Source of the DNA: Gammaproteobacteria bacterium
Lineage (GTDB): Bacteria > Pseudomonadota > Gammaproteobacteria > Steroidobacterales > Steroidobacteraceae
Length of the DNA stretch: 50,560 nucleotides
Direction: 5' to 3'
Assembly (NCBI GenBank): GCA_005878095.1
Contig: VBNH01000050.1
Location: 1-50,560, forward strand
Position numbers and translations under genes: made by a program. Below are positions 1-50,560 of this stretch, in pieces. Positions within the stretch are counted from its first letter, which is position 1; each line of letters starts with the position of its first letter. Under the pieces are notes generated by a model that was not told the DNA's origin, searched no databases, and saw nothing but the letters and a program-made list of their open reading frames with translations.

Positions 1-360
1 GAGCAGCAGGTTGAATCCGGAGTAGCGCTGCGCCTGCCCTTCGAGGGCGGCGAAGAACTGCTGCGCGCTCACCGCAGGCGCCGGCGCATTCAGGTAGCGC
101 GGGATCAGCTCCCCGCGCGACGGCGCCCCGAGCCGCGGTGGCTGCAGCTCGCGAAAGTTGGTGACCACGCCGAAGCGCCGCTCACGGTCCACGGCGAGCC
201 AGGCGCCCTGCGCACGCAGGTCGCGTCCGGCGATCAGAGCCGCCGGCGGTGGCCACTTCGCCAGCGCCGCGGCCGGGCGCTCGTGATACTCGTCACGGTT
301 GGCGGCCACCACCAGGCGGTAGCGCGGAGCGGCTTGCCATGCGAGCACCAGCAGACACAT
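1..360 (-). CDS. NRDE/TANGO2-family protein, partial (C-terminus outside window)
   Basis: The minus strand reads open from an ATG at 358-360 to the window edge, about 120 residues, so the C-terminus is missing. The N-terminus begins MCLLVLAW and carries the hallmark VAANRDEYHERPA, the NRDE motif that names the family, followed by a GRDLRAQGAWLAVDRE segment and a later GVVTNFRE segment, all typical of bacterial TANGO2 homologues. The N-terminal Cys2 is the position of the proposed Ntn-type nucleophile in this superfamily; biochemical function in bacteria is not established, with a haem-handling role proposed for eukaryotic members. The start is only 4 nt downstream of the nudC stop codon, so the two genes probably form one transcript with nudC first. 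Confidence 0.85.
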   Translation of the reverse strand, partial: MCLLVLAWQAAPRYRLVVAANRDEYHERPAAALAKWPPPAALIAGRDLRAQGAWLAVDRERRFGVVTNFRELQPPRLGAPSRGELIPRYLNAPAPAVSAQQFFAALEGQAQRYSGFNLLL

Positions 361-364
361 GGCG

Positions 365-1267
365 CTAGCCGCGTCCCTTCAGCCAGGTCTCGATCAGGCG
401 CCAGGAAATGGACTGCGAGGGCGGCGCCAGCGCCTCGCCCGCATCGAGCTGCGCGCGCGTGAACCAGCGTGCGTCCTCCAGCTCGCCGCTCACGCGTACG
501 CTGCTGCCGGCGGCCGCGGAGGCCTGAAAGCCGATCATCAGCGACGACGGAAACGGCCACGGCTGCGAGGAGTCGTAGCGCAGGCCGCTCACGACGACGC
601 CGGTCTCCTCCGCCACCTCGCGCTCGACCGCGTCCTCCAGGCTCTCGCCGGGTTCGACGAAGCCGGCGATGGTGGAGTAGCGCCGCGGCGGCCAGCTCGC
701 CTGGCGTCCGAGGAGCGCCCGCTCGCCGTCGCTCACCAGCACGATGATGGCCGGATCGATGCGCGGAAACAGCTCCTGGGCGCAGGCCGCGTTCGAGCAC
801 ACCAGGATGTGGCCGGCGCGGGTCGCGCTCGTGCGTGCGCCGCACACTCCGCAGTGGCGGTGACGCGCGCGCCAGATCGCCATGGCGCGCGCATAGGCAA
901 GCAGGCCCGCTTCGTCCGCGGCCAAGAGCGGCGCGAGCGGCCGCAGCTCTTCGAACGCCGTGCCCGCCGGCGCCCCGACCGCCTGCCCGGGAGGCAGATC
1001 GAGGAGCACGCAGCGCATGCCGCGAAACCACCCCAGCAGCACCAGGCTCGTCTCGTCCGCGGCCGCGCGCACCAGCGGGGCGCCGTGCGCGAGGAAGGCG
1101 ATGCGCGGCGGGCTCTGCGCATGCAGCAGGTGCGCGGTGCCGTGGCCCACCAGGTAGAGGGTCGCCGGATCGGCGCGCGCCGTCGCGATCCAGTCCGGGT
1201 CCTCGCGCGCCTCCGCGCGCCGCTCAAGATAGGGACCGGAGAAGAAGTTGGCTCGATCGTGATCCAT
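365..1267 (-). CDS. nudC: NAD(+) diphosphatase / Nudix RNA-decapping enzyme NudC
   Basis: About 300 residues, the usual NudC length. It hydrolyses NAD(H) to NMN(H) and AMP and removes NAD caps from RNA in the cytoplasm. Visible features are an N-terminal domain, a four-cysteine zinc ribbon (CGVC then CSNAAC), a Nudix box beginning GFVEPGESLEDAVEREV and continuing AEETG, and the NudC signature SQPWPFPSS just downstream. I chose the ATG at 1265-1267 (MDHDRANFFSGPYLERR), because the frame's further 35 upstream residues are Arg/Pro-rich noise not seen in the family. It is followed 4 nt later by the NRDE/TANGO2 gene, suggesting co-transcription. Confidence 0.92.
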   Translation of the reverse strand: MDHDRANFFSGPYLERRAEAREDPDWIATARADPATLYLVGHGTAHLLHAQSPPRIAFLAHGAPLVRAAADETSLVLLGWFRGMRCVLLDLPPGQAVGAPAGTAFEELRPLAPLLAADEAGLLAYARAMAIWRARHRHCGVCGARTSATRAGHILVCSNAACAQELFPRIDPAIIVLVSDGERALLGRQASWPPRRYSTIAGFVEPGESLEDAVEREVAEETGVVVSGLRYDSSQPWPFPSSLMIGFQASAAAGSSVRVSGELEDARWFTRAQLDAGEALAPPSQSISWRLIETWLKGRG

Positions 1268-1385
1268 GAACCGACGCTCGCCGCACGGGCAGTGGCGGCG
1301 GATTCTATCGGGTCTGCGGGAAAGTGGGCGTCTTGCGGGGCGAGGCGCGCTCATGCGTCGAGGCAGGCGCAATTTCCCGGGTGCT

Positions 1386-1937
1386 TCAGCAGGAGGGCAT
1401 CGGGCTCGCGCAATGATGGCAGCGCCGCTCGCGCAGCGGAAAGCGTTCGGTCACCAAGAGGCCCCCGCAGTCGCTGCAGCAACCGAAGCGCAGCTGGTCG
1501 CCGCGTGCGAGTGCGGTGGCGAGAAACACCGTGTGCTCGAAGGAGATCTGCGCCGCGGGCAGCAGCAGCCGGTAGGCCTCGAACGCCTGGCACAACAGCT
1601 CCCCGCGCGTGAGCCCCGGCAGTGCGCCGGGCGTCCCCGCGGCCGGTAGCGCCGGCACGACGCCCAGCAGCGACAGCACGCTCGCCAGCACCGCGGTCTC
1701 CTGCTGCAGGCGCAGCGAGCGCGTGAAATAGGCGACCTGGTGCGGGGACTTGCCGCGATGACGCGGCAGGTAGCGGCGCGCCTGGCTCATGTAGGAACGG
1801 TACAGCTTGCGGATGCGGTCGTCCGACAGACCGGTCCAGGCGCGGATGGTCTGGGTGCGCGCCTCGTGCCGCAGGAAGCGCAGCGCCAGCTCCATGCGCG
1901 CTCGCTCGCGGCGGTAGCGATCGTCGCAGATGCGCAT
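1386..1937 (-). CDS. FlhC-like transcriptional regulator
   Basis: About 183 residues from the ATG at 1935-1937, close to FlhC length (about 190). The N-terminal half has a helix-turn-helix-like stretch, TGLSDDRIRKLYRSY, that aligns with the QLSRGRLIKLYKEL region of E. coli FlhC. The C-terminal part has the FlhC zinc-binding layout: CCSDCGG, then about 15 residues, then CHHC. FlhC normally partners FlhD to activate flagellar class II genes. Here the gene is divergent from a protein with an FlhD-like C-terminal region (2089-2778) instead of lying downstream of flhD. No flagellar genes are in view, so the target is unknown. A start further upstream would translate through the palindrome at 2004-2027 and is unlikely. 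Confidence 0.75.
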   Translation of the reverse strand: MRICDDRYRRERARMELALRFLRHEARTQTIRAWTGLSDDRIRKLYRSYMSQARRYLPRHRGKSPHQVAYFTRSLRLQQETAVLASVLSLLGVVPALPAAGTPGALPGLTRGELLCQAFEAYRLLLPAAQISFEHTVFLATALARGDQLRFGCCSDCGGLLVTERFPLRERRCHHCASPMPSC

Positions 1938-2003
1938 GGGAGTCGTCCGGCGGCCTTGAGGGTCGCTACATTGTGGGAAAGATTCAGCAAAACTCAACCC
2001 GCA

Positions 2004-2027
2004 AATTTGGTAAAAAATTACCAAATT
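2004..2027. promoter_or_regulatory. Perfect 10-bp inverted repeat (candidate operator) between divergent regulator genes
   Basis: AATTTGGTAA (2004-2013), four A residues, then TTACCAAATT (2018-2027). The two arms are exact reverse complements. The site lies in an unusually AT-rich patch between the FlhC-like start (1937) and the FlhD-like start (2089), where divergent promoters are expected. A dimeric regulator site fits better than a terminator because both flanking genes point away from it. It does not resemble the published FlhDC box, so the cognate regulator is unknown. Confidence 0.55.
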
Positions 2028-2088
2028 CACGGATGGCTTCGGGGCCCCGCTCCGTTACGATAGCGGCTCGTGGCCAAAGAGGCGCGCC

Positions 2089-2778
2089 ATGCTGTCGCGA
2101 TGCGAGACGCACGACGGGACCTGCGGCGAAGGCTGGGGTCTGGCGGAGCGCTGGTTGCACCCCGAGACGCTCGAGTCGCTGGTCGAGCTCAACGAGCTGT
2201 GCCTGGGGTTGTTCGCGGAGCAGGCCGCGGTGCGCTGCGCCCAGCCGAGCCTGCTGTTGCGGCAGGTCGGGGAGCTGTGGCGCGTGCTCGACGCCGCGGC
2301 GCGGCGGCGCGCCGCGGCCTGTCCCTACCTGCTGGTGGACGCCGGCTTCGCCGACCCGCAGCGCTGGCGGCAGCCGGCGCCGCTCGGCGTGGGCGACACC
2401 GGGGAGGCCGCCTACAGCACATTCTTTACCGTGCCCGGGGCGACCGAGGTTGCGAGGCTGGTGTTCACCTACGCCTGGCACCTGGCGCGCGCGCACGGCG
2501 CCGCGGCGCGGCTGCTGCTCGGCATGAGCGCGCCGTGCGCCGCGCTCATCGGTCACCTGAGCCTGCGCCAGATCCATTCACTGGCGCAGACTCACCAAGC
2601 TTGGCTGAAGCCGCGCTGGCCGGCGCGTGTGCAGGTGTGGCGCGAGCTGCTGCTGGCGGCGGCGTCGGGCGAGGCGCCGGTGCTCGAGCGCGCGCGGCTG
2701 CACGGGCTGACGCTGCTGGCGGCGGACGCCCGCGCCGCGCTGCCCGAGCGGGCCGATCCCGGCGCGCTCGCGCCGTGA
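2089..2778 (+). CDS. FlhD-like regulator, enlarged and divergent
   Basis: 229 residues, about twice FlhD length. Residues about 163-190 (RLLLGMSAPCAALIGHL, then SLRQIHSLAQTHQ) align without gaps to the E. coli FlhD region containing RLGINEEMATTLAALTLPQM and VKLAETNQ. The N-terminal segment LVELNELCLGLFAEQA also resembles the first FlhD helix (HIYDINLSYLLLAQ), so the protein may be an FlhD fold with a roughly 100-residue insertion. The ATG is preceded by AAAGAGG at a sensible distance. It is divergent from the FlhC-like gene with a palindrome between them. The FlhD assignment is my own alignment by eye; family members are usually annotated as hypothetical. Confidence 0.6.
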   Translation: MLSRCETHDGTCGEGWGLAERWLHPETLESLVELNELCLGLFAEQAAVRCAQPSLLLRQVGELWRVLDAAARRRAAACPYLLVDAGFADPQRWRQPAPLGVGDTGEAAYSTFFTVPGATEVARLVFTYAWHLARAHGAAARLLLGMSAPCAALIGHLSLRQIHSLAQTHQAWLKPRWPARVQVWRELLLAAASGEAPVLERARLHGLTLLAADARAALPERADPGALAP

Positions 2779-2796
2779 GCCGCGCGCCGGCGCGGC

Positions 2797-3729
2797 TTAT
2801 TTCGCGAGCTGGAACAGGGTGGAGGGCACCCAGCCCTCGTTGCCGAGCTCGTCACTCACCTTCCACCACAGGCCGTCCTTCTCGCCGCTCGGATAGAGCG
2901 TCATGCCAGGGTCCAGATCGCGCACCTTCTTCGCTTTGATATTGGCCGCCTCGTACATCTTGCCCGGCTTGGCCATGGTCACCGACTGCGTGGCGTTGTC
3001 GGCCTTGGCGTTGAGGGTCATGCCTTTGACTTGATTCACGAGCTTGGTGAACGCGTCGAGGTAGGCCATGGTGACGACCTGGCCGATCTCGGTGTTCGCG
3101 TAACTGCTCGCCCCGGCCGCCGCGAAGCCGCCGAAGAAGGCGCCGCCGCCAGCGCCCCAGCCGAGGTCGGTCTTCTTCGAGTGTCCCTGCTGCAAGGCGA
3201 CCTGCTCGGTGGAGCGCACGTCGGTGAGCGTCAGCACGACATCCGCGGTCTTGCTCTTGAGACTGATGCCGCCGACCACCGCGCCCGCCACGCCGCCGAG
3301 CAGCCCCCCCACCAGCCCGCCGAGGTTGCGGCCGCCGGAATTGCTGTTCTTGGTGACCACATCCGGCACCAGCACGTAGTCGGCCGCCTTCATCTGCCCC
3401 TTGCCGATGTTGGCGCCGCCGCGCATCTCGCCGCTGCCGGCCAGCGCCCGCTCCTGCTGCGCAGCCGCGAGACCCTTGCCGCGATCGAGCAGCGTGAAGC
3501 ATTTGGACTGCGACACGAACACCTTGATGAGCGCTTCGGGGGACTCGAGGTTGTACGCCAGCCACCACTTGTTCTCCGGCTCGGTGACCGCGAGCGTGCC
3601 GACGCGCTTGTCGCAGCTTGGAATCTCCGGCGGCGGCTGATCGGCGGCCCACGCGGTGAGCGTGACGCCCAGGCTCGAAAGCGCGAGCCATGGCAGAACG
3701 ACGCTCTTTAGCCTCTGGTGCGGCAGCAT
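2797..3729 (-). CDS. Exported CsgG-like protein with glycine-zipper segment and C-terminal SH3-like domain
   Basis: 310 residues with a signal peptide ending near AWA/ADQ. The middle has a CsgG/HfaB-like region (VFVSQSKCFTLLDRGKGLAAAQQERAL, then YVLVPDVV) of the kind found in curli-secretion and related outer-membrane proteins. It is followed by a GLVGGLLGGVAGAVVGG glycine zipper and a second Gly/Ala-rich stretch (GWGAGGGAFFGGFAAAG). The last 65 residues (KPGKMYEAANIKAKKVRD through GWVPSTLFQLAK) look like a bacterial SH3 domain. A strong Shine-Dalgarno (GGGAGGAG) sits 3 nt before the ATG at 3727-3729. There is no lipobox and no curli genes are adjacent, so the role (envelope pore, stress lipid sensor) is open. 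Confidence 0.7.
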   Translation of the reverse strand: MLPHQRLKSVVLPWLALSSLGVTLTAWAADQPPPEIPSCDKRVGTLAVTEPENKWWLAYNLESPEALIKVFVSQSKCFTLLDRGKGLAAAQQERALAGSGEMRGGANIGKGQMKAADYVLVPDVVTKNSNSGGRNLGGLVGGLLGGVAGAVVGGISLKSKTADVVLTLTDVRSTEQVALQQGHSKKTDLGWGAGGGAFFGGFAAAGASSYANTEIGQVVTMAYLDAFTKLVNQVKGMTLNAKADNATQSVTMAKPGKMYEAANIKAKKVRDLDPGMTLYPSGEKDGLWWKVSDELGNEGWVPSTLFQLAK

Positions 3730-3905
3730 GCACTCCTCCCAAGGATTCGTTGTGGTTCGCGCACGGACGCGCTTCGTGCGCTAGTGTAGGCCCAAGTCCC
3801 CGCCCCGGGGTAGACGCCTGAGGCGCGTGTCCGTTTTTGCGCGCTATGCGTCATCGACGTGCAGGAATCCTTCCGCAGGCGGCCCTACTTCCGGGACGCC
3901 GCTTT

Positions 3906-4844
3906 TCAGTAGATCGCGATCTCGCGCTTACCCGCCGAGTCGCGCGCGCCGCGGAACATGCCCTCGGTGCTGAAGTCCATGACGATCCGCCCGTCGCCGC
4001 CGACCGCGATTAGGCCGCCGTCCCCGCCGAGTGCGGGGAGTATCCCGTGCAGCAGCTCGCGCACCGCCTGCTCGAGGCTCAAGGCCCGGTACTCGACCGC
4101 CGCGCACACGTGATGGGCGGCGACCGCGCGGATGAAATACTCGCCGTGCCCGGTCGCCGAGACCGCGCACACGCCGTTCTTGGCGTAGGTGCCGGCGCCG
4201 ATGATCGGGGAGTCCCCGACACGCCCCGGGCGCTTGTTGGTCATCCCGCCGGTCGAGGTGGCGGCCGCCAGGTTGCCCTCGCCGTCGAGCGCCACGGCCC
4301 CCACCGTGCCCTGCGCGGCGGGGAGCAGGTCCGAGACGCGCGCGCCGCGCTGCTCGGACTCGAGTTGCTCCTGGCGCTCTGCGATGCGGAAGTAGTGGTT
4401 GGGAACCAGCGCCAGACCCTCTTCCAGGGCGAACTCCTCGGCGCCGGCCCCCACCAGCAGCACGTGACGCGACTTCTCCATCACCCGCCGGGCGAGCTCG
4501 ATCGGATTTCTCACGTGCCGGACGGAGGCGACCGCGCCGGCCCGCAGCTGCCTGCCGTCCATGATCGCGGCGTCGAGCTCGGCCGCGCCGTCGCGGGTGA
4601 GCGCGGCGCCGTGGCCGGCGTTGAAGCACGGGTCGTCCTCGAGTATCCGCACCGCGGCGCCGACGGCATCCAGACTGCTGCCGCCGCTCGCCAGCAGCGC
4701 GAAGCCCCCGTCCAGCGCCGCCTCGAGGCCCGCGCGGTAGCGCTGCTCGCGCTGCGCCGACAGCATCGCGCGCGGCACCGCCCCCGCGCCTCCGTGGATG
4801 GCGATTGCGTACCGGTGCGGCTCCCGCGGACTCTTACTTGGCAT
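3906..4844 (-). CDS. Isoaspartyl peptidase / L-asparaginase, plant type (cytoplasmic copy)
   Basis: About 312 residues of the T2 Ntn-hydrolase family, which removes isoaspartyl residues from dipeptides and hydrolyses asparagine. It shows the N-terminal AIAIHGGAG motif, the FNAGHGAALTRDG loop, the self-cleavage site GTVGAVALD with nucleophile Thr near residue 180, and the substrate loop TSTGGMTNKRPGRVGDSP. No signal peptide is visible, so it should act in the cytoplasm. The ATG at 4842-4844 overlaps the end of the upstream paralogue (stop at 4834-4836), implying translational coupling; a GTG one codon earlier is also possible. Confidence 0.92.
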   Translation of the reverse strand: MPSKSPREPHRYAIAIHGGAGAVPRAMLSAQREQRYRAGLEAALDGGFALLASGGSSLDAVGAAVRILEDDPCFNAGHGAALTRDGAAELDAAIMDGRQLRAGAVASVRHVRNPIELARRVMEKSRHVLLVGAGAEEFALEEGLALVPNHYFRIAERQEQLESEQRGARVSDLLPAAQGTVGAVALDGEGNLAAATSTGGMTNKRPGRVGDSPIIGAGTYAKNGVCAVSATGHGEYFIRAVAAHHVCAAVEYRALSLEQAVRELLHGILPALGGDGGLIAVGGDGRIVMDFSTEGMFRGARDSAGKREIAIY

Positions 4845-5856
4845 CACGATACATGGCGATGTCGCGCCGGCCGCGCGAATCGCGTGCGCCGCGGAACATG
4901 CCGACGCTGTTGAAATCCATGGCGATGTTCCCGCTTCGGTCCACGGCGATCACGCCCCCTTCGCCTCCCGTGCGGCGCAGCTTCTCGTGTATGAGCTCGC
5001 GCACCGCCTGCGCAAGCGCCAGGTGCCGGTATTGCACCAGCGCGCAGATGTCATGGGCCACGACCTGGCGGATGAAGAACTCGCCCTGTCCGGTGCCCGA
5101 GACCGCGCAGGAGTCATCGTCGGCGTAGGTGCCGGCACCGATGATGGGCGAATCCCCGACCCGCCCGCGGTGCTTGTCGGTGAGCCCCCCGGTGGAGGTG
5201 GCGGCGGCGAGATGGCCCGCGCGGTCGAGGGCGACGGCCCCCACGGTGCCGGTGGGCCCGGGCGCGGCCGCCTTGAGCTCGCCGGCCTGGCGCCGCGCCT
5301 CCTCCAGCTCGCGTACGCGCGCCTCGGTGCGGAAATACTCGCGCCGCACGAGCACCACGCCCTGCTCGAGCGCGAACTCCTCGGCTCCCTCGGCCACCAG
5401 CAGCACGTGCGGGCTCTTCTCCATCACCAGGCGCGCGAGCTCGACGGGGTTTTTGACATGGCGCACGCCCGCCACCGCTCCGGCGCGCGGACCGTGTCCG
5501 TCCATGATGGCGGCGTCGAGCTCCGCATCGCCGTCATGGTTCAGGACCGCGCCGCGGCCGGCGTTGAACTGCGGATCATCCTCCATGATGCGCACCGCGG
5601 CCGTCACGGCATCCAGGCTCGAGCCGCCGCGCTCGAGGATCGCGTAGCCGGCATCGAGCGCCGCCGCCAGCCCCGCGCGGTAGGAGGCCGCGTGCTGCGG
5701 GGTCATCTTCGCCGGATCGATCACGCCCGCGCCGCCGTGGATGGCGATCGCCAGCGGTGGCGGCTCGAGGGCGTGAGCCGGCGCGACCGCCACGGCCAGA
5801 CACAGGAGCGCGAGCAGTTTCGGGCGCGACATCGTAGGTTGCTGAGACACACGCAC
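4834..5856 (-). CDS. Isoaspartyl peptidase / L-asparaginase, plant type (exported copy)
   Basis: About 340 residues, paralogous to the following gene with the same motifs: AIAIHGGAG, FNAGRGAVLNHDG, nucleophile Thr near 204 in GTVGAVALD, and TSTGGLTDKHRGRVGDSP. Unlike its neighbour it has a classic signal peptide (MSRPKLLALLCLAVAVAPAHA), so a periplasmic location is predicted. The GTG at 5854-5856 gives the longest form and has a GGGGA stretch upstream; the ATG at 5830-5832, directly in front of the signal peptide, is equally plausible. The two genes look like a tandem duplication with split compartments. Its start is within 25 nt of the tnpB open frame, so its promoter may lie inside the transposon end. 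Confidence 0.92.
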   Translation of the reverse strand: MRVSQQPTMSRPKLLALLCLAVAVAPAHALEPPPLAIAIHGGAGVIDPAKMTPQHAASYRAGLAAALDAGYAILERGGSSLDAVTAAVRIMEDDPQFNAGRGAVLNHDGDAELDAAIMDGHGPRAGAVAGVRHVKNPVELARLVMEKSPHVLLVAEGAEEFALEQGVVLVRREYFRTEARVRELEEARRQAGELKAAAPGPTGTVGAVALDRAGHLAAATSTGGLTDKHRGRVGDSPIIGAGTYADDDSCAVSGTGQGEFFIRQVVAHDICALVQYRHLALAQAVRELIHEKLRRTGGEGGVIAVDRSGNIAMDFNSVGMFRGARDSRGRRDIAMYRDAK

Positions 5857-5879
5857 CTTAAATCCCCGCTGTAACTGGG

Positions 5880-7130
5880 TTGGCTGCAGGATATAATTTT
5901 AAGATCAGAACCGTCACGCGAGGCTACCGCATTCGCGCCTATCCGAATGGCGCTCAGCGGCGTTTGCTGCATCGATGGTTCGGCGCTGCCCGCTGGCTGT
6001 GGAACACGGCGCTCGAGATCCGTTCCGAAGCGTATCGCGAGTGCGGGCTTACGCTCACCGGGAATGATGTCTCGCGCTGGCTGACGCAGTGGAAGAGCAC
6101 CCCGGGCCACGAGTGGCTCGCGCTGGTGCCTGCGACCTCTCTCACGCAGTGCTTGCGAGATCAGGATGCGGCGTTTCGCAACTTCTTCGCAGGCCGGGCT
6201 CGTTACCCGCGGTTCAAGCGGAAAAGCACCTCTGGGAGCCTTAGGTTTCAGGGTGTGGGGGCGGCTTGGCCGCGCGGGGTGGCGACCTTGCCTAAGCTCG
6301 GTGCGCTCAAGCTCGCCGAATCGCTCCCCGACGTCGAGCGACCGGATCTGGTCACTCTCTCGCGCGATCCGTGCGGACGCTATCACGTGAGTTTCTGCGC
6401 GCAGGTTGAGACCTCGCTGCTGCCGATCACGCAGCGCTCGGTGGGCGTTGACCTGGGACTTAAGGATCTAGCAACGCTCTCGACCGCGGAAAAGATCGCG
6501 AATCGCAAGCGTTACCACGCCCGCCTGAGATACCTGCGCCAGCAGCAGCGCTGCCTGGCGCGGCGTCAGAAAGGCAGCCGGCGGCGCGAGAAGCAGCGGC
6601 TACGGGTGGCGCGGGCGCGCGCCCGGGTGAGGCAGGAGCGCCAGGCTGCGTTGCACGTGCTTACGACCTTTCTGGTGCAAGAATTCGATGTGATCTGTAT
6701 TGAAGACCTGAATGTGAAGGGACTGGGACGCGGGCGACATGCCCGAGCGATCCAGGACGTCGCATTCAACGAAGTGCGCCGGCAGCTCGCCTACAAGAGC
6801 GAGTGGTACGGCAAGATCCTGGTCGAGGTGGATCGCTGGTATCCCTCGAGCAAGACCTGCTCGGCATGCCGGCACACGCTCGATGAGTTGCGGCTGGATG
6901 AGCGGCAGTGGAAGTGCCCGAAATGCGGGACCTTTCACGACCGCGATGTCAATGCCGCACGGAATCTGCTGGCGGAGGGTCTTCGCCAGCTGGCCGGTCG
7001 TGACGACCGGGACCTGCGCGTGGATGCGGGAGATGCATGCCCGGAAGAGATTCTGGTGCAGGTGCTCGCAGAGGAAGCGCGAAGCGGGCAACGGAACCGA
7101 GCCTGTCTGGAACAGCTGGCATTCGGTTAG
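5880..7130 (+). CDS. tnpB: IS200/IS605-family TnpB (RNA-guided nuclease), stand-alone
   Basis: Up to 416 residues. An N-terminal helix-turn-helix-like region (TRGYRIRAYPNGAQRRLLHRWFGAARWLWN) precedes a split RuvC nuclease with Asp191 (GVDLGLKDLA), Glu275 (CIEDLNVKG) and the HDRDVNAARN motif (Asp354/356). A zinc ribbon supplies Cys327, 330, 346 and 349. All catalytic positions are intact. TnpB cuts DNA using an RNA made from its own 3' end. No tnpA is adjacent, as in IS1341-type elements. The only in-frame conventional start is the TTG at 5880; a TATAAT at 5892-5897 inside the reading frame suggests initiation may really be later, perhaps at a rare codon before TVTRGYRIR. Confidence 0.9.
   Translation: MAAGYNFKIRTVTRGYRIRAYPNGAQRRLLHRWFGAARWLWNTALEIRSEAYRECGLTLTGNDVSRWLTQWKSTPGHEWLALVPATSLTQCLRDQDAAFRNFFAGRARYPRFKRKSTSGSLRFQGVGAAWPRGVATLPKLGALKLAESLPDVERPDLVTLSRDPCGRYHVSFCAQVETSLLPITQRSVGVDLGLKDLATLSTAEKIANRKRYHARLRYLRQQQRCLARRQKGSRRREKQRLRVARARARVRQERQAALHVLTTFLVQEFDVICIEDLNVKGLGRGRHARAIQDVAFNEVRRQLAYKSEWYGKILVEVDRWYPSSKTCSACRHTLDELRLDERQWKCPKCGTFHDRDVNAARNLLAEGLRQLAGRDDRDLRVDAGDACPEEILVQVLAEEARSGQRNRACLEQLAFG
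7095..7128 (+). ncRNA. Right-end hairpin, probable 3' scaffold of the TnpB guide RNA (omega/reRNA)
   Basis: AACCGA (7095-7100) pairs perfectly with TCGGTT (7123-7128), and inside it GCC (7101-7103) pairs with GGC (7118-7120), followed by TGT/ACA. The stem covers the last codons and the stop region of tnpB, where TnpB guide-RNA scaffolds normally lie. If the element ends a little before 7149, the guide portion of the RNA would be copied from the first bases of pyc. Confidence 0.55.
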
Positions 7131-7148
7131 CAGCGCAGTCAAGTTAAA

Positions 7149-10100
7149 GTGCAGCGGATCCGCAGCCTCTTGGTCGCCAATCGCGGGGAGATCGCCATCC
7201 GCGTCATGCGGGCGGCGAGCGAGCTCGGCCTGCGCACGGTGGCGATCTATTCGCAGGAGGACCGCTTCTCGCTGCACCGGACCAAGGCGGACGAGGCGTA
7301 CCTCGTCGGCGCCGGGCGCGGGCCGGTCGAGGCCTACCTCGACATCGCGGATATCCTGGCGGTCGCGCGCGAGGCGCGGGTGGATGCGATTCATCCCGGC
7401 TACGGCTTTCTGGCCGAGAACCCCGAATTCGCGCACGCGACACGCGCGGCGGGCCTGGTATTCATCGGACCGGATGTCGAGACTCTGCGCCTGCTCGGCA
7501 ACAAGGTCAGGGCGCGCGAGCTGGCCGCCTCGGCGAGTGTGCCGGTGATGCCGGCCACGGGCCCGCTGCCGGCGAGCCTCGGGCAGAGCGCGCAGCTGGC
7601 GCGCGCCATCGGCTACCCGCTGATGCTGAAAGCCAGCTGGGGAGGCGGCGGCCGCGGCGTGCGCGTGGTGACGAGCGAGGCGCAGCTTCAGGAGCTGCTG
7701 CCGCTCGCGCGGCGCGAAGCCCTGGCCGCCTTCGGCAACGACGAGGTCTACCTGGAGAAGCTGGTCGAGCGCGCGCGGCACGTGGAGGTGCAGCTGCTCG
7801 GCGACCATCACGGGACCCTGGTGCACCTGTTCGAGCGCGACTGCACCGTGCAGCGGCGCCACCAGAAGGTGGTGGAGCGCGCGCCGGCGGTGTTCCTCAC
7901 GCCCCCGCAGCGCGAGGAGCTCACCGCCGCGGCGCTCGCCATCGGCCGCGCCGCGCACTATCACAACGCCGGCACGGTCGAGTTCCTGCAGGATGCCGAC
8001 AGCGGCCGCTGCTATTTCATCGAAGTGAATCCGCGCATCCAGGTCGAGCACACGGTCACCGAATGCGCGACCGGCATCGACCTGGTGAAGGCGCAGATAC
8101 GCATCGCCGACGGCGCGCGCATCGGTGAGCCCGGGAGCGGCGTGCCGGCGCAGGCGGACATCCGCATCGGCGCCCACGCCCTGCAGTGCCGCATCACCAC
8201 CGAGGATCCGGAAAACGACTTCGTCCCCGACTACGGCAAGATCACCGCCTACCGCAGCCCCGCCGGCTTCGGCATCCGGCTCGATGCCGGCACCGCCTAC
8301 AGCGGCGCCATCATCACGCGCTCCTACGACTCGCTGCTGGTCAAGGTGACCGCCTGGTCGCCGACGCCCGAGGAAACCATCGCGCGCATGCACCGGGCAT
8401 TGTGGGAGTTCCGCGTGCGCGGCGTGGTCACCAACCTGCGCTTCCTGGACCAGCTCATCACGCATGCGCGCTTCGCACGCGGCGAGTACACCACGCGCTT
8501 CATCGACGACACGCCGGAGCTGTTCCGCGGGCCGCGCAAGCGCGATCGCGCCACGCGCCTGCTCAGCTACCTCGGCGCCCTCATCGTCAACGGCAACGAT
8601 GAGACCCGCGCTCGCGCGCGCCCGCGGCCGCTCACCGCCGCCAGGCTGCCGCCGGGCCCGCTGCCCGCGCCCGCGCCGGGTACCAAGCAGAAGCTCGATG
8701 AGCTCGGGCCGGAGCGTTTTGCCGCCTGGATGCTCGCCGAGCAGCGCGTGCTGCTCACCGACACCACCATGCGCGATGCGCACCAGTCGCTGCTGGCGAC
8801 GCGCGTGCGCACGCTCGACATGACGGCCATCGCGCCGTACTACGCGAGTCTGCTGCCCGAGTTGTTCTCGGTGGAGTGCTGGGGTGGGGCGACGTTCGAC
8901 GTCGCGCTGCGTTTCCTGCGCGAGGATCCCTGGCAGCGCCTCACGCTGCTGCGCGAGCGGCTGCCGAACCTGTTGCTGCAGATGCTGCTGCGCTCCGCCA
9001 ATGCGGTGGGTTATGCGAACTATCCCGACAACGTCGTGCGTTTCTTCGTCGCGCGGGCCGCGCAGCGCGGCATCGACCTCTTCCGCATCTTCGACTCGCT
9101 CAACTGGGTCGAGAACATGCGCGTGGCGATCGATGCGGTGCTCGAGGCCGGGAAGCTCTGCGAGGCGTCGATCTGCTACAGCGGCAACTTGAGCGATCCG
9201 CGCGAGCGCAAGTACACACTCGATTACTACCTCGGGCTGGCGCGCGAGCTCAAGGCCGCCGGCACCCACGTGCTCGGCATCAAGGACATGGCGGGGCTGG
9301 TGCGGCCGCGCGCCGCTTACACGCTGGTCAAGGCCCTGAAGGAGGAGGTCGGGCTGCCGGTGCATTTCCACACGCACGACACCAGCGGCATCGCCGCCGC
9401 CAGCGTCCTGGCGGCGATCGACGCGGGCGCCGACGCGATCGACGGGGCCATCGACGCCATGAGCGGGTTGACCTCGCAACCCAACCTCGGCTCGCTCATC
9501 GAGGCGCTGCGCCACGGGCCGCGCGATCCGCGCGTCGATCCGCAGCGGCTGCGCGTGATCTCGTCCTACTGGGAGCAGGTGCGGCGGCAGTACGCGGCCT
9601 TCGAGAGCGACATCCGCGCCGGCGCCTCCGAGGTGTACGTGCACGGCATGCCGGGCGGCCAGTACACGAACCTGCGCGAGCAGGCGCGTGCGCTCGGCAT
9701 CGACGAGGCGCGCTGGCCCGAAGTCGCCGGCGCGTACGCCGAAGTCAACTCACTTTTCGGGGATATCGTGAAAGTCACGCCGACCTCCAAGGCGGTCGGC
9801 GACCTGGCGCTGCTCATGGTGACGGCGGGCCTCACGCGCGAGCAGGTGCTGGATCCCGACGTCGAGGTCGCCTTCCCGGAGTCGGTGGTGGAGTTCTTCC
9901 GCGGCTCGCTCGGCCAGCCCTACGGCGGCTTTCCGCCGGCGCTGCAACGCAAGGTGCTCAAGGGCGCGGCGCCGCTCACCGCACGCCCCGGCGCGACGCT
10001 GCCGCCGGTGGACCTCGCCGCCGAGCGCGCCCGTATTCAGGAGCGCCTGCCACGCCCGGTCACGGACGAGGATCTCGCCTCCTATCTGATGTACCCGCGC

Positions 10101-10592
10101 GTGTGGCTGGAGTACGCGCAGGAGCGGCTGCTGTACGGCGATGCGGGGATTTTGCCGACGCCGGTGTTCTTCTACGGCATGGAGCCCGGGCAGGAGATCA
10201 GCGTCGATCTCGAGCGCGGCAAGACTCTCATCGTGCGCTACGTCGCGAGCAGCGAGCCGCACGAGGACGGCACACGCACCGTGTTCTTCGAGCTGAACGG
10301 GCAGCCGCGCTCGGTGCGCGTGCCCGATCGCAGCCAGGTGGCGCGCCGGCCGCCCGCGCGCAAGATCGAGCCCGGCAATCCGAGGCATGTCGGGGCGCCG
10401 ATGCCGGGCGTCGTGGCGACCGTCAAGGCCGCGCCCGGGGCGAGGGTGGCGCGAGGCGAGCTGTTGCTGACGCTCGAGGCGATGAAGATGGAAACCGCGG
10501 TGCGCGCCGAGAGCGACGGCGAGGTGGCCGAGGTGCTCGCGCGGCCGGGCCAGGCGGTGGATGCCAAGGATCTGCTGGTGGTGCTGCGCTGA
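7149..10592 (+). CDS. pyc: Pyruvate carboxylase, single-chain
   Basis: 1147 residues, the full length of single-chain pyruvate carboxylase, an anaplerotic enzyme making oxaloacetate from pyruvate, bicarbonate and ATP. Domains in order: biotin carboxylase (SLLVANRGEIAIRV at the N-terminus, glycine loop KASWGGGGRGVRVV, EVNPRIQVEHTVTE), carboxyltransferase beginning LLTDTTMRDAHQSLLATRVR near residue 535 with FHTHDTSG, and a biotinyl domain with the acceptor Lys about 1113 in LEAMKMET. The GTG start is 18 nt after the tnpB stop and has no evident Shine-Dalgarno; the N-terminus looks complete, so the element landed just in front of the gene and may have replaced its native promoter and RBS. It converges on the flavoprotein gene with a 9-nt gap. 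Confidence 0.96.
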   Translation: MQRIRSLLVANRGEIAIRVMRAASELGLRTVAIYSQEDRFSLHRTKADEAYLVGAGRGPVEAYLDIADILAVAREARVDAIHPGYGFLAENPEFAHATRAAGLVFIGPDVETLRLLGNKVRARELAASASVPVMPATGPLPASLGQSAQLARAIGYPLMLKASWGGGGRGVRVVTSEAQLQELLPLARREALAAFGNDEVYLEKLVERARHVEVQLLGDHHGTLVHLFERDCTVQRRHQKVVERAPAVFLTPPQREELTAAALAIGRAAHYHNAGTVEFLQDADSGRCYFIEVNPRIQVEHTVTECATGIDLVKAQIRIADGARIGEPGSGVPAQADIRIGAHALQCRITTEDPENDFVPDYGKITAYRSPAGFGIRLDAGTAYSGAIITRSYDSLLVKVTAWSPTPEETIARMHRALWEFRVRGVVTNLRFLDQLITHARFARGEYTTRFIDDTPELFRGPRKRDRATRLLSYLGALIVNGNDETRARARPRPLTAARLPPGPLPAPAPGTKQKLDELGPERFAAWMLAEQRVLLTDTTMRDAHQSLLATRVRTLDMTAIAPYYASLLPELFSVECWGGATFDVALRFLREDPWQRLTLLRERLPNLLLQMLLRSANAVGYANYPDNVVRFFVARAAQRGIDLFRIFDSLNWVENMRVAIDAVLEAGKLCEASICYSGNLSDPRERKYTLDYYLGLARELKAAGTHVLGIKDMAGLVRPRAAYTLVKALKEEVGLPVHFHTHDTSGIAAASVLAAIDAGADAIDGAIDAMSGLTSQPNLGSLIEALRHGPRDPRVDPQRLRVISSYWEQVRRQYAAFESDIRAGASEVYVHGMPGGQYTNLREQARALGIDEARWPEVAGAYAEVNSLFGDIVKVTPTSKAVGDLALLMVTAGLTREQVLDPDVEVAFPESVVEFFRGSLGQPYGGFPPALQRKVLKGAAPLTARPGATLPPVDLAAERARIQERLPRPVTDEDLASYLMYPRVWLEYAQERLLYGDAGILPTPVFFYGMEPGQEISVDLERGKTLIVRYVASSEPHEDGTRTVFFELNGQPRSVRVPDRSQVARRPPARKIEPGNPRHVGAPMPGVVATVKAAPGARVARGELLLTLEAMKMETAVRAESDGEVAEVLARPGQAVDAKDLLVVLR

Positions 10593-10601
10593 GGACGGGC
10601 T

Positions 10602-11819
10602 TCAGAGCGTGTCGCGCAGCGCGATCGCCGCGTCCGCGAGCTTGTCGGGATCGGGGCGCGCGTGCGCGGCGATGAGCTTGCGCGCGGCCATCTGGTCCTT
10701 GGGTTGGTTGACGGTGTCGATGGCGATGAGCTCGCCGCCGCGCAGGTAGCAGGCGCTGAAGCTGCGCGCCGCGGCGGCGCCGCGCGTCACCACCGTGTCA
10801 TGGCCCTGACAGACGCCGACGATCACGAGCTTCAGGTCGTACTGATCCGACCAGAACCACGGCACCTTGTCGTGGGCCGTGGGGATCCCCAGCAGGTTGA
10901 GCGCCGCGGTCGCGCCCTGCTCGAAGGCGTTGTCGACCGATTCCAGGCGCAAGCGGCGGCGGTAGTGGGGACTGAAGTGGTTGGCGCAGTCGCCGGCGGC
11001 GTAGATCGCGGCATCCGAGGTACGGCAGTGCTGATCGATGCGGATGCCGTTGTCGCACTCGAGCCCGGCGCCGGTGGCGAGCTCGTCCCTTGGGGCCACC
11101 CCGACCGCGACGATGACGATGTCGGCCGGATGCTCGCCCCCCTCCTCGGTGAGCACCGCGCGCACGCGCCCGCTATCCCCGTGGAGCGCCCGCACCGTCT
11201 CGTTGCAGCGGATGCGCACGCCCTGGCGGGCGTGCTCGGCCTCGTAGAAGCGCGAGACCTCGAGGCAGGTCACGCGGCTCATGACGCGTTCGGCCATCTC
11301 GAGCACCGTCACCTCCATGCCGAGCCCGCGTGCGGTGGCGGCCACCTCCAGCCCGATGTAGCCGCCGCCGATGATCACCATGCGCCCTCCCGGGGCGCAC
11401 TCGGCGCGGATGCGGTCCGCGTCGGCAAGGGTGCGCAGGACATGCACCCCGGCCAGCTCGGCGCCGGGCGCGGCGAGGCTGCGCGGCCGGCTGCCGGTCG
11501 CCAGCAGCAGCGCGTCGTACGCCAACAACGTGTTGTCGTCGAGCCGCACGCGCTGCTCGCGCCGCAGGATCTCGCTCACCCGCCGCCCGAGCTGCGTGTC
11601 CACCTGGTGCTCGGCGAAGAACTGCGCCGGACGGATCATGAGCCGCTCGCGCTCGAGCGCGCCGGCGAGGTACTTCTTCGACAGCGGCGGCCGCTGGTAG
11701 GGAAGCCACGGCTCATCGCCCACCATGCTGAGCTTCCCCGTAAAGCCCTTGCGGCGTAGTGTATCGACGGCCTGCACGCCGGCCTGGCCGGCTCCCGCGA
11801 TCACGATGTGTTCGTACAT
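10602..11819 (-). CDS. FAD-dependent ferredoxin (rubredoxin)-NAD(P)+ reductase-type oxidoreductase
   Basis: 405 residues. The N-terminal FAD Rossmann motif is HIVIAGAGQAGVQA, followed by PYQRPPLSKKYL, typical of reductases of oxygenase systems. The NAD(P) site is VIIGGGYIGLEVAATARG, the FAD-contacting IYAAGDCAN is present, and a C-terminal reductase domain follows (VPWFWSDQYDLKLVIVG). The family passes electrons from NADH to a ferredoxin or rubredoxin serving P450s, alkane hydroxylases or dioxygenases. No partner ferredoxin or oxygenase lies in this window, so the electron acceptor is unknown. Length and motifs are complete. Confidence 0.9.
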   Translation of the reverse strand: MYEHIVIAGAGQAGVQAVDTLRRKGFTGKLSMVGDEPWLPYQRPPLSKKYLAGALERERLMIRPAQFFAEHQVDTQLGRRVSEILRREQRVRLDDNTLLAYDALLLATGSRPRSLAAPGAELAGVHVLRTLADADRIRAECAPGGRMVIIGGGYIGLEVAATARGLGMEVTVLEMAERVMSRVTCLEVSRFYEAEHARQGVRIRCNETVRALHGDSGRVRAVLTEEGGEHPADIVIVAVGVAPRDELATGAGLECDNGIRIDQHCRTSDAAIYAAGDCANHFSPHYRRRLRLESVDNAFEQGATAALNLLGIPTAHDKVPWFWSDQYDLKLVIVGVCQGHDTVVTRGAAAARSFSACYLRGGELIAIDTVNQPKDQMAARKLIAAHARPDPDKLADAAIALRDTL

Positions 11820-11952
11820 GCGCCCGAAGAATAGCCCATGCCCTGATTGCCCGGCCGCACCACAGCGGGGCGGCCCGGCAATGTGCGCGCTCCAGTACGG
11901 TGCGATGCGCCGCGGCGGCGCCCCGGCGCGAAGCGCAACTTCCGCGGTTTAG

Positions 11953-12366
<414 letters not shown>

Positions 12367-12431
12367 GGCGCGCAGGCCGCGAGCACGGCGGCGCTTGGGG
12401 CTCGCGCCGCGCGCGGGCTATGCTTCACCCC

Positions 12432-13406
12432 ATGCCTGCGACGATCCGCTTCCACGCGCACGGCGGACCTGAAGTCCTGCGTTGCGAGGAGCTCGAGCCC
12501 GGCAAACCCGCGAGCCACGAAGTGCAGGTGCGCCACACCGCGATCGGCGTCAACTACATCGACGTATACGACCGCACCGGCCTGTACCCGGTGAGCCTGC
12601 CGAGCGGCCTCGGGCGCGAGGCGGCGGGGGTCATCACCGCCCTCGGGCGCGCAGTGCGCGGCCTGCGCGTCGGCGAGCGCGTCGCCTACGTGCATTCGCT
12701 CCCCGGAGCCTACAGCGAGCTGCGCAATGTGCCCGAGGAGCGGGTGGTGAAGGTGCCGCGCGGCATCTCCGACGAGGAGGCTGCCGCCCTGATGCTGAAG
12801 GGGCTCACGGCGCACTTTCTCATCCGGCGTACCTACAAGGTCGCGCGCGGCGACACGATCCTGGTGCATGCCGCGGCAGGCGGCGTCGGGCTCATTCTGT
12901 GCCAGTGGGCGCACGCCCTCGGAGCGAAGGTGATCGGTGTGGTCGGGAGCGATGCGAAAGCCGAGCTCGCCCGCAAGCACGGCTGCCGGCACGTGCTGAT
13001 CTCCGGGCGCGATGAGCTCGTGGCGGGCGTCAAGGCCCTGACCCGCGGCGCGGGCGTGGCGGTGGTCTACGACGCCGTCGGCAAGGACACCTTCATGGAT
13101 TCGCTCGACTGCGTGCGGCGCCTCGGGATGATGGTCACGTTCGGCAACGCCTCGGGCCCCCCGCCCGCCATCAGCCCGCTCGAGCTCACCAAGCGCGGCT
13201 CACTGTTCCTGACGCGCCCGACGCTCTTCAATTACATCGCCTCGCGTGAAGACCTGGCGGCGGGGGCGCGCGAGCTGTTCGCGGCGGTGCGCGCGCGCAA
13301 GGTGCGTGTCGTCATCGGCCAGAGATATCCGCTGGCGCAGGCCGCCGAGGCGCATCGCGATCTGGAAGGCCGCCGCACCACCGGCTCGACGGTGCTGGTG
13401 CCCTAG
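12432..13406 (+). CDS. NADPH:quinone reductase, zinc-independent MDR family
   Basis: About 324 residues from the ATG at 12432 (MPATIRFHAHGGPEVL); an ATG four codons earlier is possible. It is a medium-chain dehydrogenase/reductase of the quinone oxidoreductase group. Visible are the GVNYIDVYDRTGLYP segment, the NADPH Rossmann motif ILVHAAAGGVGLILCQWA, and the C-terminal IGQRYPLAQAAEAHRDLEGRRTTGSTVL. Catalytic zinc ligands are absent, as normal for this branch. Its last about 200 nt are overlapped on the opposite strand by the open C-terminus of the acetolactate synthase small-subunit gene. Confidence 0.93.
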   Translation: MPATIRFHAHGGPEVLRCEELEPGKPASHEVQVRHTAIGVNYIDVYDRTGLYPVSLPSGLGREAAGVITALGRAVRGLRVGERVAYVHSLPGAYSELRNVPEERVVKVPRGISDEEAAALMLKGLTAHFLIRRTYKVARGDTILVHAAAGGVGLILCQWAHALGAKVIGVVGSDAKAELARKHGCRHVLISGRDELVAGVKALTRGAGVAVVYDAVGKDTFMDSLDCVRRLGMMVTFGNASGPPPAISPLELTKRGSLFLTRPTLFNYIASREDLAAGARELFAAVRARKVRVVIGQRYPLAQAAEAHRDLEGRRTTGSTVLVP

Positions 13407-13742
13407 GCGCCCGCCGGCGCCGGCCGCGCCCGCAGCGGCCGGGCGCTGCGGCTGATCGGGCTCGAGCCGCAGTTTGAGCAGCACCAGCTCACGCTCCAGA
13501 TGCTCCCCGCGCGTCATATCGAGCACGTTCACCACGTCCACCAGCTTGTTCAGCTGGCTGGCGATCTGCTGGATGACCTGATCGGACCCCTTGGTGACGA
13601 GCGTCAGGCGCGACACCGTGGGGTCGTCGGTCGGCGCCACCGACAGGGATTCGATGTTGTAGCCGCGCGTGGAGAACAGGCCGGCGACGCGCGTGAGGGC
13701 GCCGGCTTCGTTTTGCAGCAGGATCGCGATGATGTGGCGCAT
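13200..13742 (-). CDS. Acetolactate synthase small (regulatory) subunit, single ACT domain with abnormal C-terminus
   Basis: Residues 1-85 from the ATG at 13740-13742 are a clear IlvH/IlvN ACT domain: MRHIIAILLQNEAGALTRVA, then RGYNIESLSVAPTDDP, then LNKLVDVVNVLDMTRGEHLERELVLLKL. This subunit binds valine for feedback control and stabilises the catalytic subunit. After about residue 90 the frame becomes Ala/Gly/Arg-rich and runs 207 nt antisense through the quinone reductase gene to a stop at 13200; nothing resembles the usual IlvH C-terminal domain. Either it is a short IlvN/IlvM-type subunit that lost its stop, or a frameshift hides a TAG at 13403-13405. It is divergent from ilvB, not in the usual ilvBH order. 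Confidence 0.8.
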   Translation of the reverse strand: MRHIIAILLQNEAGALTRVAGLFSTRGYNIESLSVAPTDDPTVSRLTLVTKGSDQVIQQIASQLNKLVDVVNVLDMTRGEHLERELVLLKLRLEPDQPQRPAAAGAAGAGGRLGHQHRRAGGAAAFQIAMRLGGLRQRISLADDDTHLARAHRREQLARPRRQVFTRGDVIEERRARQEQ

Positions 13743-13787
13743 GAGCGACGCTGCGCAGAATAAAGGATCGGCGCGAGTTTGCACCAC

Positions 13788-13820
13788 GGAAGCAAGCTGT
13801 TACGCTGATCTGTTGCTTCC
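13788..13820. promoter_or_regulatory. 8-bp inverted repeat between divergent ilvB and small-subunit genes
   Basis: GGAAGCAA (13788-13795) and TTGCTTCC (13813-13820) are perfect reverse complements separated by 17 nt. They lie in the short shared upstream region of the two acetolactate synthase genes. The repeat could be an operator or a leader hairpin. No leader peptide rich in branched-chain residues was seen, so classical attenuation is not supported. Confidence 0.4.
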
Positions 13821-13857
13821 AACGTCCCCTGCAGCCTAGATCCGCACGAGCGCGTCC

Positions 13858-15705
13858 ATGAGCGACACGGTGATCCAGCCACGCCCGCGAGGAAATCCGC
13901 TGGCCGGCGAGAGCATGAGCGGCGCCCGCATGATCATGCAGGTGCTCGCGGACGAGGGCGTCACGGCCATATTCGGCTACAGCGGCGGGGCGATCCTGCC
14001 CACCTACGACGCCGTGTTTCTCTACAACCAGCAGTGCGCACGGCTCGGCGAGCCGCAGATCCCGCTCATCGTCCCGGCCAACGAGCAGGGGGCGGGCTTC
14101 ATGGCGGCCGGCTACGCCCGCGCCTCGGGCCGAGTGGGGGTGTGCCTGGTTACCTCGGGCCCCGGTGCGACTAATACTGTTACACCGGTGCGCGATTGCA
14201 TGGCGGATTCTATACCGATTGTCGTGATTTGTGGACAAGTCGCCACTCCTTCCATCGGCACCGACGCGTTCCAGGAGGCGCCCGTGCCCTCGATGATGGG
14301 AGCGGTCGCCAAGCATATTTTCCTGGTGACCAATCCAGCCAAGCTCGAGGCCACGGTACGCACGGCGTTCGAGATCGCCCGCACCGGCCGGCCCGGTCCG
14401 GTGGTCGTGGATATCCCCAAGGACGTCCAGAACTGGGAGGGCGTTTTCCGGGGCGAGGGTCTGCTGCCGATTCCCGGCTACCGCCGGCGCATGCACGAGC
14501 TCAGCCAGGCGGTGCTCGATGCGCCCGCGGCCGAGCGCTTCTTCGCCATGCTGGGGGAGTCCCGCCGGCCGCTCATCTACGCCGGCGGCGGCGTGATCAA
14601 CGGCAACGCCGCCGGCGCACTCACCGAGTTCGCCTGCGCCTTCGGCGTGCCGGTGGTGACCACGCTCATGGGGATCGGTGCGCTCGACACCACGCACGCG
14701 CTCTCCCTGCGCATGCTCGGCATGCACGGCGCCGCGTTCGCCAACTACGCCGTCGATGATTGCGATTTTCTCATCGCGGTCGGCGCGCGCTTCGATGACC
14801 GGGTGGCGGGTGTGCCCGCGAAGTTCGCCCGCAACGCGCGGCACATCGCGCACCTGGACGTCGATCGCGCCGAGGTGAACAAGGTCAAGCGCGTGCACTG
14901 GAGCTACGTGGGGCTGGTCGCCGGGGCGCTGCGGGCACTGACCGCGCACGGGCGGCAGAGGCAGTTTCAGGTCGACTTCGGCCCCTGGCGGGCCGAGGTC
15001 GCGGAGCTGAGGCGCGTCTACGCCATGAACTACGACCGCGCGAGTCCCCTGATCCAGCCCTACTACGTCATCGAGGAGCTCAACCGCCACGCGCGCGGTG
15101 AAGCCATCATCACCACCGGCGTCGGCCAGCACCAGATGTGGGCGGCACAGTACTGCGATTTCACCTCACCGAGGCTGTGGCTCACCTCCGGCAGCATGGG
15201 CACCATGGGTTTCGGGCTGCCGGCGGCCATCGGCGCGCAGATCGCTCGGCCCGAGCGCCTGGTGATCGACATCGACGGGGATTCCAGCATCCGCATGAAC
15301 ATCGGGGAGCTGGAGACCGTGACCACCTACGACCTGCCGCTGAAGGTGGTGGTGCTCAACAACTTCGGCGACGGCATGGTCAAGCAGTGGCAGAAGCTGT
15401 TCTTCAAGGGTCGGCTGTCGGCGAGCGACCGCTCGCTGCACAAGAAGGACTTCGTCAAGGCGGCGCAGGCGGACGGCTTTCGTTACGCGATGCGCCTGGA
15501 GCGCAAGCAGGACGTGCCGCGCGTCATCGCGGAGTTCGTGGCGTTCAAGGGACCTGCGTTCCTGGAAGTGATGATCGATCCGGACGCGGGTGTGTACCCG
15601 ATGGTGGGGCCGGGGCAGAGCTATGAGGAGATGATCACCGGCGAATTCATTCCCTCGCGCCACAAGGTCGACATCAAGACTCCGGACCCCTCGGAGATGT
15701 TCTGA
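13858..15705 (+). CDS. ilvB: Acetolactate synthase large (catalytic) subunit
   Basis: 615 residues. This ThDP/FAD enzyme condenses pyruvate to acetolactate, or with 2-oxobutyrate to acetohydroxybutyrate, at the start of valine, leucine and isoleucine synthesis. It has GYARASGRVGVCLVTSGPGA, the central FAD-type domain, and the ThDP-Mg motif IDIDGDSSIRMNIGELETVT with MVKQWQKLFFKGR. The catalytic Glu76 is present in PANEQGAGFMA, but the preceding residue is Asn where His is usual, and GYSGGA replaces GYPGGA. The first ATG (13858) adds a 19-residue tail; an ATG at 13915 (MSGARMIMQVL) matches typical starts. IlvA (25090) makes its 2-oxobutyrate substrate. Confidence 0.93.
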   Translation: MSDTVIQPRPRGNPLAGESMSGARMIMQVLADEGVTAIFGYSGGAILPTYDAVFLYNQQCARLGEPQIPLIVPANEQGAGFMAAGYARASGRVGVCLVTSGPGATNTVTPVRDCMADSIPIVVICGQVATPSIGTDAFQEAPVPSMMGAVAKHIFLVTNPAKLEATVRTAFEIARTGRPGPVVVDIPKDVQNWEGVFRGEGLLPIPGYRRRMHELSQAVLDAPAAERFFAMLGESRRPLIYAGGGVINGNAAGALTEFACAFGVPVVTTLMGIGALDTTHALSLRMLGMHGAAFANYAVDDCDFLIAVGARFDDRVAGVPAKFARNARHIAHLDVDRAEVNKVKRVHWSYVGLVAGALRALTAHGRQRQFQVDFGPWRAEVAELRRVYAMNYDRASPLIQPYYVIEELNRHARGEAIITTGVGQHQMWAAQYCDFTSPRLWLTSGSMGTMGFGLPAAIGAQIARPERLVIDIDGDSSIRMNIGELETVTTYDLPLKVVVLNNFGDGMVKQWQKLFFKGRLSASDRSLHKKDFVKAAQADGFRYAMRLERKQDVPRVIAEFVAFKGPAFLEVMIDPDAGVYPMVGPGQSYEEMITGEFIPSRHKVDIKTPDPSEMF

Positions 15706-15721
15706 AGCGCCGGAGACTGCC

Positions 15722-16141
15722 ATGAAGTACCTGCACACCATGGTGCGCGTCACCGATATCGACGCATCACTCAGGTTCTACCGCGACGCGCTGGGCTTGA
15801 AGGAGCTGTCGCGCAAGGACTATCCGCAGGGACGCTACACGCTGGTGTTCCTGGCGGCGCCCGGCGACGAGTCGGCCCAGGTGGAGCTCACCTACAACTG
15901 GGACCCGGAGAGCTACGGCGGCGGGCGCAACTTCGGGCACCTGGCCTACGCCGTGGAGAACATCTACGCCACCTGCCAGCGCCTGCGCGATCACGGCGTG
16001 ACCATCCTGCGGCCCCCGCGCGACGGGCACATGGCTTTCGTGCGCTCGCCGGACAACATTTCCATCGAGCTGCTGCAGCAGGGCGCCTCCCTCGCGCCCG
16101 CGGAGCCCTGGAAGTCGATGCCCAACACCGGCAGCTGGTAG
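15722..16141 (+). CDS. gloA: Lactoylglutathione lyase (glyoxalase I)
   Basis: 139 residues, normal GloA length. It isomerises the glutathione hemithioacetal of methylglyoxal to S-lactoylglutathione. The sequence MKYLHTMVRVTDIDASLRFY, then LGLKELSRKDYPQGRYTLVFLA, YNWDPESYGGGRNFGHLAYAV and IELLQQ is canonical. Metal-ligand candidates are His5, Glu in VELTYNW, His in FGHLAY and Glu in SIELLQ, the four-ligand Ni/Co-type site. It follows ilvB by 16 nt and is likely co-transcribed. Confidence 0.95.
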   Translation: MKYLHTMVRVTDIDASLRFYRDALGLKELSRKDYPQGRYTLVFLAAPGDESAQVELTYNWDPESYGGGRNFGHLAYAVENIYATCQRLRDHGVTILRPPRDGHMAFVRSPDNISIELLQQGASLAPAEPWKSMPNTGSW

Positions 16142-16156
16142 GCGCGTCCGGCGCGC

Positions 16157-18805
16157 ATGAAGACGCTGCCGAGCGTGCTGATCGCGTCGGTGTTCGCCAC
16201 GCTGACGTTCGCGGTTTGGGCCTGGCTCAACCGCCCGACGCTCGAGCCCCCCTGGCCGGCGCGCATCCAGGGATTCGCGTTCTCGCCGTTCCGCGCCAAC
16301 GAGGACCCGACTCGGCTGCAGATGCCCACGGATGCGGAGATCGACGCGGACCTCGCGCTGCTCGAGGGCAAGGTCAACGCGGTGCGTACCTACAGTGTCG
16401 ACAACACCCTCGCCGACATTCCCGAGCTCGCCGAGCGCCACGACCTGAACGTCGCCCTCGGCGCCTGGATCGACGCTCACCGCGACAACAACGAGCTGCA
16501 GCTGCAGACCGCCGTGGCGCTCGCCAACACCCACATCAACGTGGTGCGGGTCATCATCGGCAACGAGGTGATCTTCCGCGGCGACCTGCCGATCGAGCAG
16601 CTCGAGGCCTATCTGGATCGCGCGCGCGCGGCCATCGAACAACCGGTGGGCACCGCCGAGACCTGGCATGGGTGGATCGAGCACCCGGAGCTGGCGCAGC
16701 ACGTCGACTTCATCGGCGTGCACCTGTTGCCGTACTGGGAAGGCGTGCCGGTGGATGCCGCCGTCAGCTACTCGCTGGCGCAGGTCAAGCGCCTGCAGCA
16801 GCTGTTCCCGCACAAGCCGATCGTGGTGGCGGAGATCGGCTGGCCGAGCCGCGGCCGCACCCGCGAGTCGGCGGTCGCCTCGGATTCCAACGAGGCGCTG
16901 TTCCTGCGCCGCTTCCTGCGCCGCGCCGAACAGGAGCAGCTCGTCTATTACGTGATGGAGGCCTTCGATCAGCCCTGGAAGGCCTACCTGGAAGGCGCGG
17001 TCGGCTCCTACTGGGGAGTGTACGACGTGAACCGGCAGCCGAAGTTCGCCTTCAGCGCGCCGATCGTGCGCGTGCCCGAGTGGCACATTCTCGCCGCGGT
17101 GTCGGTCGCGGTGGCGCTGCTGGTGCTGGGACTGCTGTATCTCAACAGCGAGGCGCTGCGCAACCGCGGCCGCAGTTTCCTCGCGGTCGTGGTGTACGCC
17201 GCCGCCACCATTGCGGTGTGGGTGATCTACGACTTCACGCAGCAGTACATGACCGTCGCGAGCGTCATTGCCGGCGTGCTGCTGCTGCTGGGGATGCTGG
17301 GGGTCATGCTGGTGCTGCTGGCCGAGGCGCACGAGTGGGCCGAGGCTCACTGGGTCGAGTACCGGCGGCGGCTTGGCGCGCCGGTGCTCTGCCACGGCGC
17401 GCGGCCGCCGAAGGTGTCGATCCACGTGCCGGCCTACAACGAGCCGCCGGCGATGCTCATCGAGACGCTCGATGCGCTCGCGCGGCTCGACTACCCGGAC
17501 TTCGAAGTGCTGGTCATCGACAACAATACCCGCGACCAGGATGTCTGGCGGCCGGTCGAGGCGCACTGCCTGCAGCTCGGCGCGCGCTTCCGCTTCTTCC
17601 ACGTCGCACCGCTCGCGGGCTTCAAGGCCGGAGCGCTCAACTACGCGCTCGCGCGCACCGCGCCGGACGCCGAGATCGTCGCGGTCATCGACGCCGACTA
17701 CGTGGTCGACGCGCGCTGGCTGCGCGATCTGACGCCCGGTTTCCAGGATGCGCGCCTCGCCGTCGTGCAGGCGCCGCAGGACTACCGCGACGGGGGCGAG
17801 AGCGCCTTCAAGGCCATGTGCTACGCCGAGTACCGCGGCTTCTTCCACATCGGCATGATCACGCGCAACGAGCGCAACGCCATCATCCAGCACGGCACCA
17901 TGACCATGGTGCGGCGCGCGCAGCTGGTGAGCGGTGGCGGCTGGGCCGAGTGGTGCATCACCGAGGATGCGGAGCTCGGCCTGCGCATCTTCGAGGCCGG
18001 CTTCGATGCCACCTTCGTACCCGCCAGCTACGGCCGCGGCCTGATGCCCGACACCTTCATCGACTTCAAGAAGCAGCGCTTCCGCTGGGCCTACGGTGCC
18101 ATGCAGATCCTCAAGGCACACGCGCGCACGCTGTTCATGGAAGGCGGCCCGCTGTCCCCGGGGCAGCGCTATCACTTCATCGCCGGCTGGCTGCCGTGGG
18201 TGGCCGACGGCTGCAACCTGCTGTTCAACCTGGCGGCGCTCGGCTGGTCGGTCGCCATGGTGTGGGCACCGAAGCACATCGAGCCGCCGCTGGTGATGTA
18301 TTCGGTCCTGCCGCTGTCGCTGTTCACCTTCAAGCTCGCGAAGCTGGCGCACCTGTATCAGGTGCGCGTCGGCGCCAACGTGCGCCAGACACTCGCCGCG
18401 GCGATCGCCGGGCTGGCGCTCACCCACACCATCGGCAAGGCGGCGGTGAAGGGCCTGGTCACGAAGAGCGAGCCCTTCTTCCGCACCCCCAAGCAGGTGA
18501 GTGCCTCAGGCGTGCTGCACGCGCTGGCAGCCGCACGCGAGGAGACGCTGATGATGCTCGGCCTCACGCTGTCGGCGTGGGGTGTGGCGTGTGCACCCGA
18601 GGCTGCCGGCCTCGACCGGGTCGCGCTGGCCGGTCCCGACCGGCTCGCGTGGATCGTGGTGCTGCTGGTTCAGTCCGTGCCGTACGCCTGCTCATTGCTG
18701 GTATCGCTCTCGAGCGCATTCCCGCTGCCGGCGCGGCTGCTCGGCACGCACTATCGTCCCCTCAAGGCCTCGGGCAAGCGCGCCGAGACGGGCCCGGCGG
18801 GCTGA
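16157..18805 (+). CDS. Membrane beta-glucan synthase: GH17-like domain fused to GT2 glycosyltransferase (NdvB/NdvC-like)
   Basis: 882 residues. After an N-terminal membrane segment (VLIASVFATLTFAVWAWL), residues about 35-300 are a GH17-like domain (IQGFAFSPFR, VIIGNEVIFR, VVAEIGWPSRGRT). Three or so transmembrane helices follow (310-400), then a GT2 domain with VSIHVPAYNEPP, DxD-type VIDADYVVD, acceptor motif ITEDAELGLR and processivity motif KQRFRWAYG, then more helices. This GH17-GT2 architecture is known from Bradyrhizobium NdvB/NdvC, which make cyclic beta-(1,3)(1,6)-glucans, and from pseudomonad homologues linked to biofilm glucans. Periplasmic glucan production is the likely role; linkage and cyclisation cannot be read from sequence. 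The stop is 3 nt before the EamA start. Confidence 0.85.
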   Translation: MKTLPSVLIASVFATLTFAVWAWLNRPTLEPPWPARIQGFAFSPFRANEDPTRLQMPTDAEIDADLALLEGKVNAVRTYSVDNTLADIPELAERHDLNVALGAWIDAHRDNNELQLQTAVALANTHINVVRVIIGNEVIFRGDLPIEQLEAYLDRARAAIEQPVGTAETWHGWIEHPELAQHVDFIGVHLLPYWEGVPVDAAVSYSLAQVKRLQQLFPHKPIVVAEIGWPSRGRTRESAVASDSNEALFLRRFLRRAEQEQLVYYVMEAFDQPWKAYLEGAVGSYWGVYDVNRQPKFAFSAPIVRVPEWHILAAVSVAVALLVLGLLYLNSEALRNRGRSFLAVVVYAAATIAVWVIYDFTQQYMTVASVIAGVLLLLGMLGVMLVLLAEAHEWAEAHWVEYRRRLGAPVLCHGARPPKVSIHVPAYNEPPAMLIETLDALARLDYPDFEVLVIDNNTRDQDVWRPVEAHCLQLGARFRFFHVAPLAGFKAGALNYALARTAPDAEIVAVIDADYVVDARWLRDLTPGFQDARLAVVQAPQDYRDGGESAFKAMCYAEYRGFFHIGMITRNERNAIIQHGTMTMVRRAQLVSGGGWAEWCITEDAELGLRIFEAGFDATFVPASYGRGLMPDTFIDFKKQRFRWAYGAMQILKAHARTLFMEGGPLSPGQRYHFIAGWLPWVADGCNLLFNLAALGWSVAMVWAPKHIEPPLVMYSVLPLSLFTFKLAKLAHLYQVRVGANVRQTLAAAIAGLALTHTIGKAAVKGLVTKSEPFFRTPKQVSASGVLHALAAAREETLMMLGLTLSAWGVACAPEAAGLDRVALAGPDRLAWIVVLLVQSVPYACSLLVSLSSAFPLPARLLGTHYRPLKASGKRAETGPAG

Positions 18806-18808
18806 CCC

Positions 18809-19780
18809 GTGCGTGAGGCGAGGCTGCGCGCGATCGCCCTCATGATCGCGGCCGTCGCCGTGTTCTCGGGCATGGATGCGCTGCTGAAGCTGCTGTCGGC
18901 GCACTACCCGCCCATGGAAGTGACGGTGCTGCGCGGCGCGGCCTCGCTGCCGTTCATGCTGCTGCCGCTGCTGGTCACGGGCCGGTGGCGCGAACTGCGG
19001 ATGCGGCGCTTCCCGATGCATCTGCTGCGCGGCCTGCTCGGGGTCGTGGCCCTGGGCGGCTTCGTGTATGCCGTGCGGGTGCTGTCGCTGGCCAATGCCT
19101 ATGCGGTGTTCCTCTCGGCCCCGCTCATCGTGACCGGCCTCTCGGTACCGCTGCTCAAGGAGCACGCCGATGCCCGCAACTGGGGCGCCATTCTGCTGGG
19201 CCTCGCCGGAGTGCTCACCATGCTGCGGCCGAGCGCCGCGGGCCTCGTCACCTGGGGTGCGCTCGCCGCGCTGATCGCGGCCATTGCTTATGCCCTGAGC
19301 ATCATCGCGGTGCGGGTGCTGACACGCAGCGACAGCACCGCGAGCGTGGTGGTCTGGACGGTGGGCCTCATGACCGCGTTTGCGGCCGTGATCGCCGCGC
19401 CCGACTGGGTGCCGCTCGAGCGCGTGCACTGGCGCTGGCTGCTCGGGCTCGGCGGACTCGGTGCGCTCGGGTCGTATCTGCTCACGGCGGCCTTCCGGTC
19501 CGCGCCGGCCTCGGTGGTGGCGCCGTTCGAATACACCTCGCTCCTGTGGGGCATTGCCATCGACCGGGTGGTGTGGCACGTGCTGCCCTCGATGCGGGTG
19601 TGCCTGGGCGGGGGCCTGGTGATCGCGAGCGGTCTGTATCTGATCTGGCACGAGCGGACCCGCACAGGAACCGTGTCATCGCAACAATCGTGGAAGTGGC
19701 GCGCGTGGCAAGGCAGAATGTCGCGCCGATCGCCGACAGTAGAAGACGTCGCTCGCAAACAAGAGGAAGACTCACCATGA
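18809..19780 (+). CDS. EamA/DMT-family permease
   Basis: 323 residues with about ten hydrophobic helices arranged as two EamA repeats. The first starts ALMIAAVAVFSGMDALLKLL with the typical VLRG segment, the second ALAALIAAIAYALSIIAVRVL. A final FEYTSLLWGIAIDRVVW and a GGGLVIASGLYLIW helix complete the fold. Substrates of this drug/metabolite transporter family range from amino acids to metabolites and cannot be assigned here. The start is GTG, and its stop overlaps the next gene's ATG (ATGA). The last 40 residues after IWHERTRTG are an unusual charged cytoplasmic tail. Confidence 0.9.
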   Translation: MREARLRAIALMIAAVAVFSGMDALLKLLSAHYPPMEVTVLRGAASLPFMLLPLLVTGRWRELRMRRFPMHLLRGLLGVVALGGFVYAVRVLSLANAYAVFLSAPLIVTGLSVPLLKEHADARNWGAILLGLAGVLTMLRPSAAGLVTWGALAALIAAIAYALSIIAVRVLTRSDSTASVVVWTVGLMTAFAAVIAAPDWVPLERVHWRWLLGLGGLGALGSYLLTAAFRSAPASVVAPFEYTSLLWGIAIDRVVWHVLPSMRVCLGGGLVIASGLYLIWHERTRTGTVSSQQSWKWRAWQGRMSRRSPTVEDVARKQEEDSP

Positions 19781-20883
19781 GCACCGCCGATGTCCGTGGA
19801 CGATTCATCTGGCACGAGTTGTTGACGACCGATACGGCGGGCGCCGCCGCCTTCTACCCCAGGGTTGTCCCGTGGCGAACCCAGCCTTCCAGCATGCCCG
19901 GCTACACGTTATGGATGGCCGGACAGACGCAGATCGGCGGCCTGACGGCGCTGCCGCAGGAAGCGGGTGGCCCGCCGCCCCACTGGCTCATCTACGTGGG
20001 CACGCCCAGCGTGGACGCCTCCTGTCTCCAGGCCCAGAGCCTCGGTGCCAGGGTGCTGAAGGCCCCCGCTGACATCCCCAACGTGGGCCGCTTCGCGGTG
20101 CTGTCGGACCCGCAGGGCGCGACGTTTGCCCTGTTCACCCCGGGCAGCGGGCCGCCGCCGGGCCCGGAACCCCTGCAGGGCGGGTTTTCGTGGCACGAGC
20201 TGGCGACGACGGACGTAGCGGGCGCAGCGCGCTTCTACGGCGAACTGTTCGGTTGGCGCAAGGGACGCGCACACGACATGGGCGCCATGGGCACGTACCA
20301 GATCTTCGAGCACGGCGGCAACCAGGCGGGCGGCATGTGCAATGTCCAGGGTCCCTCCATCCCGCCATCGTGGCTGAGCTATGTGCACGTGGCGGATTCC
20401 AACCGGGCGGTCGCCGCCGCCAAGGCGACCGGGGGACGGCTGATGCACGGGCCGATCGAGGTTCCGGGCGGCAGCTGGATCGCGCTGATGATGGACCCGC
20501 AGGGCGGTGCGTTCGCCGTCCAGGAAGCGCCGCGGCCCGCAACTCAGCCGCGACCCGCGACGGCCGCGTCCGCCGTCGCCCCCACCCCCAGGCCCGCAAC
20601 TGCGCCCAGACCGGCCATGGCGCCCCAGCCGCCGGCCGCCGCGCTGAAGCCGGCCGCCGCGCCCATGAAGGCGGCCTCCGCCGCGCCGCAGCCGGCTGCG
20701 GTCAGGAAACCGGCGAAGAAGGCGGCGAAGAAGCGGGCGGTAAAAAAGGCCACGCGGAAGCTGGCCCGCAAGCCGCGGGCCGCGAAACGCAAGACGGGCG
20801 GCAGGAAGATCGCGAGGAGGTCAGCGCGCAGGAGCGCGACAAGGGCGGCGCCGAAAAAGCGCGCCCGCGGCCGGCGCCGCTAG
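19777..20883 (+). CDS. Double VOC (glyoxalase-fold) protein with histone-H1-like basic tail
   Basis: 368 residues. Two VOC domains: residues about 7-125 (GRFIWHELLTTDTAGAAAFY to DPQGATFALFTPG) and 135-250 (GGFSWHELATTDVAGAARFY to DPQGGAFAVQEA). Such tandem VOC proteins are usually annotated as glyoxalase/bleomycin-resistance-like hydrolase-type proteins with unknown substrate. Residues about 255-310 are Pro/Ala-rich, and the last 65 are a Lys/Arg/Ala array (KPAKKAAKKRAVKKATRK and more) like AlgP or histone H1 tails, which bind nucleic acids. The ATG overlaps the stop of the EamA gene, so translation is probably coupled. The tail on a VOC protein is unusual. Confidence 0.85.
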   Translation: MSTADVRGRFIWHELLTTDTAGAAAFYPRVVPWRTQPSSMPGYTLWMAGQTQIGGLTALPQEAGGPPPHWLIYVGTPSVDASCLQAQSLGARVLKAPADIPNVGRFAVLSDPQGATFALFTPGSGPPPGPEPLQGGFSWHELATTDVAGAARFYGELFGWRKGRAHDMGAMGTYQIFEHGGNQAGGMCNVQGPSIPPSWLSYVHVADSNRAVAAAKATGGRLMHGPIEVPGGSWIALMMDPQGGAFAVQEAPRPATQPRPATAASAVAPTPRPATAPRPAMAPQPPAAALKPAAAPMKAASAAPQPAAVRKPAKKAAKKRAVKKATRKLARKPRAAKRKTGGRKIARRSARRSATRAAPKKRARGRRR

Positions 20884-20947
20884 CGCGCTGCCCCAGGGCG
20901 TCCCGGGCCAACGCGTTGCCGGCGAGCGCGCGGTGGCCCGTCGCACC

Positions 20948-21928
20948 TCAGACCCTGACCAGCGGCCGGCCGAAGTTCCCGTCCTGCATCGCAAGCAGCA
21001 GGTGCGCCGGGGCGTTGGCGAGTCCCTCGACGACGTGCTCCTTGGCGGCAATGCGGCCCGCCCCGTGCCAGGCGATCGCGTCGCGCAGAAATTCCTCGCG
21101 CCGATGCTCGTAGTCGCGCGCCCTGACACGCAGCACCCGCACGGTGGCGTTGCCGGGCAGGTGGCCGCTGCGGGCGAGTATCGCCTCGCGGTCCTCGGCC
21201 CGCACCGTGTTCTGCACGATGCGCCCGCCCGCTGCCAGGTGCTCCCCGGCGACGATGCTGTCGAGGAGGTCCCCGCCGGTATTGTCGAAATAAATGTCCA
21301 CGCCGCGGGGGGCGAGAGCTTTCAGCCGCTCGCTCACGTTCTCTGCGGCCTGGTTGATGCAGGCCGACAGCCGGGCGTGGCGAGTCACCCAGTCGCATCT
21401 TTCCCGAGTGCTTGCGATGCCGATGGCCCGTGCGCCCTTCAACATTGCGATCTGTCCGGCCATGGCGCCCGCCGCATCCTCCGCGGCGGACACCAGCACG
21501 GTCTCTCCCGGGCGCAACCGCGCGAGGTCCAGCAGGCCGAAGTAGGCGGCCATGCCCGGGGCTCCCAGCACCCCGAGGGCACTCGAGGCGGGTGTCTGCC
21601 CGGGATGGAGCAGGCGGGCATGCCGGCCGTCCGAGACACACAGCTGCTGCAGGCCGCACTCGAGCACCACCAGGCTACCGACGCCGAATACCTCGTGGCG
21701 CGACTCGATCACCTCGCCCACGCCGTGCGCCGGTACCAGATCCCCGGGTTTCACCGCGTCGTGCGCCGCGGCGTCGGGCGCGCACACGAACGGGTCGAGC
21801 GCCAGCCACAGCGTGCAGGCGAGGAACGCGCCGTTGGTGAGGGTCGGCCCGGGTGCTTCGATCAGCTCCAGATCGCTCGGCCGCGAAGGCGGCCGCCTGA
21901 TCCTGATCTGGAGATTGTGCGTGAACAT
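20948..21928 (-). CDS. NADP-dependent MDR oxidoreductase (CurA / 2-alkenal reductase-like)
   Basis: 326 residues, related to curcumin/2-alkenal reductases of the zinc-free MDR family, which reduce carbon-carbon double bonds of enones with NADPH. Recognisable are the LALDPFV region, GAPGMAAYFGLLDLARLRPGETVLVSAAEDAAGAMAGQIA as the nucleotide-binding stretch, and GVDIYFDNTGGDLLDSI, a signature of this branch. Ala-Glu-Asp replaces the usual Ala-Ala-Ser-Gly at the Rossmann turn, a departure from typical CurA proteins. The stop of the small lipoprotein gene directly abuts this ATG (TAGATG), so the two form one translational unit. Confidence 0.85.
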   Translation of the reverse strand: MFTHNLQIRIRRPPSRPSDLELIEAPGPTLTNGAFLACTLWLALDPFVCAPDAAAHDAVKPGDLVPAHGVGEVIESRHEVFGVGSLVVLECGLQQLCVSDGRHARLLHPGQTPASSALGVLGAPGMAAYFGLLDLARLRPGETVLVSAAEDAAGAMAGQIAMLKGARAIGIASTRERCDWVTRHARLSACINQAAENVSERLKALAPRGVDIYFDNTGGDLLDSIVAGEHLAAGGRIVQNTVRAEDREAILARSGHLPGNATVRVLRVRARDYEHRREEFLRDAIAWHGAGRIAAKEHVVEGLANAPAHLLLAMQDGNFGRPLVRV

Positions 21929-22141
21929 CTATTGTCCGTCCGTGTCGGCGCGGCGCCGCTGCTCGGCGGCCTGCTGGTAAGCGGCGTCGATCTGCTGCTT
22001 CACGCGCGCTTCGGTCTGCTTTGCCTCAGCTGCCTGCCGCGCCTCGGATGCAGCTCCCGCTGTCGCGGCCGCGCCGCTCCCGGCGAGTCCACAACCGCCG
22101 AGGCAACTCGACAGGGCGAGCAGTACTGTCAGGCGTCCCAT
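21929..22141 (-). CDS. Small lipoprotein, hypothetical
   Basis: 70 residues: MGRLTVLLALSSCLGGCGLAGSG, then an Ala/Gln/Glu/Arg-rich helix to the end. LGGC (Cys17) or LSSC (Cys13) could serve as lipobox; the former better fits the signal-peptide length. The mature part would be a short amphipathic coil. Function is not recognised. It is first in a two-gene unit with the MDR reductase, whose ATG follows its stop without a gap. Too small for confident homology by eye. Confidence 0.6.
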   Translation of the reverse strand: MGRLTVLLALSSCLGGCGLAGSGAAATAGAASEARQAAEAKQTEARVKQQIDAAYQQAAEQRRRADTDGQ

Positions 22142-22237
22142 ATGCGTGTCCACCGCCAGGTCCGCGGGAGGTTTCTCGAATTTACGCGCCCGGACCGCCG
22201 GCGCAAGGGCCGCCGCGGTCGTGGCACTATGTAGCGC

Positions 22238-22990
22238 ATGCCTAGGGAGACCCCCACCCGCCGCCCGATTGCGGCCGCGGCACGAGTACGGCGCAGCTAC
22301 TTCGAGTGTCGCTACGGGCAATTGCACGTGCACAACTCGATTCCGCCGGGAGGCGGTTTCGAGGAAGCCACGCCGCTCCTGTGCCTGCACGACTGGCCAG
22401 GGTCGGGCCGGGTGTTTGCACCCTTTCTGGCCCTTGCCGGCGCCGACCGCTCGGCGTACGCGCCGGACCTGCCCGGGTTCGGGGAGTCCGACCCCCCGGC
22501 GCCCCGCCCTGCGATCGCAGACTACGCGGGCGCGATCGGTGACTTTCTCGACAGCATGCACCTGCGCCACGTCGACCTGCTGGGCCAACGCGCCGGTGCA
22601 CTCATCGCCACCGAGCTTGCCGTCACGCGCCCGGCGCAGATCGGTCGGGTGGTCATGGCCTCCGCGCCCCTGCTGACAGAGGCTGAGCGACAGGCGGGGG
22701 GGAGGGGGGCGGCGCCTGCGGCCGGTGCCGAGGCGACGCTGCGGCCGCCCGACTGGCAGCGCTGGGCTACACAGGCGGCGGCGCAGTATCCTCTGCACGA
22801 GCGCCTGGCCCGGCTCACGCAGCGCCTGCTGGTTCTGCGGCCGCGCGATGAGCTGTGGGAGGCGACCGGGCGCGTGTGCGAAGCGCTGCCGGGCGCACGC
22901 CTGCTCGAGCTGGAAGTACCGGGGGCGGAGCTGTTTGCGTCCTGCGCAGCGCGCGTAGCGGACGCGGTGCGGGAATTTCTGCGCGGCTGA
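22238..22990 (+). CDS. Alpha/beta-hydrolase-fold protein lacking the nucleophile serine
   Basis: 250 residues. The fold is clear: oxyanion-region LLCLHDWPGSGRVF, DLPGFGESDPP, helix AIGDFLDSMHLRHVDLLG, then the nucleophile elbow. The elbow reads GQRAG (residues 116-120), so Arg118 occupies the place of the catalytic Ser/Asp/Cys. The C-terminal region where the catalytic His is expected (ELFASCAARVADAVREFL) also shows no His. I therefore expect a non-enzymatic or divergent member. A GC-rich insertion around residues 150-170 (GGRGAAPAAGAEA) sits in the cap region. The start ATG has little upstream RBS signal. Confidence 0.85.
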   Translation: MPRETPTRRPIAAAARVRRSYFECRYGQLHVHNSIPPGGGFEEATPLLCLHDWPGSGRVFAPFLALAGADRSAYAPDLPGFGESDPPAPRPAIADYAGAIGDFLDSMHLRHVDLLGQRAGALIATELAVTRPAQIGRVVMASAPLLTEAERQAGGRGAAPAAGAEATLRPPDWQRWATQAAAQYPLHERLARLTQRLLVLRPRDELWEATGRVCEALPGARLLELEVPGAELFASCAARVADAVREFLRG

Positions 22991-23035
22991 TTGCGGATTT
23001 TCGGGATTCGTCTCATACACTTGCTGAACGCACCC

Positions 23036-25027
23036 ATGCCGTCACCCCCCGTCTCAACCCACACCGAGTCCGATACGGAGCACACCGCCGAGCTGCCGGC
23101 GCCCGACCCCACGGCTCCGCATCCGGGCGAGCATCGGATGTCGCAGACCGACACCTGGATCGCACCCGCGCCGCCCGCGCGCCTGACCGAACCCTCAGCG
23201 CCGGCTACGCGTGCGGCGCCAGCTCCACCGCCGCCCACGCGCGCGACCGAAGCCTCACCGCCGGCCACGCGCGCGGCGTCAGCCCCACCGCCGGCTGCGC
23301 GCCTGACCGAAGCGCCGCCGGCCGCGGGCGCGGCGCAGGCTCGGCAAGCGGAGCTCGCTCAGCAGGCGCTGTCGGCCAAGCTGCACGAGGCGCAGCAGCT
23401 GCTCGCCGCCAAGAGCGCGCTCCTGACGCAGGCCGAACGCGCCCGCGACGCGGCGTATGCGGCGCGCGCGGCGGCCGAGCAGCGCACCGCGCAACTCAAC
23501 ACCGAACTCGGGCAGGTGCGTGCCGAACTGGCGTTTCAGCTGGATGAGCTGACGCGTGCGCGCGTGCAATCCGAGGAGCAGGTGACGCAGTCGCGCGCTG
23601 TGCTGAGCACTGCGAGTGCGCGCGCCGACCAGCTGCAGCGCCAGCTCGGGGAACAGGAAAGCACCACGCGCACGCAGCGCACTCTGCAGCTCGAGCAGCG
23701 CCAGCTGGCGGAGCAGGATCGTGCCCGCGCCGCGGGCATCTTGAGCGACCTGCAGCGCGAGCGGGAGCGGGCCCTCGGTTACCTGGAGTCGCTGCAGAGC
23801 GCCGAGGGCCGCCGGCTGATCCTCGAAGGGCTGGTGACCGAGCTGCAGCGCCAGGTCGAGGAACGCGAGCGCGACCTGGCGCGCGCAGGGCGTGAGCTCG
23901 CCGGCCGCGACGCACAGGCGCGCGAACTGCAAGCCGAGCTGGCGCAGCGCACGGCGCGCATCACGCAGCTCGAGCAGCAGGTGAGCTCGTTCGGCGCGAC
24001 GCTGGCACCACGCGACACGCAGTTGCGCGAGACACGACACGAGACGCAGGACCTGCAGGAGAGTGTCGCGAGGCCGCGCGCCCCGCTCGCCGCGGGCGGG
24101 GAGCGCCTGCGGACGCCGCGGGCACGCGCCGAGCAGCACGGCAGCAGCGACTCACAACAGCAGGCGGAGCTGGCCCGGCTCCAGGCGCAGCGCGCGGACC
24201 TGACCGCGGCGGTCGAGTCGGCGCGCGCCGCTACCCTCGCCGCGAACGCGCAGGCCGCCGCGCACGGGGCCGCGCTCGAGCAGCTGCGCAGCCGCAATGC
24301 GGAGCTGGAAGCGACGCTGATCGCCGAGCGGCGGCGTGCCGGGCAGCTCGAGGACGAGCTGGCCGCCGCGCGCAGCGCGCACCTCGCCAGCCGCGGCACC
24401 GCCGAGGCGCGCCCCCGGGAACCGGATGAGAGTGTCGCAGAACAGCTGGAGGCCGTGCGCGTGCTGCAGACGGAAGCCAGCACCAGCGCGGCGCGCGCCC
24501 GCGAGCTCGAGGGGGACCTGCGGGCAGCCGAGGATGCCGTCCATCGGCTCGAGTCCGAGGCGCGCGTGCGCAACACCCGCATCGAGGAGCTCGAGAAGGC
24601 CAATCTGCAGTTGCGCACCGCCGTCGAGGAGGCGCGCCATACGGCACCCGAGACCGCCGCCAACCAGGGGCGCGATGCCGCCCAGGCCGCCGCCACCCCC
24701 GCCGCTCCCGAGCCCGAGGGCGAGGTGCGCGTGCTGACCTACCATACCGAGGAGGGGTACGAGGTGGTCCACGTTCTGGGCCGCAGAACCAGTATCGGAC
24801 GTACTCCCGACAACGATCTGCAGATCGACGCCAAGTCCGTCAGCCGCCACCACGCCGTCATTCTGGTGGGCCCGGCGCACAGCATCATCGAGGACCTCAA
24901 CAGCACCAACGGCGTGTACGTCAATGGCCGGCGCATCACCCGCATCACGCTCAAGGACGGCGACATGGTGGTCTTTGGCCGCGAGCAGTACCGGTTTGCC
25001 GTGCGCAAGAGCGGTGACAAACGCTGA
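23036..25027 (+). CDS. Large coiled-coil protein with C-terminal FHA domain
   Basis: 663 residues from the ATG at 23036. Residues 1-100 are Pro/Ala-rich with imperfect repeats (PAPPARLTE / PPPTRATEASPPATRAA). About 105-545 is a long Glu/Arg/Gln/Ala coiled coil. The last about 95 residues are a canonical FHA phosphothreonine-binding domain with TSIGRTPDNDLQI, SVSRHHAVI and LNSTNGVYVNGR. No membrane segment is visible, so it is likely a cytoplasmic scaffold recruiting a phosphorylated partner. A TTG at 22991 would add 15 residues but runs straight on from the previous stop. The Ser/Thr kinase at 36149 is the only kinase in the window and a possible source of phosphothreonine. Confidence 0.88.
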   Translation: MPSPPVSTHTESDTEHTAELPAPDPTAPHPGEHRMSQTDTWIAPAPPARLTEPSAPATRAAPAPPPPTRATEASPPATRAASAPPPAARLTEAPPAAGAAQARQAELAQQALSAKLHEAQQLLAAKSALLTQAERARDAAYAARAAAEQRTAQLNTELGQVRAELAFQLDELTRARVQSEEQVTQSRAVLSTASARADQLQRQLGEQESTTRTQRTLQLEQRQLAEQDRARAAGILSDLQRERERALGYLESLQSAEGRRLILEGLVTELQRQVEERERDLARAGRELAGRDAQARELQAELAQRTARITQLEQQVSSFGATLAPRDTQLRETRHETQDLQESVARPRAPLAAGGERLRTPRARAEQHGSSDSQQQAELARLQAQRADLTAAVESARAATLAANAQAAAHGAALEQLRSRNAELEATLIAERRRAGQLEDELAAARSAHLASRGTAEARPREPDESVAEQLEAVRVLQTEASTSAARARELEGDLRAAEDAVHRLESEARVRNTRIEELEKANLQLRTAVEEARHTAPETAANQGRDAAQAAATPAAPEPEGEVRVLTYHTEEGYEVVHVLGRRTSIGRTPDNDLQIDAKSVSRHHAVILVGPAHSIIEDLNSTNGVYVNGRRITRITLKDGDMVVFGREQYRFAVRKSGDKR

Positions 25028-25089
25028 CAGCCGCCGCCACCACCGCTAAGCTTAAACGCTTTCCCGCCGGCGACCGCGAGACTGAGCAG

Positions 25090-26607
25090 GTGGCGAGTCC
25101 CTACATCGAGAGAATCCTCAAGGCGCGCGTCTACGACGTCGCCATCGAATCCCCGCTGGAGGAGGCGGCGCGCCTGTCGCGGCGGCTCGGCAACCGGGTG
25201 CTGCTGAAGCGCGAGGATCTGCAGCCGGTGTTCTCCTTCAAGCTGCGCGGCGCCTACAACCGCATCGCCCACCTGTCTGAAGCGAGTGCGCGGCGCGGCG
25301 TGGTGTGCGCCTCGGCCGGCAATCACGCGCAGGGGGTCGCGCTCGCCGCCCGCCGGCGCGGCATTGCGGCGGTGATCGTCATGCCGCAGACCACCCCGCA
25401 CATCAAGGTGCAGGCGGTGATCGATCTGGGCGCCGAGGTGCTGATGCACGGCGATGACTACGACAGCGCGTTCGAGCAGGCGCTCGAGCTCGCGCGCGCG
25501 CGCGAGCTGGTGTTCGTACACCCCTTCGACGATCCCGACGTCATCGCCGGACAGGGAACCATCGCGGTGGAAATCCTGCGCCAGAGCGGCGGCGATCTGG
25601 ATGCGATCTTCGTGCCGGTCGGCGGCGGCGGGCTGCTCGCCGGCATCGCGGTATACGTCAAGTACCTGTACCCCGGCGTGAAAGTGATCGGCGTCGAACC
25701 GCAGGACGCCGCCAGCATGCACGACTCGCTCAAGGCGGGCCGGCGCATCACCCTCGAGCGGGTGGGGATTTTCGCCGACGGCGTGGCGGTGCGGCGCGTC
25801 GGCGAGGAGACCTTTGCGCTGTGCCGCGGCCACGTGGACGAGATCGTGCTGCTCGGCACCGACGAGATCTGCGCCGCGATCCAGGACGTGTTCGAGGACA
25901 CGCGCTCGATCGTCGAGCCGGCCGGGGCGCTGGCGGTCGCCGGACTCAAGAAGTACGTGGCACGCGAAGGCTGGCGTGGCAAGCGCCTGGTGGCGATCAA
26001 CAGCGGCGCAAACATGAACTTCGACCGGCTGCGGCACGTCGCCGAGCGTGCCGATCTGGGCGGCGAGCGCGAGGCGCTGCTGGCGGTGGTGATTCCCGAG
26101 CGGCCCGGGAGCTTCCTGCATTTCTGCGAGGTGCTCGGGCGGCGCAGCGTCACGGAGTTCAACTACCGCTACGCCGCCGCGGACGGCGCACAGATTTTCG
26201 TGGGTCTCGCGCTCAGCCAGGGGCGCACGGAGAAGGACGCGGTGGTGCAACGCCTGCGCGCCGCGGACTTCGCGGTCACCGACATGACCGATGACGAGAT
26301 GGCGAAGCTGCACGTGCGCTATATGGTCGGCGGGCACGCGCGCGGCATACGCGATGAGCTGCTGTACCGCTTCGAATTCCCGGAGCGCCCCGGCGCACTG
26401 CTGAAGTTCCTGCAGGCGATCGGCTCACGCTGGAACATCAGCCTGTTTCACTATCGCAACCACGGCTCGGACTACGGGCGTGTGCTGGCAGGCATCCAGG
26501 TGCCGCCGGCCGAGCGGCCGGACTTCCTGCAGCACCTGAACGAGCTGCACTACGCCTATGTGGAGGAGACCGGCAACCCGTCCTATCGGATGTTCCTCGG
26601 CGCTTGA
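25090..26607 (+). CDS. ilvA: Threonine ammonia-lyase (threonine deaminase), biosynthetic
   Basis: 505 residues, full length for the biosynthetic, isoleucine-regulated form. It deaminates threonine to 2-oxobutyrate with PLP. The PLP lysine is Lys51 in FSFKLRGAYN, the phosphate-binding loop is VGGGGLLAG, and SAGNHAQGVALAA is present. Two ACT-like regulatory subdomains occupy residues about 330-505 (LLAVVIPERPGSFLHFCEVL and LYRFEFPERPGALLKFLQAI), where isoleucine and valine bind. The start is GTG. It converges on the AI-2E permease gene across a short hairpin. Its product feeds the acetolactate synthase encoded at 13858. Confidence 0.96.
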   Translation: MASPYIERILKARVYDVAIESPLEEAARLSRRLGNRVLLKREDLQPVFSFKLRGAYNRIAHLSEASARRGVVCASAGNHAQGVALAARRRGIAAVIVMPQTTPHIKVQAVIDLGAEVLMHGDDYDSAFEQALELARARELVFVHPFDDPDVIAGQGTIAVEILRQSGGDLDAIFVPVGGGGLLAGIAVYVKYLYPGVKVIGVEPQDAASMHDSLKAGRRITLERVGIFADGVAVRRVGEETFALCRGHVDEIVLLGTDEICAAIQDVFEDTRSIVEPAGALAVAGLKKYVAREGWRGKRLVAINSGANMNFDRLRHVAERADLGGEREALLAVVIPERPGSFLHFCEVLGRRSVTEFNYRYAAADGAQIFVGLALSQGRTEKDAVVQRLRAADFAVTDMTDDEMAKLHVRYMVGGHARGIRDELLYRFEFPERPGALLKFLQAIGSRWNISLFHYRNHGSDYGRVLAGIQVPPAERPDFLQHLNELHYAYVEETGNPSYRMFLGA

Positions 26608-26635
26608 GCCTGAAGCGCCGGCGTGAGGTCAGGCT
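26607..26635. terminator. Hairpin between convergent ilvA and AI-2E-family gene
   Basis: AGCCTGA (26607-26613) and TCAGGCT (26629-26635) pair perfectly across a GC-rich 15-nt loop. The arms overlap both stop codons. A bidirectional terminator is plausible from position, but no T-tract follows on either strand. Confidence 0.35.
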
Positions 26636-27696
26636 CGCGGGGCCGCCGCGGAGCTCTCCAGCAGCCACTCGCGCCAGATCGCCAGCAGCACCGCGAGAAT
26701 GACCGGGCCGACGAACAGCCCCACCAGCCCGAATGCGGCCAGTCCCCCCAGCACGCCGAACATGACCACCAGGAAGTGGATCTCCGCCTCGCGGCTGATG
26801 AGCAACGGGCGCACGATGTGGTCCGTGGAACCCATCACGATGCTCCCCCAGATCAGAAGCCCCACACCCGCCACGGTGCTGCCCTTCAACAGCAGCCAGG
26901 CCACGACGCAGCCCCAGATCGTCGGAGCGGCGAACGGGATCAGCCCGCAGACGCTGGTGAGCGCCGCCAGAAATACCGGTGCCCCCGTGCCGGCAAGCCA
27001 GTAGCCCAGTCCCACCAGCACGCCCTGCACCAGGGCTGCCAGCACCAGGCCGTAAACCACGGCCTTGACGGTCTGCCCGATGGCCTGCAGGTAGTTGTGC
27101 ACGCGCGGACCGAGCACCTGCTCGAGGCCGTGGGTGAGCTGTGTCGCGAGTCGCTCCCCGTCGCGGTAGGCGAAGAACAGGCTCACCACCGCCAGCAGCA
27201 GCTTCACGGCCTCGCGGCCGACGCCGCCGATCAGGTGCGCGATCTGATTGAAGGAACGATCGGTGACCTTGCGCAGCGCCTCGCCGAGCACCTGCGGGTC
27301 CTGGGCGGCGCGCGTGGTCAGATCGTGCAGCTGCTCCCCGATCCACGGCAGCTTCTGCACCGCGGGGGGCAGCTGCAGGCCGCCGGCGAGCAGCGTCTGA
27401 GTGTCCCGCCAGGCGTGGGCGAGCTCGACACGCAGCACCACGGCGAGCCACGCCAGGGGTGCGATGACCGCCGCGGTCATCGCGCCCGTCATCAACACCG
27501 CGGCGACCGTGGTGTGTCCGCGGCACTTGTCGCGCAGCCACTGGTACGCGGGCCAACTGACGAACGCCAGAATTGCCGCCCACACCAGCGGGACGATGAA
27601 CGGATCCATGACGCGAAAGCCGAGCAGCACGCACGCCGCCAGCAGCGCTGCGATGATCAGCCGGCGCAGCCACGGGGCGGAGACCAGGTCTTCCAT
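26629..27696 (-). CDS. AI-2E transporter-family (PerM/YdiK-like) membrane protein
   Basis: 355 residues with six to eight hydrophobic helices and a long central extramembrane region (residues about 90-160), as usual for the family. Diagnostic segments are VSLFFAYRDGERL, GLVLAALVQGVLVGLGYWLAG, LTSVCGLIPFAAPTIWG and the C-terminal FVGPVILAVLLAIWREWL. Members include the E. coli AI-2 exporter TqsA and Na+/H+ antiporters, so the substrate is uncertain. It is divergent from the B12 riboswitch/btuB region and convergent with ilvA. Confidence 0.9.
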   Translation of the reverse strand: MEDLVSAPWLRRLIIAALLAACVLLGFRVMDPFIVPLVWAAILAFVSWPAYQWLRDKCRGHTTVAAVLMTGAMTAAVIAPLAWLAVVLRVELAHAWRDTQTLLAGGLQLPPAVQKLPWIGEQLHDLTTRAAQDPQVLGEALRKVTDRSFNQIAHLIGGVGREAVKLLLAVVSLFFAYRDGERLATQLTHGLEQVLGPRVHNYLQAIGQTVKAVVYGLVLAALVQGVLVGLGYWLAGTGAPVFLAALTSVCGLIPFAAPTIWGCVVAWLLLKGSTVAGVGLLIWGSIVMGSTDHIVRPLLISREAEIHFLVVMFGVLGGLAAFGLVGLFVGPVILAVLLAIWREWLLESSAAAPRA

Positions 27697-27879
27697 CGTG
27701 CGGTCCTAAGCGGTGCGGCGCAGCAGCTCGCTCGCGCCCGCCCACTCCGCCACGGTGTTGAGACGGGTTGCCGCGGCGTTGTTTTGCGTGAATCCCACCG
27801 CCGGCGATCATGCCACGCGCGCGGCGAGTATGTAGCTCTTGACGCCGGACAGTCCCGGCAGGCACGCTTCCCGCCGCGT

Positions 27880-28108
27880 GAGGTGTCCGTTGCAACGCAT
27901 GCGGGGCGAAGGCTGTGGCCGCGTGCGAAGCAACGGTTAAACGGGAAGTCCGGTGCGGATTCGTCCAAAGCCGGCGCTGCCCCCGCAACGGTAATCGAGA
28001 TCAGGCGGATCACATGAGCCACTGCGCCCCCTGAGGGGCACGGGAAGGCGATCCGCCGGAGCCCTGAGCTCCTGCTCGAGAGCCCGGAGACCGGCCTCGC
28101 GTGTCACC
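27880..28108 (+). ncRNA. Cobalamin riboswitch upstream of btuB
   Basis: Core elements occur in the right order: TTAAACGGGAAGTCCGGTG (27937-27955), GCTGCCCCCGCAACGGTAA (about 27976-27994), GCCACTG (28018-28024), and the B12 box AGCCCGGAGACCGGCCT (28081-28097). GGTG at 27882-27885 can pair with CACC at 28105-28108 as the closing stem. Cobalamin binding represses the downstream gene, here the B12 receptor. About 120 nt separate the aptamer from the btuB ATG and would hold the expression platform. The 27697-27879 stretch upstream presumably carries the promoter; nothing else definite was seen there. Confidence 0.95.
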
Positions 28109-28227
28109 GATGGGCGTCGCGGCGGGCGATGCTGGTCCGGCGGTACGCCTCGCTTACCGCGCGCCTGCCAGCTTCTGAAGCCACGACCCTTCGGGCACGG
28201 GTGTGTGCAAGTCAGGAGCTGGAGCCC

Positions 28228-30141
28228 ATGTCAACAGGTCTCGGTGCGCGCCGCGTGCTGGTGAGCGCGCTGATCCTCTCGAACGTCCTGCCCGCCTGGG
28301 CTGCCGGCGGCGCCCCCGGAGGGGATGCGGAGCCGCTGCAGCTCGTCGTCGTCAGCGCCACGCGCATCCCGACGCCGCAGCTCGACCTCGCCAGCAGCGT
28401 CACGGTGGTCACGGCCGAGGACATCGCGGCGCAGCAGCAGCGCACGATCGCCGACGTGCTCAGGAACATTCCGGGGCTCAACCTGGTGCAGCAGGGGGGA
28501 CCCGGGTCGGTGACCTCGGTGTTCATGCGCGGCACCAGTTCCAACCACACCAAGGTGCTCATTGACGGCATCGACGTCAGCGATCCGAGCAACGCCAACG
28601 CGGCGTTCGACTTCGGCCAGCTGCTGACGCAGGACATCGAGCGCATCGAGGTGCTGCGCGGCCCGCAGAGCGGGCTGTACGGCTCGGATGCCATCGGCGG
28701 GGTGATCAACGTCATCACCCGCAGCGGCTCGGGTCCGATGAAGCTCGCGGCCTCCATCGAGGGCGGCAGCTTCGACAGCTTCAACCAGACCGCCGGCCTC
28801 AGCGGCTCGCAGGACACCTTTCGCTACAGCGCCAACGTCGCGCACCTGCACTCCGGCGCCACCCCGGTCACGCCGCCCGACCTGCTCGGGCCCGGCGAGC
28901 CGCGTCACGACGACTACTACGACAACTTCACCGTCTCGACCAAGCTCGGCCTCGAGGTCGCGCCGTCCTTCGACCTCGGCCTGGTCGCCCGCTATACCAG
29001 CACCCATCTGCACTACACGGGCGAAGACTTCAGCACCTTCCCGGCGCTGCCCGCGGCCCAGCAGAGCGAGAGCAACACCGACGAGTACTACGGGCGCGCC
29101 ACCGCGCATCTGGTGTCGCTCGCCGGCGCGCTGGATCAGACTCTCGGCGCCGCGTTCATGCGCAATCAGACCGCGACGCTGCAACCGCAGACGCCGGAGG
29201 GCCTCAACACCGGCGAGCGCGTCAAGGTCGACTGGCAGGGCGCGGTCCGGCTCGCTGCCGCCGAGACGCTGCTGCTCGGTCTCGAGGACGCGCGCGATGA
29301 GATCAGCCAGCCGCTGTCGGCGAGCACGCGCATCGATTCGGGCTACGCGGAGCTGCAGTCGCAGCTCGGCGAGCACTGGTTTTCGGCCCTCAACGTGCGC
29401 TATGACGACAACGACCGCTTCGGCAGCAAGGTGACCTACCGCGTCGCTCCCGCGTGGGTGAGCCAGGCCAGCGGCACCAAGCTGAAGGCGAGCGTCGGCA
29501 GCGGCTTCAAGGCGCCGACGCTGAGTGAGCTGTTCCAGGACTTCCCGCAGTTTCTTTTCTTCGCCAATCCGAATCTGAGGCCCGAGAGCAGCGTCGGCTA
29601 CGACGCCGGCATCGAGCAGGACCTGGCCGGCAACCGGCTGCGCGTCGGCGCCACCTGGTACCACAACCGCATCCGCGACCTGATCACCACGGACGTAACC
29701 GCGACCACCTGGGCCAACGTCGGCCGTGCCACCACCTACGGTGTCGAGAGCTTCATCGCCTGGCAGGCGGCGAGGCAGCTCGCGCTGCGCCTCGATTACA
29801 CCTACACCGAGGCGAGCGATGAACTGGCGCACCAGGAGTTGCTGCGCCGCCCCAAGCACAAGGGCACGCTGAACGTGAGCTGGCGCCCGCGCGAGGCGCT
29901 GCTGCTCGACTTGAGCGTGCTCTCGGTGAGCACCTGGGTGGACGGTAACCGCGACTTCTCCATCCCGCGCCTCGATGCGCCCGGCTACACCGCAGTGAAT
30001 CTGGCGGCGGCTTTCGACCTCACGCGCACGTTCACCGTCTTCGGCCGGCTCGACAATCTTCTCGACCGGCGCTACGAGAACCCGGTCGGTTTCCTGCAGC
30101 CGCGGTTCCGTGCGTTTGCGGGCGTCAGGGCGAAGCTATAG
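28228..30141 (+). CDS. btuB: TonB-dependent vitamin B12 receptor
   Basis: 637 residues from the ATG at 28228, which has GGAGCTGGAG upstream; longer in-frame starts would begin in the riboswitch leader. The signal peptide ends near PAWA/AGG. A TonB-box-like LVVVSATR follows, then the plug (SVTVVTAEDIAAQQQRTIADVLRNIPG, VFMRGTSSNHTKVLIDGI, VLRGPQSGLYGSDAIGGVINV) and a 22-strand-type barrel including PAWVSQASGTKLKASVGSGFKAPTLSELF and LDNLLDRRYENPVGFLQPRF. It imports cobalamin across the outer membrane. The cobalamin riboswitch supports the substrate assignment. No btuCDF genes are adjacent. Confidence 0.95.
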   Translation: MSTGLGARRVLVSALILSNVLPAWAAGGAPGGDAEPLQLVVVSATRIPTPQLDLASSVTVVTAEDIAAQQQRTIADVLRNIPGLNLVQQGGPGSVTSVFMRGTSSNHTKVLIDGIDVSDPSNANAAFDFGQLLTQDIERIEVLRGPQSGLYGSDAIGGVINVITRSGSGPMKLAASIEGGSFDSFNQTAGLSGSQDTFRYSANVAHLHSGATPVTPPDLLGPGEPRHDDYYDNFTVSTKLGLEVAPSFDLGLVARYTSTHLHYTGEDFSTFPALPAAQQSESNTDEYYGRATAHLVSLAGALDQTLGAAFMRNQTATLQPQTPEGLNTGERVKVDWQGAVRLAAAETLLLGLEDARDEISQPLSASTRIDSGYAELQSQLGEHWFSALNVRYDDNDRFGSKVTYRVAPAWVSQASGTKLKASVGSGFKAPTLSELFQDFPQFLFFANPNLRPESSVGYDAGIEQDLAGNRLRVGATWYHNRIRDLITTDVTATTWANVGRATTYGVESFIAWQAARQLALRLDYTYTEASDELAHQELLRRPKHKGTLNVSWRPREALLLDLSVLSVSTWVDGNRDFSIPRLDAPGYTAVNLAAAFDLTRTFTVFGRLDNLLDRRYENPVGFLQPRFRAFAGVRAKL

Positions 30142-30145
30142 CGCC

Positions 30146-30243
30146 GGCGAGCGGGTAGCGCTGTCGGGCCTGGCGGCCGGCGACGGGTGGTCGTGCCGAA
30201 CGGCACCAAGGTGACGGCCTACACCCTGTCCGCCGATCCGTGA
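30146..30243 (+). pseudogene. Decayed C-terminal fragment of an RND-type membrane fusion protein
   Basis: Read with one base restored near 30184, the segment encodes GERVALSGLAAGD followed by RVVVPNGTKVTAYTLSADP and a TGA at 30241. The pattern GLxxGDRVVVxxGxxV is typical of periplasmic adaptor (HlyD/AcrA-like) C-termini. The actual frame is broken, and no upstream part exists because btuB ends at 30141. I read it as a relic of a deleted efflux gene. The match is short. Confidence 0.45.
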
Positions 30244-30296
30244 CGGTCCACGAGTCCTCCGGCACCGGCACGAAGTGCTAGGCTTCAGTCTGAATC

Positions 30297-30677
30297 ATGA
30301 CCGAAGCCACGCAAGCTTCCGCACCCGGCACCGCGCCCACGGAGAACGAGCGCACCTGGGGCATGCTCGCACACCTGTCGGCGCTGGTCGGGCTCGTCAT
30401 TCCCCTGGTCGGCAACGTGTTGGGGCCGCTGCTGGTCTCGATCGCCCGGTCCGATCAGTCGGTCTTCGTCGCCGCGCACGCCAAGGAAGCCCTCAACTTC
30501 AACATCTCAGTCACGCTCGCGGCGCTCGTCTGCACGCTGCTGATGCTGGTGTTCGTCGGCTTCCTGCTGGGGAGCGCCCTGTTCATCGCCTGGCTGGTCA
30601 TGACACTCATCGCCGCCATCAAGGCGAGCGAGGGCGCGGCCTATCGCTATCCGTTTTCGCTGCGGCTGGTGAGCTGA
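30297..30677 (+). CDS. DUF4870 family small membrane protein
   Basis: 126 residues. Typical DUF4870 elements: NERTWGMLAHLSALVGLVIPLVGNVLGPLLV, then FVAAHAKEALNFNISV, two more hydrophobic helices (LAALVCTLLMLVFVGFLLG, ALFIAWLVMTLIAAIKASEG) and the terminal YRYPFSLRLV. It is an inner-membrane protein with four predicted helices, Tic20-like in fold, of unknown function. It stands alone between decayed fragments. The start ATG is at 30297, with no strong RBS. Confidence 0.88.
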   Translation: MTEATQASAPGTAPTENERTWGMLAHLSALVGLVIPLVGNVLGPLLVSIARSDQSVFVAAHAKEALNFNISVTLAALVCTLLMLVFVGFLLGSALFIAWLVMTLIAAIKASEGAAYRYPFSLRLVS

Positions 30678-30976
30678 CGACTGCTGCATCCATCGACGAG
30701 AACCGAAAGTGCCCTCGATGAGCCCCGGGACATGGAGGTCCGCATCCAGCAGTGGCCAATGCAGCCCCAGTCCATTCGGACTGATCTCAATTCTCGAGAG
30801 CTTTGAACGGGGCGCACCCGCGAGTCCTTCGGCTAGGTCCGCCGGGAAAGAAAATTCGCAGCCGCCCTCGAGCTCAATCACGACGAGCCCACGCCGAGCG
30901 TCATAGTGAGGGCCTGCGCTACCGGACCGTGCGCAAGGGCCACGGCTCCTCGCTTGTTTGCCGCTTTGAATTGCTC
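30678..30976 (-). pseudogene. Decayed DUF2442 gene, frameshifted and truncated
   Basis: On the minus strand the first frame encodes EQFKAANKRGAVALAHG followed by PVAQALT. A one-base loss near 30905 then shifts to YDARRGLVVIELEGGCEFSF, and on through SPNGLGLHWPLLDADLHVPG to GTFGSRRWM, the DUF2442 hallmark. The usual basic C-terminal tail is missing; the reading frame continues antisense into the DUF4870 gene. A GTG at 30881 could start a residual frame. DUF2442 proteins are normally encoded next to DUF4160 proteins, a pair suspected to be toxin-antitoxin-like; a DUF4160 scrap lies just upstream. Confidence 0.65.
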
Positions 30977-30977
30977 C

Positions 30978-31025
30978 CTAAGTAATCATGACCCGCACGC
31001 GTCCGAATCGGAGAACCGTCGGCAT
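30978..31025 (-). pseudogene. N-terminal scrap of a DUF4160 gene
   Basis: The minus strand reads MPTVLRFGRVRVMIT then TAG. This matches the DUF4160 N-terminus (MPTVLR...G..RV.I), but the remaining 60 or so residues with the PxHVHV motif are absent. It abuts the decayed DUF2442 gene in the normal gene order, indicating an internal deletion in an old DUF4160-DUF2442 pair. Confidence 0.5.
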
Positions 31026-31103
31026 GAGGGATTGGCGACTGTGGGCATTAAGTGCCTGTCGCTGCAGCATTTTTACGCGTTCCGCAGGCGCTTTACGGGA
31101 GAC

Positions 31104-31119
31104 CTGTGTATATATACAG
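31104..31119. promoter_or_regulatory. LexA (SOS) box
   Basis: CTGTGTATATATACAG is an exact CTGT-N8-ACAG with an alternating AT core, the LexA operator of beta- and gammaproteobacteria. It ends 7 nt before the ATG of the radical SAM gene, so bound LexA would block both the -10 region (TATATA at 31111-31116) and ribosome access. This implies DNA-damage induction of the intein-bearing gene. Confidence 0.8.
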
Positions 31120-31126
31120 TATCACC

Positions 31127-33250
31127 ATGCGCCGCACAATCACAGGCCGGCACACTTTCACTGGCAGGGGAGCGCTCTCTAATCCGCCCGGGCGCTTCGA
31201 TCTGCAGAAGCTCGAGGCGGTCGACGACGGCTGGTACCTCGAGGAGTCACCCGAGAGCATCGCCACGACGCTCGAGCCCGAGCGTGCGCGCTCGGTCATC
31301 AGCCACAACGACTCGCCCGACATTCCGTTCGAGCGCTCGATCAATCCGTATCGAGGATGCGAGCATGCGTGCTCTTACTGTGTAGCTGGAGACACAGCTG
31401 TTCTGATGGCTGATGGAAGCACGCGGCCTCTGTACCAGTTGAAGGTCGGGCACGAGATCTACGGCACCCGGCGCGTTGGACACAATCGGCGATTCGTAAA
31501 ATCCCGGGTGCTCGCGCACTGGAGCACCATCAAGCCCGCATTCCGAATAACGCTGGAGGATGGCACCACGCTCGTGGCCAGCGGGGATCACCGTTTTCTC
31601 ACGGAGCGGGGTTGGAAGTACGTGATCGGCTCTGAGCAGGGCAGAGCACGCAGGCCACATCTCACAAGGTTCAACAAACTCATGGGAACGGGGGCCTTCG
31701 CCGAGCGGGCACTTCAGAACGCGGATTATCGTCGCGGGTATCTCTGCGGCCTGATTCGCGGCGATGCTCTTCTGAAGACATACACCTGCCAACGCAACGA
31801 GGGACGCACTGATACATCGCACCAGTTTCGTCTCGCGCTCTGCGACCTTGAGGCCCTCGTCAGGGCTCGCAACTATCTCATCGACTTTGAGATCCGCACC
31901 TGCGGATTTCTGTTTCAGGCGGCCGCCGGCAACCGGCGGGCCATGCACGCGATCCGCGCTGGATCTTCCATGAGCGTTCAATCGATTCGAGAGCTGATCG
32001 CGTGGCCGACTTCACCGACGAGAGCGTGGTCGGGAGGCTTCCTCGCGGGGATATTCGACGCTGAAGGGAGCTTCAGCCAGACGGTCCTCCGCATTCCCAA
32101 CACCGATCCCGAAATCGTCTCCTGGATTCGGCGGTGTTTGTTTGACTTCAATTTCGCCTCCGTGATTGAGCACATCCCCCACCACGACCGCAAACCCATG
32201 GACGTCGTGAGACTGACGGGCGGACTGCGCGAGCACCTGCGCTTTTTCCACACAGTCTCACCCGCGATCTCCCGCAAGCTCGACATCGACGGTCAGGCCG
32301 TCAAGAGCGACGCCCCTCTGAAAGTAGTCAGCATTGAGCCGCTCAAGACCATGCGTCTCTACGACATCACGACCGAGACCGGGGATTTCATCGCCAACGG
32401 CGTCGTGAGCCATAACTGCTTCGCCCGCCCGAGCCACGCCTACATGGGGCTCTCGCCGGGCCTCGACTTCGAGACGCGCCTCTTCTACAAGGCCGACGCC
32501 GCGAAACTGCTCGAGGCCGAGCTGGCCCGGCCAGATTATGTCTGCAAGCCCATCATGCTCGGCGCGAACACCGACCCCTACCAGCCGGTAGAGCGGCGCA
32601 TGCAGGTCACGCGCTCGATCCTCGAAGTGCTGGCGCGCACCCGACATCCGGTCACCGTGGTCACCAAGAGCGCACTCGTGCTGCGCGACCTCGACCTGCT
32701 GAGCGGCCTGGCGCAGCAGGGCCTGGCAAGCGTCGCAGTCAGCGTCACGACGCTCGACGCCGAGCTCAAGCGCAGACTCGAGCCGCGTGCCGCCTCCCCG
32801 CAGGCGCGCTTGCGCACGCTCGCGGCGCTCAGCACTGCCGGGGTTCCCAGCGGCGTGCTCGTAGCACCGGTGATTCCCGCGCTCACGGACCATGAGATGG
32901 AGGCGATCCTGGCGGCGGCGGCCGAAGCCGGGGTGCGCTGGGCGGGGTACGTCCTGCTGCGTCTGCCGTATGAAATCAAGGACCTGTTCACCGAGTGGCT
33001 CGCCGAGCACTATCCCGAGCGCGCTGCGCACGTCATGTCGCTGATTCGCGCCATGCGCGGGGGGCGCGCCAACGACGCGAATTTCGGCTCGCGCATGCGC
33101 GGCACCGGGCCGTACGCCGTCCTGCTGAGGAACCGTTTCCGCATCGCCTGCCGGCGGCTGAACCTGAACTCCGCGGTGCGCGACCCACTCGATACAGCCC
33201 TGTTCTGTCCACCGGCTCCTGCCGGCTCGCAGTTGCCGCTGGGCCTGTAG
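31127..33250 (+). CDS. PA0069/Rv2578c-family radical SAM protein interrupted by an intein
   Basis: 707-residue precursor. Extein residues 1-84 end with SINPYRGCEHACSY, and the second extein starts CFARPSHAYMGLSPGLDFET. Joined, they give the radical SAM motif CEHACSYC (CxxxCxxC) and a 361-residue enzyme typical of this spore-photolyase-like family, including ANTDPYQPVERRMQVTRSILEVL, VTVVTKSALVLRDLDLL, GVLVAPVIPALTD and ANFGSRMRGTGPYA. The reaction is unknown; P. aeruginosa PA0069 is, to my recollection, LexA-regulated, consistent with the LexA box here and a DNA-damage role. The ATG at 31127 is the family start; there is no obvious Shine-Dalgarno, so the mRNA may be nearly leaderless. Confidence 0.93.
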   Translation: MRRTITGRHTFTGRGALSNPPGRFDLQKLEAVDDGWYLEESPESIATTLEPERARSVISHNDSPDIPFERSINPYRGCEHACSYCVAGDTAVLMADGSTRPLYQLKVGHEIYGTRRVGHNRRFVKSRVLAHWSTIKPAFRITLEDGTTLVASGDHRFLTERGWKYVIGSEQGRARRPHLTRFNKLMGTGAFAERALQNADYRRGYLCGLIRGDALLKTYTCQRNEGRTDTSHQFRLALCDLEALVRARNYLIDFEIRTCGFLFQAAAGNRRAMHAIRAGSSMSVQSIRELIAWPTSPTRAWSGGFLAGIFDAEGSFSQTVLRIPNTDPEIVSWIRRCLFDFNFASVIEHIPHHDRKPMDVVRLTGGLREHLRFFHTVSPAISRKLDIDGQAVKSDAPLKVVSIEPLKTMRLYDITTETGDFIANGVVSHNCFARPSHAYMGLSPGLDFETRLFYKADAAKLLEAELARPDYVCKPIMLGANTDPYQPVERRMQVTRSILEVLARTRHPVTVVTKSALVLRDLDLLSGLAQQGLASVAVSVTTLDAELKRRLEPRAASPQARLRTLAALSTAGVPSGVLVAPVIPALTDHEMEAILAAAAEAGVRWAGYVLLRLPYEIKDLFTEWLAEHYPERAAHVMSLIRAMRGGRANDANFGSRMRGTGPYAVLLRNRFRIACRRLNLNSAVRDPLDTALFCPPAPAGSQLPLGL
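31379..32416 (+). other. Intein with LAGLIDADG homing endonuclease, in-frame in the radical SAM gene
   Basis: 346 residues. It begins with Cys1 (CVAGDTAVLMADGSTRPLYQ, block A), has a block-B-like TLVASGDHRFLT, two LAGLIDADG-type motifs (GYLCGLIRGDA and GGFLAGIFDAEGSF) with their acidic residues kept, and ends with block F LYDITTETGDFIANG and block G VVSHN, followed by the +1 Cys at 32417. All splicing residues are present: Cys1, block B His, penultimate His, terminal Asn, +1 Cys. It lies exactly before the third cluster cysteine. Base composition is visibly lower in GC than the exteins, consistent with horizontal arrival. Confidence 0.95.
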
Positions 33251-33341
33251 GGTGTTCCCGGTCCCACGGGAACCGCCTCTCGGAGACGCGGTCAGACACC
33301 CCGAGCGGTGGCATACTGCGTGTGACTGACGGGAGTCCACC

Positions 33342-34055
33342 ATGAACAGCCGCTACGTAATGTCGTACAGCGCCCTCCTGGCGGCGGTCGCCCTGCCCGG
33401 TTGCATGCAATCGCGCGTGGACGAGTCGCGCGAGCTGCACACCCGGATCGAGAAGAGCGAAGCGGTGGTCATCCTCCCCAAGCCCCAGGTCGAGGGCGCC
33501 GCCGCCGAGGAAGGCTTCATGGATTGCGTGGGCGGAGGTCTCGCGGGCCATGGCGACGGCACCATCGCCGTCCGCGGCCACCAGGACTTTCTCGATTCGA
33601 CCTTCCCGTGGTTCGAGCCGGGCACGGCGCCCTCGCGTCCCGAGGCCGTCGAGCAGCTGCTGACACGACCGGGACTCGCCGAGAAGGTGGCGCAGTCGCA
33701 CGTGCGTTACATCGTCTGGCTTGACGGCGGCACACGCAAGACAGACGGCGGCGGCAGCATCGCCTGCGGCGCTGCGCCGGGCGCGGCGGGTTGCATCGGC
33801 TTCGGCTGGTGGGAGAAGGAAACCAACTACGAGGCGACGATCTGGGATATCAAGCAGGCGAAAGCCGCCGGCAGCGTCGCCACCGACGTGACCGGGACTT
33901 CGGCCATTGTGGGGGCGGTGATCCCGCTGCCCTTCATCGCGCGCGTGCAGGGCGTGGCCTGTGATCGCATGGCCGGCCAGCTGCGCACCTTCTTCAGTGG
34001 CGCGGACGACACCCCCGAGAGCGGCGCCAAGTACCGACCGGCGTCCTCGAAGTGA
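33342..34055 (+). CDS. Lipoprotein, hypothetical (first gene of the kinase/vWA operon)
   Basis: 237 residues. The signal peptide has lipobox LPGC (Cys21). The mature part contains EAVVILPKPQVEG, a Gly-rich SIACGAAPGAAGCIGFGWWEKET stretch, YEATIWDIKQAKAAGSVATDVTGTSAIVGAVIPLPFIARVQ and paired cysteines. IVWLDGG and TIWDIKQ suggest a beta-sandwich related to CsgG/LptE-like outer-membrane lipoproteins, but I do not recognise a named family. The next gene's GTG directly follows its stop. It lies 91 nt after the radical SAM gene, and its own promoter may be in that gap. Confidence 0.8.
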   Translation: MNSRYVMSYSALLAAVALPGCMQSRVDESRELHTRIEKSEAVVILPKPQVEGAAAEEGFMDCVGGGLAGHGDGTIAVRGHQDFLDSTFPWFEPGTAPSRPEAVEQLLTRPGLAEKVAQSHVRYIVWLDGGTRKTDGGGSIACGAAPGAAGCIGFGWWEKETNYEATIWDIKQAKAAGSVATDVTGTSAIVGAVIPLPFIARVQGVACDRMAGQLRTFFSGADDTPESGAKYRPASSK

Positions 34056-34793
34056 GTGACGAGCGTGCGTACCGCGCTGAATTGCTTCCTGCTGGTCAGC
34101 GCGCTGCTACTCGGCGCAGGCTGTGCCTCGTCGCCCTCGGCACCGTCGGCGACGCGCGGACGCGATGGCGGCGCGGGCGCAGCGCCTGTGGCGGCTCAAA
34201 CGCAGCCGGCCACGGCGAGCACCGCCGCCGCCGCTGACCCGGCATCCGGCGACGCCGCGCCTGCGGGCGGCGGGCCGGGCGGCGCCACCGCCGCGGGCGC
34301 AAACGGGCCGGGACAGACTTCGGAAGAGCGCCGGGCGGCGATCGACAAGCGGCTCGATGATTCGCTCGGCTCCTTCGATGCCGAGCTGCGCACCGAGCAG
34401 CAACGCGTCGCGCAGGAGCGCGATGCGCGCCGGGCGGCCGCGGCAGGCAGCGCTGCCGCCGAGGGACAAGGCGCGGACAAGAGCGGTGACTCCGCGGGCA
34501 CTGCCGCCACCGAGGCGCCGCCGGAGGACACGGACAGGTCGGCCCCGGGCCGGTACCCGGGTAGGCACAAGCCCCGCGATCCTTCGGGTGACCTCAAGTC
34601 CGAGAAGGCCGGCAAGAAGCCCGACGACAACGCCGGCAACGGCGCGAGCGCGCGTGAGATTCCCGACGGCAGCGACGACGATGTGGTCGCGCGCCGGCTG
34701 CGGCAGGCGGCGCAGCAGGAGACCGATCCGGAGCTGAAGGAGAAGCTCTGGCAGGAATACATCGACTACAAGAAGAATGCGCAGGGGAAGTAA
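34056..34793 (+). CDS. Disordered lipoprotein, hypothetical
   Basis: 245 residues from the GTG at 34056, or GTG at 34065. The signal peptide ends LLLGAGC (lipobox Cys about 23). The mature chain is mostly low-complexity Ala/Gly/Pro/Asp, with a helical patch (SEERRAAIDKRLDDSLGSFDAELRTEQQRVAQERDARR) and a conserved-looking C-terminus (DDDVVARRLRQAAQQETDPELKEKLWQEYIDYKK). A flexible, periplasm-spanning tether with two interaction helices is a reasonable picture. Not recognised as a named family. The start codon abuts the stop of the preceding lipoprotein gene. Confidence 0.75.
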   Translation: MTSVRTALNCFLLVSALLLGAGCASSPSAPSATRGRDGGAGAAPVAAQTQPATASTAAAADPASGDAAPAGGGPGGATAAGANGPGQTSEERRAAIDKRLDDSLGSFDAELRTEQQRVAQERDARRAAAAGSAAAEGQGADKSGDSAGTAATEAPPEDTDRSAPGRYPGRHKPRDPSGDLKSEKAGKKPDDNAGNGASAREIPDGSDDDVVARRLRQAAQQETDPELKEKLWQEYIDYKKNAQGK

Positions 34794-34806
34794 CCGGGGA
34801 AGTAAC
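34784..34806 (+). repeat. Short tandem duplication at a stop codon
   Basis: GGGGAAGTAAC occurs at 34784-34794 and again at 34796-34806 with a 12-nt period. The first copy contains the TAA stop of the disordered lipoprotein gene; the second duplicates a Shine-Dalgarno-like GGGGAAG upstream of the next gene. A local slippage event is likely. Confidence 0.6.
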
Positions 34807-34835
34807 GGTGCGCACGGAGGCGCGCGGGAAAGCAA

Positions 34836-36140
34836 GTGCGAGAGCAGATAGACAAGATGCGAGGGAGGATGCGGCGCGCGCTCGCCGTGCTGGGCTGCGC
34901 GGCGCTGTTTGCGGCGAGCGGCTGCGTGATGCAGGAATCCAAGCCGCTACCCAAGCTCAACCCTATCCAGGCGGACCGGCAGATCCCGCAGGACGAGCTG
35001 CTCGACGTCGTCGTGCACCCGCTCGACCCGGGCATCCCGCCCAACCTGGACGCCAAGGCGCTCGACAAGCAGCGCATCAGCCCCGATATCCGCAAGGCCG
35101 AGTCGCGCTACATCGCCACGCTGTTGCGCGCCACGCTCGAGTCCTCGGGACAGTGGGGAGCGGTGCGCGTGGCTCCCGAGAGCGCGCAGTTCATCGACGT
35201 GATCGTGTCCGGCCGGATCCTCGAGTCTACCGGCGCGAAGCTCGCGCTCGAGATCACGGCGAAGGACTCCACTGGGCGTGTCTGGATCGACGCGCGCCGC
35301 TACCAGAGCCCACCGGATACCGGCTCGTACAAGACCGATGCGGCCCTGAAGGCACGCGACCCATTCCAGAACGTGTACTCGGCCATCGCCAACGACCTGG
35401 TGGCGGCGCGCGATGCGCTGCCGGCCGGCGAGCGGCGCGACATCCGCCGCGTGACGCAGCTGGCGTTCGCGGGTGATCTGGCACCCGCGGCGATGCGCGA
35501 CTACCTCGCCAGGGACCCGAAGGGTCTGGTGAGAGTGGCGCGCCTGCCGGCCACCGATGATCCGATCGCCGCGCGCGTCGAGCGCATCCGCCAGCGCGAC
35601 GCCACCGTGATCGACACCGTCAACGGGTACTACGCCAATTTCAGCGACCAGATGAGCCTCTCCTATGGCCAGTGGCGGCGCGCCAGCTTCGAGGAAATCG
35701 CGAAGGAGCAGCGCGCGCTCAACCAGGCGCGCACCCGCACCTACCTCGGTGCGGCCGCGGTGCTGGCGAGCGTGCTGGTGCCCAATCAATGCGGCGTCTA
35801 CGACTACAACTGCCAGCGCGTTCAGTCCGCGGCGCGTTACGGCGGTGCCATCGGCGGCACGGCGGCCATTCTGTCGGGACTGAAGAAGTACGCGGACGCG
35901 AAAGTGCACGCCCAGGCGCTCAAGGAAATGTCGGAAACGCTGCAGTCCGAGGTCGCGCCGCAGGTCATCGACGTCGAGGGCCGCACGCTCAGGCTCACCG
36001 GGACCGCCGAGGAGCAATACCGGGAGTGGCGCAGGATGCTGCACGATCTGTACCTGGAGGAGAACGGCACCCCGGTGCAGGTGCAAACCGAGCCCGCTCC
36101 CGTGTCCTCGGAACCGGTCGCGGTGGATGCGGCACACTGA
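34836..36140 (+). CDS. Lipoprotein, hypothetical, with central glycine/alanine-rich segment
   Basis: 434 residues from GTG 34836; the ATG at 34857 (MRGRMRRALAVLGCAALFAASGC) gives a better signal peptide. Lipobox AASGC. The N-terminal domain (residues about 45-200) includes ELLDVVVHPLDPGIP, YIATLLRATLESSGQWGAVRV, FIDVIVSGRILESTG and LALEITAKDSTGRVW, a pattern like lipoproteins that form beta-sandwich GNA1162/LpoB-type domains. Later comes a hydrophobic TYLGAAAVLASVLVP and AARYGGAIGGTAAILSG segment that could insert in membrane. Unrecognised family. The stop is 8 nt before the kinase start. Confidence 0.8.
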   Translation: MREQIDKMRGRMRRALAVLGCAALFAASGCVMQESKPLPKLNPIQADRQIPQDELLDVVVHPLDPGIPPNLDAKALDKQRISPDIRKAESRYIATLLRATLESSGQWGAVRVAPESAQFIDVIVSGRILESTGAKLALEITAKDSTGRVWIDARRYQSPPDTGSYKTDAALKARDPFQNVYSAIANDLVAARDALPAGERRDIRRVTQLAFAGDLAPAAMRDYLARDPKGLVRVARLPATDDPIAARVERIRQRDATVIDTVNGYYANFSDQMSLSYGQWRRASFEEIAKEQRALNQARTRTYLGAAAVLASVLVPNQCGVYDYNCQRVQSAARYGGAIGGTAAILSGLKKYADAKVHAQALKEMSETLQSEVAPQVIDVEGRTLRLTGTAEEQYREWRRMLHDLYLEENGTPVQVQTEPAPVSSEPVAVDAAH

Positions 36141-36148
36141 GACGGGCC

Positions 36149-38584
36149 ATGAGCGAGGCGCTGACCGCGAATCCCGGAGGCGCACTCAGGGCCCGCTACA
36201 CTCTGCACGAACGGCTGGGCACCGGCGGTCAGGGCGAGGTGTGGCGCGCGCATGATTCGCAGCGCGGGCTCGACATTGCGCTGAAAATCCTGCGACCGGC
36301 GCCCGCGCGCAGCGCCACGGCGTGGGCCGGGCTGGTGCACGAGTACCAGAGCGCCAGCCGCCTGGATCATCCCGGGGTCCTCAAGGTGTTTCCCCCGGAA
36401 CGCGAGGAGGGCGCGCTGCTGCTGCCCATGGAGCTGGCCTGCGGAGGCGATCTGCGCCGGCTGCGGGGCGGCGGCTACCTCGCCATCGTCCCGGTGCTGA
36501 TCGAGATCGCGCAGGCGCTCGAGCACGCGCACGAGCGTGGCGTGATCCACCGCGACCTCAAGCCCGGTAACGTACTGTTCGACGCGCGCGGGCGCGTGAA
36601 GCTGGCGGACTTCGGCGCCTCCGCCCGGATGCTGGAGGCGGGCAGCAAGTCGCCACGCGCGCTGTCGCCCTTCAGCGCAAGCCCCCAGCAGCTGCGCGGC
36701 GAGCCGCCCGTGCCGGCGGACGACGTGTACGGACTGGGCGCGCTTGCGTACGAGCTGTTGTCGGGCTACCCGCCGCACTATCCGCATTTCGACGCCCAGC
36801 GCATGCAGCGCGAGCCGGTGCCGCCGCTCGAGCCCGCGCAGCCGATGCCGCCGATGCCGCCGCACCTCGGCGCGCTGATTGAGCTCATGCTCGCCAAGGA
36901 TGCCAGCGAGCGGCCGGCCTCGATGCGCGAAATCATCGATGAGCTCGATGTGGCGCTCAACGACACCCTCACGTTCGACTTCGAGACTGCCGAGCCACCG
37001 CGGGAGGCGGCGCTCGCCAACCCGACCGGTCCGCCGGATCAGCCGCCGGCGGTGCTGCCATCGCCGTCGCCGCTGAACCCGCCCTCGCGCGCCCTGGCGC
37101 CCGGCGTGGTCGACGGACAGGCGCTGTGGGAGGAGTTGCGGCAGACGGCCATCCCGGAGCTGTCGCGGCTCGAGCCCATGCCCGGCCATGCGCCGCGGGT
37201 ACTGCTCGTTCTCGCGGGGCTGGCCGTTGCGGCATTCGCCGCGTTCTTCTGGCTGCCGCGTTACGCAAGGCTGCCCGCGGCGGCAGCCCCGGCGCCGTTC
37301 GACGGCGCTGCCGGCAACACGCCGGCCCCCGGCAGCACCGCGGCGCCTGCGCCCAGCCCCGACGCGACCGCGAGGTTCGCGATGGAGCGGGCGCAGTTCG
37401 ACCGCCGGCTCGGCGTGCTCGAGACGCGCGGCGCGGGTGTCTGGGGCGGCGCTGACTTCGCCGCGGCCAAGACGCGCGCCGCCGAGTCGGTTGGCGCGTA
37501 CGACGCCGGGAGCCTCGCGCTCGCGCAGCAACGCCTCGCGCAAGCCTCGCGGCTGCTCGAGGCGGTCGAGCGTGCAGCGCCGGCGGCGCTGGCCGCCCAG
37601 CTCGCCGCGGGTGATCGCGCGCTCAGCACCGGCCAACAGGAGCTTGCGGCCCAGGCCTTCGATGTGGCGGCGCGCATCGATCCGCAGAATGAGCGCGCGG
37701 CGCTCGGGCAGAGCCGCGCCCGAGGCCTGTCGGGCGTTCTGCCGCTGCTCGCGGACGCCGAGAACGCGCAGGGCGCGCGCCAGTACTCGCGCGCGGCGCA
37801 GGACTACGCCCAGGTGCTCACACTCGACCCGAAGAATGCGCAGGCCCGCATGGGGCTCGCCCGGGCGAGCGCCGCCCTGGGCGATGACAGTTACGCCCAG
37901 GCGGCCGGCGAGGGATTCGCGGCACTGGGTGCCGGCCGCCTCGAGGAGGCGCGCGCGGCTTTCACACGAGCGCGCAGCCTCCGTCCCAACGGGGTCGAGG
38001 CCCTGCAGGGCCTGCGGCGGGTCGATGCGGCCAGCGGCGAACGCGGCTTCGCAGCGATCCGCGCGCGCGGCGAGGGTCTCGAGGCGCAGGAGCGTTGGGA
38101 CGAGGCGTTGCAGCTCTACACCGCGGCGCTGCGCCGGGATCACTCGCTGGTCTTTGCGCAGGAAGGCAAGGCCCGGGCCACCGCTCGCATGCAGCTCGGG
38201 GATTCCCTGCAGGCGCTGAGCGATCGCCCCGAGCGGCTGGCGTCGCCGCAGGTTCGCAATGAGGCGGTCGCGCGGCTGCGGTCGGCGCAGGAGCAGCCGT
38301 CGCCGGGTCCGACACTGCGCGCGCAGATTGCGCGCCTGTCCGCGCTGCTGCCGGAATTCGACAAGCCCGTACATCTGTCCCTGACATCCGACAGCGTGAC
38401 GCGGGTGGCGATACCCAGCGTCGGCGCGTTCGGCGCCTTCGCCAGGCGCGACATCGAGCTCAAGCCCGGCCACTACACCGTGATCGGCACGCGCGACGGT
38501 TACCGCGACGTGCGCCGCGACATCACCGTCAACCCTGGGCAGCAGACCCAGACGGTGAACATCAGCTGCTCCGAGCCCATCTAA
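36149..38584 (+). CDS. Transmembrane Ser/Thr protein kinase with periplasmic TPR-like repeats and PEGA-like tail
   Basis: 811 residues. An N-terminal Hanks-type kinase (17-272) has the glycine loop GTGGQGE, Lys46 (IALKIL), HRDLKPGN (catalytic Asp136, Asn141) and the DFG-type ADFGAS (Asp154), all intact; the APE equivalent is SPQQLRG. A Pro-rich linker contains possible FHA-binding Thr/Ser. A transmembrane helix (350-370) follows, then a periplasmic region with Ala-rich TPR-like repeats (AAQAFDVAARIDPQNERAAL, AAQDYAQVLTLDPKNAQARM, ARAAFTRARSLRPNGVEAL). It ends with a PEGA-like beta domain (HYTVIGTRDGYRDVRRDITV). Probably senses an envelope state and phosphorylates cytoplasmic FHA partners. No PP2C phosphatase gene was found. 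Confidence 0.93.
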   Translation: MSEALTANPGGALRARYTLHERLGTGGQGEVWRAHDSQRGLDIALKILRPAPARSATAWAGLVHEYQSASRLDHPGVLKVFPPEREEGALLLPMELACGGDLRRLRGGGYLAIVPVLIEIAQALEHAHERGVIHRDLKPGNVLFDARGRVKLADFGASARMLEAGSKSPRALSPFSASPQQLRGEPPVPADDVYGLGALAYELLSGYPPHYPHFDAQRMQREPVPPLEPAQPMPPMPPHLGALIELMLAKDASERPASMREIIDELDVALNDTLTFDFETAEPPREAALANPTGPPDQPPAVLPSPSPLNPPSRALAPGVVDGQALWEELRQTAIPELSRLEPMPGHAPRVLLVLAGLAVAAFAAFFWLPRYARLPAAAAPAPFDGAAGNTPAPGSTAAPAPSPDATARFAMERAQFDRRLGVLETRGAGVWGGADFAAAKTRAAESVGAYDAGSLALAQQRLAQASRLLEAVERAAPAALAAQLAAGDRALSTGQQELAAQAFDVAARIDPQNERAALGQSRARGLSGVLPLLADAENAQGARQYSRAAQDYAQVLTLDPKNAQARMGLARASAALGDDSYAQAAGEGFAALGAGRLEEARAAFTRARSLRPNGVEALQGLRRVDAASGERGFAAIRARGEGLEAQERWDEALQLYTAALRRDHSLVFAQEGKARATARMQLGDSLQALSDRPERLASPQVRNEAVARLRSAQEQPSPGPTLRAQIARLSALLPEFDKPVHLSLTSDSVTRVAIPSVGAFGAFARRDIELKPGHYTVIGTRDGYRDVRRDITVNPGQQTQTVNISCSEPI

Positions 38585-38588
38585 AGTC

Positions 38589-41036
38589 ATGAACGACGGC
38601 GTGTCGATGCAGCCGGGGGCGTGGGGGCAGGTGCGGGTGCGCGAGCCCGCCGGCGAGCGTGTGCTCGGGGAAACGCTGTCGATCGGCGGCACGGGATCGG
38701 ACGTCGTGGTCCCGGGTGTGGATGCCGGAGCGGCGCTGTCGGTCAGGCGTCTGAAGGGGCTGTGGCTGGTGCAGCCCGCGCCCGGGGCGGTGGTGCGCTT
38801 CAACGGCCGTCCGCTCGCCGGCGAGCGCGATCTGCGCCGCGACGATGTGCTCAGCGTCGGCGATGCGCAGGTGCGGGTCGGTGACGCGTCGCGCACGCTG
38901 TTGCGCCTGTCGGTGGAGCATCTCGCCGGCAACGTCACCATCGCGCCTGCGGCCGCGCTGGCCGCAGTCGCGCCCGAGGATGGGGGCGATGAGGATCTCG
39001 TGATCCAGGTGCCTGCCGCCCTGGCGGTGGCGCACCCTGGCAAGGCGGCGGCTTCACCCCGGAGCGCGCCGCGCACCTGGTGGCTGGCCGCGGCGGCGGG
39101 GGCTGCCGCCGCACTCGCCCTGCTGGCCGGGCGGGTCGGGTCCGTGGCGCTGGATGTACGCCCGCAGGACGCGCGGGTACGCACGCCCGGGGCGCTGTCG
39201 CTGCACCTGGGCCGGCAGCTGCTGATTCTGCCGGGCCGCAGGATCGTGCGCGCGGAGCGCGACGGCTTCCTGCCGGCCGAGGCTGCCGTACTGGTGCAGC
39301 CCGGCGCTGCGAGCGCGGTGCATCTGGTGCTCGTCAAACTCCCCGGGCAACTGCAGATCGACACTGCGGGCGTGGTGGCGGCGGTGAGTATCGACGGCGT
39401 CGCTGCGGGTCTCGCGCCCGGAGTCCTCAGCGTGCCGGCGGGGGAGCGCACCGTCAGCCTGCGCGCGCCGCGTTACGTCGACTACGCGACGACGCTCACC
39501 ATCCAGGGAGCGGGCGCGCGCCAGGATCTGCACGTGCGCCTGCAGAGTGCGTGGGGCACTCTCACGGTGACGGCCGTTCCGCAGGGCGCGCACGTCAGCG
39601 TGGATGGCGTGGACAGCGGTGCGGCGCCGGTGAGCATTGCCGCGCCTTCAGGGGTGCGGCGCATCCGCATCGCGGCGGCGGGCTGGAAGACCTGGGAGAG
39701 CAGCGTCGTGCTCAGGGGCGGCCAGACGCTTGCCGTCGGACCGGTGACCCTCGGTCAGCCGGACGCGCACCTCAGTGTGCGCTCGGTGCCTGCGGGCGCG
39801 GAGGTCACGATCGCCGGAACCCATCGCGGCCGTGCACCGCTCGCGGTGGAACTGCCGGCGGGTATCCCGTATCAGGTGGTCGTGAGCCTTCCCGGCTACG
39901 CGACCTGGACGCAGGAGCTGTTCGCCACGGCGGGTCGCAGCCTGAGCGCGGACGCGCGGCTCACCCCCGTGTTCGCGCGGGTGAAGGTCGCGGGCGAGCC
40001 CGCGGACGCCGAGCTGCTCATCGACGGCGCACCGCGCGGGCAGACCCCACAGTCGCTGAGCCTGCCGGCCGTCGAGCACCGCATCGAGGTGCGCAAGGCC
40101 GGATTCGTCTCCTTCCAGGGCATCATCACGCCCGCACCCGAGCTCGAACGCACGGTGTTGTATCACCTCACGCCCTCGGACCGCGGGCAGGCGCTCCTGG
40201 AGAGCGCGCCGCTCATCAGAAGTCAGACCGGCTACCTGCTGCGCCTCGTGCCCCCCGGCACGTTCCAGATGGGCAGCGAACGGCGCGAGCAGGGCCGGCG
40301 GCCGAACGAGGGCCTGCGCAGCGTCACGCTGCAGCGACCGTTCTACATCGGGGTGCAGCCGGTTACCAACGGCGAGTTCCGCAGATTCCGCGCTACGCAT
40401 GCCTCGGGTTACCTCGACCGCCAATCGCTCGATCTCGACAGCCAGCCGGTGACCCAGGTGAGCTGGGATGACGCCGCGGAGTTCTGCAACTGGCTTTCGC
40501 AGCAGGACGGATTGCCGCCGACCTACGCGCGCAGCGGCAACGGCTTCGTGCTGACGCGGCCGGTCACCAGGGGCTACCGGCTGCCGACCGAGGCCGAGTG
40601 GGAGTATGCCGCGCGCTACGGCGCTGCCGGGCAGTCGCAGCGCTTCGTCTGGGGCGATTCGCCGCCGGTCCCGCCGCAGGTCGGCAACCTGGCGGGCAGC
40701 GAGACCGGCAGCTCGCTGCCGGCGACGCTTCCCGGGTATCGCGACGATTACCCGGTTCTCGCCCCGGTCGGGAAGTTCCGCCCGACGGCCCTCGGGCTGC
40801 ACGACGTGTCGGGCAACGTGTCACAGTGGGTGAACGACTACTACGAGTCCTTCGTGGACGCGGCTCCGGTGACCGACCCGCTGGGCCCCGAGCAGGGTAC
40901 GCTGCACGCAGTGCGCGGGGCGAACTGGAAAACCGCCAGCGTCTCCGAGCTGCGGCTGGCGTGGCGCGACACCGCGGATGGTCCGGCTCCCACGCTGGGG
41001 TTCCGGGTCGCACGCTATGCGGAGGATGCCCCATGA
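38589..41036 (+). CDS. FHA-like / TM / PEGA-repeat / formylglycine-enzyme-like fusion protein
   Basis: 815 residues. Residues 15-105 are a degenerate FHA-like domain (ETLSIGGTGSDVVVPG, FNGRPLAGE, RRDDVLSVGDAQVRV). One transmembrane helix (163-181) leads into three or four PEGA repeats (LTVTAVPQGAHVSVDGVDSG, LSVRSVPAGAEVTIAGTHRG, KVAGEPADAELLIDGAPRG). The C-terminal 265 residues are an FGE/SUMF1-like domain (VPPGTFQMGSERREQG, GYRLPTEAEWEYAARYG, GLHDVSGNVSQWVNDYY, LGFRVAR). The segment VRGANWKTASVSELRL has no catalytic cysteines, so it is a binding fold, not a sulfatase activator. Kinase upstream, 4-nt gap. TagR of the T6SS TPP is also FGE-like. Confidence 0.92.
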   Translation: MNDGVSMQPGAWGQVRVREPAGERVLGETLSIGGTGSDVVVPGVDAGAALSVRRLKGLWLVQPAPGAVVRFNGRPLAGERDLRRDDVLSVGDAQVRVGDASRTLLRLSVEHLAGNVTIAPAAALAAVAPEDGGDEDLVIQVPAALAVAHPGKAAASPRSAPRTWWLAAAAGAAAALALLAGRVGSVALDVRPQDARVRTPGALSLHLGRQLLILPGRRIVRAERDGFLPAEAAVLVQPGAASAVHLVLVKLPGQLQIDTAGVVAAVSIDGVAAGLAPGVLSVPAGERTVSLRAPRYVDYATTLTIQGAGARQDLHVRLQSAWGTLTVTAVPQGAHVSVDGVDSGAAPVSIAAPSGVRRIRIAAAGWKTWESSVVLRGGQTLAVGPVTLGQPDAHLSVRSVPAGAEVTIAGTHRGRAPLAVELPAGIPYQVVVSLPGYATWTQELFATAGRSLSADARLTPVFARVKVAGEPADAELLIDGAPRGQTPQSLSLPAVEHRIEVRKAGFVSFQGIITPAPELERTVLYHLTPSDRGQALLESAPLIRSQTGYLLRLVPPGTFQMGSERREQGRRPNEGLRSVTLQRPFYIGVQPVTNGEFRRFRATHASGYLDRQSLDLDSQPVTQVSWDDAAEFCNWLSQQDGLPPTYARSGNGFVLTRPVTRGYRLPTEAEWEYAARYGAAGQSQRFVWGDSPPVPPQVGNLAGSETGSSLPATLPGYRDDYPVLAPVGKFRPTALGLHDVSGNVSQWVNDYYESFVDAAPVTDPLGPEQGTLHAVRGANWKTASVSELRLAWRDTADGPAPTLGFRVARYAEDAP

Positions 41037-41299
41037 AGAACTGGATCCTGGCTCTGCTTCTCGCGCTGTGCGCCACCGTGGCGGTGGCGACCCTGCGCGC
41101 TGCCGCGCAATCGGTGATGACCGGGCCGCGCACGCCGCCAGGCCTCGCGACGGCGGCGCCGGCCAGCCAGGCGCCAGACACTCGGATACCGGTCACTGCG
41201 GCGCCCGCGACCCCTGGCGACGCTATCCATGATGCGACGGTGGCGCCCGACAAGCGCCAGTCGGCCGACAACAACGTGAGCTTCCCGGTCGACATCTGA
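41033..41299 (+). CDS. Small exported protein, hypothetical
   Basis: 88 residues. Its ATG overlaps the previous stop (ATGA), so it is translationally coupled. An N-terminal hydrophobic stretch (MKNWILALLLALCATVAVATLRAAA) is a signal peptide or anchor; the remainder is Pro/Ala/Thr-rich and disordered, ending ADNNVSFPVDI. No Cys lipobox is obvious in the standard position. Not recognised. Its conserved position between the FGE-like and actin-like genes suggests a structural or linker role. Confidence 0.75.
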   Translation: MKNWILALLLALCATVAVATLRAAAQSVMTGPRTPPGLATAAPASQAPDTRIPVTAAPATPGDAIHDATVAPDKRQSADNNVSFPVDI

Positions 41300-41314
41300 A
41301 ACGCTGCCAAGCCG

Positions 41315-42682
41315 ATGAAGCCGTTCGCCATCGAGCCCGATGATCGCGCGTTCGCTCTGGCGCGCGCCGGGGTGGTGCTCGCGAGTTCCCCCTCGGCGGT
41401 GTCGGAGGGCTCCGCGGCGCAGGCACCCGGCGCCGATGCCTGGCACACGGTGCGTCAACTGCCGACCAGCACTTCCACGCGTCATCTCGGCTGTGTGCTG
41501 CGCGAGGCGCAACCCCCGGCGCGCGCGCTGTCGCTGGTCGCGGCGGAGCTGGCGCGGCGCCTGGCCGCTCACCCGCCCGCGTCCGGGGAGCGCATCTGGA
41601 TTGCCGCGCCCGCGGGCGCCGAGGGCTTCGGCCTGGGGGCGCTGTTGGGCGTCGCCCGCCAGCTGGGTCTGCCGCTCGACGGCTTCGTCGACGCGGCGGT
41701 GGTGTCGGCCGCGGCGCTCGGTGGCACGCGAGCCGCGATCGTGATCGAGCTCGGCCTGCACCACGTGGCCGCGACCCTCATCGAGCGCGACGGCGGTCCG
41801 ACCTGCCGCCGGCGCTCGCTGGTGAGCCCACGCGGCGGACTCTGGCAGCTTTACCAGGGGTGGCTCGATCTCATCAACACGGCCATGGTCAGGCAGACGC
41901 GCTTCGACGCGTTGCACGACGCCGCCACCGAGCAGCAGTTGTTCGAAGCGCTTCCCCGTCTGGCGCAGGATGCCATGGAACAGGGCGTTGCGACCGCCGC
42001 GCTCAGCACCGCTGGCGAGCGCGTCGAAGTGCCGGTCACCCGCGACCAGCTGGCGCACGCGGCGCAACCCGTGTGGCGCGAGATCGCCCGCCTGCTGCAC
42101 GAGCTGCGGCCGGCCGGCGGCGCACTCACGCTGCTCGTGCCGCGGGCGGTGGCGGGGTTTCCGGGCGTGCGCGAGGCGCTGGCGCAATTTGCCGGCTGCG
42201 ACCTCGTGAGCCTGCCGGCCGGCTTCGCGGCAGCCGCGACCTCGCTGCTCGATCTGACCCCGCGCAGCGCCACCGAGCCGGTGCGATTGCTGCGCCGGTT
42301 GCCCGCGGGTGCCGAGCCCGCGCTGGCGGCGCTGGCCCAGCGCGAGAGCGCGCAGGCGGACGCGCCGTGGCTCGCGCCGTCGCACGTGCTGTTCGCCGGC
42401 CGCACGTTCGCGCTCGGCGTCGAGCCGCTGGTGGTGGGGCGCGCTCCGGGCGCGGGGCATGCGCTCACCCTGGCAGAGGGGCTGGCGGGCGTGTCGCGCC
42501 GCCACTGCACGTTCGTGCGTGATGGGGCGGAGCTGCTGCTGCTCGACCACAGCCGCTTCGGCAGCTTCGTGAACGGCGAGCGGGTCGCGGAGCGCGCGCG
42601 CGTGCGCGCCGGGGACGAGGTGCGCATCGGCGACCCGGGCGTCACGCTGACGCTGATCGCGGTCGGGGACGCGGCGCCTTAG
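41315..42682 (+). CDS. Actin-like (ASKHA-type) domain fused to a C-terminal FHA domain
   Basis: 455 residues. The N-terminal about 330 look like a divergent ASKHA/Hsp70-actin fold: IWIAAPAGAEGFGLGALLGVARQLGLPLDGFVDAAVV, then AAIVIELGLHHVAATLIERDGG in phosphate-2 position, and ALTLLVPRAVAGFPGVREALAQF. Catalytic phosphate loops are weak, so ATPase activity is uncertain. The last about 95 residues are a canonical FHA domain (LVVGRAPGAG, GVSRRHCTFV, SRFGSFVNGER, GDEVRIGDPG). No membrane segment, so cytoplasmic; the FHA should dock on phosphothreonine made by the operon's kinase. I know of no named family with this domain order. Confidence 0.8.
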   Translation: MKPFAIEPDDRAFALARAGVVLASSPSAVSEGSAAQAPGADAWHTVRQLPTSTSTRHLGCVLREAQPPARALSLVAAELARRLAAHPPASGERIWIAAPAGAEGFGLGALLGVARQLGLPLDGFVDAAVVSAAALGGTRAAIVIELGLHHVAATLIERDGGPTCRRRSLVSPRGGLWQLYQGWLDLINTAMVRQTRFDALHDAATEQQLFEALPRLAQDAMEQGVATAALSTAGERVEVPVTRDQLAHAAQPVWREIARLLHELRPAGGALTLLVPRAVAGFPGVREALAQFAGCDLVSLPAGFAAAATSLLDLTPRSATEPVRLLRRLPAGAEPALAALAQRESAQADAPWLAPSHVLFAGRTFALGVEPLVVGRAPGAGHALTLAEGLAGVSRRHCTFVRDGAELLLLDHSRFGSFVNGERVAERARVRAGDEVRIGDPGVTLTLIAVGDAAP

Positions 42683-42698
42683 TCCCGCGAGTTCGTCC

Positions 42699-43787
42699 GT
42701 GGCGCGACGCCGTAGCATCGAAGTCTTCACGCTCTCGTTCCTCGACTGCATCTGCTGCGGTTTCGGCGCGGTGATCCTCTTCTATACCATCGTGAGCGCG
42801 CAAAGCGGCGTGGTGCGCTTGCGGCAGACCGATGTTCTCACCTCCGAGGTCAGCCGGCTGAAGGAGCAGGTGCTGACGGGCGAGCGCAACCTCGTCGTGC
42901 TGCGCGATGCGCTGGCGAAGACGCGCAACGACACCGCCAGCGCCACGCGCGAGACCAACCGCATCGTCACCGATCTCGAGAGCCGGCGTGAGCAGCTCTC
43001 GAGCTACGATGCCCAGACGCTTGCCAGCCGCGAGCACATCGAGAAGCTCAAGGCGGACATTCGCTCGCTCGAGGAGAGCAACCGGCGCCTCGAAGCCGGG
43101 AGCCTCGAGCGCGCGCCCCTGGGCCAGGAGGTGAGCGCTCGCGCGGCCGCCGAACGCCGCTACATCACCGGGCTCACCCTGCGCGGCAAGCGCATCCTCA
43201 TCCTGCTGGATGTTTCCGCCAGCATGCTGCACCAGGATCTGGTCAGCATCCTCAGGCTTCGCCACCAGGACGACGCGCACAAGCGCGCCGCCGCCAAGTG
43301 GCGCCGCGCGGTCGCGATCGTGGACTGGCTCATGTCGCAGATGCCCGCGGCCGGCAGCTATCAGGTGCTCACGTTCAACACCCGGGCGCAGCCGCTCGTG
43401 TCGGGCAGCCCCGCCTGGCTCGCGGGCGGGGATGCGGCGGCGCGGGCCCGCGCCATGCAGGCGCTCGAGACGCTGGTGCCGAACGGCGGCACGAGTCTCT
43501 ACAACGCGTTCGCCGCGGCGCGCACGCTCAAGCCGCTTCCCGATCAGATCGTGCTGATCACCGACGGCCTGCCCACGCAGGGCGAGACGCCGGGAGTGCG
43601 CCGCTACGTGAACTCCGCCGAGCGGATGCGCCTCTTCGACGAGGCGCTGTCGCAGCTTCCCGAGCACGTGCCCATCGACTGCGTGCTGTTGCCCATGGAG
43701 GGCGATCTGCAGGCCGCGCACCGCTTCTGGCACCTGGCGCGCCTCACCGACGGCACGCTGCTGACGCCGGCCAGGGACTGGCCCTGA
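42699..43787 (+). CDS. Membrane-anchored coiled-coil vWA protein (copy 1)
   Basis: 362 residues, GTG start. The N-terminus ARRRSIEVFTLSFLDCICCG, continuing FGAVILFY, is a single transmembrane anchor with a short cytoplasmic tip. A coiled coil occupies about 40-135, and a von Willebrand A domain runs from about 160 (RILILLDVSASMLHQD). The MIDAS DVSAS is intact, with later Thr in GGTSLYNAF and Asp in ITDGLPTQGETPG. The vWA domain should lie in the periplasm. The ATG of copy 2 overlaps its TGA by one base. The two copies share the SFLDCICCGFGA anchor but differ in their vWA domains. Confidence 0.9.
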   Translation: MARRRSIEVFTLSFLDCICCGFGAVILFYTIVSAQSGVVRLRQTDVLTSEVSRLKEQVLTGERNLVVLRDALAKTRNDTASATRETNRIVTDLESRREQLSSYDAQTLASREHIEKLKADIRSLEESNRRLEAGSLERAPLGQEVSARAAAERRYITGLTLRGKRILILLDVSASMLHQDLVSILRLRHQDDAHKRAAAKWRRAVAIVDWLMSQMPAAGSYQVLTFNTRAQPLVSGSPAWLAGGDAAARARAMQALETLVPNGGTSLYNAFAAARTLKPLPDQIVLITDGLPTQGETPGVRRYVNSAERMRLFDEALSQLPEHVPIDCVLLPMEGDLQAAHRFWHLARLTDGTLLTPARDWP

Positions 43788-44770
43788 TGGGCCGGCGCCG
43801 CGAAGTGGAGGTGTTCAGCCTGTCGTTCCTCGACTGCATCTGCTGCGGCTTCGGCGCCATCATCCTGCTGCTGGTGCTGAGCGAGATCGGGCAGCCCGCG
43901 GCGCTGGAGCAGAGCCGCAAGCACCTGGGCGGGGAGGTGCGGCTGCTCGAGGAGCAGCTGCATACGATTCGCGGGCAGACCGACGAGCTCAACCGCCAGC
44001 TTGCAGGCAGCCGCGAGACTCGCGAGCGCGAGCGCGGCCGGCTGACCAGCCTGGCGGGTGACCTCAGCCGCATCCAGGGCCGCTACGCCGGCAGTCGCGA
44101 AGACGCCGCCGTCACCAACATCATCGAGAGGCAGCTGGTGGCCGCCCAGCAGACGCTCACCGAGGAGATGCAGCGGCTCGTCACGCGGCGGGCGCACAGC
44201 CCGCGCAGCGCCGCCATCGGCGGCATTCCGATCGACAGCGATTACGTCATTTTCATCATCGACACCTCCTCCAGCATGACCAGTAATCACTGGGACGTGA
44301 ATCTCGCGATCGTGGACGAGATCCTGAGCCTGTATCCGCACGTGCAGGGGCTGCAGGTCCTGAACGACCAGGGGACGTACATGTACGAGGGAACGCGCGG
44401 CCGCTGGCTCGCCGACACCCCGGAGCAACGCAAGGAAATCCGCGCACGCGCCAGGAGCTGGCGCGCGTTCAGCCGCTCCAACCCGGTTCCCGGAATGGAG
44501 GAAGCGGTGCGCCGCTACTGGGCGCCCGACAGGCGCGTGAGCATTTTCGTGCTGGGAGACGAGTTCACCGGTGACTCCATTCAGGAGGCGCTCGACTCGA
44601 TCGGCGCTCTTAACAAGCCCGGGCCCGATGGACGCCGGCCGATACGCATCCACGCCATCGGCTTTCCCGAAGGAGCGGATATGTCGCCGTTTACAAATAT
44701 CCGCTTTTCCGCCCTAATGAGACTGATATGCGAGCAGAACGACGGCACGTTCGTCGGCATGAAGCATTAG
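43787..44770 (+). CDS. Membrane-anchored coiled-coil vWA protein (copy 2)
   Basis: 327 residues. It starts MGRRREVEVFSLSFLDCICC, then GFGAIILLLVLSEIG, the same anchor as copy 1, followed by a coiled coil (HLGGEVRLLEEQLHTIRGQTD and on to residue 125). A vWA-like domain from about 150 has MIDAS-type IDTSSS (FIIDTSSSMTSNHWDV), LQVLNDQGTYMYEGTRGRW and VLGDEFTGDSIQEAL. Paired similar anchors suggest heteromeric assembly of the two proteins. Overlapping start/stop (TGATG) with copy 1. The C-terminus is overlapped 43 nt by the next lipoprotein frame if that gene starts at its first ATG. Confidence 0.9.
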   Translation: MGRRREVEVFSLSFLDCICCGFGAIILLLVLSEIGQPAALEQSRKHLGGEVRLLEEQLHTIRGQTDELNRQLAGSRETRERERGRLTSLAGDLSRIQGRYAGSREDAAVTNIIERQLVAAQQTLTEEMQRLVTRRAHSPRSAAIGGIPIDSDYVIFIIDTSSSMTSNHWDVNLAIVDEILSLYPHVQGLQVLNDQGTYMYEGTRGRWLADTPEQRKEIRARARSWRAFSRSNPVPGMEEAVRRYWAPDRRVSIFVLGDEFTGDSIQEALDSIGALNKPGPDGRRPIRIHAIGFPEGADMSPFTNIRFSALMRLICEQNDGTFVGMKH

Positions 44771-45555
44771 CTGCCGTGCGAGTGTTGGCCGGCGCCGTCG
44801 CGCTGGCCGCTGTCAGCGCCTGTGGCGGCATCACGCTCAAACCCGATCCAGTCCTGCCGCAGCCGCTGCTGCAGCCGCTGCCCAGCACCGTCGGGCTCGT
44901 CCTTGCCGACGAGCTGCGCAATTACGTGCACAAGGAGACACGCTGGGGTGTCGAGTGGCACATTGCGCTGGGGCCCGGGCACGTGCACCTGCTGCACGAC
45001 ATCTTCAAGGACTCGTTCCGCCAGGTGCAGGAATTCAAGGATCTGGCGGCGGCGCGCGCCGGCACGGGGCTCAAGGCGGTGTTTGAGCCGCTGATCGATC
45101 AGTATTCCTTCGTGATCGACCGCGACACCGGCGGACGCTATGACGCCGTCACGATCCGCTACCGCATCAATGTCTACACACCGCAGGGGGAGATGGTCGA
45201 CACCCTGACGCTCACCGGCTATGGCAGCGCGCTCGCCCAGGGCCTCTCGAGCGGCAAGCCGCTCGAGCGCGCCACGCTCGCGGCCATGCGTGATGCGGCG
45301 GCGAAATTCCTGGTGCAGTTTCCGCAGCAGGCCCCCGGGCAGCAGCTGGCGCACGACGAGCCGCTCACCGTGCAGTCGGGCGTCGACACCGCCGCCAATG
45401 TGCTCATCGAGGCGGTGCCGATCGAGGAGAGCGGTCCGGACACGGATGCGGGAGCGCCGCCGACACCGGCCCAACCGCCATCGCCCGGCGCGGTGCCCGC
45501 GACGCCCGCGCCACCGGCACCTGCGGCCGAGACCCCGAAGGCGCCCGGCGCCTGA
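44728..45555 (+). CDS. Lipoprotein, hypothetical (last gene of operon)
   Basis: 275 residues from the ATG at 44728, or 259 from a GTG at 44776 just after the vWA stop. Signal peptide with lipobox VSAC (ALAAVSAC). The mature domain (STVGLVLADELRNYVHKETRWG, WHIALGPGHVHLLHDIFKDSFRQV, YDAVTIRYRINVYTPQGEMVDTLTL) resembles the beta-sandwich of outer-membrane assembly lipoproteins, similar in pattern to the 34836 gene. A Pro/Ala/Thr tail of about 45 residues closes the chain. Likely an outer-membrane component of the system encoded by the operon. Converges on the TPR/TonB-C gene with a 16-nt gap. Confidence 0.8.
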   Translation: MRAERRHVRRHEALAAVRVLAGAVALAAVSACGGITLKPDPVLPQPLLQPLPSTVGLVLADELRNYVHKETRWGVEWHIALGPGHVHLLHDIFKDSFRQVQEFKDLAAARAGTGLKAVFEPLIDQYSFVIDRDTGGRYDAVTIRYRINVYTPQGEMVDTLTLTGYGSALAQGLSSGKPLERATLAAMRDAAAKFLVQFPQQAPGQQLAHDEPLTVQSGVDTAANVLIEAVPIEESGPDTDAGAPPTPAQPPSPGAVPATPAPPAPAAETPKAPGA

Positions 45556-45565
45556 CTATGCCCGA

Positions 45566-45582
45566 GCCAGGCTAGGGCTGGC
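45566..45582. terminator. Small hairpin between convergent genes
   Basis: GCCAG (45566-45570) and CTGGC (45578-45582) form a 5-bp stem with a 7-nt loop that includes the stop of the minus-strand gene. Position suits a weak bidirectional terminator; no T-tract. Confidence 0.25.
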
Positions 45583-46918
45583 GCGGCCTCTTCGACAGCA
45601 GCTTCTCGACCAGCGTGACGCCTTCGGTGTCAACCGGCTCCCCGTTCAGCAGGCGCGGCGCGTAACGGGCGCGCCTCACCGCGGCCAACACGGTCTTCTG
45701 CTGTGCGGCCGTGGCATCGCTGGAGCTGGTGGTCACGTTCGCGGTGTGCCCGTCGTGCTTCACGGTGAAGGTCACCTGCACCGAATGCGTATCGCTGTTG
45801 TCGCGCTCGGCGAGCGGTGAGCGTGCCGCCGACGAGGCAGGCGTCCGGTAGGCCAGTTGCCTCGGCGCATCGAGCGGTGCGGTCGAGCCGGCCTGCTGGA
45901 ATTCCTTCCAGGCCTCGCGATAGCGCGCGAGGCTCTTGTCGGCCTGATCGGCGCACAGGTACCAGTCGCCCAGCTCCATCAGGGACCTGCCGCGCAGCTC
46001 ATGATCGACCGGGCGCATCTTGTCGATGGTCTGCAGCGCGAGCAGCAGCGCCTTCTCCCCGTCGGGGTTCAGTCCGCGCCCGCCACGATCGGGCGACCCG
46101 CCGACGCTCGACTGCGCGAACGGGTCCACGTACTGGGCGGCTTCCTCGTCGCTGCCGTTCGTGGCCTCGAGGCGGTAGCTGCGCGCAATCCCCAGCAGCG
46201 GGTCGATCACCAGGCGTGCGGCGCGACTGCCGGCGCCCTCGGCGATGCTGAGCTCGCGGGCGTACCCGGCGCGCGCGGAAGGGTAGCGGCCCATATGCTC
46301 GAGCCAGTGCGCATAACGATCCAGCGGGCGGATGACGCGCGCATCCGTGCTGCCCCAGGCGCTCTGGGCGACCCGCACCGCGTACTGGAACTCACGATCC
46401 GCCTCGCCATGGCGCTCGAGATTCACCAGACTGCCGATCAGCGGATAGAGGATCGGCATCTGCCCGGGGTTCAGCAGGCCGTCGAGATTGCGGCTCAGAT
46501 CGAGCGCGCGCTGCAGCGTGACGCTCGCATCCTCGTACTGCCGGGTGGCGTAGTAGGTTGCACCGAGCCCCTGCAGCGGGCGCAACAGCAGACGGTCGCC
46601 GTTGCCGCCGGTGTCGGCGGCGATTTTCACGCTGCGCAGGTAAGCCTCCTCGGCATCCTTGTAGTCGCCCATGCGGTACCGGGTGGTGCCGAGATTGGCG
46701 AGCGGATTGACCAGCTCGCGACCGTTGGCGCCGTACTGCTCCTGGGTGAGCGCCACGAGTTTCTCGGCCAGCGGCAGCGCGTCCGGGTAGCGGTGTGCAT
46801 CGAACGCCGCACGGAACTGCCGGTATACCGCCACCCGCTCGGCATCGGTCACGGCGAGCGCCGCGGTGGGCGCCAGCACCGCCGCCGCCAGCATCAGGAG
46901 CAGCTTCAAGGGTCTCAC
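45572..46918 (-). CDS. Exported TPR protein with TonB-C-like C-terminal domain
   Basis: 448 residues. The signal peptide (MRPLKLLLMLAAAVLAPTAALA) is followed by TPR-like repeats (ALPLAEKLVALTQEQYGANGRELVNPLANLGTTRYRMGDYKDAEEAYLRSV; QYEDASVTLQRALDLSRNL; YREAWKEF). The last about 75 residues (VQVTFTVKHDGHTANVTTSSSDATAAQQKTVLAAVRRARYAPRLLNGEPVDTEG) fit the TonB C-terminal fold, seen in many exported TPR-TonB proteins of this bacterial group. No transmembrane anchor beyond the signal peptide, so it is periplasmic and not a conventional energy transducer. Opposite strand to the kinase operon, so separately regulated. Confidence 0.85.
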   Translation of the reverse strand: MRPLKLLLMLAAAVLAPTAALAVTDAERVAVYRQFRAAFDAHRYPDALPLAEKLVALTQEQYGANGRELVNPLANLGTTRYRMGDYKDAEEAYLRSVKIAADTGGNGDRLLLRPLQGLGATYYATRQYEDASVTLQRALDLSRNLDGLLNPGQMPILYPLIGSLVNLERHGEADREFQYAVRVAQSAWGSTDARVIRPLDRYAHWLEHMGRYPSARAGYARELSIAEGAGSRAARLVIDPLLGIARSYRLEATNGSDEEAAQYVDPFAQSSVGGSPDRGGRGLNPDGEKALLLALQTIDKMRPVDHELRGRSLMELGDWYLCADQADKSLARYREAWKEFQQAGSTAPLDAPRQLAYRTPASSAARSPLAERDNSDTHSVQVTFTVKHDGHTANVTTSSSDATAAQQKTVLAAVRRARYAPRLLNGEPVDTEGVTLVEKLLSKRPRQP

Positions 46919-47104
46919 CGGGCGTGCCCATGGTCAGCGCACAACGCGCTATAAGAAATGGTAGCACCGCGATGCGGCACGGCGCGCCGCGGGCGCGGCG
47001 CCGGGCGCTGTGGTGGCGCAACAGCGCGCGCGCCTTGCCGCGGGACGCGGGCGCTTCTAAGCTGTCGGAAAACAACATCCGTGGTTGCGATGGGGGGTGC
47101 ACCG

Positions 47105-47827
47105 ATGGCGGGCGCAGAAGGGCGGGTCGCGCTGCTGGCCGGAGCGAGCGGGCTTGCCGGCGGCTACGCGCTCGCGGCGCTGCTCCAGGCGCCGGATATC
47201 AGGCGCGTGCTGGCCGTTTCACGGCGGCCGCTCGGGCGTGAGCACCCGCGACTCGCCAATCGCATCGTGCAATTCGAGCACCTCGAGGCGCAGCTCAAGG
47301 GCGCCAGCTGCGACGTTGCATTGTGCTGTCTGGGCACGAACCTCCGCCAGGCCGGCTCGCAGGAGCGCTTTCGCGCCGTCGACCTCGAGTGCGTGCTGGC
47401 GTTTGCGCGCGCCGCCAGGGAGGCGAATGCCGAGCGCTTTGTCGTCATATCGAGCGTGGGCGCGGACCCCGGCGCGCGCAACTTCTACCTGCGCACCAAG
47501 GGCGAGATGGAGCAGCGGCTGATGCAGGCGGGCTTCGCATCGCTCGACATCCTGCAGCCTGCACTGCTGCTGGGCTGGCGCGGCGAGACGCGCCCGCTGG
47601 AGCTTGCGGCACGCGCCCTCATGCCGCTGGTGAATCCACTGCTGCGCGGCAGGTACATTCCCTACCGTGCCATCCCGGCGCGTGCCGTGGGCGAGGCCAT
47701 GCTCGGCGCAATTCGCAGCGGTCGACGCGGCGTGCAGCGCTACACCTACGAGGGTATCGGGACGCTGGCGCGTCTCGCGGCTTCGCGCGCGCCGGCGCAG
47801 CCCAAGACGCCCGCCCGCACGACTTAG
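47105..47827 (+). CDS. NAD(P)-binding atypical SDR (TIP30/HIM1-like)
   Basis: 240 residues from the ATG at 47105 (MAGAEGRVALLAGASGLAGGYAL); another ATG lies at 47090. It has the glycine-rich cofactor motif GASGLAGGY, VALCCLGTNLRQAGS, the FVVISSVGADP strand, and YLRTKGEME with the Tyr-x3-Lys pair. The C-terminal half has LDILQPALLLGWRGETRPLELAARALMP. Bacterial members are annotated as NAD(P)H-binding or oxidoreductases of unknown substrate. The stop is followed after one base by the TTG start of the NlpC/P60 gene. Confidence 0.88.
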   Translation: MAGAEGRVALLAGASGLAGGYALAALLQAPDIRRVLAVSRRPLGREHPRLANRIVQFEHLEAQLKGASCDVALCCLGTNLRQAGSQERFRAVDLECVLAFARAAREANAERFVVISSVGADPGARNFYLRTKGEMEQRLMQAGFASLDILQPALLLGWRGETRPLELAARALMPLVNPLLRGRYIPYRAIPARAVGEAMLGAIRSGRRGVQRYTYEGIGTLARLAASRAPAQPKTPARTT

Positions 47828-47828
47828 C

Positions 47829-48305
47829 TTGCGCGCCGCGCTCGCCATCGCCGTCGCGCTGCTCGCCGCCGCGTGCAGCAGCGTTCCCGCCACTGCGCCC
47901 GCACCTGCGCAAGAGGGGGCCGCGATCGCGCAGGCGGCGGCAGCGCTGATCGGGACCCGGTACCAGTTCGGCGGCGCCGACGCGGCCGGCTTCGACTGCA
48001 GCGGGCTGGCGCGGTACGTGCACGAGCGCGTCGGCGTGGCCATTCCGCGCACCGCCGCCGAGCAGCAGCGCGCGGCGCACCCGGTGCCGCTCACGGAGCT
48101 CTCGCCCGGGGACCTGGTATTTTTCCGCATCCGCAAGCGCGGCATCGATCACGTCGGCGTCTATGCCGGCGGTGGCCGCTTCATCCACGCCCCGCGCGCG
48201 GGCCTGACCGTGCGATACGGCGATCTGCGCGGCGGCGGCTTCTACGCGCGGCGTCTGGTGGGCGCGGGTCGCTTCTGGCACCGTGGCGCGCCGCCCTGGC
48301 GATGA
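47829..48305 (+). CDS. NlpC/P60-family peptidoglycan hydrolase lipoprotein
   Basis: 158 residues from a TTG at 47829, one base after the previous stop; no ATG or GTG fits between the stop and the signal peptide. Signal peptide LRAALAIAVALLAAAC with lipobox AAAC. The NlpC/P60 domain has the catalytic Cys in FDCSGLARYVHERVG, His in DHVGVYAGGGRFIHA, and the typical IPRTAAEQQ and LSPGDLVFF. It is predicted to cleave peptide stems of peptidoglycan in the periplasm. The short length is typical of Spr/NlpC-type lipoproteins. Translation is probably coupled to the upstream gene. Confidence 0.92.
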   Translation: MRAALAIAVALLAAACSSVPATAPAPAQEGAAIAQAAAALIGTRYQFGGADAAGFDCSGLARYVHERVGVAIPRTAAEQQRAAHPVPLTELSPGDLVFFRIRKRGIDHVGVYAGGGRFIHAPRAGLTVRYGDLRGGGFYARRLVGAGRFWHRGAPPWR

Positions 48306-48401
48306 GACATAAGGCGGCGCGCCATACGTATAAGCCCGACGTGAGAGGTGCGACACATAATCGGCGCTTGACTGCAATCGGCGACGCTTTGACACTGACA
48401 C

Positions 48402-48488
48402 TTTAGTGACAAGGGCAAACCCGTCGAAAGACGGAGACGCAAAGCTACCGGTCTAAGGGACGTTCCTATGACGGCGGGGCTGCCACGA
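48402..48488 (+). ncRNA. Cyclic di-GMP-I (GEMM-I) riboswitch
   Basis: Conserved elements in order: AGGGCAAAC (48412-48420), GAAA tetraloop in CGAAAG (48425-48430), GACGCAAAG (48436-48444), tetraloop receptor halves CTAAG (48453-48457) and CTATG (48466-48470), and GGCGGGGCTGCC (48473-48484). The match to the Vibrio cholerae Vc2 class is close. It precedes the SPOR-like gene by about 100 nt on the same strand. Confidence 0.93.
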
Positions 48489-48507
48489 TCGCGCGCCGAG
48501 CGCGCGA
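48489..48507 (+). promoter_or_regulatory. GC-rich hairpin directly after the c-di-GMP aptamer (candidate expression platform)
   Basis: TCGCGCG (48489-48495) pairs with CGCGCGA (48501-48507) across a 5-nt loop. Another TCGCGCGA occurs about 20 nt downstream (near 48526) and could compete for the first arm. Such mutually exclusive pairing is what a riboswitch platform needs, but no T-tract is visible, so translational control or Rho is as likely as intrinsic termination. Confidence 0.4.
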
Positions 48508-48590
48508 ACGCTCGCACTCCTGCCGTCGCGCGAATCAGCGCAGTCCTCGAAGACCGTGTCCGTTGAGTGTTTGGGTTTTCGGGGAAGTTT

Positions 48591-50216
48591 ATGATAGCCA
48601 CGCCGAACGTTTCTTCGGTGCGTGCCAGCGCCGAAGCAAGGCATACCGAGGGACCGGCGGCCAACGCCGGCCCGTTCGTCCTCAACCTCTGCTCATCGAC
48701 GACGCCGATGGCGCTGGCGCAGACGGATCTGCCGGAGCTCAAGCGCTTCACGTTCTTCGTCAGCCGGCGCTTCGAGGAAGGGCGGGAGCGCTTTCGTCTG
48801 CACATGGGCTATTTCGCCACGCTGGCCGAGGCCGAGGAGTGGCTGAGCGTCGTGCGCGAGATCTACCCGGGCGCCTGGGCCGGAGAGGCCCCGGGCCGCA
48901 AGCTGCGCGAGCGAGCCACGGCTGCGGCCGCCGCTCAGGCCCGGCATGCCGCGGGACCTCTGCCGCGGGTCACGCCCGCTCCGTCGCGCGCCCCCGCGGC
49001 GCCGGCCGCCGCGCAGCACCCCTTTCGCGTGCCCGTCGTCCACGCCGCTCCGCCCGCGGCGTGGCGCGCCGCCGCGGCGCCGGTGGTGGCTGCGCCTGTT
49101 GCCCGGCCCGCCGCGCCCCGGGCCATGACGCCCGCCCCGGCGCCCAGACCTGCTGCCCGGCGTGCGCCCGCGCCCGCGCCGGCGCGCCCGGCTGCGGCGA
49201 GTTCCGCCGCGCCACCCGCCGCGCGCGCCTCAGGCCGCAGCCTGAAACCGGCGTTCGCAGACTCGAACGTGCGCGAGGTGCTCGCGGCGCTCGGCGATGC
49301 CAGCGCCACCGGCGAGACGCGCGTGATGCATGCGCCGCCGCCGCCGCGCGCGACGCCGCCCGAGATCACGCTCTCCGACACCCAAGTGTTGAAGATGCTC
49401 GAGACTCGCCGCCCCGAGGGCGGCGAGCCGCCGCCCGCCGAGGGCGCGCATGGCAGCATTCCGATGCTCAAGCCCGACGATACCGGGACGCGCCGGTCGC
49501 TCAGGGAGGCCGTGGTCAACAACGCGCCGGTGTCCTTTGCGGTGCAGCTGCAATGGTCGGTGCAGCCGGCCGAGCTCGACAAGGTGCCTGCGCTGGCCAT
49601 CTTCAGCGCCTACACCCTGTATACCGTCGAGGGCAGCCGCGACGGGCGCAAGTGGTATGGGCTGCGTCTCGGCTTCTTCAGCGACGCCATCTCCGCCAAG
49701 CAGGTCGCCCACTACGTGCGCTCGGAGTTCGCCTCGGTCGCCGTGGTGCCGGTGAGTCCCCAGGAGAAGACGCGCGCGACGGATCAGGACGCGAAGGCCG
49801 CGGCGCGGGCGGTTCCGGTCGCGACCCGCCCGCGTCCCGCGGAGGAGTTCAAGCTCATCGAGGACGAGTCGGCGAACGTCGCGGTGGCGGCGCTGCTGCA
49901 GGCCAAGCGGCAGGCGGCAGGCAACCCGGGGGCTGCGCCCTCGACCGGGCCGACGCTGAAGGTGGCGGCGGGCCGCAGCGTGCGCCAACCCGCCAGGGGT
50001 CGCCCTCGCGGCAAGGTGGGTGCGCGCGAGCGCCGTGGCTCGCAGACTCTCGAGGAGACGCTGGAGATTCTCGGCGCGAGTCAGCTCTCGATCGATAACG
50101 GCACCGGCGAGACCCTCAACGACACCGGGGTGCGTCACCTGCGCGTGGAAGTGCAGAAGAATTCGCCGTTCACGCGCCTCCTCGAGCGCCTCAGCGAGCG
50201 GATGAAGAAGCTGTAG
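48591..50216 (+). CDS. SPOR-like domain protein with long Pro/Ala-rich linker, c-di-GMP riboswitch-controlled
   Basis: 541 residues from the ATG at 48591, which has GGGGAAG 7 nt upstream; the GTG at 48567 lacks this. An N-terminal module (PELKRFTFFVSRRFEEGRERFRLHMGYFATLAEAEEWLSVVREIYPGAWAG) and a later one (LDKVPALAIFSAYTLYTVEGSRDGRKWYGLRLGFFSDAISAKQVAHYVRSEFASVAVVPV) are both SPOR-like in pattern. They are separated by a roughly 150-residue Ala/Pro/Arg-rich linker. The C-terminus SQTLEETLEILGASQLSIDNGTG and MKKL looks helical. No signal peptide or TM is evident. Function unknown; second-messenger control suggests surface attachment, motility or envelope biogenesis. Confidence 0.85.
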   Translation: MIATPNVSSVRASAEARHTEGPAANAGPFVLNLCSSTTPMALAQTDLPELKRFTFFVSRRFEEGRERFRLHMGYFATLAEAEEWLSVVREIYPGAWAGEAPGRKLRERATAAAAAQARHAAGPLPRVTPAPSRAPAAPAAAQHPFRVPVVHAAPPAAWRAAAAPVVAAPVARPAAPRAMTPAPAPRPAARRAPAPAPARPAAASSAAPPAARASGRSLKPAFADSNVREVLAALGDASATGETRVMHAPPPPRATPPEITLSDTQVLKMLETRRPEGGEPPPAEGAHGSIPMLKPDDTGTRRSLREAVVNNAPVSFAVQLQWSVQPAELDKVPALAIFSAYTLYTVEGSRDGRKWYGLRLGFFSDAISAKQVAHYVRSEFASVAVVPVSPQEKTRATDQDAKAAARAVPVATRPRPAEEFKLIEDESANVAVAALLQAKRQAAGNPGAAPSTGPTLKVAAGRSVRQPARGRPRGKVGARERRGSQTLEETLEILGASQLSIDNGTGETLNDTGVRHLRVEVQKNSPFTRLLERLSERMKKL

Positions 50217-50560
50217 TCTCGGCGGCGTCGAACTCCGCCAGCATCCAGCGCCGGTAAGCGTCCAGGCTGGGCTCGCGGCCGAGGAAGTCGCGTACCAGCT
50301 GCGCGGCGGGCCTGGTGGAGCCGGGCTCCAGCACCGCCTGCCGGTAGCGCATACCCGCCGCACCGCGCAACAGGTTGTGCGGATCGAACTGCGCGAAGAA
50401 GTCGAGCGCGATCACCTTGTCGAGCACGTAGGTGTAGTAGTTCGAGCTGTAGCCGTTCAGGTGCGTGAAGCTCGCCCAGAAGTGATCGCCCGGCACGAAC
50501 GCGCTGGTGTTGAAGCGCTCGAAGTCGCGCCGGTAGACCGCGTCGAAGTCCAGCGTCGCC
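50191..50560 (-). CDS. M3-family oligopeptidase, partial (C-terminus only)
   Basis: The minus strand reads from the window edge to a TGA at 50191-50193, about 122 residues. The segment FERFNTSAFVPGDHFWASFTHL, then YSSNYYTYVLDKVIALDFFAQF and GMRYRQAVLEPGSTRPAAQLVRDFLGREPSLDAYRRWM, is the conserved C-terminus of thimet-oligopeptidase/Dcp/OpdA zinc peptidases; the HExxH site lies outside the window. These cytoplasmic enzymes degrade short peptides. It converges with the SPOR-like gene and overlaps its 3' end by 26 nt. Confidence 0.9.
   Translation of the reverse strand, partial: ATLDFDAVYRRDFERFNTSAFVPGDHFWASFTHLNGYSSNYYTYVLDKVIALDFFAQFDPHNLLRGAAGMRYRQAVLEPGSTRPAAQLVRDFLGREPSLDAYRRWMLAEFDAAETTASSSAR

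Follow-up and report, generated by a model that had tools for sequence, protein, structure and literature searches.

A class 1 intein with a LAGLIDADG endonuclease at the third cluster cysteine of a PA0069-type radical SAM gene

The interrupted gene and its surroundings

The window, that is, the whole stretch of 50,560 nucleotides analysed here, carries a radical SAM gene split by an intein (Table 1). The intein translates without stops into 346 residues (CVAGDTAVL...VVSHN) and shares a single open frame with its exteins, of 732 residues counted from GTG 31052 or 707 from ATG 31127. The ATG is the most likely start of the host gene and leaves 361 residues once the intein is removed, the spliced length proposed in the initial annotation. 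That annotation had also placed here an intein of this size with a Cys1...HN/Cys arrangement and two LAGLIDADG motifs, and the translation, the profile matches and the fold agree with it. TIGR01445 (26-27.8 bits, cut-off 24.5), TIGR01443 (19.3 bits, cut-off 15.6) and Pfam LAGLIDADG_3 (PF14528; 25-27 bits, cut-off 22.5, in the endonuclease region) all score above their cut-offs on the intein, and Pfam Intein_splicing, at 27-30 bits, stays under its cut-off of 35.8. The cysteine nucleophile at position 1, the VVSHN/C sequence at the C-terminal junction, the invariant block B histidine (His71) and the Hint fold (Z 21.0 against the SspDnaB mini-intein) are those of a class 1 intein. The endonuclease region shows two motifs with acidic residues, GYLCGLIRGDA and FLAGIFDAEGSF, together with an I-DmoI-like fold, and is missing from the mini-intein of one genome of the genus (G035). 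The intein signal is far beyond chance. The genome is a draft assembly (191 contigs, 3.43 Mb), which leaves slight room for an assembly error at the junction, and the identical junction recurs in independent genomes.

Table 1. Features of the interrupted gene, with positions in the window
Feature	Position	Strand	Remarks
LexA-type SOS box (putative)	31104..31119	+	CTGTGTATATATACAG; 7 bases 5' of ATG 31127; same position in most homologues of the genus
N-extein, PA0069-type radical SAM protein	31127..31378	+	84 aa, ends CEHACSY; NF033668/NF038136 matches, uninterrupted relatives
Intein	31379..32416	+	346 aa; class 1 (Cys1, His345, Asn346) with LAGLIDADG endonuclease
Intein N-terminal splicing region	31379..31696	+	Intein 1-106; block B His71; TIGR01445; structure matches to SspDnaB, RecA and gp41-1 inteins
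LAGLIDADG homing endonuclease region	31697..32278	+	Intein 107-300; acidic motif residues D129 and E229, both kept
Intein C-terminal splicing region	32279..32416	+	Intein 301-346; ends VVSHN; TIGR01443; Pfam Intein_splicing at 314-346
C-extein	32417..33250	+	Begins with Cys+1, includes the stop; NF033668 over cut-off, Pfam Radical_SAM

The host protein scores 495 bits against NF033668 (the PA0069 family, cut-off 360) and carries the CX3CX2C motif of that family, in line with its first description as PA0069-type. Its whole-protein score against NF038136, the intein-containing Rv2578c family, is 497 and falls under the cut-off of 700. The precursor was modelled with AlphaFold2 from 48 relatives (mean pLDDT 81.5, pTM 0.54), and separate parts of it resemble the SspDnaB mini-intein (Z 21.0), I-DmoI (Z 17.7) and spore photoproduct lyase (Z 17.5); confidence is low at residues 77-82 and 432-442, in the cluster loop. 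The intein part superposes on the Hint splicing fold of the Synechocystis DnaB mini-intein and of the Nostoc DnaB and Mtu RecA inteins (Z 18-21, 1.6-2.3 Å), whose hosts, in contrast, serve in replication or recombination; another difference is that the window intein still has its endonuclease. The match to spore photoproduct lyase (4k9r, 4fhc) covers the radical SAM fold, with 251 aligned residues spanning both extein halves, although the identity to the window exteins is only 14%. The host is a spore-photoproduct-lyase-like radical SAM protein, and the portion of a Streptomyces phage paper that names Rv2578c describes that family as SplB-like. A literature search returned no paper pairing inteins with photoproduct lyase.

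The 3.43 Mb genome has two matches to the pattern CTGTNNATATNNACAG, one at the SOS box of the host gene and the other directly 5' of a LexA-like gene, which is followed by an ImuA-like gene (both identified by reading the sequence). Nearly all homologues of the genus have a CTG-N10-CAG box or a near variant at this distance from the gene, with the intein present or absent. This putative LexA box at the promoter is shared with lexA and is kept whether or not the gene carries the intein, which makes the host very probably an SOS gene irrespective of its insertion. The short distance between the box and the ATG leaves little room for a ribosome site, and the transcript may thus be leaderless. PA0069 itself we take to be a member of the P. 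aeruginosa LexA regulon, and a literature search found no paper linking PA0069 with LexA. According to a published survey, radical SAM proteins resembling SplB are associated with SOS gene clusters (PMC3765255).

Upstream, a TonB-dependent receptor gene (28129-30141), preceded by a cobalamin riboswitch (27899-28113; RF00174, 73 bits), and a DUF4870 gene (30297-30677) stand before the radical SAM gene; the receptor, DUF4870 and radical SAM genes follow one another likewise at another intein-bearing locus (L090). Further downstream, a c-di-GMP-I riboswitch (48404-48487; RF01051, 77 bits) lies 5' of a long reading frame that begins near 48567.

Cluster cysteines before and after splicing

The extein sequence around the insertion reads ...YRGCEHACSY / CFARPSHAYMG.... 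Because intein-free relatives keep an uninterrupted GCxHxCxYC(Y/F)ARPSHAY at this site, the junction and the +1 cysteine are confirmed as first described, and in the spliced enzyme, which reads CEHACSYC|FARPSH, Cys+1 is the third cysteine of the cluster. In the precursor, the sequence is C-EHA-C-SY-C|VAGDT and the third position of CX3CX2C is occupied by Cys1 of the intein. Across 48 full-length precursors that come from several phyla, residues C78, C82, C85 (Cys1), H429, N430 and C431 (Cys+1) are invariant. A census of junctions found Cys1 and Cys-3 in 81 of 81 loci and, at the readable C-terminal junctions, Cys+1 in 79 of 79 and HN in 78 of 79, with 13 further loci outside the census pattern, nearly all of them readable with an earlier one.

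The initial annotation had stated that the usual cluster cannot form in unspliced protein. This is contradicted by the precursors, which have a complete CX3CX2C (C78, C82 and Cys1 = C85) in 48 of 48 cases; a precursor devoid of the third cysteine is ruled out by the sequence, in which Cys1 fills the position. Judged from these sequences, the cluster motif would be available both before and after splicing, through Cys1 and then through Cys+1. The derived proposal, that splicing gates activation of the enzyme, therefore fails as far as missing ligands are concerned, since the precursor retains all three, and it survives in another form: the 346 residues inserted into the cluster loop could disrupt its fold and leave the precursor inactive. 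The cluster motif can survive an intein inserted at one of its cysteines when Cys1 of the intein substitutes for the displaced residue.

Distribution and mobility of the intein

A scan with the intein alignment over one genome per species returned at least 578 confirmed relatives from many phyla, the best 80 of which belong to Gamma- and Betaproteobacteria, Myxococcota, Actinomycetota, Planctomycetota, Omnitrophota, Gemmatimonadota, Armatimonadota and others. Every readable junction among these relatives falls at the CX3CX2|C point of the window intein, so that the suggested comparison with inteins elsewhere shows it to be one among hundreds and excludes an intein peculiar to this genome. The insertion point is already represented in NCBIfam by NF038136, which aligns with 346 of 346 residues of the intein (239 bits for the intein alone) and supports the relation to Rv2578c-family inteins that had been supposed at the outset. 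The insertion point of that sister radical SAM family is identical; the window host differs in being a PA0069-type protein. The window intein is thus a new case of a known, catalogued intein family at a known site. Of 299 sampled Pseudomonadota genomes, 111 have a PA0069 gene that scores over the cut-off; judged by match coordinates, the one in the window is the only one split by an intein.

Two viral contigs from IMG/VR (L174 and L175, 2878-4920) encode a radical SAM-like protein of another kind, interrupted likewise at CX3CX2|C by an intein of 39% identity. A product of phage KX853510.1 named 'radical SAM protein-like' (L181, 792-4061) reads instead as an intein-bearing, helicase-like ATPase whose name probably derives from the intein, and it was dropped as a phage version of the host. 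Other inteins in the genus of the window interrupt the replicative helicase DnaB (L080, L085) and a DnaE2-type error-prone DNA polymerase (L083).

Within this genus the intein is present in 21 of 58 genomes. In 37 genomes searched for the host gene, it is interrupted in 12 and uninterrupted in 18, one of the latter being frameshifted. On the extein tree of the genus, presence and absence of the intein require seven changes. The exteins of G440a and G027 are 90% identical, their inteins only 63%, and a tree grouping the two inteins is rejected (p-AU 4.6e-44, log-likelihood gap 145; the pair was chosen after the trees had been inspected). This result rules out purely vertical inheritance. Synonymous distances diverge as well, with dS of 0.30 for the extein and about 1.0 for the intein between the window and G428, and of 0.27 and 0.11-0.17, respectively, between the window and G429. 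Exteins and inteins have separate histories, the inteins having moved independently of their hosts. One genome (G440) holds two intein-bearing copies of the gene (L063 and L090) with different inteins; one copy may be foreign, as 4% contamination is reported for this assembly.

In the lineage of the window, the intein is under purifying selection including its endonuclease region, with dN/dS of 0.11-0.30 in the splicing parts, 0.17-0.22 in the endonuclease and 0.13 in the extein. A different situation is seen in pairs from the G030, G008, G036 and G006 clade, in which the endonuclease is nearly relaxed (0.61-0.86) and the splicing parts are still constrained (0.27-0.38). Endonuclease motif residues are lost in G036, G013 and G006, and the mini-intein of G035 (158 residues) is free of endonuclease and keeps all splicing residues. 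At another locus (L091), in a genome of a different family (G099), an N-extein is followed by a truncated, 57% identical intein, and no C-extein was found. By their sequences, the members of the genus would represent the stages expected of a homing cycle, from empty sites through active and decayed endonucleases to an endonuclease-free mini-intein. Such versions at one site in one genus form a natural set for asking whether inteins act as regulators or as mobile elements.

Splicing, persistence and possible control

The architecture, insertion site, conservation, selection and mobility observed above, together with splicing residues that outlast the endonuclease, point to a class 1 intein that is active, would splice to a working 361-residue enzyme and would persist by homing (probability about 0.93). 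It lies between Tyr -1 and the third cluster cysteine, in a probably SOS-controlled radical SAM gene from an uncultured member of the Steroidobacteraceae. Its excision after translation would begin with an N-to-S shift at Cys1, continue with transfer onto Cys+1 and cyclisation of Asn346, and end with an S-to-N shift that yields the uninterrupted enzyme with CEHACSYC. The window copy is accordingly expected to splice and its endonuclease to cut. The persistence of the intein would be accounted for by homing into alleles that lack it, at an active-site sequence that is highly conserved and in which nothing short of exact excision gives back the gene. Cys1 and Cys+1 both fill the third cluster position and so keep the motif in place before and after splicing; any control of the enzyme would be secondary and exerted through the chemistry of Cys1, by a Cys-3:Cys1 disulfide or by metal capture.

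The first of these routes would stall the oxidised precursor through the disulfide and free an oxygen-sensitive enzyme only in a reducing cell, a proposal that we regard as possible but doubtful. MoaA is a radical SAM enzyme as well. Its intein in Pyrococcus abyssi has the same pair, Cys-3 of the N-extein and Cys1 (CEHA[C]SY/[C] in the window), and a disulfide between them blocks splicing (PMC3922620, PMC10663303); the host enzyme and the domain of life are different, and a redox response, shown for MoaA, is a possibility for the window intein. The inteins of M. tuberculosis SufB, in the Fe-S pathway, and M. smegmatis DnaBi1 are likewise proposed redox sensors, with other insertion sites and trap cysteines (PMC6195587, PMC8891592). 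The structural matches include PDB 3nzm, a redox-trapped DnaE intein with its N-extein. Cys-3 and Cys1 are invariant, but CX3CX2C and class 1 splicing already demand both cysteines, so that their invariance does not argue for a switch and sequence cannot separate a switch from a by-product. Moreover, the intein is absent from 18 of the 30 genomes of the genus with a recognisable gene, and it behaves as a mobile element (seven changes on the tree, AU test). Redox gating is compatible with homing, to which it would add a benefit for the host, and it is not needed to explain the persistence of the intein, for which spread by homing suffices.

An extended version, in which the precursor captures Fe-S or forms the Cys-3:Cys1 disulfide and so times the release of an SOS-induced, repair-like enzyme by the redox or iron state after DNA damage, across hundreds of bacteria with the same insertion, seems unlikely. 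Whether inteins serve as stress sensors is a question to which splicing tests on this SOS-linked radical SAM host could contribute.

Metal or cluster gating would require the precursor to bind Fe-S or Zn through C-7, C-3, Cys1 and possibly Cys+1, and bound Cys1 could not start splicing, which would have to precede cluster loading or await release of the metal. All precursors carry the complete CX3CX2C with Cys1 as the third ligand, and Cys1 adjoins Cys+1 in the Hint active site. Against this, the model has low confidence at 77-82 and 432-442, where the geometry would have to be judged, and the intein may fold and splice ahead of cluster insertion. We consider this route quite improbable.

That the intein is inactive and the host gene effectively dead in this genome is very improbable: broken relatives exist (the truncated copy of G099 and the frameshifted one of G023), but the window gene has an intact frame with all splicing residues, an extein dN/dS of 0.13 and its LexA box, and a dead or chance insert is rejected on the intact frame, the selection and the recurrence of the insertion.
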